DNA of 64,000 nucleotides. It comes from Halobacillus sp. Marseille-Q1614 (lineage in GTDB: Bacteria > Bacillota > Bacilli > Bacillales > Halobacillaceae). Both the position numbers and the translations under genes were made by a program. A model generated the notes under the pieces. It ran no database searches. It saw nothing but the letters and a program-made list of their open reading frames with translations, and was not told the DNA's origin. The stretch covers positions 3,720,001 through 3,784,000 of the forward strand of contig NZ_CADDWH010000001.1 in NCBI RefSeq assembly GCF_902809865.1, written 5' to 3'. Below are positions 1 to 64,000 of the stretch, piece after piece (positions within the stretch are counted from its first letter, which is position 1; every line of letters starts with the position of its first letter).

Positions 1-467
1 AGCACGTACCAGTTGTCATTCCCCTGACGGCGCTTGTCCATCGGATAGAAGCAGATGTGATTCCATTTAGGCAGAATCGGCTTGAGACGTCCTTGGATTT
101 CTGGATCATTCTCGTCCGCGCTGCCCATGTAGTTGGAAAGCTCTACGACGGAAACGTAGGAATAGTCTTTTGAAGAGAATTCGGCCAGTTTGGATTTATT
201 GAAAGCTGTTTCGATTTCATTTAATTCTTCCATTGTCGGACGTAAAATCATCAACAGAAAATCTGCTTTCTGCCCGACAATTGTGTATAATGCATGGCTT
301 CCTTGCTTGCTTCTCTCAGTATCTTCCCATTTTCCGATAAGCTGCTGAAATTCACTGATCGCCTGGTCGCGCTCTTCACTGCTCGCGCGCTTCCACGCTG
401 TCCAGTCGATGGAACGGAAATCGTGCAGGCAATACCATCCATCCATTGTTACTACCGCTTCTGGCAT
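1..467 (-). CDS. hemQ: Coproheme decarboxylase HemQ (ChdC), 3' part cut by window edge
   Basis: The first 155 residues of a HemQ/ChdC protein are read on the minus strand from an ATG at 467, with AAGGAG about nine bases upstream. HemQ converts coproheme to heme b in the last step of the coproporphyrin-dependent heme pathway of Gram-positive bacteria. The stretch around residues 137-147 ([11 protein letters not shown]) holds the Tyr-Pro-Met motif that carries the catalytic tyrosine in this family; the C-terminal heme-ligand region lies outside the window. It is divergent from pta, as ywfI is in B. subtilis. The family call is firm. Confidence 0.93.
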
Positions 468-599
468 GGTGTGATCGCTCCTTTATAATAAATGTTCTAG
501 TATAATTTCATCCTTTTTTAATATAACATAACTGACGTTTATTAATCATTTCTGCTAATTTGAAAGTATTGTGAACGAAAAAATAGGGTAAAGTGAAGA

Positions 600-613
600 T
601 GTAATCGCTTCCC
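600..613 (+). promoter_or_regulatory. Candidate cre site upstream of pta
   Basis: TGTAATCGCTTCCC matches 12 of 14 positions of the CcpA consensus TGWAANCGNTNWCA. A weak TATTAT-like -10 near 659-664 would place the site around -60 to -65 from the transcription start, upstream of the promoter. That is the position from which CcpA activates pta in B. subtilis. The promoter itself is poorly defined, so the spacing is approximate. Confidence 0.4.
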
Positions 614-696
614 CCGAAATTTTCCTATCGAAACACTTTTCATTAAACACAAAACGTCTTATTATATAGTACAGAACAGAAATGGAGGGTTCATTA

Positions 697-1668
697 ATGA
701 GTAACCTATTTGATACTCTAAAAGATAAAATGAGTGGGAATAGTAAGAAAATTGTATTCCCAGAGGCAATGGACGAACGGATTCTAACAGCTGTCAGTAA
801 GCTGGGTGCAGAAGGTTTTGTGAGCCCTGTACTAGTCGGAAACAAAGAAGAAATAACACAGAAGGCTGCAGAAGTTGGTGTCGATGTGTCCACTTCTGAA
901 ATTCTTGATCCGGCAAATTATGAAGCTTTCGCCGAAATGGTAGCAAGCTTCGTAGAACGCCGTAAAGGAAAAGCGACGGAAGAGCAGGCCCGCGAAATTC
1001 TTCAGGACGGCAACTACTTCGGAACAATGCTCGTGTATATGAACAAAGCGGATGGTCTTGTCAGCGGAGCTGCGCACTCCACAGCTGATACGGTGCGCCC
1101 GGCGCTGCAGATTATTAAGACAAAGCCTGGGATTAAGAAAACATCCGGCGTATTTATCATGGTCCGCGATGAAGAAAAGTACGTTTTTGCTGACTGTGCG
1201 ATCAATATTTCACCAGACAGCCAGGACTTAGCGGAGATCGCGCTAGCCAGTGCCGATACGGCAGCACTGTTTGACATCGATCCGAAAGTAGCGATGTTAA
1301 GCTTTTCCACAAAAGGGTCTGCTAAATCTCCTGAAACGGAAAAAGTAAACGAAGCCGTTGAACTTGCGAAGCAGCAAAACTCTGATCTATTGATCGACGG
1401 AGAATTCCAGTTTGACGCTGCGTTTGTTCCATCCGTAGCTGAGAAGAAAGCACCAGATTCTCCACTTAAAGGCGAAGCCAATACGTTTATTTTCCCTAGC
1501 CTTGAAGCTGGAAACATCGGCTATAAAATTGCCCAGCGTTTAGGCAACTTTGACGCTGTCGGCCCGATCCTGCAAGGCTTAAACCAGCCGGTCAACGACT
1601 TATCACGCGGCTGTAACGCTGATGATGTTTACAAGCTGGCGATTATTACAGCAGTACAATCTTTATAA
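697..1668 (+). CDS. pta: Phosphate acetyltransferase
   Basis: A 323-residue protein matches the short, single-domain phosphotransacetylase of Bacillus in length and sequence (begins MSNLFDTLKDKM, ends in a conserved GxNxPxxDLSRGC region). It interconverts acetyl-CoA and acetyl phosphate in overflow acetate metabolism in the cytoplasm. An in-frame ATG at 682 exists, but the GGAGGG at 685-690 is the ribosome site for the ATG at 697, which gives the usual family length. A cre-like site lies 90 bases upstream and a strong terminator follows, so it appears monocistronic. Confidence 0.96.
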   Translation: MSNLFDTLKDKMSGNSKKIVFPEAMDERILTAVSKLGAEGFVSPVLVGNKEEITQKAAEVGVDVSTSEILDPANYEAFAEMVASFVERRKGKATEEQAREILQDGNYFGTMLVYMNKADGLVSGAAHSTADTVRPALQIIKTKPGIKKTSGVFIMVRDEEKYVFADCAINISPDSQDLAEIALASADTAALFDIDPKVAMLSFSTKGSAKSPETEKVNEAVELAKQQNSDLLIDGEFQFDAAFVPSVAEKKAPDSPLKGEANTFIFPSLEAGNIGYKIAQRLGNFDAVGPILQGLNQPVNDLSRGCNADDVYKLAIITAVQSL

Positions 1669-1684
1669 AAAGTATTTGCAGATG

Positions 1685-1716
1685 AAACCCGGAGGTGTTG
1701 GCCTCCGGGTTTTTTG
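1685..1716 (+). terminator. Intrinsic terminator of pta
   Basis: An 11-bp perfect stem (AAACCCGGAGG with CCTCCGGGTTT) around a 6-base loop is followed by a T-run. Confidence 0.92.
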
Positions 1717-1890
1717 TGCAGGGAGCTGAATAGATTTGGCCGGATTTTTTTGAGATTTTCTACGAACCGGAATTTCACTGTACATATTTAACCGCTTATC
1801 AGCCAGAATAAGCCGCTGATAGAATTTCAGATAAAAGAAGGAAAATATTGCTTACAATGGAATTAGGGTAAAGTAAGCGAGGTGATAGTG

Positions 1891-2340
1891 GTGAATGTAA
1901 AAATTGACTTAGATGGGAATTATGATCAGACATCAGTTACCATTCATGCTAAAGAGTGGAGTGAGGAGCTTGAGCAGCTTGTACAAATGATCAATGGATC
2001 TCAGCGTAAACGTTTGATTGGCATGGAAGGCGCGCAGTCTGTGTTACTCCATCCTGAAGACATTGAGTATGTATATTCAGAAAGTGGAAAAGTTTTTGCC
2101 GTGATGGGGAAACGAAGTGTAGAGCTTAAGATGAAGCTGTATGAAGTAGAAGAGTATTTAAAGTCTTATCAATTTGGGCGGTTTTCAAAGTCTGTGATTG
2201 GAAGCATCAATCATATTCAGAAGTTTGAGTTATCGTTTAATGGAAACCTGTGCGTTTACTTTACTTCTGGAAACAAAGAATATGTCTCTCGCCGATATGT
2301 TCGAAGTTTAAAAGAACAATTAACCGGAGGAGGAAACTAA
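1891..2340 (+). CDS. LytTR-domain DNA-binding regulator without receiver domain
   Basis: The 149-residue protein has a C-terminal LytTR domain (about residues 55-145: LLHPEDIEYVYSESGKVF, then the FGRFSKSVIGSINHIQKFE stretch and YVSRRYVRSLK), preceded by a short variable N-terminus and no response-regulator receiver. The start is GTG 1891, six bases after AGGTGAT; GTGs at 1882 and 1888 are less well placed. The next gene is a DUF3021 membrane protein whose ATG abuts this stop codon. Such LytTR plus membrane-inhibitor pairs are known as LytTR regulatory systems (for example HdrRM and BrsRM of Streptococcus mutans). The target genes here are unknown. Confidence 0.85.
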   Translation: MNVKIDLDGNYDQTSVTIHAKEWSEELEQLVQMINGSQRKRLIGMEGAQSVLLHPEDIEYVYSESGKVFAVMGKRSVELKMKLYEVEEYLKSYQFGRFSKSVIGSINHIQKFELSFNGNLCVYFTSGNKEYVSRRYVRSLKEQLTGGGN

Positions 2341-2742
2341 ATGAGTTTTCATATCGTAGAAAGAATATTGATTGGGTGTGGGTTTGCTGCTATTTTTACA
2401 TTTGCCGCATTAACGATCATGCTGGTCAATGATGTCCAGTCTGGTGTGGCCCTAATTTGGAAGAATATGCTTGGCAGTATACTAATGGGCGTTTATTTCA
2501 GTATCGCTTCCTTAATCTTTGAAAAAGAAGACTGGAGCCTGCTCAAACAAACGGCACTCCACTTTATATTGTCCGTTGCCGTGTTTTATACGATTGCTGC
2601 TTTTACAGGCTGGGTGCCGTTTACATGGGGAGCTCTTCTAATCGGCACAGCGATATTTATAGCCGTCTATTTTATTTTTTGGTTTTTTATCGGACGTTAT
2701 CTAAAGAAAATGACAGCCGATATGAACAAAAGTGTCAGTTAA
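2341..2742 (+). CDS. DUF3021 family four-helix membrane protein, LytTR partner
   Basis: A 133-residue protein shows four hydrophobic segments (about 8-28, 42-60, 75-95, 99-120) and ends in a short basic and polar tail. It follows the LytTR gene with no gap (TAA then ATG), and the GGAGGA at the end of the upstream gene is its ribosome site. DUF3021 proteins commonly sit next to LytTR regulators. By analogy with HdrM/BrsM it may hold the regulator inactive at the membrane, but that is inferred from gene pairing only. Confidence 0.8.
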   Translation: MSFHIVERILIGCGFAAIFTFAALTIMLVNDVQSGVALIWKNMLGSILMGVYFSIASLIFEKEDWSLLKQTALHFILSVAVFYTIAAFTGWVPFTWGALLIGTAIFIAVYFIFWFFIGRYLKKMTADMNKSVS

Positions 2743-2766
2743 TCTTGAGTAACAGGAGCGCAGTTT

Positions 2767-3438
2767 ATGGAAGAAGAACCACTAACATTTAAGTCACCTC
2801 AACACCCTGAAAGGGCTGAACTACGTATTAGCCGCGGTTACCGGCCTGGTTATCGGTGTCATGCTATGGGCTTTTGTGGCCGGCGAACCCGAGGTGAAGT
2901 CGTTTCATGGTGTAATCAGCCTGATCATGGGGGTCATGCTCTTATTTATCGTGAGATCCGGGAAGAACTAAACTCCAGTCCGTTACATTCAAAGATTCGA
3001 AGAGCGAGACCTCTATGAACATATCGAATGGCCGACTAAAAACAAGGAAGAGGAAGATATGATTCTATGTGAGGATATGAAGAGTGGCTATATCGGGCGG
3101 TCGACAAGGATTGGTCCTAAGGCGGGGAGCGAGTAACTCAGACGATTTCCTATTCTAAGTTTGTTATTGAAAATGAAATGGATGGGGAATCCTATCATAA
3201 GGCTCTGATTGCGGGGTGGCATCCGCCTGTTAAAGAAATCATCGCACCAATTCCTGCTCATGTTTCCCTGCATGCGATTAAGCACAACATAGGCGCTATT
3301 TCAGATAATCGCATGTCAGAGGATCTCGAAACAATAGAAACAGTCTCTGTTGAGAAAAAAATGCCGCTTGATTTACCTTTTGCATTTGATGGTGTTAAGT
3401 TTAAAGACCTGTCTGCATGGAAACCGACCAAAAACTAA
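2767..3438 (+). pseudogene. Decayed membrane-protein gene with several frame lesions
   Basis: An ATG at 2767 opens a frame (MEEEPLTFKSP) that soon becomes non-protein-like. In the +1 frame from about 2808 a clear two-helix membrane stretch appears (LNYVLAAVTGLVIGVML, then a second helix SLIMGVMLLFIV) and hits a TAA at about 2970. The same frame continues with protein-like RYIQRFEERDLYEHIEW. From about 3073 a third frame reads EEWLYRAVDKDWS, crosses a TAA at 3118 and runs to the stop at 3438 (SKFVIENEMDGESYHKALIA). This looks like one or two genes broken by frameshifts and stops. I do not recognise the family. It lies between the LytTR pair and lipL, about where B. subtilis has cysL. Confidence 0.6.
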
Positions 3439-3441
3439 AAG

Positions 3442-3485
3442 AAAAGCACCGGAGCTCATTCTTCTATCTGCTCCAGTGCTTTTTT
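3442..3485. terminator. Bidirectional terminator overlapping the 3' end of lipL
   Basis: AAAAGCACCGGAG pairs with CTCCAGTGCTTTT around a loop that contains the lipL stop codon. It is followed by T-runs on both strands, serving the decayed gene on plus and lipL on minus. Confidence 0.8.
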
Positions 3486-4301
3486 ATTGCGGACGATCAT
3501 CTGTTCAAATCGTTTAGTGAAATTTTCGATCTCTTCCCCTTGTAACGAATCGGTAACAATCTTATCGCACCAGTCATTCAGCTGGAAAAGGATACGGTTT
3601 CGTACATCTTCGACCGTTAAATCAGCTCCTAATAATTCATTCAGAGAATCCATCACTCCTGGGTCTATGTCCGGGTATTGAAAGCGGGTCGACTCTCCAT
3701 TGATGCCGATCTTGTAAAAGTTCTTAAGCAGATTAGCACGCGTGGCTCCGCTTCCTGTCACGTCTAAATATATTTGAACCGCCGACCCATTTTTAACTCG
3801 TCGCTGTGAGATTCCGGCAAACTTTTTACCACCAATGCTTAAATCATAGGTGCCCGGGCAGTAAGAACGGGTAATTTCGTAAGCTTCAATCTCGTCAGTC
3901 AGGTCACTGAACAGGTGCTGGATAAAATCAACCATAGCTTCATAGCCTTCATGGATGTTAACCTTTTTAGAGTCGGGAAAAATAAGAGATAGGTTGAGCA
4001 CGCCTTCATCTAAAACAACGGCGAGCCCGCCTGAATTACGGACGACAACCTGGTATCCTTCCTGTTTTAAATAATCGATGGCTTCTGAAATGTGAGGGAG
4101 ACGTGCGTCCGGGATTCCAAGCACGATTGTATCGTGATGCACCCAAAGCCGGGCCGCGGTCGGGGAATCCTGTTCGCCGACGGATATAGCTAACGCGTCA
4201 TCAACGGCAAATGACTGGAGCGCTGAAAACGTAGGCCCCATGCTGCTTTGGTCGATGAAACGGTAGATTGATGGGTGCAGTAAATAATGAATATTCTCCA
4301 T
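3456..4301 (-). CDS. lipL: Octanoyl-[GcvH]:protein N-octanoyltransferase LipL
   Basis: This 281-residue protein of the biotin/lipoate protein ligase fold matches B. subtilis YwfL/LipL. LipL moves the octanoyl group from GcvH to E2 subunits of 2-oxoacid dehydrogenases in lipoate assembly. Visible motifs are the RNSGGLAVVLDEGVLN core (about residues 92-107) and the SYCPGTYDLSIGGKKFAGISQ stretch (about 146-166), which holds the catalytic cysteine and the conserved lysine. The start is ATG 4301, with AAGGAG about eleven bases upstream. Confidence 0.92.
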   Translation of the reverse strand: MENIHYLLHPSIYRFIDQSSMGPTFSALQSFAVDDALAISVGEQDSPTAARLWVHHDTIVLGIPDARLPHISEAIDYLKQEGYQVVVRNSGGLAVVLDEGVLNLSLIFPDSKKVNIHEGYEAMVDFIQHLFSDLTDEIEAYEITRSYCPGTYDLSIGGKKFAGISQRRVKNGSAVQIYLDVTGSGATRANLLKNFYKIGINGESTRFQYPDIDPGVMDSLNELLGADLTVEDVRNRILFQLNDWCDKIVTDSLQGEEIENFTKRFEQMIVRNKKALEQIEE

Positions 4302-4357
4302 AAAAAATCGTTCTCCTTTATAATAGCCAGAACCATTATAACAGAAGTATCAGAGGT

Positions 4358-4443
4358 GGTACCAGGTACCGGCGGGGGAGAATGCAGTACCTGGTACCGA
4401 AAAGTTTTTTTCTTTTTTCTCTGGGTACCTGGTACCAGGTACC
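4358..4443. repeat. GGTACC palindrome cluster, locus 1
   Basis: GGTACCAGGTACC (4358-4370), AGTACCTGGTACC (4386-4398) and a triple GGTACC unit (4424-4443) lie between lipL and ywfO. The first two can pair into a long hairpin followed by a T-rich run (4405-4420). The T-rich run plus GGGTACCTGGTACC recurs at 9085-9118 and 51402-51433, so the repeat unit includes the T-tract. The function is unknown. Confidence 0.85.
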
Positions 4444-4514
4444 AAAGGAAATGTTTTCTTACCATGCAATAAGGTATATAATAAGGGAAAATGTCGTGAG
4501 GAAAGGGTCAGAAG

Positions 4515-5825
4515 ATGGCTTATCGTGATGAACAACTAAGTGAAGAAAAAGTATTTAAGGATCCGGTTCACCGCTACATTCATGTGCGAGACCGTGTGAT
4601 TTGGGATTTGATTGGGACGCCGGAATTTCAGCGCCTTCGCCGGATTCGGCAGCTTGGGACGAGCTACTTAACGTTCCACGGTGCGGAGCACAGCCGTTTC
4701 AATCATTCTTTAGGTGTGTATGAAATCGTGCGCCGAATCATCAGGAATTTTGAAGACCGGCCGAATTGGGATCCGGATGAGCGCCTGCTTTGCTTATCTG
4801 CAGCGCTTCTGCATGATCTGGGACATGGGCCGTTTTCTCATTCGTTTGAGAAGGTGTATAAGTTAGATCATGAAGATTTTACCCAGTCGATTTTACTTGG
4901 CGATACGAAGATCAATGAAGTATTGAGCAGAGTCAGCAAGGATTTCCCGAAAAAAGTAGCGGATGTTATTAATAAGACGTACAACAACAAACTGGTCGTC
5001 AGTTTGATTTCCAGCCAGATTGATGCGGATCGGATGGATTATCTGCAGCGTGATGCGTATTTTACCGGGGTAAGCTACGGCCATTTTGATATGGAGCGTA
5101 TCTTACGCGTTATGCGTCCGATGGAAGACCAGGTCGTCGTGAAGGAAAGTGGCATGCACGCGGTCGAGGATTATATTATGAGCCGGTATCAAATGTACTG
5201 GCAGGTTTATTTTCACCCGGTTACCCGAAGTGCAGAAGTTATTTTGTCCAAAATTCTTCACCGCGCCAAAGAGCTATATGACGATGGGTACGAGTTTAAA
5301 CTTGTGCCGACCCATTTCTTATCGTTCTTTAAAGGTGCTCCGTCACTAAAGGAGTATTTAGCGCTTGATGAGTCGATTGCGCTTTATTATTTCCAAATGT
5401 GGATGGAAGAAGAGGACGAAATTCTATCCGACTTGTGCGATCGCTTTGTGAACCGCCGTCTATTTAAATATATTGAGTTTAATCCAAATCAGCAGATGGC
5501 CGAATGGATGGAGCTTTATAAGCTTTTCAATAAAGCAGGGATTAACCCGGATTATTATTTAGTGGTTGATTCGAGCTCGGATTTGCCTTATGATTTCTAT
5601 CGCCCCGGTGAAGAAGAGGAACGGCTGCCGATTCATCTTCTTAAGCCGAATGACGAACTGAAGGAATTGTCCCGTTTATCGGAAATCGTTGAATCCATCT
5701 CTGGAAAAAAACGAACCGATCATAAGCTGTATGTGCCCCAGGATATGCTGGAAGCGATATCCAGCCGCAGTAAGACGAAGAAAAGGATTATGGAAATATT
5801 GTATGGACAGGGGAGTGGGGAATGA
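4515..5825 (+). CDS. ywfO: HD-domain phosphohydrolase, YwfO family
   Basis: The 436-residue protein has a dGTPase-like HD domain in its N-terminal half: H64 (RFNHSLGVYE), H100-D101 (LLHDLGHGPFSHSFE) and a later aspartate in SQIDADRMDYLQRD (about 175-188) form the metal site. It belongs with YwfO-type nucleotide phosphohydrolases; the true substrate is not evident. The start at 4515 follows AGGAAAGGGT. Its TGA overlaps the ATG of ywgA (ATGA), so the two are translationally coupled as in B. subtilis. Confidence 0.9.
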   Translation: MAYRDEQLSEEKVFKDPVHRYIHVRDRVIWDLIGTPEFQRLRRIRQLGTSYLTFHGAEHSRFNHSLGVYEIVRRIIRNFEDRPNWDPDERLLCLSAALLHDLGHGPFSHSFEKVYKLDHEDFTQSILLGDTKINEVLSRVSKDFPKKVADVINKTYNNKLVVSLISSQIDADRMDYLQRDAYFTGVSYGHFDMERILRVMRPMEDQVVVKESGMHAVEDYIMSRYQMYWQVYFHPVTRSAEVILSKILHRAKELYDDGYEFKLVPTHFLSFFKGAPSLKEYLALDESIALYYFQMWMEEEDEILSDLCDRFVNRRLFKYIEFNPNQQMAEWMELYKLFNKAGINPDYYLVVDSSSDLPYDFYRPGEEEERLPIHLLKPNDELKELSRLSEIVESISGKKRTDHKLYVPQDMLEAISSRSKTKKRIMEILYGQGSGE

Positions 5826-6325
5826 TGTTGGAGAATCATGCAAAACTTATGCAGTTCTTCTCTAGCTCTGAACCGATTGTTGGAAGAAAAAGATTACAGA
5901 AAATGATTTACATACTGAAAAAGTGTGAAGTTCCCTTTGAAGAACGTTATCAATTCCATTTTTATGGACCGTATTCAGAAGAATTAACGCTTCGTATTGA
6001 GGAAATGTGTAATCTAGGGTTTATCCAGGAAACTAAGGAAGAAAAAAAGAGTTACTATCAGTACCGCTATGAGATAACAGATTCCGGGCGCAAGTTTATG
6101 GAGCATTATGAAACCTCTCTGCCGCCGCTTACCAAACATATAGATGCGATGAACGGAGAAAGCTCCCGGTTTCTCGAGCTTGTTTCAACAATGCTGTTTT
6201 TCGAACATCTGCCAAAAGACGAAGTGGCGGAGAAAGTCTTTTCCGTTAAAAGCAAACAAAACTACACGGAAGAAGACATTGAAATGGCATGGAAATTTAT
6301 CGAAAACCTTCGCAGCTTTCATTAA
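5822..6325 (+). CDS. ywgA: YwgA family protein
   Basis: This 167-residue protein starts in an ATGATG at 5822-5827 overlapping the ywfO stop. The N-terminal region GRKRLQKMIYILKKCEVPF (about 22-40), followed by FHFYGPYSEELT, resembles the winged-helix-like core of DUF4065/Panacea-type proteins, but the biochemical role is unknown. Coupling to the HD-domain gene suggests a shared function. A terminator follows at 6339. Confidence 0.85.
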   Translation: MMLENHAKLMQFFSSSEPIVGRKRLQKMIYILKKCEVPFEERYQFHFYGPYSEELTLRIEEMCNLGFIQETKEEKKSYYQYRYEITDSGRKFMEHYETSLPPLTKHIDAMNGESSRFLELVSTMLFFEHLPKDEVAEKVFSVKSKQNYTEEDIEMAWKFIENLRSFH

Positions 6326-6338
6326 TATAAAAAGTAAG

Positions 6339-6370
6339 AAAGATACACTGACGATTCAGTGTATCTTTTT
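6339..6370 (+). terminator. Intrinsic terminator of ywfO-ywgA
   Basis: AAAGATACACTGA pairs with TCAGTGTATCTTT across a 4-base loop, with a long T-run. Confidence 0.92.
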
Positions 6371-6399
6371 TTGATTCGTGTGAGCCGAGGGGGCGTCCT

Positions 6400-7074
6400 A
6401 TGAAAATAGTCAGGTTTTTCGTGTATTACATATTAGGGGCGGCGGGCATTTTTATTATCAGTCTTGCTCCGGCATTGTTTAGCGGAGGGGCTTTTTTTAA
6501 TCTGAAAGCTTTTATCAGCGAGGGAAAACTCCTAATCGAGAGTCTGGCAGATCCCTCACAGTGGGTGTATGAAACACTCCGTCAGACAGAGCCATTAATT
6601 CCTTATTTATGGGATCTTTACCTATATTCGATGACGATCTTTGTCGGGGCAATGGCTATAGCGGTTATCGCAGCTTTACTGCTGGCATTTGGAACTTTCT
6701 TGCTGCTTGTTATGATAAAGCGCCCGCTCAAAAAGGTTCTTGGCTTATTAGAGGCCTTTCCTGACTTGCTGCTGGCTTTCTGTCTACAGCTGTTTTCGTT
6801 TGGTTTTTTAAACAAACAGAAATTCTGTTAATGGACTTTATATCCGCCTCAGTCAACGACATATGAATGGTCCGGCCTGATCGGCGCTTCTAAAGATGCC
6901 TTGATGACTGGCCGCTGGTGGTACATTATCCCGCCGCTGGCTGCATTTATGATTCTAATTATTGCTATGCAGTGGATGATCCAGGGTATTAAAGAAGTAC
7001 AGCTCAGGAGGGTAGGGGTGCCGGTGAAACAAAGGGCAAGGAAGTTTGGTTTCAAAAGCAGAGCTTTCAGATAG
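6400..7074 (+). pseudogene. Truncated and frameshifted membrane permease gene (oligopeptide ABC type)
   Basis: The 5' part (6400-6831) encodes an N-terminal signal-anchor helix, a periplasm-like stretch and then SMTIFVGAMAIAVIAALLLA, followed by FPDLLLAFCLQ, a layout typical of OppB/DppB-like permeases. The frame then breaks; a second frame from about 6860 gives YEWSGLIGASKDALMTGRWW, then YIIPPLAAFMILIIAMQWM, which looks like the C-terminal permease region, ending at a TAG at 7074. The central permease region is missing, so internal deletion and frameshift are inferred. No ATPase or binding-protein gene is nearby. Confidence 0.65.
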
Positions 7075-7147
7075 AAAGTTCTTCAACGCATGACATACCT
7101 GAACGAGAAGAGTTTACTTTTATAGGGAAAGCTGTAAAACGAAAGGG

Positions 7148-7167
7148 TTAAACAAACGTTTGATTAA
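7148..7167. promoter_or_regulatory. Palindromic operator-like site upstream of the VOC gene
   Basis: A perfect 10-bp palindrome CAAACGTTTG (7153-7162) sits in TTAAACAAACGTTTGATTAA, about 20 bases before the VOC-gene ATG. The form resembles TetR-family operators. The cognate regulator is unknown. Confidence 0.35.
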
Positions 7168-7179
7168 GGGGGAAATGGT

Positions 7180-7524
7180 ATGAAAACAAGGCTGGAGCAC
7201 GTTCGTATAAATGTCACGGATTTAACGCAAGCTGTGAAATGGTACGAGGAGAATCTCGGGTTTACGATTGAAGCCAGATGGCCGCCGGAGAACCCAAATT
7301 ACGTTCATTTTGAAAGCGAGGGAGGAGCGATATTTGGGCTGATGGAAGGAGAAGCCTCAACTCCTGGGAGATTTAACTTTTACCTCCCTGATGTAGAGAG
7401 TCTGTGGGAACGTCTGAAAGGGAAAGTGGAAGTCATTGAAGAAATTATGGACACGCCTTATGGGAGCAGGAAGTTTACGATTTGCGATCCGGATGGGAAT
7501 GAGCTTGGATTTGTGCAAGGATAA
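7180..7524 (+). CDS. Glyoxalase/bleomycin-resistance (VOC) superfamily protein
   Basis: The 114-residue single-module vicinal-oxygen-chelate protein shows both beta-alpha-beta-beta-beta units: RLEHVRINVTDLTQAVKWYE with a likely metal-binding His5, and a C-terminal YGSRKFTICDPDGNELGF stretch with Glu near residue 109. The substrate cannot be read from the sequence. AAGGGGGAAATGGT precedes the ATG. An operator-like palindrome lies just upstream. Confidence 0.88.
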   Translation: MKTRLEHVRINVTDLTQAVKWYEENLGFTIEARWPPENPNYVHFESEGGAIFGLMEGEASTPGRFNFYLPDVESLWERLKGKVEVIEEIMDTPYGSRKFTICDPDGNELGFVQG

Positions 7525-7532
7525 TGAAAAAA

Positions 7533-7560
7533 CTCTTAAGCGGTAAATTCCGCTTAAGAG
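7533..7560 (-). terminator. Terminator of ywhB
   Basis: CTCTTAAGCGG and CCGCTTAAGAG form a perfect 11-bp stem. The T-run is on the minus strand, so it serves ywhB; on the plus strand the hairpin follows the VOC gene without a U-tract. Confidence 0.85.
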
Positions 7561-7567
7561 CCCTGCC

Positions 7568-7750
7568 CTAATCTATGAGGCGTTTTCCGGCAACTCCGTA
7601 GTTTTGTTTTTTCATTTCTTCAATCACTACAGTTACCGCTTCCCGTCGAGCGCACGTCGTTTCTGTTACAGCGTTTGTCACTCGCTCAACTAACGCTTTT
7701 TTCTGTTCATCGGTGCGCCCTTCCAGCATTTGTACCGTTATGATCGGCAT
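7568..7750 (-). CDS. ywhB: 4-oxalocrotonate tautomerase family protein (YwhB type)
   Basis: The 60-residue protein begins MPIITVQMLEGRTDEQKKAL. Pro2 becomes the N-terminal catalytic proline after Met removal, which fixes the start at ATG 7750 rather than the GTG at 7753. GGGGAG lies six bases upstream. Family members are small multimeric tautomerases; the natural substrate of YwhB is not settled. Confidence 0.92.
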   Translation of the reverse strand: MPIITVQMLEGRTDEQKKALVERVTNAVTETTCARREAVTVVIEEMKKQNYGVAGKRLID

Positions 7751-7936
7751 CACGTTCTCCCCTTTATACCTATAAATAGATCTCTCTACACCTAAAGGGG
7801 TTCGATATTTTCATTGAAATTCCTGCTTTTTTCGCGAAAAAATTTCGAGATCGAGAGAAACCGCCAGTCTGAACACATCGCTTTTCCTATGTTAAAATGA
7901 TGGCAACAGTTTCATTACAAGGAGGACATTTACCTT

Positions 7937-8473
7937 ATGAAAGAATTTGACCAGTTTAAAGATAAAGATCAAAAACAGGATAAAAAGAAAAATCAGTTTA
8001 CGATTATAAAAGATGACTCTACCGATGGACATGGGGGATATGGTGTCGGTTCAATCAGTCTTGAAAATATGACTCCTGTTATTGTCGATCCTAATGAGGA
8101 AAAAGCTTTTGTCGACATGGGCGCCCTGCACGCAAGAAGCGCTGTTGAGAAAAGGATCCGCTTTTTAACAGACCGTTCGGAAGTACCTAATGGAAAGCTG
8201 TACTGGATTGTCTGGGTAACTGTTGATTATCGTGACAGCAAACCTTGCTACTATGGCGTGGCCGGAAGTGAGATTGTCGTCGACCGTGAAATCCGCCGCG
8301 GCTATAAGCTGCTCCCAGAACACGTAAACCATATGGATAAGTCGTTAAAAGGAAAATTTGTCGTCGATCATATGGATGAAAAATCGAAAAAAATTCTCGG
8401 TGAATATTTACAAGAGTTCAAAGCGGAATTATGGGAAAACACGGACCAATCGTTAAAAGACAGTTTGCAGTAA
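7937..8473 (+). CDS. ywhD: YwhD family protein
   Basis: This 178-residue acidic and lysine-rich soluble protein has a charged N-terminus (residues 1-22) followed by the conserved YwhD core (TIIKDDSTDGHGGYGVGSI, then ALHARSAVEKRIRF). The function is unknown in any species. AAGGAGG precedes the ATG by eleven bases. The position between ywhB and pbpG matches B. subtilis. Confidence 0.9.
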   Translation: MKEFDQFKDKDQKQDKKKNQFTIIKDDSTDGHGGYGVGSISLENMTPVIVDPNEEKAFVDMGALHARSAVEKRIRFLTDRSEVPNGKLYWIVWVTVDYRDSKPCYYGVAGSEIVVDREIRRGYKLLPEHVNHMDKSLKGKFVVDHMDEKSKKILGEYLQEFKAELWENTDQSLKDSLQ

Positions 8474-8479
8474 ACCAGG

Positions 8480-8512
8480 ACGTCTCTTCTTTATTTTAGA
8501 GGAGACGTTTTT
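8480..8512 (+). terminator. Intrinsic terminator of ywhD
   Basis: ACGTCTC pairs with GAGACGT, with an inner CT/AG extension, followed by TTTTT. Confidence 0.85.
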
Positions 8513-8545
8513 CCTTGTTTTCCATTAAATAACTCGTGTAAACGG

Positions 8546-8579
8546 CGAACGTACGTGCTATAATAAGAACAAACGTTCG
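8546..8579 (+). promoter_or_regulatory. LexA-type SOS operators around the yolD-like promoter
   Basis: AGAACAAACGTTCG (8566-8579) matches the Bacillus LexA box CGAACNNNNGTTCG except for its first base. A half-good second box, CGAACGTACGTGC, starts at 8546. A consensus -10 TATAAT (8559-8564) lies between them, so LexA bound here would block the promoter. Confidence 0.7.
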
Positions 8580-8595
8580 TAGTAGGGGGTTGGTT

Positions 8596-8931
8596 ATGCA
8601 AAGCCGAGACAGAGGAACCATTAAGTGGACATCGCTCATGCTGCCTGAGCATGTCGAAATGATTAAAAAAGTTTGGAAAGAGGATGAGCGCGTTGAAAAA
8701 GGGATACTTGACGAGCAAAAAGCAGCCGAGATTGATTTCGTCCTGCAGCGTGCCCTGCACGACCGTCTGACTGTCGATCTTCGCGTCCATAACGGATTTG
8801 ACTATGACGTCTGGCGTCTGAAAATTACCGATGTAAACAAACGGGAGCGAAAAGTAGAGACAGTTCTTTTTGACTCAAAAGAAGAACGAATTTTTCGCTT
8901 GGATGAGGTGTCTGACATCACGATTGTATAA
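8596..8931 (+). CDS. YolD-like family protein
   Basis: The 111-residue protein has the YolD-like signature: RDRGTIKWTSLMLPEHVEMI near the N-terminus and a C-terminal beta-rich half. ATG 8596 sits six bases after AGGGGG; the upstream TTG at 8590 overlaps the ribosome site. YolD-like genes usually precede a Y-family polymerase (UvrX/YqjW) and are SOS-induced. Here no polymerase gene follows, although the LexA boxes are present. Confidence 0.85.
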   Translation: MQSRDRGTIKWTSLMLPEHVEMIKKVWKEDERVEKGILDEQKAAEIDFVLQRALHDRLTVDLRVHNGFDYDVWRLKITDVNKRERKVETVLFDSKEERIFRLDEVSDITIV

Positions 8932-8934
8932 CTC

Positions 8935-8967
8935 TTCACAAGATGTTCACAAAATGTTCACGAACTT
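8935..8967 (+). repeat. Three direct repeats of TTCACRA at 11-bp spacing
   Basis: TTCACAAGATG, TTCACAAAATG and TTCACGAACTT follow the YolD-like stop codon head to tail (8935, 8946, 8957). Repeats at one helical turn suggest a protein-binding site; no ligand is known. Confidence 0.5.
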
Positions 8968-8982
8968 TCGGGAAGCGGTACC

Positions 8983-9097
8983 TTGACGAAGAAGCAGCTC
9001 GAATAATAATATTAAGGAACACATGGGTTATACATGTATGCTAGGACAGAGAAAACGACCGGTATTTACCGGTCGTTTTCTCTGTCTTTTTTTCTTT
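8983..9097 (+). ncRNA. Possible short transcript with own promoter and terminator
   Basis: TTGACG (8983-8988), an 18-base spacer and TAATAT (9007-9012) are followed after about 35 bases by a strong terminator (9049-9097). No convincing ORF lies between them. This could be a small RNA or a remnant promoter. Confidence 0.22.
9049..9097 (+). terminator. Strong intrinsic terminator between yolD-like gene and pbpG
   Basis: A perfect 14-bp stem (GAGAAAACGACCGG with CCGGTCGTTTTCTC) around TATTTA is followed by two T-runs on the plus strand. Confidence 0.9.
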
Positions 9098-9118
9098 TTT
9101 CTCTGTGTACCTGGTACC
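9085..9118. repeat. GGTACC repeat, locus 2
   Basis: The T-rich tract and GTACCTGGTACC (9107-9118) repeat the arrangement seen at 4405-4437 and 51402-51433, immediately after a terminator stem and before the pbpG stop codon. Confidence 0.75.
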
Positions 9119-9120
9119 GC

Positions 9121-11187
9121 TTATGAGAACCAGTCCACCACATCTTTGTACCATGGATCGTTCTGGAGTTCTTTTTCAATTTCTTTAATATCGGAATCTT
9201 CCGGTTCTGTTCCTTCACACGTTTCCTCAGGTACCTCGTCTTTATCCATATAGACGAGACGTTCCTCTGGACAGGCAGGGCTTGAGAGTTTCCCTGATTC
9301 CGGATTGATGTACACTCCTTTTAAGTCGGAAGAAGGAGGGGTGAAGGCCGTAACCGGCACCTCTTCATGAATCCCTTCCATCGAGCTGGCCCAAATCTCT
9401 TTTGAATACTGATGATCACGTGCTTTTGTCATTTTCCGGTTGTCATCATATCCGCTCCATACGCCCATCACATACTGCGGGCTGAAGCCGATCATCCAGC
9501 TGTCATTCTCTGTTGTTCCTGACTTTCCTCCATACGTGCGTGTCAGCTGATCAGCAATGCTTGCACCGGTAACGCTCATGTATCCATTGAGAGACGGATC
9601 GAACATTCCGGTCATCATGTGAGTCACCGTAAAAGCTGTATTTCTATCGATTTTCTTATCTTTCTTTTTCTTCTTCTTGTCTTTTAATTCGTAGACAACA
9701 TTATCATGCTGATCGGTGATTTTTGTAATCGTATGCTTCTTCACCTTCGCCGAACCGCTCACGAGCCGTGCATAACTGTCAACCATATCGTAAAGCGGAA
9801 TGGAAGCTGTCCCTAAAGCGAGCGACGGTACTTCCGGCAGATCTCCTTTAATGCCAAAATCCCGGAGTGTCTTGACAAGCTTTTCAGGGCCAAGTTCCAT
9901 GTTTGTTTTCACGGCGTAAATATTGTCGGACAAAGCGAGCGCCTGCGCCATTGTAATTTTATCATCGGCATAATAATTGTTGTAATTACTAGGAGAATAT
10001 ACATCGCCATTGTCCAGTTTAAACGATGTCGGCTTGCTTTCCTGCATCGTCAGAGGTGTGTAATCATTTTTCAAAGCGGCGTAGTATAAAAATGGCTTAA
10101 TTGTCGATCCGACCATCCGTTTTGCGTGAGTGGCGCGGTTGTATGTGCCTGCTGTGTAATCTCTTCCACCGACCATCGCAGTGACGGCACCTGTCGAGCT
10201 GTCCATGACTACAGCGGCTGTCTGGATTTCTTCGTTTTGCTGCATTTCTTCTTCAACCGCATTTTCCAAAGCTTCCTGATGGTTCTCGACTAATGTTGTA
10301 TAAATGTGAAAACCGCCTGATTCCACTTCTTCTTTTTTCAAATCCAGTAAGCGGGCGGCTTCGCGGATCACTTCCTCCTGGAAATAAGGAGCGATCGACT
10401 TGTCATCACTTTTTGAGTGGTCATAGTAACTCAGTGAAGCTGTGACGGCTTCCTGTTTTTCTTCGCTTGTGATGAACTGCAAATCATCCATTCTCGTTAA
10501 AATCCGTTCCTGTCGGGTTTCTGCGTTTTCTTCATTCGAAAGCGGTGAATAATAAGTCGGACCCTTAGGAATCCCTGCAAGCATGGTCGCTTCCGCCAGC
10601 GTCAGGTCATCGGCATTTTTATTGAAATAATAACGGCTCGCCGACTCGATCCCATACGCTCCATGGCCATAATAAATCGTGTTTAAGTAGCCTTCGAGTA
10701 TTTCATCTTTTTCATAAAAAAGCTCAAGCCGCAATGCATACATTGCTTCTTTAATTTTCCGGGTCCACGTCTTTTCATGTGATAAATAAAGGTTGCGGGC
10801 ATACTGCTGCGTAATTGTGCTAGCCCCTTCGACCATGCTCATCGCTTTAAGGTCGGTCAAGGCAGCGGAGGCCATCCGTTTTAAATCGAAGCCAAAATGA
10901 TTGTAAAACCGATGATCTTCAATCGCCAGAGTCGCATCAACCACCTTATCCGGCATCTCCTCAAGGCTTATCCAGTAACGGTCCTCACCGGCGCGGGAAT
11001 CCTCCATAACTTCACCATCAGCTTTATAAAAAGTTGTATTCTGTGCATTGTTCAGTGACGGAGGCCCGAGCATAATCGCGTATACCAGCACCGCTAGTAG
11101 GCCAATCACACCAAGCACAGCACAGGCGAACGCCGCTTTAAAGCTTCGACTCAGCCATTTCCACGTAAAACGAATAAATAATAGCAT
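9121..11187 (-). CDS. pbpG: Class A penicillin-binding protein (PbpG/PBP2d type)
   Basis: The 688-residue bifunctional peptidoglycan synthase has an N-terminal membrane anchor (about 14-42) and a transglycosylase domain (EDHRFYNHFGFDLKR and STITQQYARNLYLS, about 90-155). The transpeptidase domain has SxxK in GSTIKPFLYYAA (about 357), SDN in ALSDNIYAV and KSGTT (about 555). A lysine-rich run (KKKKKKDKK) lies near residue 505. B. subtilis pbpG (ywhE) at this locus acts in spore peptidoglycan synthesis and is sigma-F controlled; a sigma-F/G-like promoter lies upstream here too. Confidence 0.92.
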   Translation of the reverse strand: MLLFIRFTWKWLSRSFKAAFACAVLGVIGLLAVLVYAIMLGPPSLNNAQNTTFYKADGEVMEDSRAGEDRYWISLEEMPDKVVDATLAIEDHRFYNHFGFDLKRMASAALTDLKAMSMVEGASTITQQYARNLYLSHEKTWTRKIKEAMYALRLELFYEKDEILEGYLNTIYYGHGAYGIESASRYYFNKNADDLTLAEATMLAGIPKGPTYYSPLSNEENAETRQERILTRMDDLQFITSEEKQEAVTASLSYYDHSKSDDKSIAPYFQEEVIREAARLLDLKKEEVESGGFHIYTTLVENHQEALENAVEEEMQQNEEIQTAAVVMDSSTGAVTAMVGGRDYTAGTYNRATHAKRMVGSTIKPFLYYAALKNDYTPLTMQESKPTSFKLDNGDVYSPSNYNNYYADDKITMAQALALSDNIYAVKTNMELGPEKLVKTLRDFGIKGDLPEVPSLALGTASIPLYDMVDSYARLVSGSAKVKKHTITKITDQHDNVVYELKDKKKKKKDKKIDRNTAFTVTHMMTGMFDPSLNGYMSVTGASIADQLTRTYGGKSGTTENDSWMIGFSPQYVMGVWSGYDDNRKMTKARDHQYSKEIWASSMEGIHEEVPVTAFTPPSSDLKGVYINPESGKLSSPACPEERLVYMDKDEVPEETCEGTEPEDSDIKEIEKELQNDPWYKDVVDWFS

Positions 11188-11219
11188 TCTCCTATTCTCC
11201 TGACTGTTATAATTGCTAT

Positions 11220-11250
11220 TATTATGGGAAAATCATAGGTAAAATAAACA
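11220..11250 (-). promoter_or_regulatory. Sigma-F/G-like promoter of pbpG
   Basis: On the minus strand TGTTTA (11250-11245), an 18-base spacer and CATAATA (11226-11220) resemble forespore promoters, whose -10 consensus is CATACTA-like. The site is about 33 bases before the ATG. Confidence 0.5.
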
Positions 11251-11255
11251 TTGTC

Positions 11256-11283
11256 TTGCTTTTTCCGCAAATTCCACTATAAT
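11256..11283 (+). promoter_or_regulatory. Sigma-A promoter of speE
   Basis: TTGCTT, a 16-base spacer and a consensus TATAAT (11278-11283) lie 37 bases before the speE start. The promoter is back to back with that of pbpG. Confidence 0.55.
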
Positions 11284-11320
11284 TTGTTTGTTTGGTGAAA
11301 AGAGAAAGGAGAGTCACCCT

Positions 11321-12148
11321 ATGGCTACATGGTTTACTGAAAAACAAACCGAAAATTTCGGCATTACAGCGAAAGTTAATCGGTCTTTGCATAAAGAGAG
11401 AACAGATTTTCAAGAATTAGAAATGCTGGAAACAGAAGAATGGGGCAACATGCTTGTCCTTGATGATATGGTCATGACGACCGAAAAAGATGAATTCGTT
11501 TACCATGAAATGATCGCGCATGTCCCGTTAAATACCCATCCCAGTCCAAAGAAAGTGCTCGTAGTCGGCGGGGGAGACGGCGGTGTTATCCGCGAAGTCC
11601 TTAAGCACGAAAGCGTTGAAAAAGCTGTGCTTGTTGAAATTGATGGTAAAGTTATCGAATACTCCAAGCAGTATCTTCCTTCCATTGCGGGAACACTGGA
11701 TGATCCGCGTGTTGACGTACAGGTGGATGACGGCTTTATGCACATTGCGAAAAGCGAACGCGAGTATGATGTCATTATGGTCGACTCCACAGAGCCTGTC
11801 GGACCAGCCGTGAACCTTTTTACAAAAGGATTTTATGAAGGAATTTCGAAGGCCTTGAAAGAAGACGGGATTTTCGTTGCGCAGACGGACAACCCTTGGT
11901 TTAAAGCTGATTTGATTCGCCAGGCGTACAGCGACATTAAAGAAACCTTCCCGATCACAAAAGTGTATACAGCGAACATTCCAACGTATCCGAGCGGCCT
12001 TTGGACGTTTACGATGGGAAGCAAAATCTATGATCCAAAACAAGTGCCCGCTGAGCGCTTTACGGAAATGGATACGAAATACTATACGAGCGAAATCCAT
12101 CAGGCAGCGTTTGCTTTGCCGAAGTTTGTACGGGATCTGACAGAATAA
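11321..12148 (+). CDS. speE: Spermidine synthase
   Basis: This 275-residue polyamine aminopropyltransferase moves the aminopropyl group of decarboxylated AdoMet to putrescine. Motifs are the AdoMet-fold [18 protein letters not shown] (about 79-96) and [13 protein letters not shown] (about 154-166), with the catalytic aspartate at its start. AAAGGAGA precedes ATG 11321; the longer frame from 11288 lacks a ribosome site. speB follows after a GGTACC repeat. Confidence 0.96.
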
Positions 12149-12208
12149 CCGAGCAAATGGGTATACTGATTAGACTAAAAAGCGTTCTGTAACCAATAAA
12201 GAATAATC

Positions 12209-12221
12209 GGTACCTGGTACC
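12209..12221. repeat. GGTACC repeat, locus 3
   Basis: A single GGTACCTGGTACC unit lies in the speE-speB gap, 23 bases before the speB start. No T-tract accompanies this copy. Confidence 0.8.
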
Positions 12222-12244
12222 TTAAAGAAAAGGAGGGCAACCCA

Positions 12245-13123
12245 ATGTCCCACTATTTCGATGAGTCGTATTCCGGCAAGGTCTTCATCATGAGCCGATC
12301 CACAGAAGAAGAGGCGCAGGCTGTCATCTACGGGATGCCAATGGACTACACGGTCAGTTTCCGCCCGGGCTCCCGGTTCGGCCCAAACCGTATCCGCGAA
12401 GCTTCAATAGGCATTGAAGAATACAGCCCTTACTTAGACAGGCATCTTGAAGAAGTCGCTTACCATGACGCCGGCGATCTCATGTTTCCGTTTGGAAACG
12501 CGGGGAAAAGCCTGGATATTATCGAAGACTATATGAAAGAACTTTTGAAAAAAGGAAAGTTTCCGATCGGGCTCGGCGGAGAGCACCTCGTCAGCTGGCC
12601 GGTCATTAGGGCGGTTCACGAAACGCTGCCGAATCTGAAGATTATCCATATCGATGCCCATGCCGACTTAAGGGAGGAGTACGAGGGAGAAGTCCTTTCC
12701 CACTCGACTCCAATCCGCAAAGCGTGCGGGCTGCTGGGTCCAGAGAATGTCTACTCATTCGGCATCCGCTCCGGCATGCGCGAAGAATTTCAATACGCAA
12801 AAGAAAGCGGTATGCACATGTACCGCTACGAAGTACTGGAACCGCTGAAGAAAGTGCTGCCAGGACTTACGGGTGAAAATGTCTACGTCACCATCGATAT
12901 CGATGTGCTCGACCCGGCTTATGCACCGGGGACCGGAACCGCAGAAGCAGGCGGAATTTCTTCCAAGGAGCTGCTCGGCGCGATCCACGAAATCGCCCGA
13001 TCAGAAGTGAATGTGGTCGGCTGTGACCTTGTTGAAGTAGCGCCGGCCTATGACCCGACTGAGCAGACAGCCATCGCAGCAAGTAAATTTGTACGTGAAA
13101 TGCTTTTGGGGTTTGTTAAATAA
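12245..13123 (+). CDS. speB: Agmatinase
   Basis: This 292-residue ureohydrolase hydrolyses agmatine to putrescine and urea. The two-Mn site is visible: GGEH (about 118), HIDAHADLREEYEGE (about 137-151) and TIDIDVLDPAYAPGTGT (about 218-234). AAGGAGGGC precedes the ATG. Together with speE it gives the arginine-decarboxylase route to spermidine; speA is not in the window. Confidence 0.96.
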   Translation: MSHYFDESYSGKVFIMSRSTEEEAQAVIYGMPMDYTVSFRPGSRFGPNRIREASIGIEEYSPYLDRHLEEVAYHDAGDLMFPFGNAGKSLDIIEDYMKELLKKGKFPIGLGGEHLVSWPVIRAVHETLPNLKIIHIDAHADLREEYEGEVLSHSTPIRKACGLLGPENVYSFGIRSGMREEFQYAKESGMHMYRYEVLEPLKKVLPGLTGENVYVTIDIDVLDPAYAPGTGTAEAGGISSKELLGAIHEIARSEVNVVGCDLVEVAPAYDPTEQTAIAASKFVREMLLGFVK

Positions 13124-13131
13124 ATGATAGA

Positions 13132-13170
13132 ATGAATCCGTTGTTGAAAAAATGCAGCGGATTCTTTTTA
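13132..13170 (+). terminator. Intrinsic terminator of speB
   Basis: GAATCCGTTG pairs with CAGCGGATTC, followed by TTTTTA. Confidence 0.8.
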
Positions 13171-13301
13171 TGGCTGCGGCGTGCAAATTTGAAATCGATG
13201 GAGATACCGGTTGAATGGCGTGTATTTTAGAAAAACTTGCCAGTGAGTGCCCCCGCCGTTCCACGACACGATCAAACAGAATTAAAGGAGTCGCTTTCTA
13301 T

Positions 13302-13748
13302 ATGAATAAAAAAATTATCGCGTTTACGGCAGGTTATGCCATCATTATGGCTATACTGCTCGTATTAACGTTTAACTACAGCTGGAATCCTTCCGGCTAC
13401 AGCTATGAACTGAACCATCCGGAAATGACGATTAAGCAGGGACTGACAGGATCTGAGCAGACGACCGTTGATTTCACTGAGAACATGGCGGATGCTTTGC
13501 TGTTTCAGGTCGCTGTAAGTAATGTGCATTCCCACTGGAAGCAGGATCTGCTCGTCTTAGCACTGTTTTTCCCGCTGATTTTGTTTTCTGTATTTAAGGA
13601 GTATCGCCCATTTAAAGAGGTTCTTCCTTATAAATGGTTTGTGGGCTTAAGTGCGGCTGTGATCATTGCATATTTGGCCATTTCGCTGCCGGCTTATTTG
13701 ACAGAATTGGACGCGGTTCATCAATATGCGTCAAGCTTATTAGAATAA
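13302..13748 (+). CDS. Membrane protein of unknown function
   Basis: This 148-residue protein has three hydrophobic helices (about 4-23, 88-106, 114-137) and an extracellular-like loop of 65 residues between the first two. AAAGGAG lies ten bases before ATG 13302; the longer frame from 13215 has no ribosome site. I do not recognise the family. It stands alone between speB and ywiB. Confidence 0.75.
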   Translation: MNKKIIAFTAGYAIIMAILLVLTFNYSWNPSGYSYELNHPEMTIKQGLTGSEQTTVDFTENMADALLFQVAVSNVHSHWKQDLLVLALFFPLILFSVFKEYRPFKEVLPYKWFVGLSAAVIIAYLAISLPAYLTELDAVHQYASSLLE

Positions 13749-13814
13749 ACCTTGAGTTTTTGTAGATGAGTTCTTATAATGTAAAGGTTAAGGATGTACG
13801 TGAGGTGTGATGAA

Positions 13815-14246
13815 ATGAGTGGTAAAGATATACGGGTAAAGCTCGTGACGGAAATTCGCGAGGCGGATCGCAAAGAAGAGATGACGATGTCTGAGTCCGG
13901 GCAGTATTTCTCGCGCGGGGATACGGAGGTTCTTAAATTTACGGAGCATCCAGATGAGGGCGAGCCGATCCAGACGATGGTGACGGTGAAGCCGGGTCAC
14001 GTGAGTATTAAACGGACGGGCGGAGTTGACATGCGCCAGGTGTTTCAAAAACAGCTGGAGACTGAGAATTTATACCACCATACGTATGGTGATTTTCATA
14101 TGCGGACGTTCACAGACCAGATTGAGTACCGATCACTGAATGAAGCGAATCGGGGACGGCTGTTTATTAGTTATCAAATGACGCTGAACCATGAGGTGAC
14201 ACAGCGTCATCGGTTGACGTTACTTTTTGAGGAGGAAAGCGAATGA
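13815..14246 (+). CDS. ywiB: YwiB family beta-barrel protein (DUF1934)
   Basis: This 143-residue protein is rich in beta strands and short charged turns and ends [13 protein letters not shown]1934 proteins form a calycin-like barrel of unknown ligand. The ATG at 13815, following AGGTGTGA, is preferred to 13794. The TGA overlaps the argS ATG (ATGA), so it is translationally coupled to argS, as in many Bacillaceae. Confidence 0.88.
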
Positions 14247-15910
14247 ATATTGTCGAGCAGACGGAACAGAAGCTAAAAGGTGAAATCGTCCGGGCCGTGA
14301 AACAGGCCGGCTTGGCGACAGATGAAGAGATGCCGGATGTTGTGCTGGAGCAGCCAAAGGATAAAGCGCACGGAGACTATGCAACAAATATGGCGATGCA
14401 GCTGGCTCGTGTAGCGAAGAAAAATCCGCGTCAGATTGCTGCTGAGCTTATTGAGGCGTTTGACCGCTCGAAGGCATCGATTGAAAAAATCGAAATCGCT
14501 GGTCCTGGTTTTATTAATTTTAAAATGAACAACCAATACTTAACGGATCTCGTGCCTGCGATTCTTGAAGCAGGAGAAAATTATGGCCGTACCGATACCG
14601 GACAAGGCCATAAAATCCAGGTTGAGTTTGTGTCAGCCAACCCGACTGGTACGCTTCACTTAGGCCACGCGCGGGGAGCAGCGGTTGGTGATTCCTTGTG
14701 TAACGTGCTGGACGCGGCTGGATACAACGTGTCTCGTGAGTATTATATCAATGATGCTGGAAACCAGATGAACAATCTGGCGCTTTCCGTTCAGGCACGC
14801 TATATGCAGGCGCTTGGCAAAGACTGGAACATGCCGGAAGACGGTTACCAGGGACAGGACATTATTGACCTTGGACAAAAGCTCGTTGATGAGGATGGAG
14901 ACAAGTGGGCCGACACTCCGGAAGAGGAACGTATTGAATTTTTCCTTGCTTACGGTTTGAAATTTTTGCTTGACCGCATTAAGTATGACCTGGAAGAATT
15001 CCGTGTTCCGTTTGATGAGTGGTTCTCTGAAACTTCTCTTTATAAAGGTGACCAAATCAAAGATGCGCTCAAAGTTCTTGAAGAGAAAAACTATGTGTAC
15101 GAAAAAGATGATGCGACATGGTTTGAAACGACGAAATTCGGAGATGACAAAGACCGCGTGCTGATTAAGAATGATGGTACGTACACGTATTTGACGCCCG
15201 ATATCGCTTACCATAAGAACAAGCTGGACCGCGGGTTTGATACACTGATCAACATCTGGGGAGCAGATCACCACGGCTATATTCCTCGGATGAAAGCGGC
15301 GATTCAGGCGCTTGGCTACAATGAAGATACACTTGAAGTTGAAATCATCCAGATGGTGAACTTGTTCCAGGACGGGGAAAAGGTGAAAATGAGTAAGCGT
15401 ACTGGTAAAGCTGTCACGCTTCGTGAACTGATGGAAGAGGTCGGAATCGACGCGATGCGTTATTTCTTCTCCATGCGTTCCTGTGATTCTCATCTTGATT
15501 TTGATATGGACCTGGCTCGTTCTGAATCAAATGAAAACCCAGTGTACTACGTGCAGTATGCTCACGCCCGTATATGTACAATGCTTAGTCAGGCTATTGA
15601 AAAAGGACTGGCTGCCGGTGAGTTTGACGGAAGCCACCTCACTTCAGAAAAAGAAGAAGATCTCCTGAAGCGCTTAGGAGAGTTCCCGCAAGTAGTGGCT
15701 GATGCAGCTGAGAAGCGCACGCCTCACCGCGTGACGCAGTATGCGTTTGATCTTGCATCAAATCTGCACAGCTTCTACAACGCAGAAAAAGTACTGGAGG
15801 CCGATCATCCAGAACGGACGTCTGCACGGATTGCACTGATGAAAGCCGTCCGTACGACATTGCAGAATGCTCTGTTATTAATTGGGGTTTCCGCGCCGGA
15901 ACAAATGTAA
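14243..15910 (+). CDS. argS: Arginyl-tRNA synthetase
   Basis: This 555-residue class I synthetase shows an N-terminal Add1 domain (about 1-110), the HIGH-type motif [11 protein letters not shown] (about 136-146), and KMSKR in [11 protein letters not shown] (about 383). A DALR anticodon domain follows at about 435-555, ending in the methionine-terminated tail typical of ArgS. GGAGG lies inside the ywiB end. A strong terminator follows. Confidence 0.97.
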
Positions 15911-15923
15911 AACAGAATGAAAT

Positions 15924-15965
15924 AAAGCCGTCTCAACATATAATCGTTGGGACGGCTTTTTTTTA
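15924..15965 (+). terminator. Intrinsic terminator of argS
   Basis: AAAGCCGTCTCAAC pairs with GTTGGGACGGCTTT, followed by a long T-run. Confidence 0.93.
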
Positions 15966-16022
15966 CTGTTGGAAATCTTCTGGAATAGTTTCAGTTAATC
16001 AGCAGTGAGAGAGGAATTGGCG

Positions 16023-16110
16023 AGACTACTGTGGAAAAACGGGCGATCCGATAACCTGGAGCGCGGTTTTTGCGAGGAGACTCGGGCGTTCTCGTCCGCG
16101 AAAAAGCGAG
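16023..16110. repeat. G+C-rich hairpin repeat, copy A
   Basis: The segment from GAGACTACTGTGGAAAAACG to TCCGCGAAAAAGCGAG shares its module order with copies at 30077-30170 and 63228-63345: gact-ctg-ggaaaaa, gcgatccga, gagcg-ggtttttgc, aggag, tccgcg-aaagcg. This is a dispersed Bacillaceae-type intergenic repeat. Confidence 0.7.
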
Positions 16111-16200
16111 TCGATTTCCCCTCACTTTATAAGAAACAAATGTGAAAGTTAAAAGAAACTGAGGGAATGGGTATAGTAAGTTTAGAAGGAGGTATAGGTC

Positions 16201-16380
16201 ATGAAAGAAGTAATATTAGCTTTACTGGCAGGCTTTATAGTTGGTTTTCTATTTGCTGCGATTAAATTACCGATCCCAGCCCCGCCTGCGCTCGCAGGGG
16301 TGGCCGGGATCGTTGGAGTATATTTAGGTTTTAGGTTCTTCTTATGGGTAGGGCCGATGATTTCGTCGGTCATCCGTTAA
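16201..16380 (+). CDS. XapX-domain (DUF1427) small membrane protein
   Basis: This 59-residue protein begins MKEVILALLAGFIVGFLFAA, continues through the XapX core IKLPIPAPPALAGVAGIVG and ends in a second helix. AAGGAGGTATAGGTC precedes the ATG. Its TAA overlaps the stop codon of the convergent cls-like gene by four bases (16377-16380), leaving no room for a terminator between them. Confidence 0.85.
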   Translation: MKEVILALLAGFIVGFLFAAIKLPIPAPPALAGVAGIVGVYLGFRFFLWVGPMISSVIR

Positions 16381-17561
16381 AAAAGCGGGAGGAAGGGTTT
16401 GGCGATCTGCTCTTTGAGCCGGATTGTAAAAGCCTTTTTCCTAATCCATTTTTCATCCATCGTAAGAGAATCTGCAGCATCAATCATAAATGCTGCGCTT
16501 AGTTCTTCAATAAATGGCTTGTCATAGAAATATACGTTGACTTCTTTGTTTAAAAACATGCTGCGCTGATCGAAGTTGGCAGTACCGACATCGGCAAAGG
16601 CTCGGTCGACAACAATGATTTTCGCGTGGTAAAAGCCGGCATCAAATAAGCTGACGGTGGCGCCGAGGCGGTAAAGTTTATATAAAAAGGGCAGTCCGGC
16701 TTCCCGGACGAGCGGATGGTCAGGTTTGAACGGGATCATGATATGCAGATGAACCCCTCGGTCAATGGCTGCCTTTAAGGCGTCCATTACTTTTTTTGTC
16801 GGTACAAAATAAGGACTGCCGATTAGGAGTTCTTTTTTCGCCAGCCCAATGATGTCAAGCAGGTGCCGCTCAAGCTGATTGCCATCTGTCGCGGTAACTT
16901 TTATTTCGTGTTTAGCGTTTTCCCAACAGGAGGGAATCTCTTCATTTGAAGCAGTTTCTCCCCAATCGTCGGAAAATACTTTCTGAAGGTTGGCCACAAC
17001 AGGACCCACCATGCGGAAATGATAGTCTCGCCAGTCATAGAAGTCTGCGTTGCCGCCTAAATACACATTCCCGATATTGTAGCTGCCAATGTAGGCGATT
17101 TTGTGATCAATAATGGTGATTTTCCGGTGGTTGCGCCGGTTTACTTTATAAAAGAAATAAGGGAAGCGGGGGACTTCTGCAAACTTAAACTGAACGCCGG
17201 CTACCTGAAGTTCCCGGCGTATTTTTTTATTGATTTTCATACTGCCGATTCGATCGACGAGCAGACGCACGCGAACACCTTCCCGTGCTTTCTTTTTCAA
17301 CAGGTCCAAAAAATGATAGCCGGTTTCATCGGCTGAAACGATAAAAAAGAGGATATCTACATATTCCTTTGCATCCTGAATATCCTGCATGAGCGCTTCA
17401 AAGAAAGGGGCGCCATTTATATAAAATAGGTAATCACCTGGTGTTTTTTCAAAGCAAAAAGCGCGCTGTCTTGCTAAATGGTCTTTTCTGCCCATCTTAA
17501 AATCTAGAAATAATAGTAAGATGATAACTATAAGGGCGATGAGGATAAAAGAAAGAATCAC
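16377..17561 (-). CDS. ywjE: Phospholipase D family cardiolipin synthase (YwjE type)
   Basis: This 394-residue protein has an N-terminal anchor helix (about 2-20) and two HKD motifs: NHRKITIIDHKIAYIGSYNIG (about 144-164) and YHAKIIVVDRAFADVGTANF (about 318-337). The length fits YwjE/ClsB (about 400) rather than the 480-residue ClsA with two anchors. The start is GTG 17561, eight bases after AAGGAGG. It is divergent from ywjF. Confidence 0.9.
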   Translation of the reverse strand: MILSFILIALIVIILLLFLDFKMGRKDHLARQRAFCFEKTPGDYLFYINGAPFFEALMQDIQDAKEYVDILFFIVSADETGYHFLDLLKKKAREGVRVRLLVDRIGSMKINKKIRRELQVAGVQFKFAEVPRFPYFFYKVNRRNHRKITIIDHKIAYIGSYNIGNVYLGGNADFYDWRDYHFRMVGPVVANLQKVFSDDWGETASNEEIPSCWENAKHEIKVTATDGNQLERHLLDIIGLAKKELLIGSPYFVPTKKVMDALKAAIDRGVHLHIMIPFKPDHPLVREAGLPFLYKLYRLGATVSLFDAGFYHAKIIVVDRAFADVGTANFDQRSMFLNKEVNVYFYDKPFIEELSAAFMIDAADSLTMDEKWIRKKAFTIRLKEQIAKPFLPLF

Positions 17562-17643
17562 AGGCTGGGCCTCCTTGTTGAGCTGTTATGGGTAGTGTTC
17601 CCAATAAAAGCACTTTGTGTACATGAAAAATTTCGGAAATCAG

Positions 17644-17673
17644 TTGACTGAATGCTCATTCATAACTTATTAT
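17644..17673 (+). promoter_or_regulatory. ywjF promoter with FadR-like operator
   Basis: TTGACT (17644), an 18-base spacer and TATTAT (17668-17673) form a good sigma-A promoter. The inverted repeat TGAATGCTCATTCA (17649-17662) lies on the -35/spacer and resembles the TGAATGA...TCATTCA operator of Bacillus FadR. The TetR gene at 25866 is the likely regulator. Confidence 0.6.
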
Positions 17674-17729
17674 TAAGCTATAGTATTCAGAAAATTAGTT
17701 CGATAATGAACATCAGAGGGGGAGAACAG

Positions 17730-19868
17730 ATGAGTCCGTTGTTAATCGCCAATTGGATTTTATTCCTTGCGGTCACCATTTACGGTTTATACTTATTCGT
17801 ACGTGTCGTGCGTACTCGAATAGCTTACATCAAAATGGGACGCAAATTTGAGTTTGACGGCGAAATCAAGGATCGCCTCAAACGAGTATGGGTCAATGTG
17901 TTTGGCCAGAAGAAGCTTTTGAAGGACAAGAAGTCTGGTATTATTCACGTTATGTTTTTCTATGGGTTTATTCTCGTGCAGTTTGGAGCCATTGACTTTA
18001 TTTGGAAGGGACTCGCTCCTGATTCGCACCTGCCGCTTGGTCCATTTTATCCTGGATTTACGTTTTTTCAGGAGTTAGTGACATTCATGATTATCGTGGC
18101 TGTTGTGTGGGCATTTCACAGACGCTATATTGAAAAACTTGTCCGCTTAAAAAGAGGGTTTAAATCCGGTTTAGTTCTATTATTCATCGGCGGACTGATG
18201 GCATCCGTTCTTATCGGTAACGGCATGAGCATGATCTGGCACGGTCATGAAGGGACTTGGACAGAGCCGATTGCGTCCACTTTTGCAAGCGCTTTCGGTT
18301 GGGTGCCGCCTGTAGCGGCCGCGACCGTATTCTTTATTATGTGGTGGATTCACCTGTTAATTCTTTTAACATTCCTGGTTTACGTACCGCAGTCGAAACA
18401 CGCACACTTAATCGCTGCACCAGTAAACACATTCTTAAGCCGCCAGGACCCGCCTGGTAAGCTGAAAAAGATCGATTTTGAAATCGATGAAGATGCTGAT
18501 GAAGAAGATGTTTCCTTCGGTGTTGGAAAAATTGAAGACTTCAACCAGCTGCAGATGATCGATTTTTATGCCTGTGTAGAATGTGGACGATGTACGAATG
18601 TCTGCCCGGCCTCAGGATCTGGAAAAATGCTCTCTCCGATGGATCTCATTATTAAATTGAGAGATCACCTGACGGAAAAAGGAGCTGCTGTTACGGGTCA
18701 AGCACCGTGGGTTCCAGCGTATGCTTTTTCAGAAACACAAGGAAATACACTAGCTCAAATGACGCGCGCTCAAGGCGCTGGGGAAGCAGCCGCAGCTTTG
18801 GATGAAGTCCAGCACAAGAATCTAATTGGCGATGTCATCACAGAAGAAGAACTGTGGGCATGTACAACGTGCCGTAACTGTGAAGACGCCTGCCCGGTTA
18901 TGAATGAACACGTGGACAAAATTATCGACCTGCGCCGCTATCTCGTATTAACAGAAGGAAAAATGGATCAAGACGGCCAGCGTGCGATTATGAATATCGA
19001 GCGCCAGGGAAATCCTTGGGGTCTTTCTAAGAAGGATCGTGAAAACTGGAGAGATGCGGAAGAAGATGTGAACATCCCGACAGTTAAAGAACTGAAGAAA
19101 TCCGGCGAAGAATTTGAATATCTTTTCTGGGTCAGCTCAATGGGTTCTTATGACAACCGCAGCCAGAAAATTGCGATGGCTTTTGCCAAGCTGATGAACG
19201 CAGCGGGAATTAAGTTTGCGATCTTAGGAAACAAAGAGCAGAACTCTGGAGACACCGCCCGCCGGATGGGGAACGAATTCCTTTTCCAGGAGCTTGCGGA
19301 AAAGAACATTAAGGAATTCAATAAGCACGATGTGAAGAAAATTATTACGATCGACCCTCACGCCTACAACATTTTTAAAAACGAATATCCTGACCTTGGA
19401 TTTGAGGCAGAGGTGTACCACCATACTGAAATGCTTGCCCAGTGGCTGAAAGAAGGCAAACTGAAGCCGGAAGCTGAAGTCAATGAAACGATCACGTATC
19501 ATGACAGCTGTTACCTCGGCCGCTATAACGAAGTGTATCAGCCGCCTCGCGATGTTCTTGAAATGATTCCAGGCGTCAAAGTCGTTGAGATGAAGCGAAA
19601 CCGCTCAAACGGCATGTGCTGTGGAGCCGGTGGCGGCATGATGTGGATGGAAGAAAAGTCAGGAAACCGCGTAAACGTCGCACGTACCGAGCAGGCTCTA
19701 GAAGTCGAGCCGACAATGATTTCAAGCGGCTGCCCATTCTGCCTGACGATGCTGTCCGATGGAACGAAAGCGAAAGAAGTTGAAGAAAAAGTGAGCACCA
19801 TGGATATTGCAGAAATTTTAGCGAAATCAATTTTTGCTGAAAAAGAAGAAGAGAAGACTTCGGCTTAA
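17730..19868 (+). CDS. ywjF: Iron-sulfur heterodisulfide-reductase-like oxidoreductase YwjF (FadF)
   Basis: This 712-residue membrane protein starts at ATG 17730 behind GAGGGGGAG; the longer frame from 17652 covers the promoter. It has about five N-terminal helices (HdrE/NarI-like), two [4Fe-4S] motifs (CVECGRCTNVCPASG, about 290; CTTCRNCEDACPVM, about 385), and two CCG domains (CYLGRYNEVY with CCGAGGGMMW, then CPFCLTML). It probably passes electrons from acyl-CoA dehydrogenase/ETF to menaquinone. It heads the fatty-acid gene cluster. Confidence 0.9.
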   Translation: MSPLLIANWILFLAVTIYGLYLFVRVVRTRIAYIKMGRKFEFDGEIKDRLKRVWVNVFGQKKLLKDKKSGIIHVMFFYGFILVQFGAIDFIWKGLAPDSHLPLGPFYPGFTFFQELVTFMIIVAVVWAFHRRYIEKLVRLKRGFKSGLVLLFIGGLMASVLIGNGMSMIWHGHEGTWTEPIASTFASAFGWVPPVAAATVFFIMWWIHLLILLTFLVYVPQSKHAHLIAAPVNTFLSRQDPPGKLKKIDFEIDEDADEEDVSFGVGKIEDFNQLQMIDFYACVECGRCTNVCPASGSGKMLSPMDLIIKLRDHLTEKGAAVTGQAPWVPAYAFSETQGNTLAQMTRAQGAGEAAAALDEVQHKNLIGDVITEEELWACTTCRNCEDACPVMNEHVDKIIDLRRYLVLTEGKMDQDGQRAIMNIERQGNPWGLSKKDRENWRDAEEDVNIPTVKELKKSGEEFEYLFWVSSMGSYDNRSQKIAMAFAKLMNAAGIKFAILGNKEQNSGDTARRMGNEFLFQELAEKNIKEFNKHDVKKIITIDPHAYNIFKNEYPDLGFEAEVYHHTEMLAQWLKEGKLKPEAEVNETITYHDSCYLGRYNEVYQPPRDVLEMIPGVKVVEMKRNRSNGMCCGAGGGMMWMEEKSGNRVNVARTEQALEVEPTMISSGCPFCLTMLSDGTKAKEVEEKVSTMDIAEILAKSIFAEKEEEKTSA

Positions 19869-19885
19869 GGATTTTTTTGAGCCGG

Positions 19886-20024
19886 ACGCGATAAATAAAA
19901 TGCTGATTTACCCGCGATTATTTCGGTTTCGCCGCGATTTTAGCAGAATCGCCGCGAAAATCTTAATTTGGCCGCGATTTTTAAAGAGTTTGCCGCAAAA
20001 TCATAAATTTGGCGGTGAATCTGC
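19886..20024. repeat. 20-bp-period CCGCGA array
   Basis: CCGCGA-type units begin at 19912, 19932, 19952 and 19972 at exact 20-bp spacing, with degenerate units at 19993 and 20011 and a partial one near 19887. The unit is roughly CGCCGCGAWWTTWNNAATTT. The array lies directly after ywjF. It lacks repeat/spacer conservation of the CRISPR kind. Confidence 0.7.
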
Positions 20025-20054
20025 AAAAATCCACTTTAATAGTAAAATACCAGT

Positions 20055-20086
20055 GGAAAGTGTACAGAATTTTTTGTACACTTTCC
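20055..20086. other. Perfect 12-bp inverted repeat downstream of ywjF
   Basis: GGAAAGTGTACA and TGTACACTTTCC flank an 8-base loop. There is no T-run after it on the plus strand, so it is either a weak terminator of ywjF or a protein-binding palindrome. Confidence 0.5.
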
Positions 20087-20098
20087 TTATGAGAGAAG

Positions 20099-20142
20099 AT
20101 TGAGCGAGCGTTCAATCACCATAATTTTTGAAAGCGTTTACC
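20099..20142 (+). promoter_or_regulatory. FadR-like palindrome and cre site before the thiolase operon
   Basis: ATTGAGCGAGCGTTCAAT (20099-20116) is an imperfect palindrome of the same size class as the ywjF operator. CATAAT (20120-20125) could be a -10. TGAAAGCGTTTACC (20129-20142) matches 13 of 14 cre positions and would overlap the transcription start, a repressing position. The thiolase gene begins 410 bases later, after three repeat copies. Confidence 0.5.
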
Positions 20143-20145
20143 AAG

Positions 20146-20516
20146 AAAAGCGGAGGCGGCCTGGTAGACACGAAACGCATAAGCAAGATGCCGCAATCGG
20201 TTGTTTTTTTACCGATGAAGGTAGATTGCTTATGACGCGAGTGTCTGACCGCTGCAACTGGACACCAAGAAAAGCGGAGATGCCTTGTTCAGCTGCGACA
20301 AGCATAAGCCAAGCGGTGGAGGGAAGTGGTTTTTCTTCCCGCAAGCGATTGACTTATGACCTCGAGCAGCTAGGCATCGAAGCTGGACACCAAGAAAAGC
20401 GGAGATGCCTTGTTCAGCTGCGACAAGCATAAGCCAAGCGGGGAGGGGAGTGGTTTTTCTTCCCGCAAGCAATTGACTTATGGCAGCTAGAAAGCGAGCA
20501 GCTTCCACCTGCAATT
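20146..20516. repeat. Three tandem copies of an approximately 120-bp AGAAAAGCG/GCATAAGC hairpin repeat
   Basis: Copies start at about 20146, 20269 and 20390, each opening with AGAAAAGCGGAG. Each carries GCATAAGC paired with GCTTATG or ACTTATG around a variable inner hairpin; the first two end in AGCTGGACACC-like sequence. Copies two and three are nearly identical; copy one is a second subtype. Related arrays lie at 36951 and 40426. This stretch, together with the sites before it, fills the 687-base gap from ywjF to the thiolase gene. Confidence 0.85.
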
Positions 20517-20555
20517 AATCACAGAAGCAGAAAATAAAGAGGAGGAACAATACTT

Positions 20556-21743
20556 ATGCGCAAAACAGTAATCGTTTCAGGAGCCAGAACACCTTTTGGA
20601 AAATTCGGAGGAGGGTTAGCGCCATTAACCGCAGCCCAGCTCGGAGGGATCGCGATTAAAGAAGCGTTGAAACGTGCGAACGTAAGCCCCGAGAATGTTG
20701 ATGAAGTCATCATGGGGACTGTCCTGCAAGGCGGACAAGGACAGCTGCCATCCCGCCAGGCGGCAAGAGAAGCGAATATCCCTTGGGAAGTGAAAACAGA
20801 AACGGTTAATAAAGTGTGTGCGTCAGGAATGCGCAGTGTGACGATGGGCGATCAGTTTATCCGACTTGGTGAAGAAGACATCATCGTAGCCGGCGGTATG
20901 GAAAGCATGAGCAATGCGCCATACTTTATGCCAAAGGCACGCTGGGGTCTGCGCATGGGAGATTCTCCGGTGAAAGATATGATGGTGCACGACGGATTGA
21001 CGTGTTCTTTTGAAGGTGTCCACATGGGGAACTACGGAAACCGGACAGCAGAAGACTTGGAGCTGACGCGTGAAGCGCAGGATGAGTGGGCGTACCGAAG
21101 CCACCAGCGTGCAGCAGCCTCTGCTGATAAATTAGCTGAAGAGATCGTTCCTGTTGAAGTACCCCAGCGAAAAGGCGATCCGAAAGTGATCAGCGTTGAT
21201 GAGGCACCACGTAAAGATACGAGCGTTGAAGCGCTGGCTAAACTGCGCCCTGTATTTGACCCGCAAGGAACGATTACTGCCGGTAACGCGCCTGGAGTCA
21301 ATGACGGAGCGGCGGCAATGGTATTAATGTCCGATGAGAAAGCGGCAGAAGCTGGAGTGGAGCCGCTGGCTGTAATTCTTGCTCACGAAGAAATAGCGGT
21401 TGAAGCGCATGATTTTCCAAAAACTCCTGGTCTTGTGATTAATAAACTTCTAGAAAAAGCAGGAAAGACGGCAGATGATATCGACTTATATGAAGTGAAC
21501 GAAGCATTTGCTGCAGTATCTCTTGCAAGCGGAAAGATCGCCGGTCTTGATCCGGAAAAAGTTAACGTAAACGGCGGGGCAGTCGCTTTAGGCCACCCGA
21601 TTGGAGCAAGCGGAGCGCGGGTTATTTTAACACTTGCCCATGAATTGAAACGCCGCGGTGGGGGTCTTGGAATTGCAGCGATCTGTTCAGGAGGCGGCCA
21701 GGGAGATGCCGTGCTGATTGAAGTCGCAGGAGGTCGTGCATAA
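20556..21743 (+). CDS. Acetyl-CoA C-acetyltransferase (thiolase)
   Basis: This 395-residue type II thiolase has the acylating Cys in [12 protein letters not shown] (about residue 88), the His in [13 protein letters not shown] (about 350) and the second Cys in [13 protein letters not shown] (about 380). It cleaves or forms acetoacetyl-CoA, or longer 3-ketoacyl-CoA. AGAGGAGGAAC precedes the ATG. The next gene begins directly after its stop (TAA-ATG), so this is the head of a translationally tight operon with hydroxybutyryl-CoA and acyl-CoA dehydrogenases (compare B. subtilis mmgA). Confidence 0.94.
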
Positions 21744-22595
21744 ATGGCAATTGAAAAAGTAATGGTCATCGGTGCCGGGCAGATGGGAGCAGGAATCGCT
21801 CAAGTGTTTGCCCAGGCCGGACTTCAAGTGAAGCTGAATGATTTAAAAGAAGAGGCTTTAGAAAAAGGATTAGAAGGAATCCAAAAACGTCTCAGCCGTG
21901 CGGTGGAGAAAGGGAAAATGACTGAAGCAAAACAGCAGCAAACCGTTCAGAATCTAAGCGGCACGACTGACCTTAAGGATGCATCAGACTGTGACCTTAT
22001 CATTGAAGCCGTTGTTGAAAACATGGACATAAAGACGAAAGTTTTTCAGACGCTTGATGAAGTTGCACCGTTACATGCGATCCTCGCGTCCAATACTTCA
22101 TCGCTTCCGATTACAGAAATTGCGGCTGTCACAAATCGTCCGTCTCAAGTGATTGGCATGCACTTCATGAACCCGGTCCCGGTCATGAAGCTGGTGGAAA
22201 TCATCCGCGCGATACAGACGAGTGATGAAACGTATCAGGCGATTGAGGATACAGCGAAAAGGCTGAACAAAACGCCTGTTGAGGTAAATGATTTTCCGGG
22301 GTTCGTTTCAAACAGAATTCTGATGCCTATGATCAACGAAGCGATTTACACCGTCTATGAAGGTGTTTCTTCCGTAGAAGACGTCGATACGGTCATGAAG
22401 CTCGGAATGAATCATCCGATGGGACCGCTGACGTTAGCTGATTTCATTGGCCTTGATACATGTCTATATATTATGGAAGTTCTTCACGAAGGATTTGGCG
22501 ACAGCAAATATCGACCTTGTCCCTTGTTGAGACAATACGTAAAAGCGGGATGGCTTGGTAAGAAGTCCGGCCGCGGATTCTACAGCTATGAATAA
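21744..22595 (+). CDS. 3-hydroxybutyryl-CoA dehydrogenase
   Basis: This 283-residue enzyme oxidises 3-hydroxybutyryl-CoA to acetoacetyl-CoA. It has an N-terminal Rossmann motif [19 protein letters not shown] (about 8-26), the conserved Ser/His in [12 protein letters not shown] and [16 protein letters not shown] (about 138-153), and the C-terminal helical domain ending GRGFYSYE. It is equivalent to MmgB/HbdA. Its ATG abuts the thiolase stop. Confidence 0.95.
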
Positions 22596-22615
22596 AGGTG
22601 AGGGAGAGAAGCACG

Positions 22616-23761
22616 ATGAACCTGGAGTTTACGGATGAACAGCGAATGCTTCAGAAAATGGTTAGAGACTTTGCAGAAAAAGAAGTCGCACCGGCGGTTG
22701 GGGAAATGGGGAAGGAAGACCGCTTTCCGGTCGAGCTAGTGAGAAGGATGGGGGAGCTTGGACTGATGGGAATTCCGATTCCTGAACAGTACGGCGGCTC
22801 AGAGATGGACTATACGTCTTATGTGATGGCGATTCATGAAATCTCAAAGGTTAGCGCAACACTCGGCGTTATACTTTCGGTCCACACATCAGTCGGCACC
22901 AACCCGATTCTTTATTTCGGAACAGAGGAGCAGAAGCAGAAATATATTCCGAAGCTTGCTTCTGGAGAATACTTAGGAGCCTTTGCCTTAACAGAGCCAA
23001 GTGCCGGGTCCGATGCAGGAAGCTTAAAAACACGCGCTGAAAAACAGGGCGATCACTACTTTTTAAACGGTGAAAAGATCTTTATCACAAACGGCGGAGC
23101 GGCAGATACATTTATAGTTTTTGCTCGTACCAACCGTGAAGAAAAACGCGCCAAAGGTGTAAGCGCTTTTATCATTGAGAGGGATACTCCAGGGTTTACG
23201 ATTGGAAAAGCGGAAAAGAAGATGGGAATGCATGGTTCAAGCACAGTGTCTTTAAGCTTTGACCAGTGTAAGGTGCCAGCTTCTCAGCTGCTTGGACCAG
23301 AAGGGGAAGGGTTTAAAATTGCCCTTTCCAACTTAAACACAGGAAGAATCGGAATTGCGGCACAGTCACTCGGAATTGCTGAGGCTGCCTTAGAGCACGC
23401 GGTCGCTTATGCGAAAGAGCGTGAACAGTTCGGCCGTCCAATTGCCCAGCATCAGGGCATTTCTTTTAAACTCGCAGATATGGCAACAAATGTGGAGGCT
23501 GCAAAACTATTGGTCTATCAGGCGGCTTCCTTACAGGGGGCCGGAAAGCCATGCGGTAAAGAAGCCTCAATAGCCAAGCTGTTTGCTTCTCAGGCCGCGA
23601 TGGATGCTTCAATCGAAGCGGTTCAGGTTCACGGGGGATATGGATATACCGAGGATTACGCGGTCGAACGGCTTTTCAGAGATGCGAAAGTCTGCCAGAT
23701 TTACGAAGGAACGAGTGAAATACAGCGCATCGTCATCAGCAATCACTTAACGAAAGACTAG
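22616..23761 (+). CDS. Acyl-CoA dehydrogenase, first of two
   Basis: This 381-residue flavoenzyme starts at ATG 22616 after GAGGGAGAG. It has the FAD/substrate segments [20 protein letters not shown] (about 126-145) and, in the C-terminal domain, [15 protein letters not shown] (about 363) with the catalytic-base glutamate in YEGTSE. The short-chain type is suggested by similarity to AcdA/MmgC, but chain length cannot be decided. It is followed eleven bases later by a paralogue with the same domain plan. Confidence 0.93.
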
Positions 23762-23772
23762 GAGGATACAAA

Positions 23773-24912
23773 ATGGATTTTACACTAAGCGAAGAACAAG
23801 TAATGCTCAGAAAAATGGTGCGGGATTTTGCCAAAAATGAAGTGGAGCCAACAGCGGCTGAGCGTGATGAAGAAGAGCGGTTTGACCGGGAGATCTTCGA
23901 CAAAATGGCGGAGCTTGGCTTAACGGGTATTCCGTGGCCTGAGGAGTATGGCGGCATCGGCTCTGATTTTGTCAGCTACGTGATTGCTGTTGAGGAGCTG
24001 TCCCGTGTCTGTGCCTCAACAGGCGTTACGCTGTCCGCTCATATTTCGCTGGCAAGCTGGCCGATCTATAAGTTTGGTTCAGAAGAGCAGAAGAAAACGT
24101 TCCTCACACAGCTCGCCACTGGCGAAAAACTGGGAGCTTACGCGTTATCTGAGCCGGGTGCCGGCAGTGACGTATCATCCATGCGTACACAGGCGAAGCT
24201 TGACGGCGACCACTATGTATTGAACGGCAGCAAAGTATGGATCACAAACGGCGGTGTCGGTGATATTTATGTCGTGTTTGCTAAAACTGATCCTGATGCA
24301 GGCAGCCGCGGAGTAAGTGCTTTTATCGTTGAAAAAGGAATGAAAGGATTTACGTTTGGGAAGAAAGAGAAAAAGCTCGGCATCCGCTCTTCCCCAACAA
24401 CTGAGCTGATTTTCGAAGACTGCCGTATTCCGAAAGAAAACCTGTTAGGCGAGGAAGGGCAGGGCTTTAAAATTGCAATGATGACATTAGACGGCGGACG
24501 TAACGGTATCGCTGCCCAGGCGCTTGGAATTGCTCAGGGAGCTCTTGATGAATCTGTCAATTACGCGAAAGAACGTGAGCAGTTCGGCAAGCCGATTGCT
24601 CAGCACCAGGGCGTTTCCTTTAAGCTTGCCGATATGGCTACTGAAATCGAAGCAGCCCGCCTGCTTACTTATCAGGCCGCTTACTTAGAGTCTGAAGGCA
24701 AGCCGTACGCGAAAGCTTCTGCGATGGCGAAGCTGTTTGCCGGCGATGCGGCGATGCGGATTACAGTTGAAGCGGTACAGGTCCACGGAGGGTATGGCTA
24801 TACGAAGGATTATCCTGTTGAACGCTATATGCGCGATGCGAAAATCACCCAGATTTATGAAGGTACGAATGAAATCCAGCGTCTCGTGATTGGCCGGATG
24901 GTTACGAAATAA
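23773..24912 (+). CDS. Acyl-CoA dehydrogenase, second of two
   Basis: This 379-residue paralogue of the preceding gene has [20 protein letters not shown] (about 124-143) and [17 protein letters not shown] with the catalytic glutamate. The two share the C-terminal GGYGYT-D--VER-RDAK core, so the pair probably covers different acyl chains (for example straight against branched). AGGAGGATACAAA precedes the ATG. No enoyl-CoA hydratase or ETF genes are present in the cluster. Confidence 0.93.
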
Positions 24913-24930
24913 AAGAGAGGAGGCCCGACC

Positions 24931-25866
24931 ATGCATTCGTTAGCTGAGAGAATTCAACAACAAGACATGCGGGCCCTCGCTCGTGCCATCACACTGATTG
25001 AAAATGACCATGAAGACAAACTGAAGCTGATGAGCGACATTTTTTCCGTACAGAAAAAAGCGCACCACATCGGGATTACCGGCTCGCCTGGTGCAGGGAA
25101 AAGTTCACTCATTAATCGGCTGCTCACTCATTTGCGGGCCCAGGACTTGACGGTCGCTGTCATCGCTGTCGATCCCACCAGCCCGTTTAGCGGCGGTTCA
25201 CTGCTCGGTGATCGGACGCGGATGAATCAGCATTTTCTCGATCCCGGGATCTTCATCCGCAGCATGGCGACTCGCGGAAGTCTCGGCGGCTTAGCACGGG
25301 CAACAAAAGATGCGATCCGGGTCTGTGATGCTTACGGCTTCGACGTCGTTTTAGTAGAAACCGTCGGCGTCGGACAGTCGGAGCTTGATATTATGAAAGT
25401 CGTCGATACAACAGGCCTCGTCCTGACTCCAAACAGTGGGGATGTGCTGCAGATTTTTAAAGCCGGAATTATGGAAATTGCTGATTTATTCGTGATCAAT
25501 AAAGCGGATCTTCCAGGGGTCGTTAAGCTGAAAGCGACGCTTGAAGAGTATATGATGATCGCTCAGCCGAAAGGATGGCATCCGCTGATCGTCAAAACCA
25601 TTTCAACAGAGAACAAAGGAATGGAAGAACTGTGGCAGGGCATGTGTGATCACTATGCCTACCTTTATGAAACAGACCAGGGGGAAAAACAGCGGCAGCT
25701 GCAGCTGCAGCTTGAGGTTTATGAACTGATTCGTGAAGAGATCTGGCGCGACGTAAGAAGCAAAATAGAACAAGAGGCCGGGAAACTCAAAGAACTAGAA
25801 GACCCGGCCGCCGATCCATATGAGCTGGCCCGCTCCTGGTACCAAGAATGGAAGGGTGAAAGATAA
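24931..25866 (+). CDS. meaB: MeaB-type GTPase chaperone of B12-dependent acyl-CoA mutase
   Basis: This 311-residue G3E-family GTPase has a P-loop GSPGAGKSSLINRL (about 51-64), the Asp-rich AVDPTSPFSGGSLLGDRTRM stretch (about 88-107), ETVGVGQSELDI and base-recognition NKAD (about 190). MeaB loads and protects adenosylcobalamin in methylmalonyl-CoA-type mutases. The following icmF gene already carries an internal G domain. The TAA overlaps the ATG of the TetR gene by one base. Confidence 0.92.
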   Translation: MHSLAERIQQQDMRALARAITLIENDHEDKLKLMSDIFSVQKKAHHIGITGSPGAGKSSLINRLLTHLRAQDLTVAVIAVDPTSPFSGGSLLGDRTRMNQHFLDPGIFIRSMATRGSLGGLARATKDAIRVCDAYGFDVVLVETVGVGQSELDIMKVVDTTGLVLTPNSGDVLQIFKAGIMEIADLFVINKADLPGVVKLKATLEEYMMIAQPKGWHPLIVKTISTENKGMEELWQGMCDHYAYLYETDQGEKQRQLQLQLEVYELIREEIWRDVRSKIEQEAGKLKELEDPAADPYELARSWYQEWKGER

Positions 25867-26495
25867 TGGCAAAAAAACAAGTCCACTCTTCAATTAAAGA
25901 TGAAGCACTCGTATTAAAGCGGCGGCAACAGATGATCAAAGGAGCTGTCACTCTTTTTACTGAAAAGGGATTCCACAAAACGACAACGCGGGAAATTGCG
26001 AAAGCTTCGGGGTTTAGCATCGGGACGCTTTATGAGTACATCCGCACGAAAGAAGATGTCTTGTTTCTTGTTTGTGATTCGATATATGAGCGCGTAAAAG
26101 AGAGAATGGAAGCTTCAATTGACCAGAATGAAACAAGTGTCGCCAACTTAATAGAAGCGGTCAGGGCTTATTTTTACCTCATGGATGACATGCAGGGGGA
26201 AGTACTCGTCATGTATCAGGAAGTCAAATCGCTGCCGAAAGATGCGAAGGATTATGTGCTGCAGAAGGAGCGCGAGATGGTCGCCATGCTCGAAAAAGTG
26301 ATTCAAAACAGCCTGCCGTTTGAGATTTCCAAAGAAGCAGTTACGCTTGTGGCGAATAATATTTTTGTCCAGGGCCAGATGTGGGGGTTCAGGCGCTGGA
26401 TTCTCCAGAGAACGTTTACGCTGGAGTCCTATACCGAGCAGCAGATTCAAATGCTGCTGCAGGGATTGAACATTACGGAAAGTGAATTAACTTAA
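25866..26495 (+). CDS. TetR/AcrR family regulator, FadR-like
   Basis: This 209-residue repressor has an N-terminal helix-turn-helix (about 24-70: GAVTLFTEKGFHKTTTREIAK, then FSIGTLYEYIRTKEDVLF) and an all-helical ligand-binding C-terminus. Its place inside the acyl-CoA operon and the TGAATG...CATTCA type palindromes before ywjF and the thiolase gene suggest an acyl-CoA-responsive FadR-like repressor. It is coupled to meaB by a TAATG overlap. Confidence 0.85.
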   Translation: MAKKQVHSSIKDEALVLKRRQQMIKGAVTLFTEKGFHKTTTREIAKASGFSIGTLYEYIRTKEDVLFLVCDSIYERVKERMEASIDQNETSVANLIEAVRAYFYLMDDMQGEVLVMYQEVKSLPKDAKDYVLQKEREMVAMLEKVIQNSLPFEISKEAVTLVANNIFVQGQMWGFRRWILQRTFTLESYTEQQIQMLLQGLNITESELT

Positions 26496-26497
26496 CT

Positions 26498-26595
26498 GCT
26501 CTGTTTAGAGATGTTGGTTTAAGGCAATCCGCTCGCTTTTTAGCGGCTCCACAAGATGAGGAGTCTCTAAAGCCAACATCATCGTTTAACAGAGC
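26498..26595. repeat. Large imperfect inverted repeat between the TetR gene and icmF
   Basis: GCTCTGTT (26498-26505) pairs with AACAGAGC (26588-26595), and GATGTTGGTTTA (26510-26521) with TAAAGCCAACATC (26568-26580). A small CCGCT...AGCGG hairpin (26529-26546) lies inside. It lacks a T-run. It could be a small mobile palindromic element or an RNA structure in the icmF leader. Confidence 0.6.
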
Positions 26596-26619
26596 CAACC
26601 TAAAAAAGGGGGAGCTTTT

Positions 26620-29600
26620 ATGGAACAGCCAAAGGTCTATCAGGCGAAGCGTCCAGTACGATTTGTCACAGCCTCAAGCTTGTTTGACGGCCACGATGCT
26701 TCAATCAACATCATGCGCCGGATTTTGCAGGCGACAGGAGCAGAAGTCATCCACTTAGGCCACAATCGGTCAGTCGAAGAAGTCGTCAATGCGGCGATTC
26801 AGGAAGATGTCCAGGGAATTGCGATTAGTTCCTATCAAGGGGGACATGTCGAATATTTCAAATATATGGTCGACCTGCTTCGTGAAAAAGGCGCAGGTCA
26901 TATCCGTGTGTACGGCGGAGGCGGAGGTGTAATCATCCCAAGAGAAATTAAAGAGCTTCACGAATACGGTGTGGCTCGAATTTTCTCTCCAGAAGATGGC
27001 CGTTCTCAAGGCCTGCAGGGTATGATCAATCAGATGGTCGAAGAGTGTGACTTTATTCCGCCGATTCATGATATAGAAAGTGCGGTTTCTGATTTAGTCA
27101 GCGGTGATCCGCAGGCGATGGCGCGGTTTATTACGTATGTCGAGAATACGCCAAAGCAGGAACGCGAAGCTGTCGCAACTTTTGAAACAGCAATTGAGAA
27201 AGTAACGGAAAAGAAAATTCCCGTCCTCGGTATCACAGGAACAGGGGGAGCAGGTAAGAGCTCGCTTACTGATGAGCTGATCCGCCGTTTCGTTAATGAA
27301 ATTCCTGAGAAAAAGATCGGGATTTTATCTGTCGATCCGACGAAAAAGAAAACCGGCGGCGCGCTGCTTGGCGACCGGATTCGGATGAACGCGATTTTTA
27401 GCCCGCGTGTATATATGAGGTCACTGGCCACGAGAGACGCTCGTTCTGAACTGTCCACCGCAGTCGAAGAAGCGATTCAAGTGATGAAAGCCGGCGGGAT
27501 GGATTTAATCATCGTGGAAACGAGTGGGATCGGCCAGGGGGATGCGGCGATTACCGACGTGACGGATCTTTCGATGTATGTCATGACCGCAGAATTCGGG
27601 GCGCCTTCACAGCTTGAGAAAATCGACATGATCGATTTCGCTGATTTTATCGTCATTAATAAATTCGAACAAAAAGGCACTGAGGATGCTCTTAATCAGG
27701 TGAAAAAGCAGTATGAGCGCAGCCACATGCTATTTCACTCAGACAGTTCCAAGTATCCGGTCTACGGAACGATTGCCAGCCAGTTTAACGACCCAGGGAC
27801 AAACACACTGTTTGCTGGAATTGTCGATAAATTGAATGAAGATTACAGCTGGCAGGAAGATACGCAGCTTGAGAGAGTAGAAAAAGTTGAGAAACAGAAT
27901 GTGATTATTCCTAATGAACGCCAGCAGTACCTGCGCGATATTTCAAAAGCCGTGCGGGATTACCATGAGCATGCAGAGGAACAGGCAGAGCAGGCACGCA
28001 GGCTTTATCAGTTAAAAGGAGCTGCTCAACTTCTTGAGGATGATCAGACAAAACCAGCGCTTCTTTCCTCTATTGAAGAGCATGAAGAAAAGCTCGATCG
28101 TCATTCAACAGATCTGCTTAATGACTGGGACGCTCTGCATGAGCGCTACAGCGGGGATACGTACACATTTAAAGTACGTGATAAAGAAATCACGATGGAC
28201 ATTACAACTGAAAGCTTATCAGGCTTGAAGATTCCTAAAGTTGCACTTCCAAATTACAGCGATTGGGGTGACAGACTGACATGGCTGTTAAAAGAAAATG
28301 TGCCGGGTGCGTTTCCGTTTACTACTGGAGTATTTCCATTTAAGCGTAAAGGTGAAGATCCAAAGCGCCAGTTTGCCGGTGAAGGTACACCTGAGCGTAC
28401 GAACCGCCGATTCCACTATTTATCTGAAGGAGACGAAGCGAAGCGCTTAAGTACGGCGTTTGATTCCGTAACACTTTACGGGGAAGATCCTGATGAGCGT
28501 CCTGATATTTACGGGAAAGTCGGGGAGAGCGGCGTTAACATTTGTACACTCGAAGATATGAAAAAGTTGTACGATGGCTTTGACCTGATCGATCCGTCCA
28601 CATCGGTTTCAATGACGATTAACGGGCCGGCACCGATTATTTTAGCCATGTACTTCAATACAGCGATCGATCAGCAGATGGAGAAGTTTAAAGAAGAAAA
28701 CGGCCGTGAACCGAATGAAGAGGAAGCGGCTAATATTAAAGAAGAAACGATTCGAGTCGTCCGCGGTACGGTTCAGGCTGACATTTTAAAAGAAGATCAG
28801 GGCCAGAACACGTGTATTTTCTCCACAGAATTTGCATTGCGGATGATGGGCGATATTCAGCAGTACTTCATTGACCATGAGGTACGCAACTATTACTCTG
28901 TATCGATTTCCGGCTACCATATAGCCGAAGCTGGCGCAAACCCGATTACTCAGCTTGCGTTTACGCTGGCGAACGGCTTTACGTATGTTGAATACTATTT
29001 AAGCCGCGGCATGGATATCAATAAGTTCGCACCGAACCTGTCGTTCTTCTTCTCCAACGGTTTAGATCCGGAATATACCGTGCTTGGGAGAGTAGCGAGA
29101 AGAATCTGGGCGATTGTAATGAAAAATAAATACGGAGCAAATGAGCGCAGCCAGAAGCTGAAGTACCACATTCAAACGTCCGGCCGCTCTCTGCACGCAC
29201 AGGAGATTGATTTTAACGACATCCGGACTACCCTTCAGGCTTTAATTGCGATCCAGGACAACTGTAACTCGCTGCATACGAACTCTTATGATGAAGCGAT
29301 CACGACACCAACACAGGAGTCTGTTCGCCGAGCGATGGCCATTCAAATGATCATCAGCAAAGAATTCGGATTGACAAAGAATGAAAACTCCCTGCAAGGA
29401 TCCTACATTATTCGCGAGCTGACAGATCTTGTCGAAGAAGCCGTACTGCAGGAGTTTGAGAGAATCAACGATCGCGGCGGTGTGCTTGGAGCTATGGAGC
29501 GCCAGTATCAGCGCGGCAAGATTCAGGAAGAATCGCTTTATTATGAAGGGAAAAAGCATTCAGGCGAACTGCCGATTATCGGTGTAAATACGTACCTGAA

Positions 29601-29868
29601 CCCTAATCCGCCTTCTGAAGAAGAGATTGACTCTATGGAGTTAGCACGTGCTTCTAAAGAAGAGAAAGAACACCAGATTAAAGAGCTGCGCAGCTTCCAG
29701 AAGCAGCATGAGAACGAAACAGAAACCGCACTTCAGCGACTGCAGCACACAGCCGCCAGTGGAGGAAACATTTTTGCTGAATTAATGGAGACCGTAAAAG
29801 TAGCCAGCCTCGGTCAGATCACCAATGCACTTTACAAAGTCGGAGGCCAATACCGACGCAATATGTAA
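26620..29868 (+). CDS. icmF: Fused isobutyryl-CoA mutase IcmF
   Basis: This 1082-residue adenosylcobalamin enzyme fuses a B12-binding domain ([18 protein letters not shown], about 20-37, with the cobalt-ligand His), a MeaI GTPase domain ([18 protein letters not shown], about 207-224; [25 protein letters not shown]) and the large mutase TIM-barrel domain (from about 520). It interconverts isobutyryl-CoA and n-butyryl-CoA, linking valine or branched-acid breakdown to beta-oxidation. AAAAAAGGGGGAGC precedes the ATG. Confidence 0.95.
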
Positions 29869-30014
29869 AGTTTACAGCTTATATCGTATACTTTGCTCCG
29901 GGAGCGAAGACTCTCTTTCATCTAAGTTATGAGCTGGGGGAGCAGAGCCGGCGACATGTGGAGCACGTAATACGAGCACATCTTTAAACTCGCTGCGAAA
30001 ATAAGGGACGTAAA

Positions 30015-30060
30015 AAAGAACCCTCCTCGGAGAATTTTCTTCGAGAGGGGGGTTCTTTTA
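30015..30060 (+). terminator. Intrinsic terminator downstream of icmF
   Basis: AAAAGAACCCTCCTC pairs with GAGAGGGGGGTTCTTTT (one mismatch), ending in TTTTA. The 29869-30014 stretch before it holds GC-rich degenerate sequence and no ORF. Confidence 0.8.
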
Positions 30061-30076
30061 GGTTCTCCTATTTGGG

Positions 30077-30170
30077 GAGACTCCTGCTTAAAAAACGGCC
30101 TGCTAAAGACCCCGCAGAGAGCCAGCGAACGAAGAGGATCGGCCGGTAGTCCGCGTAAAAGCGAGCAGGT
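30077..30170. repeat. G+C-rich hairpin repeat, copy B
   Basis: GGAGACTCCTGC...GACCCCGCAGAGAGC...GAGGATCGGCCGG...TCCGCGTAAAAGCGAGCAGG has the same module order as copies A (16023) and C (63228). Confidence 0.75.
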
Positions 30171-30184
30171 ATCAACAATAACCT

Positions 30185-30505
30185 TTAATGACCGCCGCCT
30201 AACGATTCATCGTCATTTGCCTGGTCGATCTCTACCACATAGGCAGGTTGCAGACCGTAGGATTCATAAATAACTTCGTAGGGTTCACCCTCTTTGATAA
30301 CCATCCAGAGAGTCTTATCTTTAACGAGCAGTTTTTCATTATTTACCGTTATATAATGCCCGTCTTCATCCTTAGACTTAGCTTCAACGATCGCATCCTC
30401 TAGGTGATGCTCTTCAATGTATCCGAAATTTACAATCAGCCATACCCCAACAACAAGGAGGAGAATAATGGTACCGATCAAATTAATAGGGTGTGATTTT
30501 AACAT
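30185..30505 (-). CDS. Single-span membrane protein of unknown function
   Basis: This 106-residue protein has one N-terminal helix (about 8-27) and an acidic extracellular-like domain ending DQANDDESLGGGH. AAAAAGGAGAG precedes ATG 30505. It occupies the site where B. subtilis has ywjG, but on the opposite strand and without resemblance. The family is not recognised. Confidence 0.75.
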   Translation of the reverse strand: MLKSHPINLIGTIILLLVVGVWLIVNFGYIEEHHLEDAIVEAKSKDEDGHYITVNNEKLLVKDKTLWMVIKEGEPYEVIYESYGLQPAYVVEIDQANDDESLGGGH

Positions 30506-30680
30506 TAGTTTCTCTCCTTTTTCACGATTTGCTTCTCTTATTTTACGATAAAATCACTAAACGACCAAATAAGATCGCCTCGGGATTGATTTTTGCTAAG
30601 GCTAACCATATAATGAGGGTTATGATTATATGTCATTCGTATGCCCTTTGGTTGCGGATGGATAAAGGAGTGCTTAGGTC

Positions 30681-31217
30681 GTGACTATTAAGGAAATGAG
30701 CCGAGAACAAATTGAAGAAACTTCAATGATTGAATTAGCTGTCGCCATCCTGGAAGAGGAGAGAGAAGCGATGGATTTTAACGAAATCTTTGAGCGTATT
30801 GCTTCTTTAAAAGGATTTACAGCTGCACAAAAAGAAACCAATATTGCCCAATTCTATACAGATTTAAATGTGGACGGCGGTTTCATGACGATCGGGACAA
30901 ACCGATGGGGACTGAAAACCTGGTATCCTGTGGAACAAATGGAAGAAGAAATAGCTACACTGCCGCAGAAGCGTAAGAAGAAGAAGAAAAAAGTGGCGAA
31001 CCTTTTGGAAGACGAGCTTGGTGTTGAAGGCTTCGACGATGAGATTGAAGAAGACCTCGATGACGATCTTGATCTGACAGATGAAGATCTTGAGCTTGAT
31101 GAAGAGGAAGACGTTACGGATGAGTTCGACGAGGATTATGAAGAAGACGAAGACGAGTTGACGAACAGTGACGAAGTAAGCTTCATTGGTGACGAAGACG
31201 AGGAAGATGAATCCTAA
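30681..31217 (+). CDS. rpoE: RNA polymerase delta subunit
   Basis: This 178-residue protein has an N-terminal HARE-HTH domain (about 8-95: MIELAVAILEEEREAMDFNE, then NRWGLKTWYPV), a lysine-rich hinge (KRKKKKKKV) and a long Asp/Glu tail (about 118-178), the classic delta layout. Delta recycles core polymerase and tunes promoter selectivity. The start is GTG 30681 after AAAGGAG. It lies directly upstream of the pyrG promoter. Confidence 0.95.
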   Translation: MTIKEMSREQIEETSMIELAVAILEEEREAMDFNEIFERIASLKGFTAAQKETNIAQFYTDLNVDGGFMTIGTNRWGLKTWYPVEQMEEEIATLPQKRKKKKKKVANLLEDELGVEGFDDEIEEDLDDDLDLTDEDLELDEEEDVTDEFDEDYEEDEDELTNSDEVSFIGDEDEEDES

Positions 31218-31219
31218 GG

Positions 31220-31317
31220 TTGACTTTCAATAACCAAATGAGTATTATTTTATTTGGGCTCTTTAATTTAGTTGAACGTTTAACGCTCCCCTGTACTGGG
31301 GGGCGTTTTTTGTTTTT
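31220..31317 (+). promoter_or_regulatory. pyrG promoter and G-addition attenuator
   Basis: TTGACT (31220), a 17-base spacer, TATTAT (31243-31248) and a 7-base discriminator lead to a GGGCTC start at 31256. A terminator follows: AACGCTCCCC pairs with GGGGGGCGTT (31282-31307) and ends in a T-run. In B. subtilis, low CTP causes extra G residues to be added at GGGC, and the poly-G pairs with the C/U-rich terminator arm to prevent termination. All elements are present here. Confidence 0.85.
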
Positions 31318-31413
31318 GGTGCATGAACCTAATTTATAATTTTTTTAGGAAGATGACACATAAATTTTCTCCTTTATAGAGATTGTATAATTAATGGATA
31401 GAAAGAGGGATAA

Positions 31414-33018
<1,605 letters not shown>

Positions 33019-33023
33019 AAGCC

Positions 33024-33066
33024 AAGTGCCTCAAATGCCAGATCGGTATTTGGGGCATTTTTTTGA
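33024..33066 (+). terminator. Intrinsic terminator of pyrG
   Basis: TGCCTCAAATGCC pairs with GGTATTTGGGGCA, followed by seven T. The following 33067-33345 is A+T-rich and holds no ORF. Confidence 0.82.
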
Positions 33067-33345
33067 AGTTAATAGAAAGGGGAATATACCCGCTTTTCGG
33101 TTGACTTGAAAACCATGGGTGGATTGTAAATTTATGGACAGCTTTTTTTAATAAGTTCGGGTTTTGCATGTTTATACATAATTTCAGCGTTTCTCACGAG
33201 TTAAGAGAAGATAAAGCGCTGCATGGTCCGTCATCGCTTTACAGGAAGTTACTCTTTTGGACAAAAAATGCTATTCGAATTTTTAAATATAAACAGGATT
33301 TATGTACAATTATCACTTTATTAACTATATTAATTTTAATTTAAA

Positions 33346-33375
33346 GCAGGATAACTGGATATACATGTAGAAATG
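33346..33375 (+). promoter_or_regulatory. Sigma-H-type promoter of spo0F
   Basis: GCAGGATAA is a full match to RNAGGAWWW. After 12 bases comes GTAGAAATG, which matches RNNGAATWW at seven of nine positions. The site is about 65 bases before the spo0F ATG. B. subtilis spo0F is known to have a sigma-H promoter. Confidence 0.6.
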
Positions 33376-33438
33376 ATAGACCAAAAGACTTAATAGGTAT
33401 AGGGGATACATGTTATGGAAAGGTAGTGAAAAGAACTG

Positions 33439-33807
33439 ATGGGAAACAAACTATTAGTAGTAGACGATCAACCAGGTATCAGACTGTTGCTTGAAGAATT
33501 ACTCAAAGCGGACGGATATGAAATTATCACAGCAAAAACAGGAAAAGAAGCATGCGAAGCAGCTGTCGAACATCAGCCGGATTTAATCTTAATGGATTAT
33601 AGACTACCCTTAATGAATGGAAGCGAAGTCTTACAGTTTTTAGAAGGGAAAGACCTTCATCAGCCCGTCCTCGTAATGACAGGTTTATCTCCTAAATCCA
33701 TTGCTGAGAATATCCAATTTTCTTTTGTTAAGGAAGTTGTTTCCAAGCCATTCGACATTCATGAGCTGCGTGAATTAGTCTCAAAAACAATGACAGCAAA
33801 AAAATAA
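33439..33807 (+). CDS. spo0F: Sporulation phosphorelay response regulator Spo0F
   Basis: This 122-residue single receiver domain has acidic residues in VVDDQPG (about 7-13), the phospho-acceptor Asp in DLILMDYRLPLMNG (about 54), Thr in VLVMTGL (about 82) and Lys in EVVSKPFD (about 104). It relays phosphate from the sporulation kinases to Spo0B. AGGTAGTG precedes the ATG. The locus (pyrG-spo0F-fbaA) is conserved in Bacillus. Confidence 0.96.
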   Translation: MGNKLLVVDDQPGIRLLLEELLKADGYEIITAKTGKEACEAAVEHQPDLILMDYRLPLMNGSEVLQFLEGKDLHQPVLVMTGLSPKSIAENIQFSFVKEVVSKPFDIHELRELVSKTMTAKK

Positions 33808-33821
33808 AAAGTTTTTTACAA

Positions 33822-33878
33822 TGTAAGCGTTATCTATTGGAAGTGGATGTTGCACCTTTCTAACGGTCTTGGTATTCT
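33822..33878 (+). promoter_or_regulatory. fbaA promoter with upstream cre site
   Basis: TGTAAGCGTTATCT (33822-33835) matches 13 of 14 cre positions. TTGCAC (33850), a 17-base spacer and TATTCT (33873-33878) form a promoter, placing the cre centre near -57, a position used for activation by CcpA. Confidence 0.55.
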
Positions 33879-33977
33879 AGTAACTGTGACAAGAGCTTAC
33901 AGACATATATTTGGGATAATTTGGACATCTATATGTTAGTAATAGAGAAGTTTCATACATTTAAAGGAGGATCTTTC

Positions 33978-34841
33978 ATGCCGTTAGTTTCAATGAAAGA
34001 AATGCTAGAAAAAGCGAAGGAAGAACGCTATGGAGTTGGGCAGTTTAACCTTAACAACCTAGAGTACGCTCAAGCAATTCTTCAAGCTGCAGAAGAAGAA
34101 CAGTCTCCGGTAATCCTTGGAGTATCAGAAGGTGCTGGCCGCTACATGGGCGGATTCAACGTTGTAGTTGCTATGGTTAAATCTCTAATGGAATCTTATG
34201 GAACAACTGTGCCAGTTGCCATCCACTTAGATCACGGATCAAGCTTCCAAAAATGTGCAGAAGCTATCCACGCTGGATTTACTTCTGTTATGATTGATGC
34301 ATCTCATGATCCACTAGAAGAGAACATTGCAGTAACGAAAAAAGTTGTTGAACTTGCTCACATCCACGGAGTTTCTGTTGAAGCAGAACTTGGCCGTGTA
34401 GGAGGACAAGAAGACGATCTTATCGTTGATGATGCAGAAGCAGCTTACGCGATTCCATCTGAATGTAAGCAGCTAGTTGATGAAACAAACGTTGACGTAT
34501 TCGCTCCAGCTCTTGGTTCTGTGCACGGACCTTACAAAGGGGAGCCTAACCTTGGATTCGACCGTATGGAAGAAATCATGGGTCTTGTAGACAAGCCGCT
34601 GGTTCTTCACGGTGGAACAGGAATCCCTACACATGATATTAAGAAAGCTATTTCTTTCGGAACAGCGAAAATTAACGTAAATACAGAAAACCAAATCGCT
34701 CAAGGTAAAGCTGTGCGTCAGGTACTGGCTGATCAGCCTGAGCAATACGATCCACGTAAATATCTTGGACCTGGCCGCGACGCTATTAAAGAAACGGTTA
34801 TTGGCAAGATGCGTGAATTTGGTTCTTCTCAAAAAGCATAA
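33978..34841 (+). CDS. fbaA: Class II fructose-bisphosphate aldolase
   Basis: This 287-residue enzyme cleaves fructose 1,6-bisphosphate. Zinc-ligand and catalytic segments are visible: [11 protein letters not shown] (about 79-89), [13 protein letters not shown] (about 131-143), and LHGGTGIP (about 209-216). AAAGGAGG lies eight bases before ATG 33978; the longer frame from 33921 spans the leader. Codon use is visibly biased towards optimal codons, as expected for a highly expressed gene. Confidence 0.96.
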
Positions 34842-34852
34842 AAGATTCAAGA

Positions 34853-34886
34853 AAGGAAGCCGTTACCAAGTAGCGGTTTCCTTTTC
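34853..34886 (+). terminator. Intrinsic terminator of fbaA
   Basis: AGGAAGCCGTTA pairs with TAGCGGTTTCCTTTT around a short loop. Confidence 0.8.
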
Positions 34887-34942
34887 CACATATATGAAAA
34901 CGCCACCATTCGACAATTACTTCCAAGGAGAGGATTTTTAAA

Positions 34943-35587
34943 ATGAAATTTTTCATTGATTCAGCCAATATTTCAGATATTAGAGAAGCAAACGCCCTCG
35001 GACTGCTTGATGGAGTAACAACAAATCCAAGCCTAGTTGCTAAAGAAGGTGTCTCTTTTCACGATCGGTTAAAAGAAATTACTACAGAAGTAACAGAAGG
35101 ATCAGTCAGTGCCGAGGTTATTTCTCTGGATGCAGAAGGTATGCTGAAAGAAGCTAAAGAGCTGGCTGCAATCGCGCCGAATATTACCATTAAAGTGCCG
35201 ATGACTTTAGAAGGTCTTAAAGCCGTTAAAGCATTGAGCGACTTAAATATAACAACGAATGTTACCTTGATTTTCAATGCCAATCAGGCGCTTATGGCCG
35301 CCCGCGCAGGAGCTACCTACGTGTCACCTTTCTTAGGAAGATTGGACGATATTGGCCAAAACGGAATAGAACTTATTGCTCAAATTGCGGAGATCTTTGA
35401 CCGCCACGCCATTGAAACGGAGATCATTGCAGCATCTGTACGCCACCCAATGCACCTTACAGAAGCAGCATTAAACGGTGCTCACATCGCGACTGTGCCA
35501 TTTAAACTATTTGAGCAAATCGTGAAGCACCCGCTCACGGATCAGGGTATTGAAAAATTTCTAAATGACTGGAATAATCAAAAGTAA
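34943..35587 (+). CDS. tal: Transaldolase of the TalC/FSA subfamily (YwjH)
   Basis: This 214-residue TIM-barrel begins [20 protein letters not shown]. The Schiff-base lysine lies in NITIKVPMT (about 83), and IIAASVRHP lies near 165. This small form acts as a transaldolase in the pentose phosphate pathway or as a fructose-6-phosphate aldolase; the sequence cannot separate the two. AAGGAGAGG precedes the ATG. It sits between fbaA and murA, as ywjH does. Confidence 0.93.
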
Positions 35588-35657
35588 TACGAGTCAATTG
35601 GAAAAAAGTGCATACACTAAGGTCATAATCTTTACCTTGTAAAGTGAGGAGTTACTC

Positions 35658-36944
35658 ATGAGAAAATTAATAGTTGAAGGCGGACCCCGTTTACGTGGAC
35701 AAGTTCGCGTAAGCGGCGCAAAAAACAGTGCTGTTGCCTTATTACCTGCTGCGATTTTGGCCAATTCTACGGTAACTATTGAAGGACTTCCTAACATATC
35801 TGACGTTCAGACTCTATCAGAGCTGTTAGAAGAGATCGGCGGAAGAGTCAATAAAGATGGACAAACGATCGAAATTGATCCATCAGAAATGATCTCTATG
35901 CCGCTTCCGAATGGACGAGTCAAAAAGCTGCGTGCTTCCTATTACTTTATGGGCGCCATGCTCGGCCGCTTTAAAAAGGCGGTTATCGGCCTTCCTGGAG
36001 GCTGTCACTTAGGTCCTCGTCCGATCGATCAGCATATTAAAGGATTTGAAGCTTTAGGTGCTGAAGTAAGCAATGAACAGGGTGCTCTTTATCTGCGTGC
36101 CAAAGAGCTTCGCGGAGCGCGTATTTACCTGGATGTTGTCAGTGTGGGAGCAACGATCAATATTATGCTCGCTGCTGTCAAAGCCAAAGGAAAAACGACG
36201 ATTGAAAATGCCGCGAAAGAACCCGAAATCATTGATGTAGCCACATTGCTGACAAGCATGGGAGCTAAAATCAAAGGAGCCGGAACAGACGTCATCCGTA
36301 TCGAAGGTGTGGAAGAGCTGAAAGGCTGTCTGCACACGATCATTCCAGACCGAATTGAAGCCGGAACGTATACGATTATGGCCGCTGCGCAGGGAGACGG
36401 CATGATTATTGATAACGTCATCCCGCAGCACCTGGAATCCCTTTTAGCCAAGCTTCGTGAAATGGGCGTTACCATTGAGGAAAACGAAGAACAGCTTTAC
36501 GTGAAACCAGGAGAAAAGATAAAGAGTGTCGATATCAAAACACTCGTTTATCCAGGATTTCCAACTGATCTTCAGCAGCCGTTTACTACACTGCTGACCC
36601 AGGCAACCGGGACAGGCGTTGTCACAGACACGGTTTATCCCGCTCGTTTTAAGCATATCGATGAACTCAGACGCATGAATGCATCGATTAAGACCGAAGG
36701 CGGGTCGGCGATCATAGCCGGTCCATCACACCTCGAAGGAGCTAAAGTGAAAGCCACCGACCTTAGAGCCGGTGCCGCTTTAGTCATCGCTGGCTTAATG
36801 GCCGACGGCATTACCGAAATCACCGGAATCGACCATATCGAACGAGGTTATGAGAACATCACCAACAAACTCATTGAACTCGGAGCTAAAATCTGGTACG
36901 AAGAAATGTCAGAAGAAGAAGTCGAACAATTCCAGAATTCTTAA
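35658..36944 (+). CDS. murZ: UDP-N-acetylglucosamine 1-carboxyvinyltransferase (MurZ/MurAB type)
   Basis: This 428-residue enzyme performs the first committed step of peptidoglycan precursor synthesis. It has an N-terminal [18 protein letters not shown] (about 17-34) and the catalytic-loop cysteine in [13 protein letters not shown] (about 117). Its locus (tal-murA-glpX-rho) identifies it with murAB/murZ rather than murAA, which in Bacillus lies past ywmB. GTGAGGAG precedes the ATG. Confidence 0.95.
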
Positions 36945-36950
36945 TAGAAA

Positions 36951-37282
36951 AGCGTAGGCGAGTGTTCAGGCCTGTACGCATAAGCGAGATGCCGAAATCG
37001 GGTGATCTTTCCCGATGCAGGTAGGCTTATGACGCTAGGGCCTGCGAGCCGAAGCTGGACAAAAGAAAAGCGCCTTGGTCAGCTGCGACAAGCATAAGCC
37101 AAGCGGCGGCGTGGAGTGCATTTTCTCCACAGAGTCGATTGCCTTATGACCTCGAGCAGCTAGGCGCTGCAGCTAGACAAGAGAAAAGCGGAAACGGCCT
37201 GATAGACACGATTCGCATAAGCGAGATGCCGAAATCGGGTGATCTTTCCCGATGCAGGTAGATTGCTTATGACGCGAAAATA
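36951..37282. repeat. Three tandem copies of the AGAAAAGCG/GCATAAGC repeat, second locus
   Basis: Copies begin at about 36951, 37064 and 37187. The first and third are the GATGCCGAAATCGGGTGATC subtype; the middle one is the CAAGCATAAGCCAAGCGG subtype. They alternate and fill most of the 482-base gap between murZ and glpX. Confidence 0.85.
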
Positions 37283-37426
37283 AAAGTAACCTTAACATCG
37301 AGACCAAACTGACAGCCTTCGGGGATTAACAGCTCCTCTAATTACCTAATATGACTATTGTAAAAACTTATTCATTTCCATGGGGAGATGAGGGGAAATT
37401 CTTTTTTGCGATGGGGGAGAAGTACC

Positions 37427-38392
37427 TTGGAAAGAAGTCTATCAATGGAATTAGTGAGAGTAACAGAAGCAGCTGCACTAAAGTCAGCTCGCTGGATGGG
37501 AAGAGGAAAGAAAGAAGAAGCGGATGACGCCGCAACTTCAGCGATGCGTGACGTTTTTGACACTATTCCGATGAAAGGCACCGTTGTTATCGGGGAGGGC
37601 GAAATGGACGAGGCCCCCATGTTATACATAGGGGAGAAGCTTGGAAACGGCTATGGCCCTCGTGTAGACGTCGCTGTCGATCCGTTAGAAGGTACAAACA
37701 TTGTAGCCAATGGAACGTGGAACGCTTTGGCGGTAATTGCAATTGCTGATCATGGGCAGCTGTTACACGCACCGGATATGTATATGGATAAAATCGCGGT
37801 TGGTCCTGAATCTGTCGGAAAAATCGATATCAACGCATCAGTTGCCGATAACTTAAAAGCGGTAGCTGAAGCGAAAGGAAAAGATGTTGAGGATGTCGTA
37901 GCAACTATCCTGGACCGTGAGCGCCATCAGGGAATCATTGAGGAAATCCGAGCGGCAGGCGCCCGTATTAAGCTGATTCCTGATGGAGATGTAGCAGCGG
38001 CTATTAATACAGCATTCGATGATACAGGTGTCGATATTTTATTCGGTTCCGGCGGAGCTCCTGAAGGGGTACTCGCAGCTGTGGCGTTAAAATGCCTCGG
38101 TGGTGAGATCCAGGGTAAACTTTTACCGTCAAACGATGAGGAGTTGGAGCGCTGTAAAAAGATGGGGATCGAGGATGTCAATAAAGTCCTTAACATGGAT
38201 GACTTCGTTGGCGGCGATGACGCCATCTTCGCAGCTACCGGCGTAACCGATGGTGAACTCCTTCAGGGGGTACAGTTTAAAGGACAAAAAGCGACCACTC
38301 AAACTCTTGTTATGAGAGCGAAGTCAGGTACCGTACGTTTCATCGACGGAGACCACAGTCTGAAGAAAAAACCAAATCTAGTAATAAAATAA
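37427..38392 (+). CDS. glpX: Class II fructose-1,6-bisphosphatase GlpX
   Basis: This 321-residue Mn/Mg-dependent FBPase acts in gluconeogenesis. TTG 37427 is the start: it gives [20 protein letters not shown], the normal family N-terminus, six bases after GGGGGAGA; the ATG at 37388 adds 13 unrelated residues. Motifs are [15 protein letters not shown] (about 57-71), [10 protein letters not shown] (about 84-93) and [10 protein letters not shown] (about 210). A terminator follows. Confidence 0.95.
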
Positions 38393-38395
38393 TAG

Positions 38396-38425
38396 AAGAA
38401 GGCCAGGAAACTGGCTTTCTTTCTT
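38396..38425 (+). terminator. Intrinsic terminator of glpX
   Basis: AAGGCCAG and CTGGCTTT pair across GAAA, followed by a T-rich run. Confidence 0.75.
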
Positions 38426-38532
38426 CTTTGTTGCTGCCCCGTTTACTTACCTGCCTAATAAATTTCTTGAATCCTATACCGTACAAGTTGTAAAATGTAT
38501 ATTGTTTCAATAGAAAAAGATTCTTCAATGAA

Positions 38533-38589
38533 CTTCGATAACCTTCCTTATCATCTTCACAACCATTTCAGTCCAATTTTTGCCCATTG
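38533..38589 (+). promoter_or_regulatory. Pyrimidine-rich, G-poor rho leader segment (possible rut site)
   Basis: This part of the 260-base leader between the glpX terminator and rho is rich in YC dinucleotides (about 17 C against 4 G) and shows no stable hairpin, the composition Rho prefers. B. subtilis rho is autogenously attenuated through its leader. Confidence 0.4.
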
Positions 38590-38653
38590 CTGAACGGAAG
38601 CTTGTTCGAAATTTTAAAATCTATAGAAAAAATTCAATAAAAGTGGTGATTTT

Positions 38654-39946
38654 GTGTCAGAAGTAACAATTTCTAGCTTAGAAACGATGACATTAAAAAA
38701 ACTCTACTCCTTAGCTAAGCAATTCAAAGTTTCTTATTATGCGAAGCTGACGAAGCGAGAGTTGATTTTCGCGATTCTAAAAGCTCAGGCAGAAAAAGAT
38801 GGTTTCTTATTTATGGACGGAATTCTTGAAATCATTCCATCCGAAGGTTTTGGTTTCTTACGTCCGATTAACTATTCTCCAAGTGCCGAAGACATTTATA
38901 TCTCAGCCTCCCAAATCCGCCGTTTCGACTTGCGTAATGGGGATAAAGTATCTGGAAAAGTCCGTCCACCAAAAGAAAACGAGCGGTACTACGGCTTGCT
39001 GCACGTAGATGCGGTGAATGGAGAAAATCCAGAAACGGCTAAGGAACGCGTACATTTCCCGGCATTGACGCCTTTATATCCTGACCGGCAAATGAAGCTT
39101 GAGACGGAAAGTAAAAAGCTGTCCACACGTATTATGGACATTATGTCCCCGGTCGGCTATGGCCAGCGTGGATTGATCGTTGCACCGCCAAAAGCCGGTA
39201 AAACGATGCTTTTAAAACAAATGGCGAACAGCATTACAACGAACCATCCGGACGCTAAATTGATTATTCTTCTTGTCGATGAGCGCCCGGAAGAAGTAAC
39301 AGATATTGAGCGTTCCGTAGCGCCCGATGTAGACGTGGTAAGCTCTACTTTTGATGAAGTCCCGGAGAACCATATTAAAGTGGCTGAGCTCGTTTTAGAA
39401 CGCGCGATGCGTCTAGTGGAGCACAAGCGTGACGTTATCATACTGATGGACAGCATTACCCGCCTTGCCCGTGCCTACAACCTTGTCATCCCGCCGAGCG
39501 GACGTACACTTTCAGGCGGTATCGACCCGGCAGCATTCCACCGTCCGAAGCGCTTCTTCGGAGCAGCAAGGAATATCGAAGAAGGAGGAAGCTTAACAAT
39601 CCTGGCTACCGCCTTAATCGATACAGGATCCCGGATGGATGATGTCATTTATGAGGAATTCAAAGGAACAGGGAACATGGAACTGCACCTCGACCGCAGC
39701 CTTGCCGAGCGACGTATCTTCCCTGCAATTGATATCGGCCGCTCAGGGACCCGTAAAGAGGAGCTTCTTTTACCTAAAGCTGAGCTGGATAAAGTCTGGG
39801 CGATCCGTAAAACGATGTCAGACTCCCACGATTTTACCGACCGCTTCCTGAGAAGGTTGCGTTCATCTAAGAATAATAAAGAATTCTTTGACCTGATGGA
39901 TAAAGAAATGCAAGGCAAGCCCGCCAAAGCAGGCGCAAGAAAATAA
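38654..39946 (+). CDS. rho: Transcription termination factor Rho
   Basis: This 430-residue hexameric RNA helicase starts at GTG 38654. It has an N-terminal Rho_N SAP-like domain (about 8-45), a cold-shock-like RNA-binding domain ([20 protein letters not shown], about 62-81), Walker [15 protein letters not shown] (about 178-191), Walker [18 protein letters not shown] (about 259-275), and the R-loop [11 protein letters not shown] (about 337). It lacks the insertion domain seen in some actinobacterial Rho. Confidence 0.97.
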
Positions 39947-40091
39947 TAACCGATAAGCTGTTGCAATGATTATCCCAGGCTGATATAATCTTTCTATGTG
40001 AGTTTCAGTACAAGGTGTATCGACTAACCTTCGACGGCTCTTACAATAACTCTGTTTCCAAAGGAATCAGGGCAAAAAGGAGTGGAAGAAC

Positions 40092-40337
40092 ATGAGAGAA
40101 GGAATTCATCCAGAATACCGTAAAGTTGTATTCCTAGACACAAGTTCTGATTTTAAATTTCTAACCGGATCAACTCAAGCGTCCGATGAGACAATTGAAT
40201 GGGAAGATGGCAACACTTACCCGCTAATCCGTGTAGAAATCAGTTCAGAATCTCATCCGTTCTACACAGGCAAACAGAAAGCTGACAAAGCTGGTGGCCG
40301 TGTGGATCGCTTTAAGAAAAAATATAACCTTTCATAA
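40092..40337 (+). CDS. rpmE2: Ribosomal protein L31, type B (zinc-free)
   Basis: This 81-residue protein begins [20 protein letters not shown] and ends [12 protein letters not shown]. It has the insertion of type B L31 and contains no cysteine, whereas type A L31 binds zinc through CxxC pairs. In B. subtilis the gene at this rho-tdk site is the zinc-binding rpmE, and type B (ytiA) is elsewhere under Zur control. No Zur box was found before this gene. AAAAAGGAGTGG precedes the ATG. Confidence 0.93.
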
Positions 40338-40383
40338 TTATCAACGAGTGCCCACAAAGCATTCCTTGAATATTTTGAACGAA

Positions 40384-40419
40384 AACAGGCAAATTCACTT
40401 ACCGTTTGCCTGTTTTTTA
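40384..40419 (+). terminator. Intrinsic terminator of rpmE2
   Basis: ACAGGCAAA pairs with TTTGCCTGT, followed by TTTTTT. Confidence 0.88.
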
Positions 40420-40425
40420 TTGTAA

Positions 40426-40620
40426 GAAAAGCGTAGGCGGCCTGGTAGACACGACACGCATAAGCAAGGTGCCGCAATCAGATGGTTTTGCATGATGAAG
40501 GCAGTTTGCTTATGACCTCGAGCAGCTAGGTGCTCGAGCTGGACAAAAGAAAAGCGAAGGCGAGAGTTGAGGAGCGTACGTATAAGCAAAACGCGGAGTG
40601 AAGTGCTCTATCTTCACAGC
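40426..40620. repeat. AGAAAAGCG/GCATAAGC repeat, third locus
   Basis: One full copy (40426-40545) is followed by a degenerate second copy (40547-40620) that keeps AGAAAAGCG and GTATAAGC but loses the second arm. They lie in the 441-base rpmE2-tdk gap. Confidence 0.8.
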
Positions 40621-40692
40621 CGAACGCCAGAACCGCATTCAAATGTTTAGAACAGCGCCGTTTAGATAAAATAAAGAACGAATGAAGGAAAG

Positions 40693-40742
40693 CTGTCCTG
40701 AGACGATCATGGATCTCGTGGTCGTCCAGAGAGAGCTTTTTT
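40693..40742 (+). terminator. Terminator-like hairpin just upstream of tdk
   Basis: AAAGCT pairs with AGCTTT, enclosing GACGATCAT with GTGGTCGTC, and a T-run follows. It ends about 36 bases before the tdk start, so any promoter upstream of it would be attenuated. Confidence 0.65.
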
Positions 40743-40778
40743 AGTGAAGTGCTTACGAGGAGAAGGGAGACAGTTGAC

Positions 40779-41399
40779 GTGTATGTGATGAAGCAAAGTG
40801 GATGGGTAGAAGTCATCTGTGGAAGTATGTTTAGTGGGAAATCGGAGGAGCTGATCCGCCGGGTACGCCGTGCTACATATGGAAATTTGTCTGTACGTGT
40901 ATTTAAGCCTGCGATCGATAATCGATATAAAGAGGACTCGATTGTATCCCACAACGGGACATCGGTATTAGCCCGTCCGGTGAGTGAATCCCTCGAAATC
41001 CTTCCAGAAGTCGGGGAAGATGTCGATATAGTCGGAATTGATGAAGTGCAGTTTTTTGATGATAATATTATAGAAGTCGTCGAATGCCTCGCGGACCGCG
41101 GCATTCGTGTCATTGTGGCCGGTCTCGATACCGATTTTCGCGGAGAGCCTTTTGGAAAAGTTCCTGAGCTTATGGCCTTAAGCGAAAGTGTCACAAAGCT
41201 TAACGCCATCTGCCCGGTATGCGGCTCACCGGCAAGCCGTACGCAGCGACTGATTGACGGCAAGCCGGCTTCTTATGATGACCCGATTATTTTAGTCGGG
41301 GCTTCCGAATCTTATGAACCGCGCTGCCGCCACCACCATGAGGTGCCTAATAAGCCCAGGCAGCCCAAAATAAAAGAACACGTCGAGACCTATCGCTAA
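40779..41399 (+). CDS. tdk: Thymidine kinase
   Basis: This 206-residue type II thymidine kinase has P-loop [14 protein letters not shown] (about 13-26), the DEVQFF motif (about 89-94), the lasso [17 protein letters not shown] and the zinc ligands CPVC...CRHHHE. GTG 40779 gives MYVMKQSGW, matching the family N-terminus, about nine bases after AAGGGAG; ATG 40788 is the alternative. It salvages thymidine to dTMP. Confidence 0.93.
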
Positions 41400-41404
41400 A
41401 TAAA

Positions 41405-41436
41405 AAAATCCCGTGCCCTGGTGCACGGGATTTTTT
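41405..41436 (+). terminator. Intrinsic terminator of tdk
   Basis: AAATCCCGTGC pairs with GCACGGGATTT, followed by TTTT. Confidence 0.92.
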
Positions 41437-41581
41437 AATTGGATCGGATTTCTTGGTCCAGGGGAAGGTTTTTTGTATAATAAGCAGTAAAACATAAGCC
41501 GTAAAGGAATACATACAGGTTCATCGAGCAACCTAAGGTTAGAATAAAAAGGCGGCCATTTTAGGATCAGGTACTAACTGA

Positions 41582-41629
41582 GGTACCAGGTACCAAAAGT
41601 CGCTTCACTGGTACCAGGTACCGGGTACC
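41582..41629. repeat. GGTACC palindrome cluster, locus 4
   Basis: GGTACCAGGTACC occurs at 41582-41594 and 41610-41622, and GGTACC again at 41624-41629. It lies in the 324-base gap between tdk and the amidinotransferase-fold gene; the rest of that gap shows no ORF. Confidence 0.85.
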
Positions 41630-41723
41630 ACCCAAAAAAATCAGCTGAAAAAGGTTTAGAGTATATGGGTTTAAGTGAAAATATAAGGAGAATAACACCC
41701 CCTGGGCGATGGAGGAATCATGA

Positions 41724-42584
41724 ATGCAGACGATGAATGCGAACTCAAATCAATCAATGGGTTGTGAAACCGAGTATGGCACGTTAGTCAATGTCTTGGT
41801 GAGCAAGCCGGAACACATGAAAATCACCGAAATTATTAACGAAACTCAAAAGCATTACGCTTCAGAGAATATCGATGTCGACCGTGCGTTAAAGCAGCAC
41901 GAGGAGTTCGTAAGTCTCCTGCAGAATCATAACGTCGATGTGGGGTATATTCCGGCACATCCGCGATTTAATGAACAGGTTTTTACGAGAGATATTGGCT
42001 TTTGCATTGGCCAGCACTTATACATTTCTTCGCTGGCAAGTGACTTAAGGAAAGAGGAAGTCGAGCCGCTGATTGAATTCATAGAAGAAATGAACATTAC
42101 GTATACACAGCTGACGGGGCCTTCGATTGAAGGAGGAGACGTCATTATTAACGGCCAGACCATCTATGTCGGCATTAGTGAGCGTACGACGCTTTCAGCA
42201 GCAGAGCAGCTTCAAAAAACACTGCCTGCCTACACAGTCATCCCGCTTGAGCTTCGTGAGGATATTTTACATTTAGACTGCGCATTTAATATTGTCGATG
42301 AAAAAACGGCGCTTCTGTTTCCGGATGCCTTTAAACAAAAGGACGTTGACCTTTTAAAACAGACGTTCCACTGTATTGAAGTAGGCGGGCAGGAACAGTT
42401 CCAGTTAGGGACGAATGTGTTATCGATCGGCGGTCGTAAAGTGATCAGCCTTCCGCAAAATGAACGGGTGAATCAAGAGCTTCGCGGCGCCGGATTTGAA
42501 GTGCTGGAAGTGGATTTATCCGAAATTATAAAATCAGGCGGCTCGTTCCGCTGCTGTACATTACCCATAAACCGCCAGTCATAA
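41724..42584 (+). CDS. Dimethylarginine dimethylaminohydrolase-like amidinohydrolase (YkgA type)
   Basis: This 286-residue pentein-fold protein has the guanidine-binding EGGD (PSIEGGDVII, about 135-144), His in DILHLDCAFNIV (about 186) and a nucleophile Cys near the C-terminus (SFRCCTLPI, about 275-283). These are the catalytic triad positions of DDAH/arginine deiminase relatives, so it probably hydrolyses a guanidino compound; the exact substrate is unknown. GGAGGA lies seven bases before ATG 41724. Confidence 0.85.
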   Translation: MQTMNANSNQSMGCETEYGTLVNVLVSKPEHMKITEIINETQKHYASENIDVDRALKQHEEFVSLLQNHNVDVGYIPAHPRFNEQVFTRDIGFCIGQHLYISSLASDLRKEEVEPLIEFIEEMNITYTQLTGPSIEGGDVIINGQTIYVGISERTTLSAAEQLQKTLPAYTVIPLELREDILHLDCAFNIVDEKTALLFPDAFKQKDVDLLKQTFHCIEVGGQEQFQLGTNVLSIGGRKVISLPQNERVNQELRGAGFEVLEVDLSEIIKSGGSFRCCTLPINRQS

Positions 42585-42587
42585 GGA

Positions 42588-42646
42588 AGCATAATCACCC
42601 TCTTCTCGGTCAAACTAGTAAAAAAGAGAAGAGGTGATTTTTTATG
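42588..42646 (+). promoter_or_regulatory. Forespore-type promoter embedded in a terminator that also hides the ribosome site
   Basis: AGCATA (42588-42593), 17 bases and CAAACTA (42611-42617) match sigma-G/F promoters. AATCACCCTCTTCTC (42593-42607) pairs with GAGAAGAGGTGATT (42626-42639; one bulged C), and TTTT and the ATG follow directly. Thus the 5' arm is the promoter spacer, the -10 lies in the loop, and the 3' arm is the ribosome site. Confidence 0.7.
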
Positions 42647-43036
42647 CTTCGTTTACTACTGACTATCGGCCTGATCCTTTTAACAGCAGGCTGTTATAAT
42701 ACTAATGAAATGCAGGGCCATACGAATCGCCAGGATATTATGGATATGGGCGTTCAAAAAGAGCCGTCCCCTACAACAGATAACCCGCGTTCGATTGAGC
42801 GCGTTGGAGATACTTGGGGATTAAAGCAGGACCGTGACCAGATCCGCAATGCGGCTCATACCGTTCCTGGTGTCCACGTACAAAGAATTATTATGGAGAA
42901 CAACCACGCATGGGTGACCGTATCAACAGATAAGAAACTGGCTGATGATGAGAAAGAGCAATGGACCAAGGATATGGCCAAGACGATTCGGGATGCGGTG
43001 CCAGGCTATGACGTAACGGTAAAAACAGAAGGGTAA
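42644..43036 (+). CDS. YhcN/YlaJ-type sporulation lipoprotein
   Basis: This 130-residue protein has a signal peptide and lipobox LLTAGC (Cys18), a polar linker and a C-terminal domain (AAHTVPGVHVQRIIMENNHA, then KKLADDEKEQW) typical of YhcN/YlaJ. Members are spore membrane lipoproteins made in the forespore. The control region above supports forespore expression. The terminator stem also closes the upstream gene's transcript. Confidence 0.82.
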   Translation: MLRLLLTIGLILLTAGCYNTNEMQGHTNRQDIMDMGVQKEPSPTTDNPRSIERVGDTWGLKQDRDQIRNAAHTVPGVHVQRIIMENNHAWVTVSTDKKLADDEKEQWTKDMAKTIRDAVPGYDVTVKTEG

Positions 43037-43130
43037 GGAACTGAATTCCTGCTCCTTTTACTCGACGTGGTTGTAACCGTAACGGCTCTATAATATAATT
43101 GTACTGTTATGGAGAAAGAGGTGCATACCA

Positions 43131-44201
43131 TTGATCGAACGTTTACAAACCCTTGAAGATCGTTATGAAAAATTAAATGAATTGCTCAGCGATCCTGAAG
43201 TAATTTCTGATACAAATAAGCTGCGTGAATACTCGAAAGAACAATCCGGTTTACAAGAAACGGTGGCGGCTTACCGCGAGTATAAAGAAGTCATCGAACA
43301 GCTGGATGATGCGAAAGCCATGCTGAGTGAAAGCCTGGACGACGACATGGAAGAGATGGTGAAAGAAGAAATCTCCGAACTGTCCGAACGCAAGACAGAG
43401 CTTGAGGAAAGACTGAAGGTTCTTATGCTTCCTTCTGACCCGAACGATGACAAGAACGTTATCGTAGAGGTCCGCGGTGCAGCCGGTGGTGACGAAGCCG
43501 CTTTATTTGCGGGTGACTTGTACCGTATGTACGCACGATATGCGGAATCTCAAGGCTGGAAAATCGAAGTCATTGAGTCTACGTCCAACGAAGTCGGCGG
43601 CTATAAAGAGATTATCTTTATGATTAAAGGTAACCGTGCCTATTCTAAAATGAAATTCGAAAACGGAGCGCACCGTGTTCAGCGTGTACCGGAAACCGAA
43701 TCAGGAGGTCGTATTCATACATCCACAGCGACAGTGGCTGTACTTCCTGAAGCGGAAGAGGTAGAGGTTGAAATTCACGATAAAGATATCCGTGTTGACA
43801 CGTTTGCCTCAAGCGGACCTGGCGGACAGAGTGTAAACACGACGATGTCAGCCGTACGATTGACACACGAACCAACTGGAATCGTTGTTTCCTGTCAGGA
43901 TGAAAAATCCCAGATTAAGAACAAGGAAAAAGCAATGAAAGTTCTTCGTGCCCGTGTTTATGATAAGTTCCAGCGCGAAGAACAGGCAAAACTGGATGAA
44001 ACACGTAAATCCGCTGTCGGCACCGGAGACCGCTCTGAGCGTATCCGTACGTACAACTTCCCGCAGTCCCGTGTATCCGATCACCGCATCGGTCTTACGC
44101 TTCAGAAGCTTGACCAGATTCTGCAAGGGAACTTGGATGAGATTTTGGATGCTCTGATTATGGAAGAACAAGCGAAGAAACTGGAAGCGATCGGAGAATA
44201 A
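43131..44201 (+). CDS. prfA: Peptide chain release factor 1
   Basis: This 356-residue factor has a codon-reading PxT motif in [10 protein letters not shown] (about 184) and the peptidyl-tRNA hydrolysis GGQ in [11 protein letters not shown] (about 229), whose Gln is methylated by PrmC encoded next. The start is TTG 43131 ([19 protein letters not shown]) after AAAGAGGTG, as homologues begin there. It reads UAA and UAG. Confidence 0.96.
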
Positions 44202-44203
44202 TT

Positions 44204-45043
44204 ATGGTTTTTACTACGATTGAAGAAGCCCGCCGCTGGGCTTCTCTTTTTTTAAAAGAATATGACCGTGAACCACGCGTCGCCGACCTCTTGTTAGAGG
44301 ATATTCTGGATTTGAGCTTTGCGATGCTGCTTGCTTACGGACGGGATCCTTTACCTCAGGAGCTGAAAAATTCTTTTATTGAAAAAGTAAAAGAGCACGC
44401 CGAAACGGGAAAACCGGTTCAGCACATTATCGGCCGCGCTCACTTTTACGGACGTGAGTTTAATGTTAATGAACACGTCCTGATTCCTAGGCCGGAAACC
44501 GAAGAGCTGATCGATGGCGTCCTTTCGCGTCTTGTGCCAAGTGACCAAACAATCGCAGATATCGGCACAGGCAGCGGCATTATTGCTGTGACACTTCAGC
44601 TTGAAACAGGACGCCGCGTCATCGCGAGCGATATCTCGCCGGAAGCTGTGCAAACCGCACAAGCCAATGCGAAGCAGCAAGGTGCTTCGATCGACTGGCG
44701 AACTGGAGATTTCCTTGAGCCATTACACAATGCTGCGATTGATGTTCTTGTTTCAAACCCGCCGTATATTGATCGATCGGAACCGCTTCATGATACCGTG
44801 AAAAATTATGATCCATCTCTCGCTCTTTTTGCTGATAATGAAGGATTGGCCGCCTATGAAACCATCCTTACCCAAGTTAAAAAGAGAGAGCAGAAGCCTA
44901 GGCTGATCGCTTTTGAAATCGGCTATCAGCAGGGTGAAGCAGTTAAAGGGATCATTCAAACGATTCTAGGAAACTATCAAGTCACGATTGAAAAGGATAT
45001 TAACGGAAAAGACCGAATGGTTTTCGCAATTCAAGATTCATAG
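44204..45043 (+). CDS. prmC: Release factor glutamine N5-methyltransferase
   Basis: This 279-residue AdoMet enzyme has an N-terminal helical domain (about 1-75), motif I ADIGTGSGIIAVTLQLE (about 113-129) and catalytic NPPY in LVSNPPYIDRSE (about 184). It begins two bases after the prfA stop, so the pair is co-transcribed. Its last codons overlap the -35 region of the spoIIR promoter. It is the HemK/YwkE equivalent. Confidence 0.95.
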   Translation: MVFTTIEEARRWASLFLKEYDREPRVADLLLEDILDLSFAMLLAYGRDPLPQELKNSFIEKVKEHAETGKPVQHIIGRAHFYGREFNVNEHVLIPRPETEELIDGVLSRLVPSDQTIADIGTGSGIIAVTLQLETGRRVIASDISPEAVQTAQANAKQQGASIDWRTGDFLEPLHNAAIDVLVSNPPYIDRSEPLHDTVKNYDPSLALFADNEGLAAYETILTQVKKREQKPRLIAFEIGYQQGEAVKGIIQTILGNYQVTIEKDINGKDRMVFAIQDS

Positions 45044-45101
45044 GTTTAAAAAATTCCTCCCCGGGCCACAATGGTTATCAACAGGGAGGGATTTTTTTAT
45101 G
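45043..45101 (+). promoter_or_regulatory. Sigma-F-type promoter of spoIIR embedded in a terminator/ribosome-site hairpin
   Basis: GTTTA (45044-45048), 15 bases and GGCCACAATG (45064-45073) match the sigma-F consensus GYWTA-N15-GGNRANAHTR at 14 of 15 positions. AAAAAATTCCTCCC (45048-45061) pairs with GGGAGGGATTTTTT (45084-45097) with one G-U pair, and the ATG follows at 45099. The layout equals that at 42588-42646. Confidence 0.8.
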
Positions 45102-45713
45102 AAAAATGCAATCATACCTATACTTATTATTTTTATTACTGTTACAAGTCTTTTATATGGAACACCGGAAGAAAAAGTAAGCGGGGCTGAATATCAAGTG
45201 ATCCCTGATGAAGCGATCCGCTTGAGAATCTTGGCCGACAGCAACGATGACGCGGCACAGGCACTAAAAAGAGAAGTGCGTGACCGCGTGAATGCTGAAA
45301 TCACGACATGGGTGGAATCTTTAACATCGATTGAAGCAGCCAGAATACTGATTCAAAGCCGTTTAGGAGAAATTGAAGAGATTGTCGGTGAGACAGTAGC
45401 AGATTATGGGGTTAAGCAAAGTTATCAAGTCGATTACGGAAAATCCGTCAAATTCCCGACGAAAATGTATGGATCTTACATTTACCCGGCCGGTGAGTAT
45501 GAAGCGATTTTAATTACAATAGGGGAAGGGGAAGGCGATAATTGGTGGTGTGTGTTGTTTCCGCCGCTATGCTTCCTTGATTTTTCAAACGGAGCTTCTG
45601 TTGCAGAAGCAGCAGAAACAGAAGATTCCAAAGAAGAGCCTGAAGTACAGGAACAGCAAGAAGAAGAAGTTGAGTTCTTTCTCGTAAAACTATGGAATAA
45701 ATTATTTTCCTAG
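45099..45713 (+). CDS. spoIIR: Stage II sporulation protein R
   Basis: This 204-residue protein has an N-terminal secretion/anchor helix (about 2-20), then the conserved DEAIRLRILADSNDDAAQAL (about 35-54) and YGSYIYPAGEYEAILITIGEG (about 126-146), and an acidic tail. SpoIIR is secreted from the forespore to trigger SpoIIGA processing of pro-sigma-E. ATG 45099 is used; the longer frame from 44988 overlaps prmC and lacks a ribosome site. Confidence 0.93.
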   Translation: MKNAIIPILIIFITVTSLLYGTPEEKVSGAEYQVIPDEAIRLRILADSNDDAAQALKREVRDRVNAEITTWVESLTSIEAARILIQSRLGEIEEIVGETVADYGVKQSYQVDYGKSVKFPTKMYGSYIYPAGEYEAILITIGEGEGDNWWCVLFPPLCFLDFSNGASVAEAAETEDSKEEPEVQEQQEEEVEFFLVKLWNKLFS

Positions 45714-45764
45714 CATAACAGCCGTCCCTGATTCATAGAGTGGTAGAGAAAGGCGGTGGCGTTT

Positions 45765-46094
45765 ATGTATATTGAAAAATTAAAAGATGGAAAAGAAAGC
45801 GAATATGCGATCAAACAAAAGCATGAAGACATAGGAACGTTTATTTTAGATGACCAGGGTAATGGGATAAAAAGGCTGAGAAGACTGCAGCTCGATGGAA
45901 ATGTTACGACAACAGGCATTCTCTATATTTTTGAACTGATCCAGACGTACGCGAAAATAGAAGAACTGCGTGAACTTCAAGTGAAAAGTCATTCACAGGA
46001 GCTCAGCACCATCCTTAAACATCAGCAGTTCGTCCTCTGTAATCAAAAGGAGCAGCTGTGGACATACACAGTGGATTGTGGAAAAGTGGAGTAG
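45765..46094 (+). CDS. Small protein of unknown function, possibly GNAT-like
   Basis: This 109-residue protein is placed between spoIIR and ywlC, where B. subtilis has ywlA and ywlB. The C-terminal part (TTGILYIFELIQTYAKIEEL, then ILKHQQFVLCNQKEQLW) is reminiscent of the end of a GNAT acetyltransferase such as YwlB, but the acetyl-CoA loop is not evident. ATG 45765 follows GGCGGTGG; GTG 45756 overlaps it. Confidence 0.6.
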   Translation: MYIEKLKDGKESEYAIKQKHEDIGTFILDDQGNGIKRLRRLQLDGNVTTTGILYIFELIQTYAKIEELRELQVKSHSQELSTILKHQQFVLCNQKEQLWTYTVDCGKVE

Positions 46095-46335
46095 TTATTC
46101 ACAATCATTCATATAACTGTGAATAACTTGTGAATAGTGGGAGTTATTTTTAACGGTAACCGTTATTTATTCTCTGGATATGTGGATAAACCAGTGGATA
46201 AGTTGAGGATATCTTGTTAATAATGCCTGAATTTGCGATTTTTATAGGATTTATTCATAATAATATGTAGAAATGGTGCAGTAAAAGGAGTCTTTAGGCA
46301 TGAATGAACAAACTAAACTGTGGAAATTATCCACA
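46095..46335. promoter_or_regulatory. DnaA-box cluster upstream of ywlC
   Basis: Six boxes lie in 240 bases: TTATTCACA 46095, TGTGAATAA 46118, TGTGAATAG 46129, TGTGGATAA 46181 (perfect), AGTGGATAA 46193 and TTATCCACA 46327 (perfect, inside the ywlC start). A 15-base palindrome TAACGGTAACCGTTA lies at 46151-46165. The ywlC region is one of the DnaA-box clusters known in B. subtilis. Confidence 0.75.
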
Positions 46336-47340
46336 CCTATTGATAAAAAGAATTCAGCAATAATCGAAGCGGCGGAACTGCTCAAAGCACAGCAGGTCGT
46401 CGCTTTTCCTACGGAAACCGTATATGGCCTCGGGGCCGATGCGACCAGGGAAGATGCAGTTCAGAAGATTTTTGAAGCAAAAGGCCGCCCGGCGGACAAC
46501 CCGCTGATCGTCCACGTATCGAATCGTGATCAAGTCGATGAGCTGGTCACAGAAATTTCGGCAATTGCCGAGAAGTTAATGTCTGCTTTCTGGCCGGGCC
46601 CATTAACATTGGTCCTTCCAAGTAACGGACGTGCTGCTAAAAACGTGACGGCCGGTTTATCCACAGTAGCGATAAGGATGCCGAGTGACGATACTGCCCT
46701 TGCGATTTTAAATGCTTCCGGGCTGCCGCTTGCCGCTCCGAGTGCGAATCGATCCGGCCGGCCAAGTCCGACTGATGCAGAACACGTGATGCAGGATTTA
46801 GACGGCCGAATTGCCGGAGTCGTCGACGGCGGACCGACGGGGGTAGGCGTTGAATCTACCGTAGTGGACTGCACGACCGAAAATCCAATCATTTTACGTC
46901 CCGGCGGTGTAACAAAAGAAGATCTACAGGAGCTCGTGCCCGGCATTATCGTCGATCCGGCTTTAGCGGAACAAGACAAGCAGCCGAAGTCGCCTGGGAT
47001 GAAATATACACATTACGCGCCTGAATCACCGCTCTGGCTGATCGATGGAGATGAGCGATTTTTTAAGGAGCAGCTGCAGCAGTTAAAAGATGATGGTGAT
47101 CGAGTCGGAGTTATCGCAAGCTCGGAACTGGCGGAACAGCTGGATCACGAGCCGGTTATCGTCTGCGGCTCTCGAGAGGATCTAACAGAAGTAGCGGGTG
47201 AGCTCTACCGTGCGCTTCGCCAATTTAAAAAAGCTGATGTCGACATCATATTATGCGAAACTTTTGCAGAAACAGGAGTCGGTGCAGCGATTATGAACCG
47301 TCTGCAAAAAGCCGCTTCCCAGAAAATCATTCAGCACTAA
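46300..47340 (+). CDS. ywlC: Threonylcarbamoyl-AMP synthase (TsaC2/Sua5)
   Basis: This 346-residue protein makes threonylcarbamoyl-AMP for the t6A37 modification of tRNA. The N-terminal YrdC domain (about 20-205) shows VVAFPTETVYGLGADATRED, KGRPADNPLIVHV, and SANRSGRPSPT. The C-terminal Sua5 domain follows (about 225-345). AAAGGAG precedes the ATG. A DnaA-box cluster lies upstream and partly inside the gene start. Confidence 0.95.
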   Translation: MNEQTKLWKLSTPIDKKNSAIIEAAELLKAQQVVAFPTETVYGLGADATREDAVQKIFEAKGRPADNPLIVHVSNRDQVDELVTEISAIAEKLMSAFWPGPLTLVLPSNGRAAKNVTAGLSTVAIRMPSDDTALAILNASGLPLAAPSANRSGRPSPTDAEHVMQDLDGRIAGVVDGGPTGVGVESTVVDCTTENPIILRPGGVTKEDLQELVPGIIVDPALAEQDKQPKSPGMKYTHYAPESPLWLIDGDERFFKEQLQQLKDDGDRVGVIASSELAEQLDHEPVIVCGSREDLTEVAGELYRALRQFKKADVDIILCETFAETGVGAAIMNRLQKAASQKIIQH

Positions 47341-47346
47341 TCATAT

Positions 47347-47394
47347 GCCTCCTTCTCGGCGCATACGCTACATTAGCATGTCCGAGGAGGAGGC
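47347..47394 (+). terminator. Hairpin after ywlC whose 3' arm is the mntP ribosome site
   Basis: GCCTCCTTCTCGG (47347-47359) pairs with CCGAGGAGGAGGC (47382-47394), one G-U pair, followed by TTTCAA and the TTG start at 47401. The AGGAGG of mntP is buried in the stem. Confidence 0.75.
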
Positions 47395-47400
47395 TTTCAA

Positions 47401-47943
47401 TTGGAAATAGAGAATATCACGTCATTAGTGCTTTTATCGATTGCGCTGGGAATGGATGCTTTTTCGGTGTCCCTTGGAATGGGGATGCAGTCGATCCGCT
47501 TAAAGTATATTGGACTGGCCGGTCTATTTGTAGGCGTGCTGCATATGGTCATGCCGGGATTAGGGATATTACTAGGCAAATGGCTTTTCGTAAACGTAAC
47601 GGAGTGGGCTTCCCTAGCCGGAGGCTTCCTGCTGCTGACAATTGGCGCCTATACCGTGTTTGCTTCTTTTTCGGAAAAGAAATCAACCGCTTATTCCGTG
47701 ACAGGAGCAGGGATGTGGCTGTTTGCGTTTAGTGTGAGCATTGACAGCTTTCCGGTCGGTTTCAGTCTCGGGCTTAACAATGCGAGCTTTATCTTTGCGA
47801 TATTAGCCTTTGGCTTCATGAGTACCGTTCTTACATGGCTTGGTTTTTTTGTCGGCCGAAGAGCGACGAATTTTGTCGGGGCTTACAGTGAGCTGTTTGG
47901 CGGCAGTATCTTATGTGCACTGGGGCTTTATGCAATATTTTAA
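47401..47943 (+). CDS. mntP: Manganese efflux pump MntP family (YwlD)
   Basis: This 180-residue protein with six membrane helices shows the repeated acidic LGMDAFSVSLGMG (about 16-28) and SIDSFPVGFSLGL (about 116-128) motifs of MntP. The start is TTG 47401. The only good ribosome site is inside the hairpin described above. The position after ywlC matches ywlD of B. subtilis. Confidence 0.9.
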   Translation: MEIENITSLVLLSIALGMDAFSVSLGMGMQSIRLKYIGLAGLFVGVLHMVMPGLGILLGKWLFVNVTEWASLAGGFLLLTIGAYTVFASFSEKKSTAYSVTGAGMWLFAFSVSIDSFPVGFSLGLNNASFIFAILAFGFMSTVLTWLGFFVGRRATNFVGAYSELFGGSILCALGLYAIF

Positions 47944-48006
47944 ATTTTTTTGAAGAACAGGGCTGTGTTAAAATAGGGAATATGATAGAAAAAGGGGGGA
48001 CCACGG

Positions 48007-48618
48007 ATGAATATCCTTTTTGTGTGTACAGGAAATACATGTCGAAGCCCGATGGCTGAAGCGCTTATGAAAGCCAAGGAGCACGACGCGGAAATCAAGT
48101 CAGCGGGAATATTTGCCGGGGCAAATCAGCCAATTGCCACCAACGCTGCAGAAGTGTTAAAGGAACTCGGCTTAACCTTTGACAATACATCAACACAGGT
48201 TGATGAAGAGCTGCTTGAATGGGCGGACGTCGTTTTATCAATGACCGAAAGCCATAAACAGACACTTGCTCTTCAGTATCCTGAATTTGAAGATAAATTT
48301 TTTACCCTGAAAGAATATGTATATATTAAAGAAGACCAGTGGCGGCATTTAACAGATCTGTATGCTCTATTAGAAGAGAAGCGGGCGTGGATCTTAAGTC
48401 AGGTCGAAGAAGATTTAAGTGAAGCCGAGCTGGAGGAACATTTGCTGAAAGAATTAGCAGATGAGATTGATGCGATTAGAAAAGCAGAGCAGGAGCTGCC
48501 GAATTTAAACATAGTAGACCCGTATGGCCAAAATAAAGATGTGTACCGCAGAACCCGCGACGAGCTCGATGAAACAATAAATGCTCTAGTGAAAAAATTA
48601 AGCAGTAAAAATAAATAG
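48007..48618 (+). CDS. ywlE: Protein-arginine phosphatase YwlE with long insertion
   Basis: This 203-residue low-molecular-weight phosphatase has the P-loop CTGNTCRS (Cys7), with Thr11 being the residue that gives phosphoarginine specificity in YwlE, and the general-acid DPYG near residue 172. B. subtilis YwlE has about 150 residues; here about 50 extra, mostly charged helical residues sit between TLKEYV and DPYG (about 108-170). It counteracts McsB arginine phosphorylation. AAAAGGGGGG precedes the ATG. Confidence 0.9.
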   Translation: MNILFVCTGNTCRSPMAEALMKAKEHDAEIKSAGIFAGANQPIATNAAEVLKELGLTFDNTSTQVDEELLEWADVVLSMTESHKQTLALQYPEFEDKFFTLKEYVYIKEDQWRHLTDLYALLEEKRAWILSQVEEDLSEAELEEHLLKELADEIDAIRKAEQELPNLNIVDPYGQNKDVYRRTRDELDETINALVKKLSSKNK

Positions 48619-48629
48619 CAGTAAAAAAA

Positions 48630-48659
48630 GTCCTGTTCATTGAATCTCCTGAATAGGAC
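48630..48659. terminator. Hairpin after ywlE
   Basis: GTCCTGTTCA pairs with TGAATAGGAC. The A-run before it gives a minus-strand T-run, so it may serve the decayed minus-strand gene as well as ywlE. Confidence 0.55.
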
Positions 48660-48685
48660 ACATTTATTTCCCCCCTTTTTTTACT

Positions 48686-48958
48686 TCAACAACCCTCGTG
48701 AAAACCGCACGGCGGGGTCTTGCCCGTTTGTTTTTTAAGCAGGACTCTCACCATTTCCTGCCACTTGACTTCATCCTTGTCGCTGATCCCCCGTATAAGA
48801 AAGGAAATATGCTCGGCTTTTAAAGAACAGCGTGTAAGTATTTTCGGGAAATCTTCTCGACCATCTTTTTCCGTGTTTCATCCCCCCGCCTATGAAGCTC
48901 ACTGAATCTTTTATTTAATTGACAGACATCTTCTGACCTGTCACTATAAAGTGGACAA
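48686..48958 (-). pseudogene. Decayed small gene on the minus strand between ywlE and rpiB
   Basis: On the minus strand one frame reads CPLYSDRSEDVCQLNKRF, then ELHRRGDETRKKMVEKISR, then KYLHAVL and a stop. A neighbouring frame then reads KAEHISFLIRGISDKDEVKW, then QEMVRVLLKKQTGKTPPC, then GFHEGC and a stop at 48686. The join near 48815-48825 needs a one-base shift. No start codon remains, because the rpiB leader overlaps it. The family is not recognised. It fills the 368-base gap. Confidence 0.5.
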
Positions 48959-48986
48959 TGTGATGATAGAGGAGAGTGACAGCAAG

Positions 48987-49427
48987 ATGAAAGTCATTTT
49001 AGCATCCGACCACGGCGGGATTAACATCCGCCGCGAAGTTGCCGAAGTGTTAGAAGAACTGAACATCGACTTTGACGATATCGGCTGTGAATGTGAAGGG
49101 TCCGTCGATTATCCAGACTACGCGATCCCTGCAGCTGAGCGTGTAGCAAGCGGAGAATTTGATAAAGGCATACTGATTTGCGGAACAGGCATCGGCATGT
49201 CAATTGCTGCCAACAAAGTAAAAGGAATCCGTGCCGCTCTGGTTCACGACCTTTTTACGGCAAAAGTGACCCGCGAGCATAACGACTCCAATGTGCTCTG
49301 CATGGGTGAGCGCGTCATCGGACCTGGACTTGCCCGTGAGATTGCCAAAACATGGGTAACCGGAGAATTTGAAGCCGGCCGTCATGAAAAACGTGTGAAT
49401 AAGATTGCCGAATATGAAAATAAGTAA
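48987..49427 (+). CDS. rpiB: Ribose-5-phosphate isomerase B (YwlF)
   Basis: This 146-residue RpiB/LacAB-family enzyme has MKVILASDHGGINIRREV at the N-terminus, CGTGIGMSIAANKVKGIRAA with the catalytic Cys (about 66-85) and HNDSNVLCMGERVIG (about 100). ATG 48987 is used, as homologues begin MKV; GGAGAG lies about ten bases upstream. Confidence 0.94.
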   Translation: MKVILASDHGGINIRREVAEVLEELNIDFDDIGCECEGSVDYPDYAIPAAERVASGEFDKGILICGTGIGMSIAANKVKGIRAALVHDLFTAKVTREHNDSNVLCMGERVIGPGLAREIAKTWVTGEFEAGRHEKRVNKIAEYENK

Positions 49428-49530
49428 TAGAATAAATAGCAAAGTGTGATTGTTGTTTTTCGAAAGTATTTGTCGTCACGGTGAAACTGCCTAAAAGCTT
49501 ACTCACCATGGAAAAGGAGATGGCTAAGAA

Positions 49531-50076
49531 ATGACAGAAGTTCAGGCAATCCAGCAAGATGTCGCTCATGTTGCCCGCCAATTACTGGAAACCGGCCATA
49601 TGAAAGACGGGTTATTCGTCATTGGCTGTTCTACCAGTGAAGTAGCCGGCGAACGAATTGGAACATCTGGCAGTGAAGCCATCGCCGAAGTGCTTTTTGA
49701 TGAATGGCAGGAGTTCTCTAGACAATCCGGTGCACAGCTTGCTTTTCAGTGCTGTGAGCATTTAAACCGCTCATTAGTCGTTGAACGTGAAGTCCAAAAA
49801 GCTTATGGGCTCACGGAAGTAACCGCGATACCAGTGGCTAAAGCCGGTGGATCGATGGCTTCCTACGCGTATAAGCATATGAAAGATCCGGTGCTCGTCG
49901 AAACGGTACAAGCCCAGGGCGGTGTAGATATCGGGGATACGTTAATTGGGATGCACCTCAAACGCGTTGCTGTACCACTTAGGATTGAACAAAAGTCGAT
50001 AGGTCAGGCCCACGTCACGGTGGCTCGCACACGTCCGCCATTAATCGGCGGCGCCAGAGCCGTTTATGAATGCTAG
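49531..50076 (+). CDS. ywlG: UPF0340 family protein YwlG
   Basis: This 181-residue conserved cytoplasmic protein of unknown function carries [20 protein letters not shown] (about 29-48), [17 protein letters not shown] (about 71-87) and the Gly-rich [13 protein letters not shown] stretch. It ends [23 protein letters not shown] precedes the ATG. Locus order rpiB-ywlG-glyA is as in B. subtilis. Confidence 0.92.
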
Positions 50077-50116
50077 TCCAACTAAAGAATGGAAACGGAG
50101 AGGGGAATTTTTTACT

Positions 50117-51373
50117 ATGGAACACGTAAAACGTTCGGATGCTGAATTATATGAAGCGATTTTGAATGAAAAGGATCGTCAACAAAAAAATATCGAACTC
50201 ATTGCCTCAGAGAATTTCGTATCAGAAGCTGTCATGGAAGCAATGGGCTCCGTATTAACAAACAAGTATGCAGAAGGTTACCCAGGCCGCCGTTATTATG
50301 GAGGCTGTGAATACGTCGATGTAGCAGAAAACCTGGCAAGAGATCGTGCCAAAGAACTATTTGGAGCTGAGCACGCTAATGTCCAGCCTCACTCCGGTGC
50401 TCAGGCGAACATGGCCGTTTACTTCACGATTCTTGAGCCTGGCGACACAGTTCTTGGAATGAACTTAAGCCACGGTGGACATTTAACTCACGGAAGCCCT
50501 GTGAACTTCAGCGGTACTCTTTACAATTTTGAAGAGTATGGCGTTACTGAAAAAGATGAACGCATTGACTACGACGCTGTCCTTGAAAAAGCAAAAGAAG
50601 TTCAGCCGAAGCTGATCGTTGCTGGCGCAAGTGCCTACCCGCGTGAGATTGATTTCTCTAAGTTCAGAGAAATCGCTGACGAAGTAGGAGCTTACCTGAT
50701 GGTTGATATGGCTCACATCGCAGGACTTGTCGCCACTGGCCTACACCCGAATCCAGTGCCGCACGCTCACTTTGTGACGACAACGACTCACAAAACACTT
50801 CGCGGCCCGCGCGGAGGCATGATTTTATGTGAAGAACAATTCGCTAAAAAAATCGACAAAACTGTATTCCCAGGTATGCAGGGCGGTCCACTAATGCACA
50901 TCATCGCAGCCAAAGCCGTTTCCTTTAAAGAAGCCTTGCAGCCGGAATTTAAGGAATATTCCCGTCAAATCATTAAAAACGCGAAGCAGTTAGGAGAAAC
51001 GCTTGTGGAGAACGGTGTCCGCATTGTATCCGGCGGTACGGATAACCACCTGCTGCTGTTAGATCTTCGCGAACTTGGTTTAACAGGAAAAGTGGCTGAA
51101 AAAGCTCTTGATGCTGTTGCGATCACGACCAACAAAAACACAATTCCTTATGATCCGGAAGGACCGTTTACGACAAGCGGAATCCGTATTGGTACAGCAG
51201 CTGTGACAAGCCGCGGCTTTAAAGAAGATGAAATGAAAGAAATCGGCGAGCTGATCGCTTTCACTCTTAAAAACCATGACAACGACGAAAAACTTAAGGA
51301 AGCTAAGGAACGTGTAGAAAAACTAACGTCCCGCTTCCCACTCTATCAATCACTAATGCCAAGTACGCCATAA
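50117..51373 (+). CDS. glyA: Serine hydroxymethyltransferase
   Basis: This 418-residue PLP enzyme makes glycine and methylene-tetrahydrofolate from serine. It has [15 protein letters not shown] near the N-terminus, the PLP lysine in [15 protein letters not shown] (about 226) and [13 protein letters not shown] (about 300). ATG 50117 follows GAGAGGGGAA; the frame from 50066 overlaps ywlG. Confidence 0.97.
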
Positions 51374-51378
51374 TGGAG

Positions 51379-51409
51379 AAAACTCACCTTTTTTAGGTGA
51401 GTTTTTTTC
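51379..51409 (+). terminator. Intrinsic terminator of glyA
   Basis: AAAACTCACCT pairs with AGGTGAGTTTT across a T-loop, followed by a long T-run shared with the repeat that follows. Confidence 0.9.
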
Positions 51410-51514
51410 TTTTTTCTCTGGGTACCTGGTACCGGGAGTTTGATTCTCGGTACCAGGTACGCGGAGGGAGAGTTGTGGTACCAGGTACCGAAATAGGTAC
51501 CGAAAATAGGTACC
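51402..51514. repeat. GGTACC palindrome cluster, locus 5 (largest)
   Basis: After the T-rich tract come GGTACCTGGTACC (51421-51433), GGTACCAGGTAC (51449-51460), GGTACCAGGTACC (51477-51489) and lone GGTACC units in an AAATAGGTACCGAAA context (51496, 51509). The cluster lies between glyA and upp. Confidence 0.88.
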
Positions 51515-51591
51515 GAAATATGGCCCCTTGCTCTTTATCGACATTTTCTGTACAATTTTAGGGATGCAAACAATTAAAAGGAGTGACTGAC

Positions 51592-52224
51592 ATGGGAAAT
51601 GTATACGTATTGGACCATCCATTAATTCAGCACAAGTTGACGTACATACGGAAACAGGAGACAGGGACGAAGGATTTTCGCCAGCTCGTAGACGAAGTAG
51701 CGGCGCTGATGGCTTTTGAAATCACTCGTGATCTGCCTTTAGAAGAAGTGGAAATTGAAACACCTGTTGTCCCGAACGCGAAAGCTCAAGTGCTAACAGG
51801 GAAGAAAATTGGTCTTGTTCCTATTCTTCGTGCCGGTTTAGGAATGGTTGATGGTATTATCAAGCTTATTCCAGCTGCCAAAGTCGGTCACGTTGGACTA
51901 TATAGAGATCCGGAAACTCTGCAGCCTGTTGAATATTATGTAAAACTTCCTAGCGACATCGAAGAGCGTGAATTGATTGTGATCGACCCGATGCTTGCGA
52001 CAGGAGGTTCTGCGAACGAAGCGATCAATTCATTGAAAAAACGCGGAGCGCGCCAAATCCGCCTTATGTGTCTTGTAGCTGCCCCTGAAGGTGTAGACGC
52101 TGTAAAAGAAGCCCACCCGGATGTGGACATCTACTTAGCAGCCATGGACCAGAAACTGAACGAAAAAGGTTACATCGTACCTGGCCTTGGTGACGCCGGC
52201 GACCGCCTGTTTGGAACTAAATAA
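51592..52224 (+). CDS. upp: Uracil phosphoribosyltransferase
   Basis: This 210-residue enzyme converts uracil and PRPP to UMP. It begins [20 protein letters not shown] and carries [14 protein letters not shown] (about 76-89) and the PRPP loop [16 protein letters not shown] (about 129-144). ATG 51592 gives the family length; the GTG at 51583 lies within the ribosome site region. Confidence 0.96.
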
Positions 52225-52234
52225 GGAGGCGCTT

Positions 52235-53383
52235 ATGGCTAATCGACTCAAAGTCATGACGATTTTCGGGACCCGTCCCGAAGCGATTAAAATGGCCCCG
52301 CTCGTTTTAGAATTGAAAAAAAGGCCGGAGCAGTTCGAGCCGATTGTGGCAGTGACGGCTCAGCACAGGCAGATGCTCGATCAAGTATTAAACATTTTCA
52401 ACATAGAACCTGACTTTGATTTGAATATTATGAAAGACCGCCAGACGCTCGCACAAGTTACAACCCGGGCGCTTGAGGGTCTGGACAATGTAATGAAAGA
52501 AGCCGAGCCTGACATCGTGCTCGTGCATGGCGATACGACAACAACGTTTTCCGCTTCACTCGCCGCTTACTACAATCAGATTCCCGTCGGCCACGTTGAA
52601 GCGGGACTTCGCACATGGAACAAATATTCACCGTTCCCTGAGGAAATGAACCGACAGCTGACAGGGGTTATGGCTGATCTTCATTTTTCCCCGACGAATA
52701 AGTCACGTGATAATCTTCTTGAGGAGAATAAGCCGGCTGAGAGCATTTTTGTAACCGGTAATACAGCCATTGATGCATTAAAAACGACGGTGGATGAAGC
52801 GTACCAGTCGGACGTGCTGGACAGCTTAGACGGACGCCGACTCGTATTAATGACCGCGCACCGCCGCGAGAATCTCGGAAATAACATGAAGCAGATGTTT
52901 CGCGCGATCAAGCGGTTAGTGGAAACTCACGACGATATCGAAGTCGTGTATCCTGTCCACTTAAACCCGGTTGTAAGGGAAACCGCCGACGAAATTTTAG
53001 GAAACGATGACCGCATTAAGCTGATCGACCCGCTTGATGTGATTGATTTTCACAATTTCGCCTCCCGCGCCCACTTAATTTTGACCGATTCCGGCGGCGT
53101 TCAGGAAGAAGCACCTTCCCTTGGCGTACCCGTGCTCGTCCTTCGTGATACAACCGAGCGCCCCGAAGGCATTGAAGCAGGAACGCTCATGCTCGCCGGC
53201 ACCGACGAAGATCATATTTACAACCTGGCTCATGAACTTTTATCTGATGATGAAAAACACGCGGCAATGGCCCATGCCTCCAACCCTTATGGAGATGGAC
53301 AGGCCTCTGCCCGTATTGCGGAAGCGATCCGCTATTATTTCAATCATCGTGAGGATAAACCGGAGCATTTTGAAACAGAATAA
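52235..53383 (+). CDS. mnaA: UDP-N-acetylglucosamine 2-epimerase (non-hydrolysing)
   Basis: This 382-residue GT-B-fold enzyme interconverts UDP-GlcNAc and UDP-ManNAc for wall teichoic acid linkage. It has TIFGTRPEAIKMAPLV (about 9-24), GDTTTTFSASLAAYY (about 96), GHVEAGLRTWNKYSPFPEEM (about 116-135) and TDSGGVQEEAPSLG (about 286). ATG 52235 follows AAGGAGGCGCTT, ten bases after the upp stop. Confidence 0.95.
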   Translation: MANRLKVMTIFGTRPEAIKMAPLVLELKKRPEQFEPIVAVTAQHRQMLDQVLNIFNIEPDFDLNIMKDRQTLAQVTTRALEGLDNVMKEAEPDIVLVHGDTTTTFSASLAAYYNQIPVGHVEAGLRTWNKYSPFPEEMNRQLTGVMADLHFSPTNKSRDNLLEENKPAESIFVTGNTAIDALKTTVDEAYQSDVLDSLDGRRLVLMTAHRRENLGNNMKQMFRAIKRLVETHDDIEVVYPVHLNPVVRETADEILGNDDRIKLIDPLDVIDFHNFASRAHLILTDSGGVQEEAPSLGVPVLVLRDTTERPEGIEAGTLMLAGTDEDHIYNLAHELLSDDEKHAAMAHASNPYGDGQASARIAEAIRYYFNHREDKPEHFETE

Positions 53384-53395
53384 AAGCAGATGACT

Positions 53396-53429
53396 AAATC
53401 AAGCTCTAGAACTAGAGCTTGATTTTTTT
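53396..53429 (+). terminator. Intrinsic terminator of mnaA
   Basis: AAATCAAGCTCT pairs with AGAGCTTGATTT, followed by TTTT. Confidence 0.92.
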
Positions 53430-53523
53430 AAATAGGCCGCGGCGGTGCTCGCGGCCAGATACCTTAATCCCCTGTATAACCCCATCCTTCCTGACACAAA
53501 CTATCCCAAAAAGGAGACACGCT

Positions 53524-55680
53524 ATGCGGTATAAGATCATGGCCATCATTGGGCTGGCGCTCCTTCTGATGGGATTCAGCCAGCCGAAACCGGATGAAGA
53601 AGTAACGATAATTGTGGAACTAAAAGAAATGGATGTGTCTACTTTTAAAAAGCAGGTGGAGTCTCGGCTGCCCCGGCTTGAAGTGGTAGCAGAGTATGAC
53701 ACGATTTTTAACGGTGTGGCGGTAAAAGGGACCCCGGGGGAACTGGAGAAAATGGTGCGGGTGCATGAAGGGATTCAGCAGTATCCAGTGCTGACGTATG
53801 AAACTCAGTTTGAACCGCTCGCTAATCAATCAGCAGTTTCGCTGACGACGGATATTATTCGGCCCGATACCGGCTATACCGGACGCGGAGTAAAAGTGGG
53901 CGTGATTGATACAGGAATCGATTACAATCACCCGGATCTTAAAGTGAATTATCAGGGCGGATTTGATGTAGTCGATTTTGATGATGATCCGATGGAGACG
54001 ATGGAAGAGGGAGCCACGATTCACGGGACACACGTTGCTGGTGTGATCGGAGCAGACGGCGACATGAAAGGTGTGGCACCTGATGCAGAGCTGTATGCGT
54101 ACAGGGCGCTAGGTCCCGGTGGTATGGGGACATCGGTTCAGGTAATCGCTGCAATTGAAGAAGCGGTAGAAGACGGGATGGACGTGATCAACTTATCGCT
54201 AGGGAACGATGTGAACGGGCCCGACTGGCCGACGACAAAAGCGGTCGATAAGGCGATCGAGTTAGGGACGACGGTCGTTGTTGCGGCTGGGAATGCAGGG
54301 CCAAGTCCGTGGACGGTCGGTTCTCCGGCGACTTCGCCTGATGCAATTACAGTAGGAGCAGCGTCTTTGCCTGCTGAGCATCCTATTATAAAAATCCCTG
54401 GGGAAAAGCGAGAAGTTCCCGTCTTGCTCTTACATGGTTCAAAGCCATGGACATTTAATAAAAAAATGCCGCTTTTTGACGGATCGGATGAGAACTTCTT
54501 TGGCGTCACCGGAAAAATCGTTTTGATGAGACGAGGAGAAACTCCTTTTGCTGAAAAAGCTCAAGCGGCTTATCAGCGTGGAGCAGAAGCGGTGATCATT
54601 ATTAACAACAGCGATGATCCCTTGTACGGCTCGATGGAAGGGCTGGACCTCCCGATTCCTGTGGCGGCGGTAACAAAAGAACAAGGAGACTGGCTGATTG
54701 AAAAAGGCGTCCAGGAGGATCAGTGGCTGGAGACGATAAGCAAGAAAGCAAGCCACGGCATTGCGCCGTTTAGTTCACGCGGACCTGTGACCGCGAGCTG
54801 GAGCGTCAAGCCGGATATTTTAGCGCCGGGTGTGAATGTCATCAGTACGGTTCCAGGCGGATATCAGGCTTTGCAGGGAACAAGCATGGCTGCTCCTCAC
54901 ATCACCGGGGCTGCGGCGCTGATTAAAGAAGCCCATCCCGACTGGTCGCCTCACGATATTAAACAGTCGATCATGAGTTCAGCGGACCTTTTGCTAAAAG
55001 GGGATGGAACATTTCTGCCGACTGAGCAGGGATCAGGCTATGTAGATACGGATGAGGCGCTCGATCCGGAAGTCTTACTGTCGCCGGGCGCCTTGAATTT
55101 TGGACGGGTGGAAGAGACATTTTTCCGTAAAAAGATAACGGTCACCGTAAAAAACCAGGGAGAAGATGAGCGGACGTTCCGTGTACAGCAGCCGAAGCAG
55201 AAAGTCGGCTTAAATTGGCGGGTGCCGCCAAGCTTTACGTTAGCTCCGGGAGAAAAAGCGGAAATGCCGTTTGAAGTACAGATGAACCGTTCCTTTATTA
55301 AGGAAGGTGTACATCAGGGGTATTTGCAAATACAAAGTGATACAAAGGATTACCACCTGCCGTATTTGTTTATGATAGAAACCGCCAATTATGAAAAAGT
55401 ATCAGGGCTCGAACTGTTTAAGGACTGGCAAAGCGACAGCGACTTATCGTACCGCTTCCATTTAACGGAAGAAGCTGATCGGGTAACGATTGATTTATAC
55501 AGGGCCGGCACTTTACTTCATCAGGGCCAGCTCGTGAAGATAGATGATCCAAAAGAAGGGTTAAACGAAGGCGAGATTAACCTGAATATGGACGAGGAGT
55601 ATTACGGTCCATATGTCGCTGTAGTCACTGTCGAAATCAATGAAGAAAAGTACAATTTCAGCTTTCCTGTTCACTTATAA
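53524..55680 (+). CDS. Secreted subtilisin-like serine protease (S8, Vpr-like with PA domain)
   Basis: This 718-residue protein has a signal peptide (about 1-20), an inhibitor-I9-like propeptide (about 26-95) and the catalytic triad D129 (VGVIDTGIDYNHPDL), H167 (HGTHVAG) and S454 (GTSMAAPH). A PA insert (about 290-400) splits the domain, and Fn3-like C-terminal modules follow. ATG 53524 follows AGGAGACACG. No such gene is expected between mnaA and the atp operon in B. subtilis, so it is an accessory gene. Confidence 0.9.
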   Translation: MRYKIMAIIGLALLLMGFSQPKPDEEVTIIVELKEMDVSTFKKQVESRLPRLEVVAEYDTIFNGVAVKGTPGELEKMVRVHEGIQQYPVLTYETQFEPLANQSAVSLTTDIIRPDTGYTGRGVKVGVIDTGIDYNHPDLKVNYQGGFDVVDFDDDPMETMEEGATIHGTHVAGVIGADGDMKGVAPDAELYAYRALGPGGMGTSVQVIAAIEEAVEDGMDVINLSLGNDVNGPDWPTTKAVDKAIELGTTVVVAAGNAGPSPWTVGSPATSPDAITVGAASLPAEHPIIKIPGEKREVPVLLLHGSKPWTFNKKMPLFDGSDENFFGVTGKIVLMRRGETPFAEKAQAAYQRGAEAVIIINNSDDPLYGSMEGLDLPIPVAAVTKEQGDWLIEKGVQEDQWLETISKKASHGIAPFSSRGPVTASWSVKPDILAPGVNVISTVPGGYQALQGTSMAAPHITGAAALIKEAHPDWSPHDIKQSIMSSADLLLKGDGTFLPTEQGSGYVDTDEALDPEVLLSPGALNFGRVEETFFRKKITVTVKNQGEDERTFRVQQPKQKVGLNWRVPPSFTLAPGEKAEMPFEVQMNRSFIKEGVHQGYLQIQSDTKDYHLPYLFMIETANYEKVSGLELFKDWQSDSDLSYRFHLTEEADRVTIDLYRAGTLLHQGQLVKIDDPKEGLNEGEINLNMDEEYYGPYVAVVTVEINEEKYNFSFPVHL

Positions 55681-55711
55681 AACAGCCGCGATTCGCGGCT
55701 GTTTTATTTTT
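55681..55711 (+). terminator. Intrinsic terminator of the protease gene
   Basis: AACAGCCGCG pairs with CGCGGCTGTT across ATT, followed by TTATTTTT. Confidence 0.92.
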
Positions 55712-55799
55712 AAAAAAGACTAAAAGCCAAAAGATCCCTAAATGTGACAAAAATGTGATCATTCGGTGTCGGACAATTGTATTTTTCCTCACAAACGGA

Positions 55800-55828
55800 T
55801 TGACATGAATAGACCCCTATTGTATTCT
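55800..55828 (+). promoter_or_regulatory. Sigma-A promoter of the atp operon
   Basis: TTGACA, a 17-base spacer and TATTCT lie about 75 bases before the first gene of the ATP synthase operon. Confidence 0.65.
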
Positions 55829-55902
55829 TACATAGTGTGGAATGATAAGGTTTTCATGCCTCCACAGCTCTTTTTTTCAATATTAAAAAAGAGGGTGTTG
55901 AA

Positions 55903-56121
55903 GTGAAGCAGCCGCAGTCTCCTTTCCGGGCAATGGCAATCACTAGTGCCATTGTTTCCCAATTAGCAGGAGGACCACTTGTAGGTGTGTTTCTAGGGAA
56001 ATGGCTGGACAATCAATTTTCAACAAGTCCCCTTTTTCTAATTATAGGATTATTTCTAGGGTTAGGATCGGGTACATACGGAACCATTCATTTAGTACGA
56101 GCTTACACGGGAGACGATTAA
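55903..56121 (+). CDS. atpZ: AtpZ/AtpI-family small membrane protein of the ATP synthase operon
   Basis: This 72-residue two-helix protein begins at GTG 55903 (MKQPQSPFRAMAITSAIVSQ) after GAGGGTGTT. The GGPLVGVFLGKWLDNQF turn between the helices is typical of AtpZ. In Bacillus, AtpZ/AtpI aid c-ring assembly or Mg transport. It is the first gene of the operon; atpI follows after one base. Confidence 0.88.
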   Translation: MKQPQSPFRAMAITSAIVSQLAGGPLVGVFLGKWLDNQFSTSPLFLIIGLFLGLGSGTYGTIHLVRAYTGDD

Positions 56122-56122
56122 T

Positions 56123-56494
56123 TTGGAAGAGTATCAGTATATGATAGCCCGTCAGCGAAAATGGATGTTCTACCTTCTGGCAATTCTCGTTTTAGGTTGG
56201 GGCATCACCCCTTGGCAGACAATTTTCCTCGGGCTTCTATTAGGAAGCACAATAAGTTTCTACAATCTCTGGCTGATGCAGAAGAAAATCACCAGGTTTG
56301 GTGAAGAGTCCACGAAGGACAAGCCGAAGAAGAGAGGGTTAGGAACACTTACACGTATGGCAACTGCTGCATTAGCGGTAGTCGTCACCCTACAATATGA
56401 AGAATATTTCCATTTAATTTCAGTAGTTTTGGGCTTAATGACAGCCTACATTGTCATTTTAATAGATTACCTGTTCAACAGATCAACAGATTAG
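56123..56494 (+). CDS. atpI: ATP synthase protein I
   Basis: This 123-residue protein has four hydrophobic segments (about 14-28, 30-49, 71-88, 94-117) and starts at TTG 56123, one base after the atpZ stop. AtpI helps assemble the c-ring. The weak start and close spacing suggest low, coupled translation. Confidence 0.88.
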   Translation: MEEYQYMIARQRKWMFYLLAILVLGWGITPWQTIFLGLLLGSTISFYNLWLMQKKITRFGEESTKDKPKKRGLGTLTRMATAALAVVVTLQYEEYFHLISVVLGLMTAYIVILIDYLFNRSTD

Positions 56495-57241
<747 letters not shown>

Positions 57242-57272
57242 TAAAAAAACATAAATACTTTTTACAAAATAA

Positions 57273-57500
<228 letters not shown>

Positions 57501-57516
57501 ATGTAAAGGTGAAAAT

Positions 57517-57551
57517 AGCGAAGTTCATATTCGTGAATCTTCGCTTTTCCT
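57517..57551 (+). terminator. Terminator-like hairpin inside the atp operon, between atpE and atpF
   Basis: AGCGAAGTTCA pairs with TGAATCTTCGCT (one bulge), followed by TTTCC. The atpE-atpF gap is 218 bases, far longer than the others in this operon. Confidence 0.7.
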
Positions 57552-57631
57552 TTATGTCCTTCGAGGTATATGTACCCTGTTTGTTCAAAAGAAAACTTAG
57601 GCAGCCGCCGGAGTTTCAGCCGGGTTTATAA

Positions 57632-58788
<1,157 letters not shown>

Positions 58789-58794
58789 GGGTGA

Positions 58795-60309
<1,515 letters not shown>

Positions 60310-60348
60310 GAAAAGCGAAAAGATCATGCTAGTTAGAAAGGGTGGTGA

Positions 60349-61215
<867 letters not shown>

Positions 61216-61241
61216 AATTCTTGGACTTGTATGATAAGTAA

Positions 61242-62666
<1,425 letters not shown>

Positions 62667-62744
62667 GCATATCATTGCAAGTGTCACTCAGGTGTTGCGC
62701 TCTTGCAGCGGAATGCCTGACACAGGCGCTTATGATCTGCCTAA

Positions 62745-63159
<415 letters not shown>

Positions 63160-63161
<2 letters not shown>

Positions 63162-63193
63162 AAAACTGCTTTCGAGAGAAAGCAGTTTTTTCT
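63160..63193 (+). terminator. Intrinsic terminator of the atp operon
   Basis: AAAAAACTGCTTTC pairs with GAAAGCAGTTTTTT across GAGA; the stem begins at the atpC stop codon. Confidence 0.93.
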
Positions 63194-63227
63194 TAATTAG
63201 AGAAACAACTAGGCGAGGGAAGGTATT

Positions 63228-63345
63228 CTCACTAGGAGGAGGGAGCGAAGAGCGAAAGACTGCTGCGGAAAAATGAGCGATCCGAGACCTCCGAGAGCGG
63301 TTTTTTCGCAAGGAGGCACGGTCGGTTGTCCGCTGAAAGCGTAAT
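63228..63345. repeat. G+C-rich hairpin repeat, copy C
   Basis: GACTGCTGCGGAAAAATGAG, GCGATCCGAGACCTCCGAGAG, CGGTTTTTTCGCAAGGAGGC and TCCGCTGAAAGCG follow the same order as copies A (16023) and B (30077). It lies in the 415-base gap before ywzB; the remaining part of the gap shows no ORF. Confidence 0.72.
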
Positions 63346-63576
63346 AGTCTTAACTCCAGGAACGTGCGCATCCACTTTTCGACGGACATGTCATTATTCC
63401 CCGGGAAATAGAAAATATTGCGCGGGAAATAAATTTTATGGCAGATCGCGCCGTTCACAAAATTGTCACATATTAATAGCCTGTTGTGCGATTATATACA
63501 TTGACAAAAATCCACTGACGTGGGATTCTTGAATATGTGCGTGAAATGGTAAACCACAGTAGTGAGGTGTACCCAA

Positions 63577-63810
63577 ATGGAACAGTACTTCGTAGAGGAA
63601 GCGCTTCTCAGCATGACCTCCCACGTGATTTTTATCATTATTACGTGGAAAGTGCTTCAAGCCGTAAACCTGGACGCTTTTTTTCGTAAAGGCCGTGTGT
63701 TCGAGATCCGAGTCTTGATGATTCTGATTACGATTGCAATTGCTACATCGGTAAGTAACTTTTTCCTGGATTTAATCCGCTGGTCAAACAGCATTGCTTA
63801 CCTTTTTTAA
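63577..63810 (+). CDS. ywzB: DUF1146 family membrane protein YwzB
   Basis: This 77-residue protein has two hydrophobic helices (about 14-30, 45-65) and the conserved SHVIFIIITWKVLQAVNLDAF core. ATG 63577 follows GAGGTGTACCCA. The function is unknown. Position between atpC and ywmB is conserved in Bacillus. Confidence 0.9.
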   Translation: MEQYFVEEALLSMTSHVIFIIITWKVLQAVNLDAFFRKGRVFEIRVLMILITIAIATSVSNFFLDLIRWSNSIAYLF

Positions 63811-63912
63811 AAAGAATACGTTGTCTAAAGATGTCGCCAATTAACTCGTATGAAATCCTCTGTCTTCGTTCAAACTTGTAGGTATACAAGAAAAGAATGG
63901 GGAGAGATACAT

Positions 63913-64000
63913 ATGAAGTTTTTTTGGATTTGTTCAATCGTCGCCGTCGTACTAGGGGTAGGTGTTCATCCACAGGGAAAGGCTGAAGGCTGGAGCGAGG
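63913..64000 (+). CDS. ywmB: Start of a YwmB-like exported protein (cut by window edge)
   Basis: The first 29 residues form a signal peptide: Lys after Met, a hydrophobic core WICSIVAVVLGVGV and a polar region HPQGKAEGW. GGGGAGAG precedes the ATG by nine bases. The name rests on gene order (atpC-ywzB-ywmB) more than on sequence. Confidence 0.65.
   Translation, partial: MKFFWICSIVAVVLGVGVHPQGKAEGWSE

Follow-up and report, generated by a model that had tools for sequence, protein, structure and literature searches.

In transposase genes of the IS10/IS50 type, external transcripts fold over the ribosome site of the transposase. A read-through hairpin at sigG (spoIIIG) of Bacillus subtilis was reportedly described by Masuda in 1988 and by Sun in 1991. 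According to a later account, the forespore promoter of this gene lies inside a large hairpin in which the Shine-Dalgarno sequence (SD) is paired in RNA from spoIIG, and RNA from the gene's own promoter cannot form this hairpin (PMC5942855). For the lysozyme gene e of phage T4, the long early RNAs carry an SD-sequestering helix (about 100-fold effect), whereas the late RNA is free because its promoters are located within the DNA for the 5' strand of this helix (PMC3014915). The type of mechanism considered here is already known from these two genes.

In the stretch of DNA analyzed in this study (64 kb, referred to as the window), spoIIR is located directly behind the prfA-prmC operon (Table 1). 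The gene was identified by the NCBIfam equivalog TIGR02837 with 182 bits, compared to a cut-off of 152, and the preceding prmC stop codon is TAG, with its last base at 45043. The -35 and -10 elements of spoIIR correspond to the consensus of the sigma-F regulon with a spacer of 15 nt, and the promoter is located within the DNA that encodes the hairpin. The degenerate sigma-F consensus GYWTA-N15-GGNNANANTR was found only once in the window, at the spoIIR promoter (0.28 matches expected). The spoIIR-type pattern GTTTA-N15-GNCCANAMTR has a single match in the whole genome, which is again this promoter; the reversed pattern also gave one match. The layout given in the initial annotation, GTTTA-N15-GGCCACAATG followed by the SD and a U-tract abutting the ATG, is borne out by the sequence positions.

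Table 1. Positions of the spoIIR leader elements, the upstream operon and further genes of the same layout in the window.
Feature	Position	Strand	Remarks
Sigma-A-like promoter TTGTAA-N17-TATAAT	43071-43099		In front of prfA
prfA (release factor 1)	43131-44201	+	First gene of upstream operon; TIGR00019 match
prmC	44204-45043	+	Co-directional; ends one base before spoIIR -35; TIGR03534 match
Sigma-F -35 element GTTTA	45044-45048	+
spoIIR promoter spacer	45049-45063		15 nt
5' arm of read-through hairpin	45048-45061	+	Encoded by promoter spacer; core UUCCUCCC at 45054-45061
Sigma-F -10 element GGCCACAATG	45064-45073	+	Inside hairpin loop
Predicted sigma-F transcription start	45080	+	7 nt after -10
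spoIIR SD	45084-45091	+	Hairpin 3' arm; GGGAGGG at 45084-45090
T7 tract	45092-45098	+	Abuts ATG; putative terminator U-tract, genus-specific
spoIIR coding sequence	45099-45713	+	ATG 45099-45101
YhcN/YlaJ-like sporulation lipoprotein gene, same layout	42589-42646	+	z -5.3
Its putative forespore-type promoter			GCATA 42589-42593; spacer arm 42594-42607; -10 GGTCAAACTA 42608-42617
Its SD arm	42626-42638		T6 42638-42643 abutting ATG 42644
MntP/YtaF-like gene, same layout	47341-47403	+	z -6.7; very strong SD hairpin
Its putative sigma-E-like promoter			TCATATG 47341-47347; spacer arm 47348-47361; CATACGCT 47362-47369
Its SD arm	47385-47394		TTG start 47401; U-tract absent
spoIIT (ywmB), same layout	63848-63915	+
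Its putative sigma-F-like promoter			GTATG 63848-63852; spacer 63853-63867; GTTCAAACTT 63868-63877; ATG 63913

For the read-through RNA, the MFE structure comprises a stem of 14 bp between 45048-45061 and 45084-45097 (-20.3 kcal/mol) with a fold z of -2.5, and 4 of 200 shuffled sequences folded as well. The loop of 22 nt contains the -10 element and a small inner helix. The 14-bp stem with the -10 element in its loop, as initially described, is thus recovered by the MFE fold, but the outer six of these pairs are A-U and involve the U-tract itself, which leaves 8 bp as the stem core preceding the U-tract (UUCCUCCC/GGGAGGGA). The 3' arm contains the SD, and the 5' arm lies upstream of the predicted transcription start.

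The accessibility of the SD was expressed as opening cost, which is the free energy required to make the SD unpaired, since the unpaired fraction has a small dynamic range. The promoter, start codon and SD were located in each leader, and the cost was computed for the read-through RNA and for the sigma-F RNA, which was modelled from 7 nt after the -10 element. For spoIIR in the window, the predicted cost is 17.4 kcal/mol in the read-through RNA compared to 3.1 (about 3-4) kcal/mol in the sigma-F RNA, and the results were unchanged when the assumed start was moved by -5 to +3 nt. None of the 60 swapped and none of the 60 spacer-shuffled versions reached the native value. This is rank 3 of 57 among the genes of the window, after the YhcN/YlaJ-like (42644) and the MntP/YtaF-like (47401) genes. 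Among 1409 ORFs with an SD, from 1.66 Mb of the genome taken as stretches, the median was 4.1 and the 99th percentile 16.0 kcal/mol.

We consider it likely that the spoIIR element acts as a self-insulating promoter, with a layout that recurs at sporulation genes located behind a co-directional gene. RNA reading through from prfA-prmC would form a hairpin in which the promoter spacer, as the 5' strand, pairs with the spoIIR SD as the 3' strand; since such RNA carries both arms, its SD would be hidden and SpoIIR would not be translated from it. Forespore RNA from the sigma-F promoter would start inside the loop, lack the 5' strand and be translated. In the window's genus, the added U-tract probably allows the same hairpin to terminate part of the read-through as well. 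As a recurrent device, it would also serve sigG, spoIIT, spoIIP, the YhcN/YlaJ lipoprotein gene and the MntP/YtaF-like gene, with promoters of the forespore or sigma-E type. The benefit of silencing leaked spoIIR RNA is clear, because sigma-E is triggered in growing cells that are made to co-express SpoIIR, SpoIIGA and pro-sigma-E artificially (PMC4703394). SpoIIT assists SpoIIR (PMC4703394). The claim of the initial annotation that one short element enforces compartment-specific synthesis was too strong, since this is done by sigma-F; the role of the hairpin would be to eliminate the leak from prfA-prmC.

For the analysis of conservation, spoIIR leaders were collected by genome searches (131 read, 128 placed, 127 used) and assigned to 33 lineage groups, which are not fully independent phylogenetically. 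Three null sets were used, namely promoter halves from other families (swap), shuffling of the spacer only and shuffling of the whole upstream half. The group means were 12.7 kcal/mol for the native read-through RNA and 1.9 kcal/mol for the sigma-F RNA (33 groups, 127 leaders), whereas the null means for the read-through RNA were 8.7 (swap), 9.0 (spacer shuffle) and 6.7 kcal/mol (whole shuffle). The native cost exceeded the swap in 30 of 33 groups (p=5.6e-6) and the spacer-only shuffle in 29 of 33 groups (p=1.6e-8). Because native spoIIR halves pair better than lineage-swapped halves, the sequestration of the SD looks to be under selection. Within the family, promoter halves from other genera reduced the opening cost of the window's genus from 17.1 to 5.5-9.8 kcal/mol. 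The breaking of the pairing by these swaps and the predicted opening costs both agree with the earlier proposal of an SD that is hidden in the read-through RNA and free in the sigma-F RNA.

GTTTA or a close variant is found upstream of spoIIR throughout the order, and the promoter is present in nearly all relatives with a spacing of 14-15 nt and nearly invariant -35 and -10 elements. The spacer varies yet pairs again with the SD, as in UUCCUCCC/GGGAGGGA of the window and CUCCCUGUCC/GGGACAGGGAG of Halobacillus; in many other families, GUCC pairs with GGAC. In Halobacillus and Thalassobacillus, which lack the U-tract, the 5' arm has been shifted in part to the -10 region, yet the SD is still paired. 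The arms re-pair in shifted registers, and therefore column-wise covariation within the window's genus was uninformative and half-swaps were used in its place. The covariation of the arms suggested initially as a check was observed in this form: relatives differ in their arm sequences but retain the pairing, the position of the -10 element and the promoter spacing. In the B. subtilis relatives B. mojavensis, B. tequilensis and B. velezensis, the spoIIR values are 15-17.5 compared to about 5. Sequestration is not essential, because the order groups f29 and f21 have kept the sigma-F promoter of spoIIR and lost the sequestration, which is weak in f13; it is also absent in Pontibacillus salipaludis (score 2.0). 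The plus strand folded better in 27 of 33 groups, yet this asymmetry, as expected from G-U pairs, was not significant against the swapped controls (p=0.07).

An extended SD, AAGGACGGTG, with one conserved interrupting C was observed in the spoIIR leaders L055, L057, L060, L063, L065, L066, L069, L086, L094, L100 and L113. The conserved C pairs with the G of the -10 sequence GTCC, and it is missing from the SD of the leaders with a GGCGAGACT -10 element (L059, L074, L075, L114).

A run of 5-7 T between the SD and the ATG of spoIIR was found in all 11 species of the window's genus. Outside of this genus it was identified in one g5 species (6 T) and one g2 species (4 T), both of sister genera; Halobacillus, Thalassobacillus and almost all other members of the order lack it. 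From this distribution, the U-tract and with it the putative terminator is a local addition, while the sequestration of the SD is the widely kept feature. As in ordinary intrinsic terminators, a G+C-rich core stem is directly followed by a U-tract (T7). Unlike these, the hairpin has no compact form with a short loop: the 22-nt loop holds an inner helix and the promoter -10, the 3' arm is the SD, and the U-tract is not conserved beyond the genus. The hairpin was not listed by the terminator scan, which covered loops of 3-8 nt and gave no other terminator-like site between prmC and spoIIR. Of the initial terminator claim, the stem with T7 stands, but the loop is far above textbook size and the U-tract is almost confined to the genus and the two further species; termination in the window's genus is plausible. 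A strong terminator-like hairpin of 9 bp with a loop of 4 and the tail CTTTTTTTAA was also observed at 44224-44245, 20 nt inside the prmC coding sequence, and might be a polarity site when prmC is untranslated.

The same layout was found at three further genes of the window (Table 1), for which the promoter classes (sigma-E, sigma-F, sigma-G) are putative assignments from a consensus judged by eye. The hairpin of the MntP/YtaF-like gene is kept in the family by compensatory change. At the family level, the mean opening costs of native leaders and shuffles were 14.6 and 6.7 kcal/mol for sigG, 14.3 and 6.2 for spoIIT (30 relatives), 17.6 and 7.6 for spoIIP, 16.4 and 9.4 for the mntP-like gene and 10.3 and 5.3 for the yhcN-like gene, which is strong in the window's genus. 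For gpr (6.7 and 4.6) and yyaC (5.6 and 5.4), which have a divergent neighbor, the layout is weak or absent. The native leader exceeded the cross-genus swap in 29 of 30 spoIIT, 22 of 22 spoIIP and 24 of 28 mntP-like leaders, compared to 19 of 30 for gpr and 9 of 30 for yyaC, both at low absolute cost. For sigG the number was 18 of 28, where the swap carries little information since the arms are nearly invariant. At spoIIR (36/36 loci in the family) and sigG (28/28), the upstream neighbor is co-directional, and for spoIIR it could supply read-through RNA; gpr (30/30) and yyaC (30/30) have a divergent neighbor. This is as predicted by the insulation model. The gene after spoIIR (45710-45767) has no family match and an SD opening cost of 12.6; its leader has a possible weak sigma-E-like promoter and a fold z of only -1.3.

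In the genome survey, the opening cost exceeded that of the shuffles by 5 kcal/mol or more in 22 of 247 genes with a co-directional neighbor 45-130 nt away, compared to 8 of 350 divergent genes (p=2.9e-4). Only the tail differs, as the whole distributions of co-directional and divergent genes were not significantly different (p=0.10). Nine to ten of the 22 genes are sporulation genes, comprising SpoIIR, SigG, SigK, SpoIIP, SpoIIM, SpoVIF, YwmB/SpoIIT and two YhcN/YlaJ lipoproteins, as well as SpoVE, but with a small local hairpin only. Among 38 genes drawn at random from this class, no match to a sporulation-named family was obtained. The enrichment (9 of 22 versus 0 of 30, p=1.4e-4) is indicative, as the libraries used for annotation differed in part between the two sets.

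The device seems not to be confined to sporulation, because sigma-A-type genes such as recJ and an RTP-like gene are also among the high-excess genes. Sigma-A promoters appear to lie inside SD-sequestering hairpins at recJ, an RTP/PadR-like gene and uncharacterised genes of 141 and 196 aa (G000:C1 942798, 1285094, 1626707 and 3609636, respectively). For sigma-A -10 boxes, the loops of these high-excess genes contained 13 compared to 8.4 expected, which is not claimed as an enrichment. At an IS21 transposase gene (G000:C1 9400, L363), an SD-sequestering hairpin and a T run before the GTG start were observed, as expected for protection from outside read-through.

It could be argued that the hairpin is only the terminator of the prfA-prmC operon and that the promoter and SD of spoIIR overlap with it owing to genome compaction, with no translational meaning. 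This reading fits the T run after the stem in all 11 genus members and the lack of another terminator-like site in the prmC-spoIIR interval, but we regard it as unlikely, since most relatives keep the SD paired without a U-tract, the same layout exists at sporulation genes that lack a U-tract, and terminators usually have a much smaller loop. A by-product of base composition, in which pyrimidine-rich spacers always pair with a purine-rich SD, seems improbable. Swapped and shuffled leaders do still require 7-9 kcal/mol for opening, but native leaders surpass the spacer-only shuffles and the swaps in 29 and 30 of 33 groups, gpr and yyaC of the same genomes do not show the pairing, and the high-excess tail is concentrated on genes with a co-directional neighbor at promoter distance.

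The inverted repeat might also serve as an operator at the DNA level, bound by a regulator, or as a structure acting within the sigma-F RNA itself. The long near-palindrome in Halobacillus leaders would suit this, as would the separate small hairpin at the RBS downstream of the start in B. subtilis sigG RNA (PMC5942855). However, the pairing is maintained between genera in spite of changes in the arm sequence, and the sigma-F RNA is predicted to be little structured at the SD (3.1 kcal/mol). In addition, the Rfam search gave no family at the spoIIR leader and only an L31 leader elsewhere in the window, so that we consider an operator or an own-RNA structure very improbable.

The self-insulating promoter could be one case of a design rule in the Bacillales, a generalization we favor by a little. 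In sporulation genes behind a co-directional gene, the promoter spacer would be under selection to be antisense to the SD of the same gene, the read-through RNA would be an undecoded isoform, and in some lineages the hairpin would have become a terminator. As part of this joint claim, the genes concerned would encode compartment-specific factors (SpoIIR, SpoIIT, SigG, SpoIIP and others) under forespore or mother-cell promoters. Sporulation needs signals like SpoIIR to be confined to one compartment, and many such genes are located directly behind generally expressed genes. The leak would be avoided without a separate terminator, the otherwise unused promoter spacer encoding the antidote. If general, this would account for sporulation promoters hugging start codons and would place a selective constraint on promoter spacers. 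Annotation would be affected as well, because abundant RNA over such genes would not necessarily indicate their expression.

The literature search yielded the sigG and T4 cases; for spoIIR, spoIIT and spoIIP it gave no report of such a layout, with most subscription papers outside its scope, and the layout at spoIIT, spoIIP, the YhcN/YlaJ lipoprotein gene and the MntP/YtaF-like gene is apparently unreported. Apparently new are also spoIIR itself with the order-wide evidence, the fused U-tract (putative terminator) in the window's genus and the apparent generality.

Among the known systems, B. subtilis sigG shares with spoIIR a forespore promoter inside an SD-sequestering hairpin; sigG of the window's own genome also has a read-through SD hairpin. 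In contrast to sigG, spoIIR would receive its read-through from a housekeeping operon and not from spoIIG, and in the window's genus it has a U-tract that abuts the ATG. For sigG, a second small RBS hairpin is described in the RNA from its own promoter. T4 gene e differs from spoIIR by the use of a phage late sigma factor instead of a sporulation sigma factor, and a terminator is not mentioned in the review passages on this gene (PMC3014915). The IS10/IS50 type, which resembles the hairpin at the IS21 gene of this genome, guards against promoters at the insertion site, whereas the spoIIR element would guard against a fixed upstream operon.
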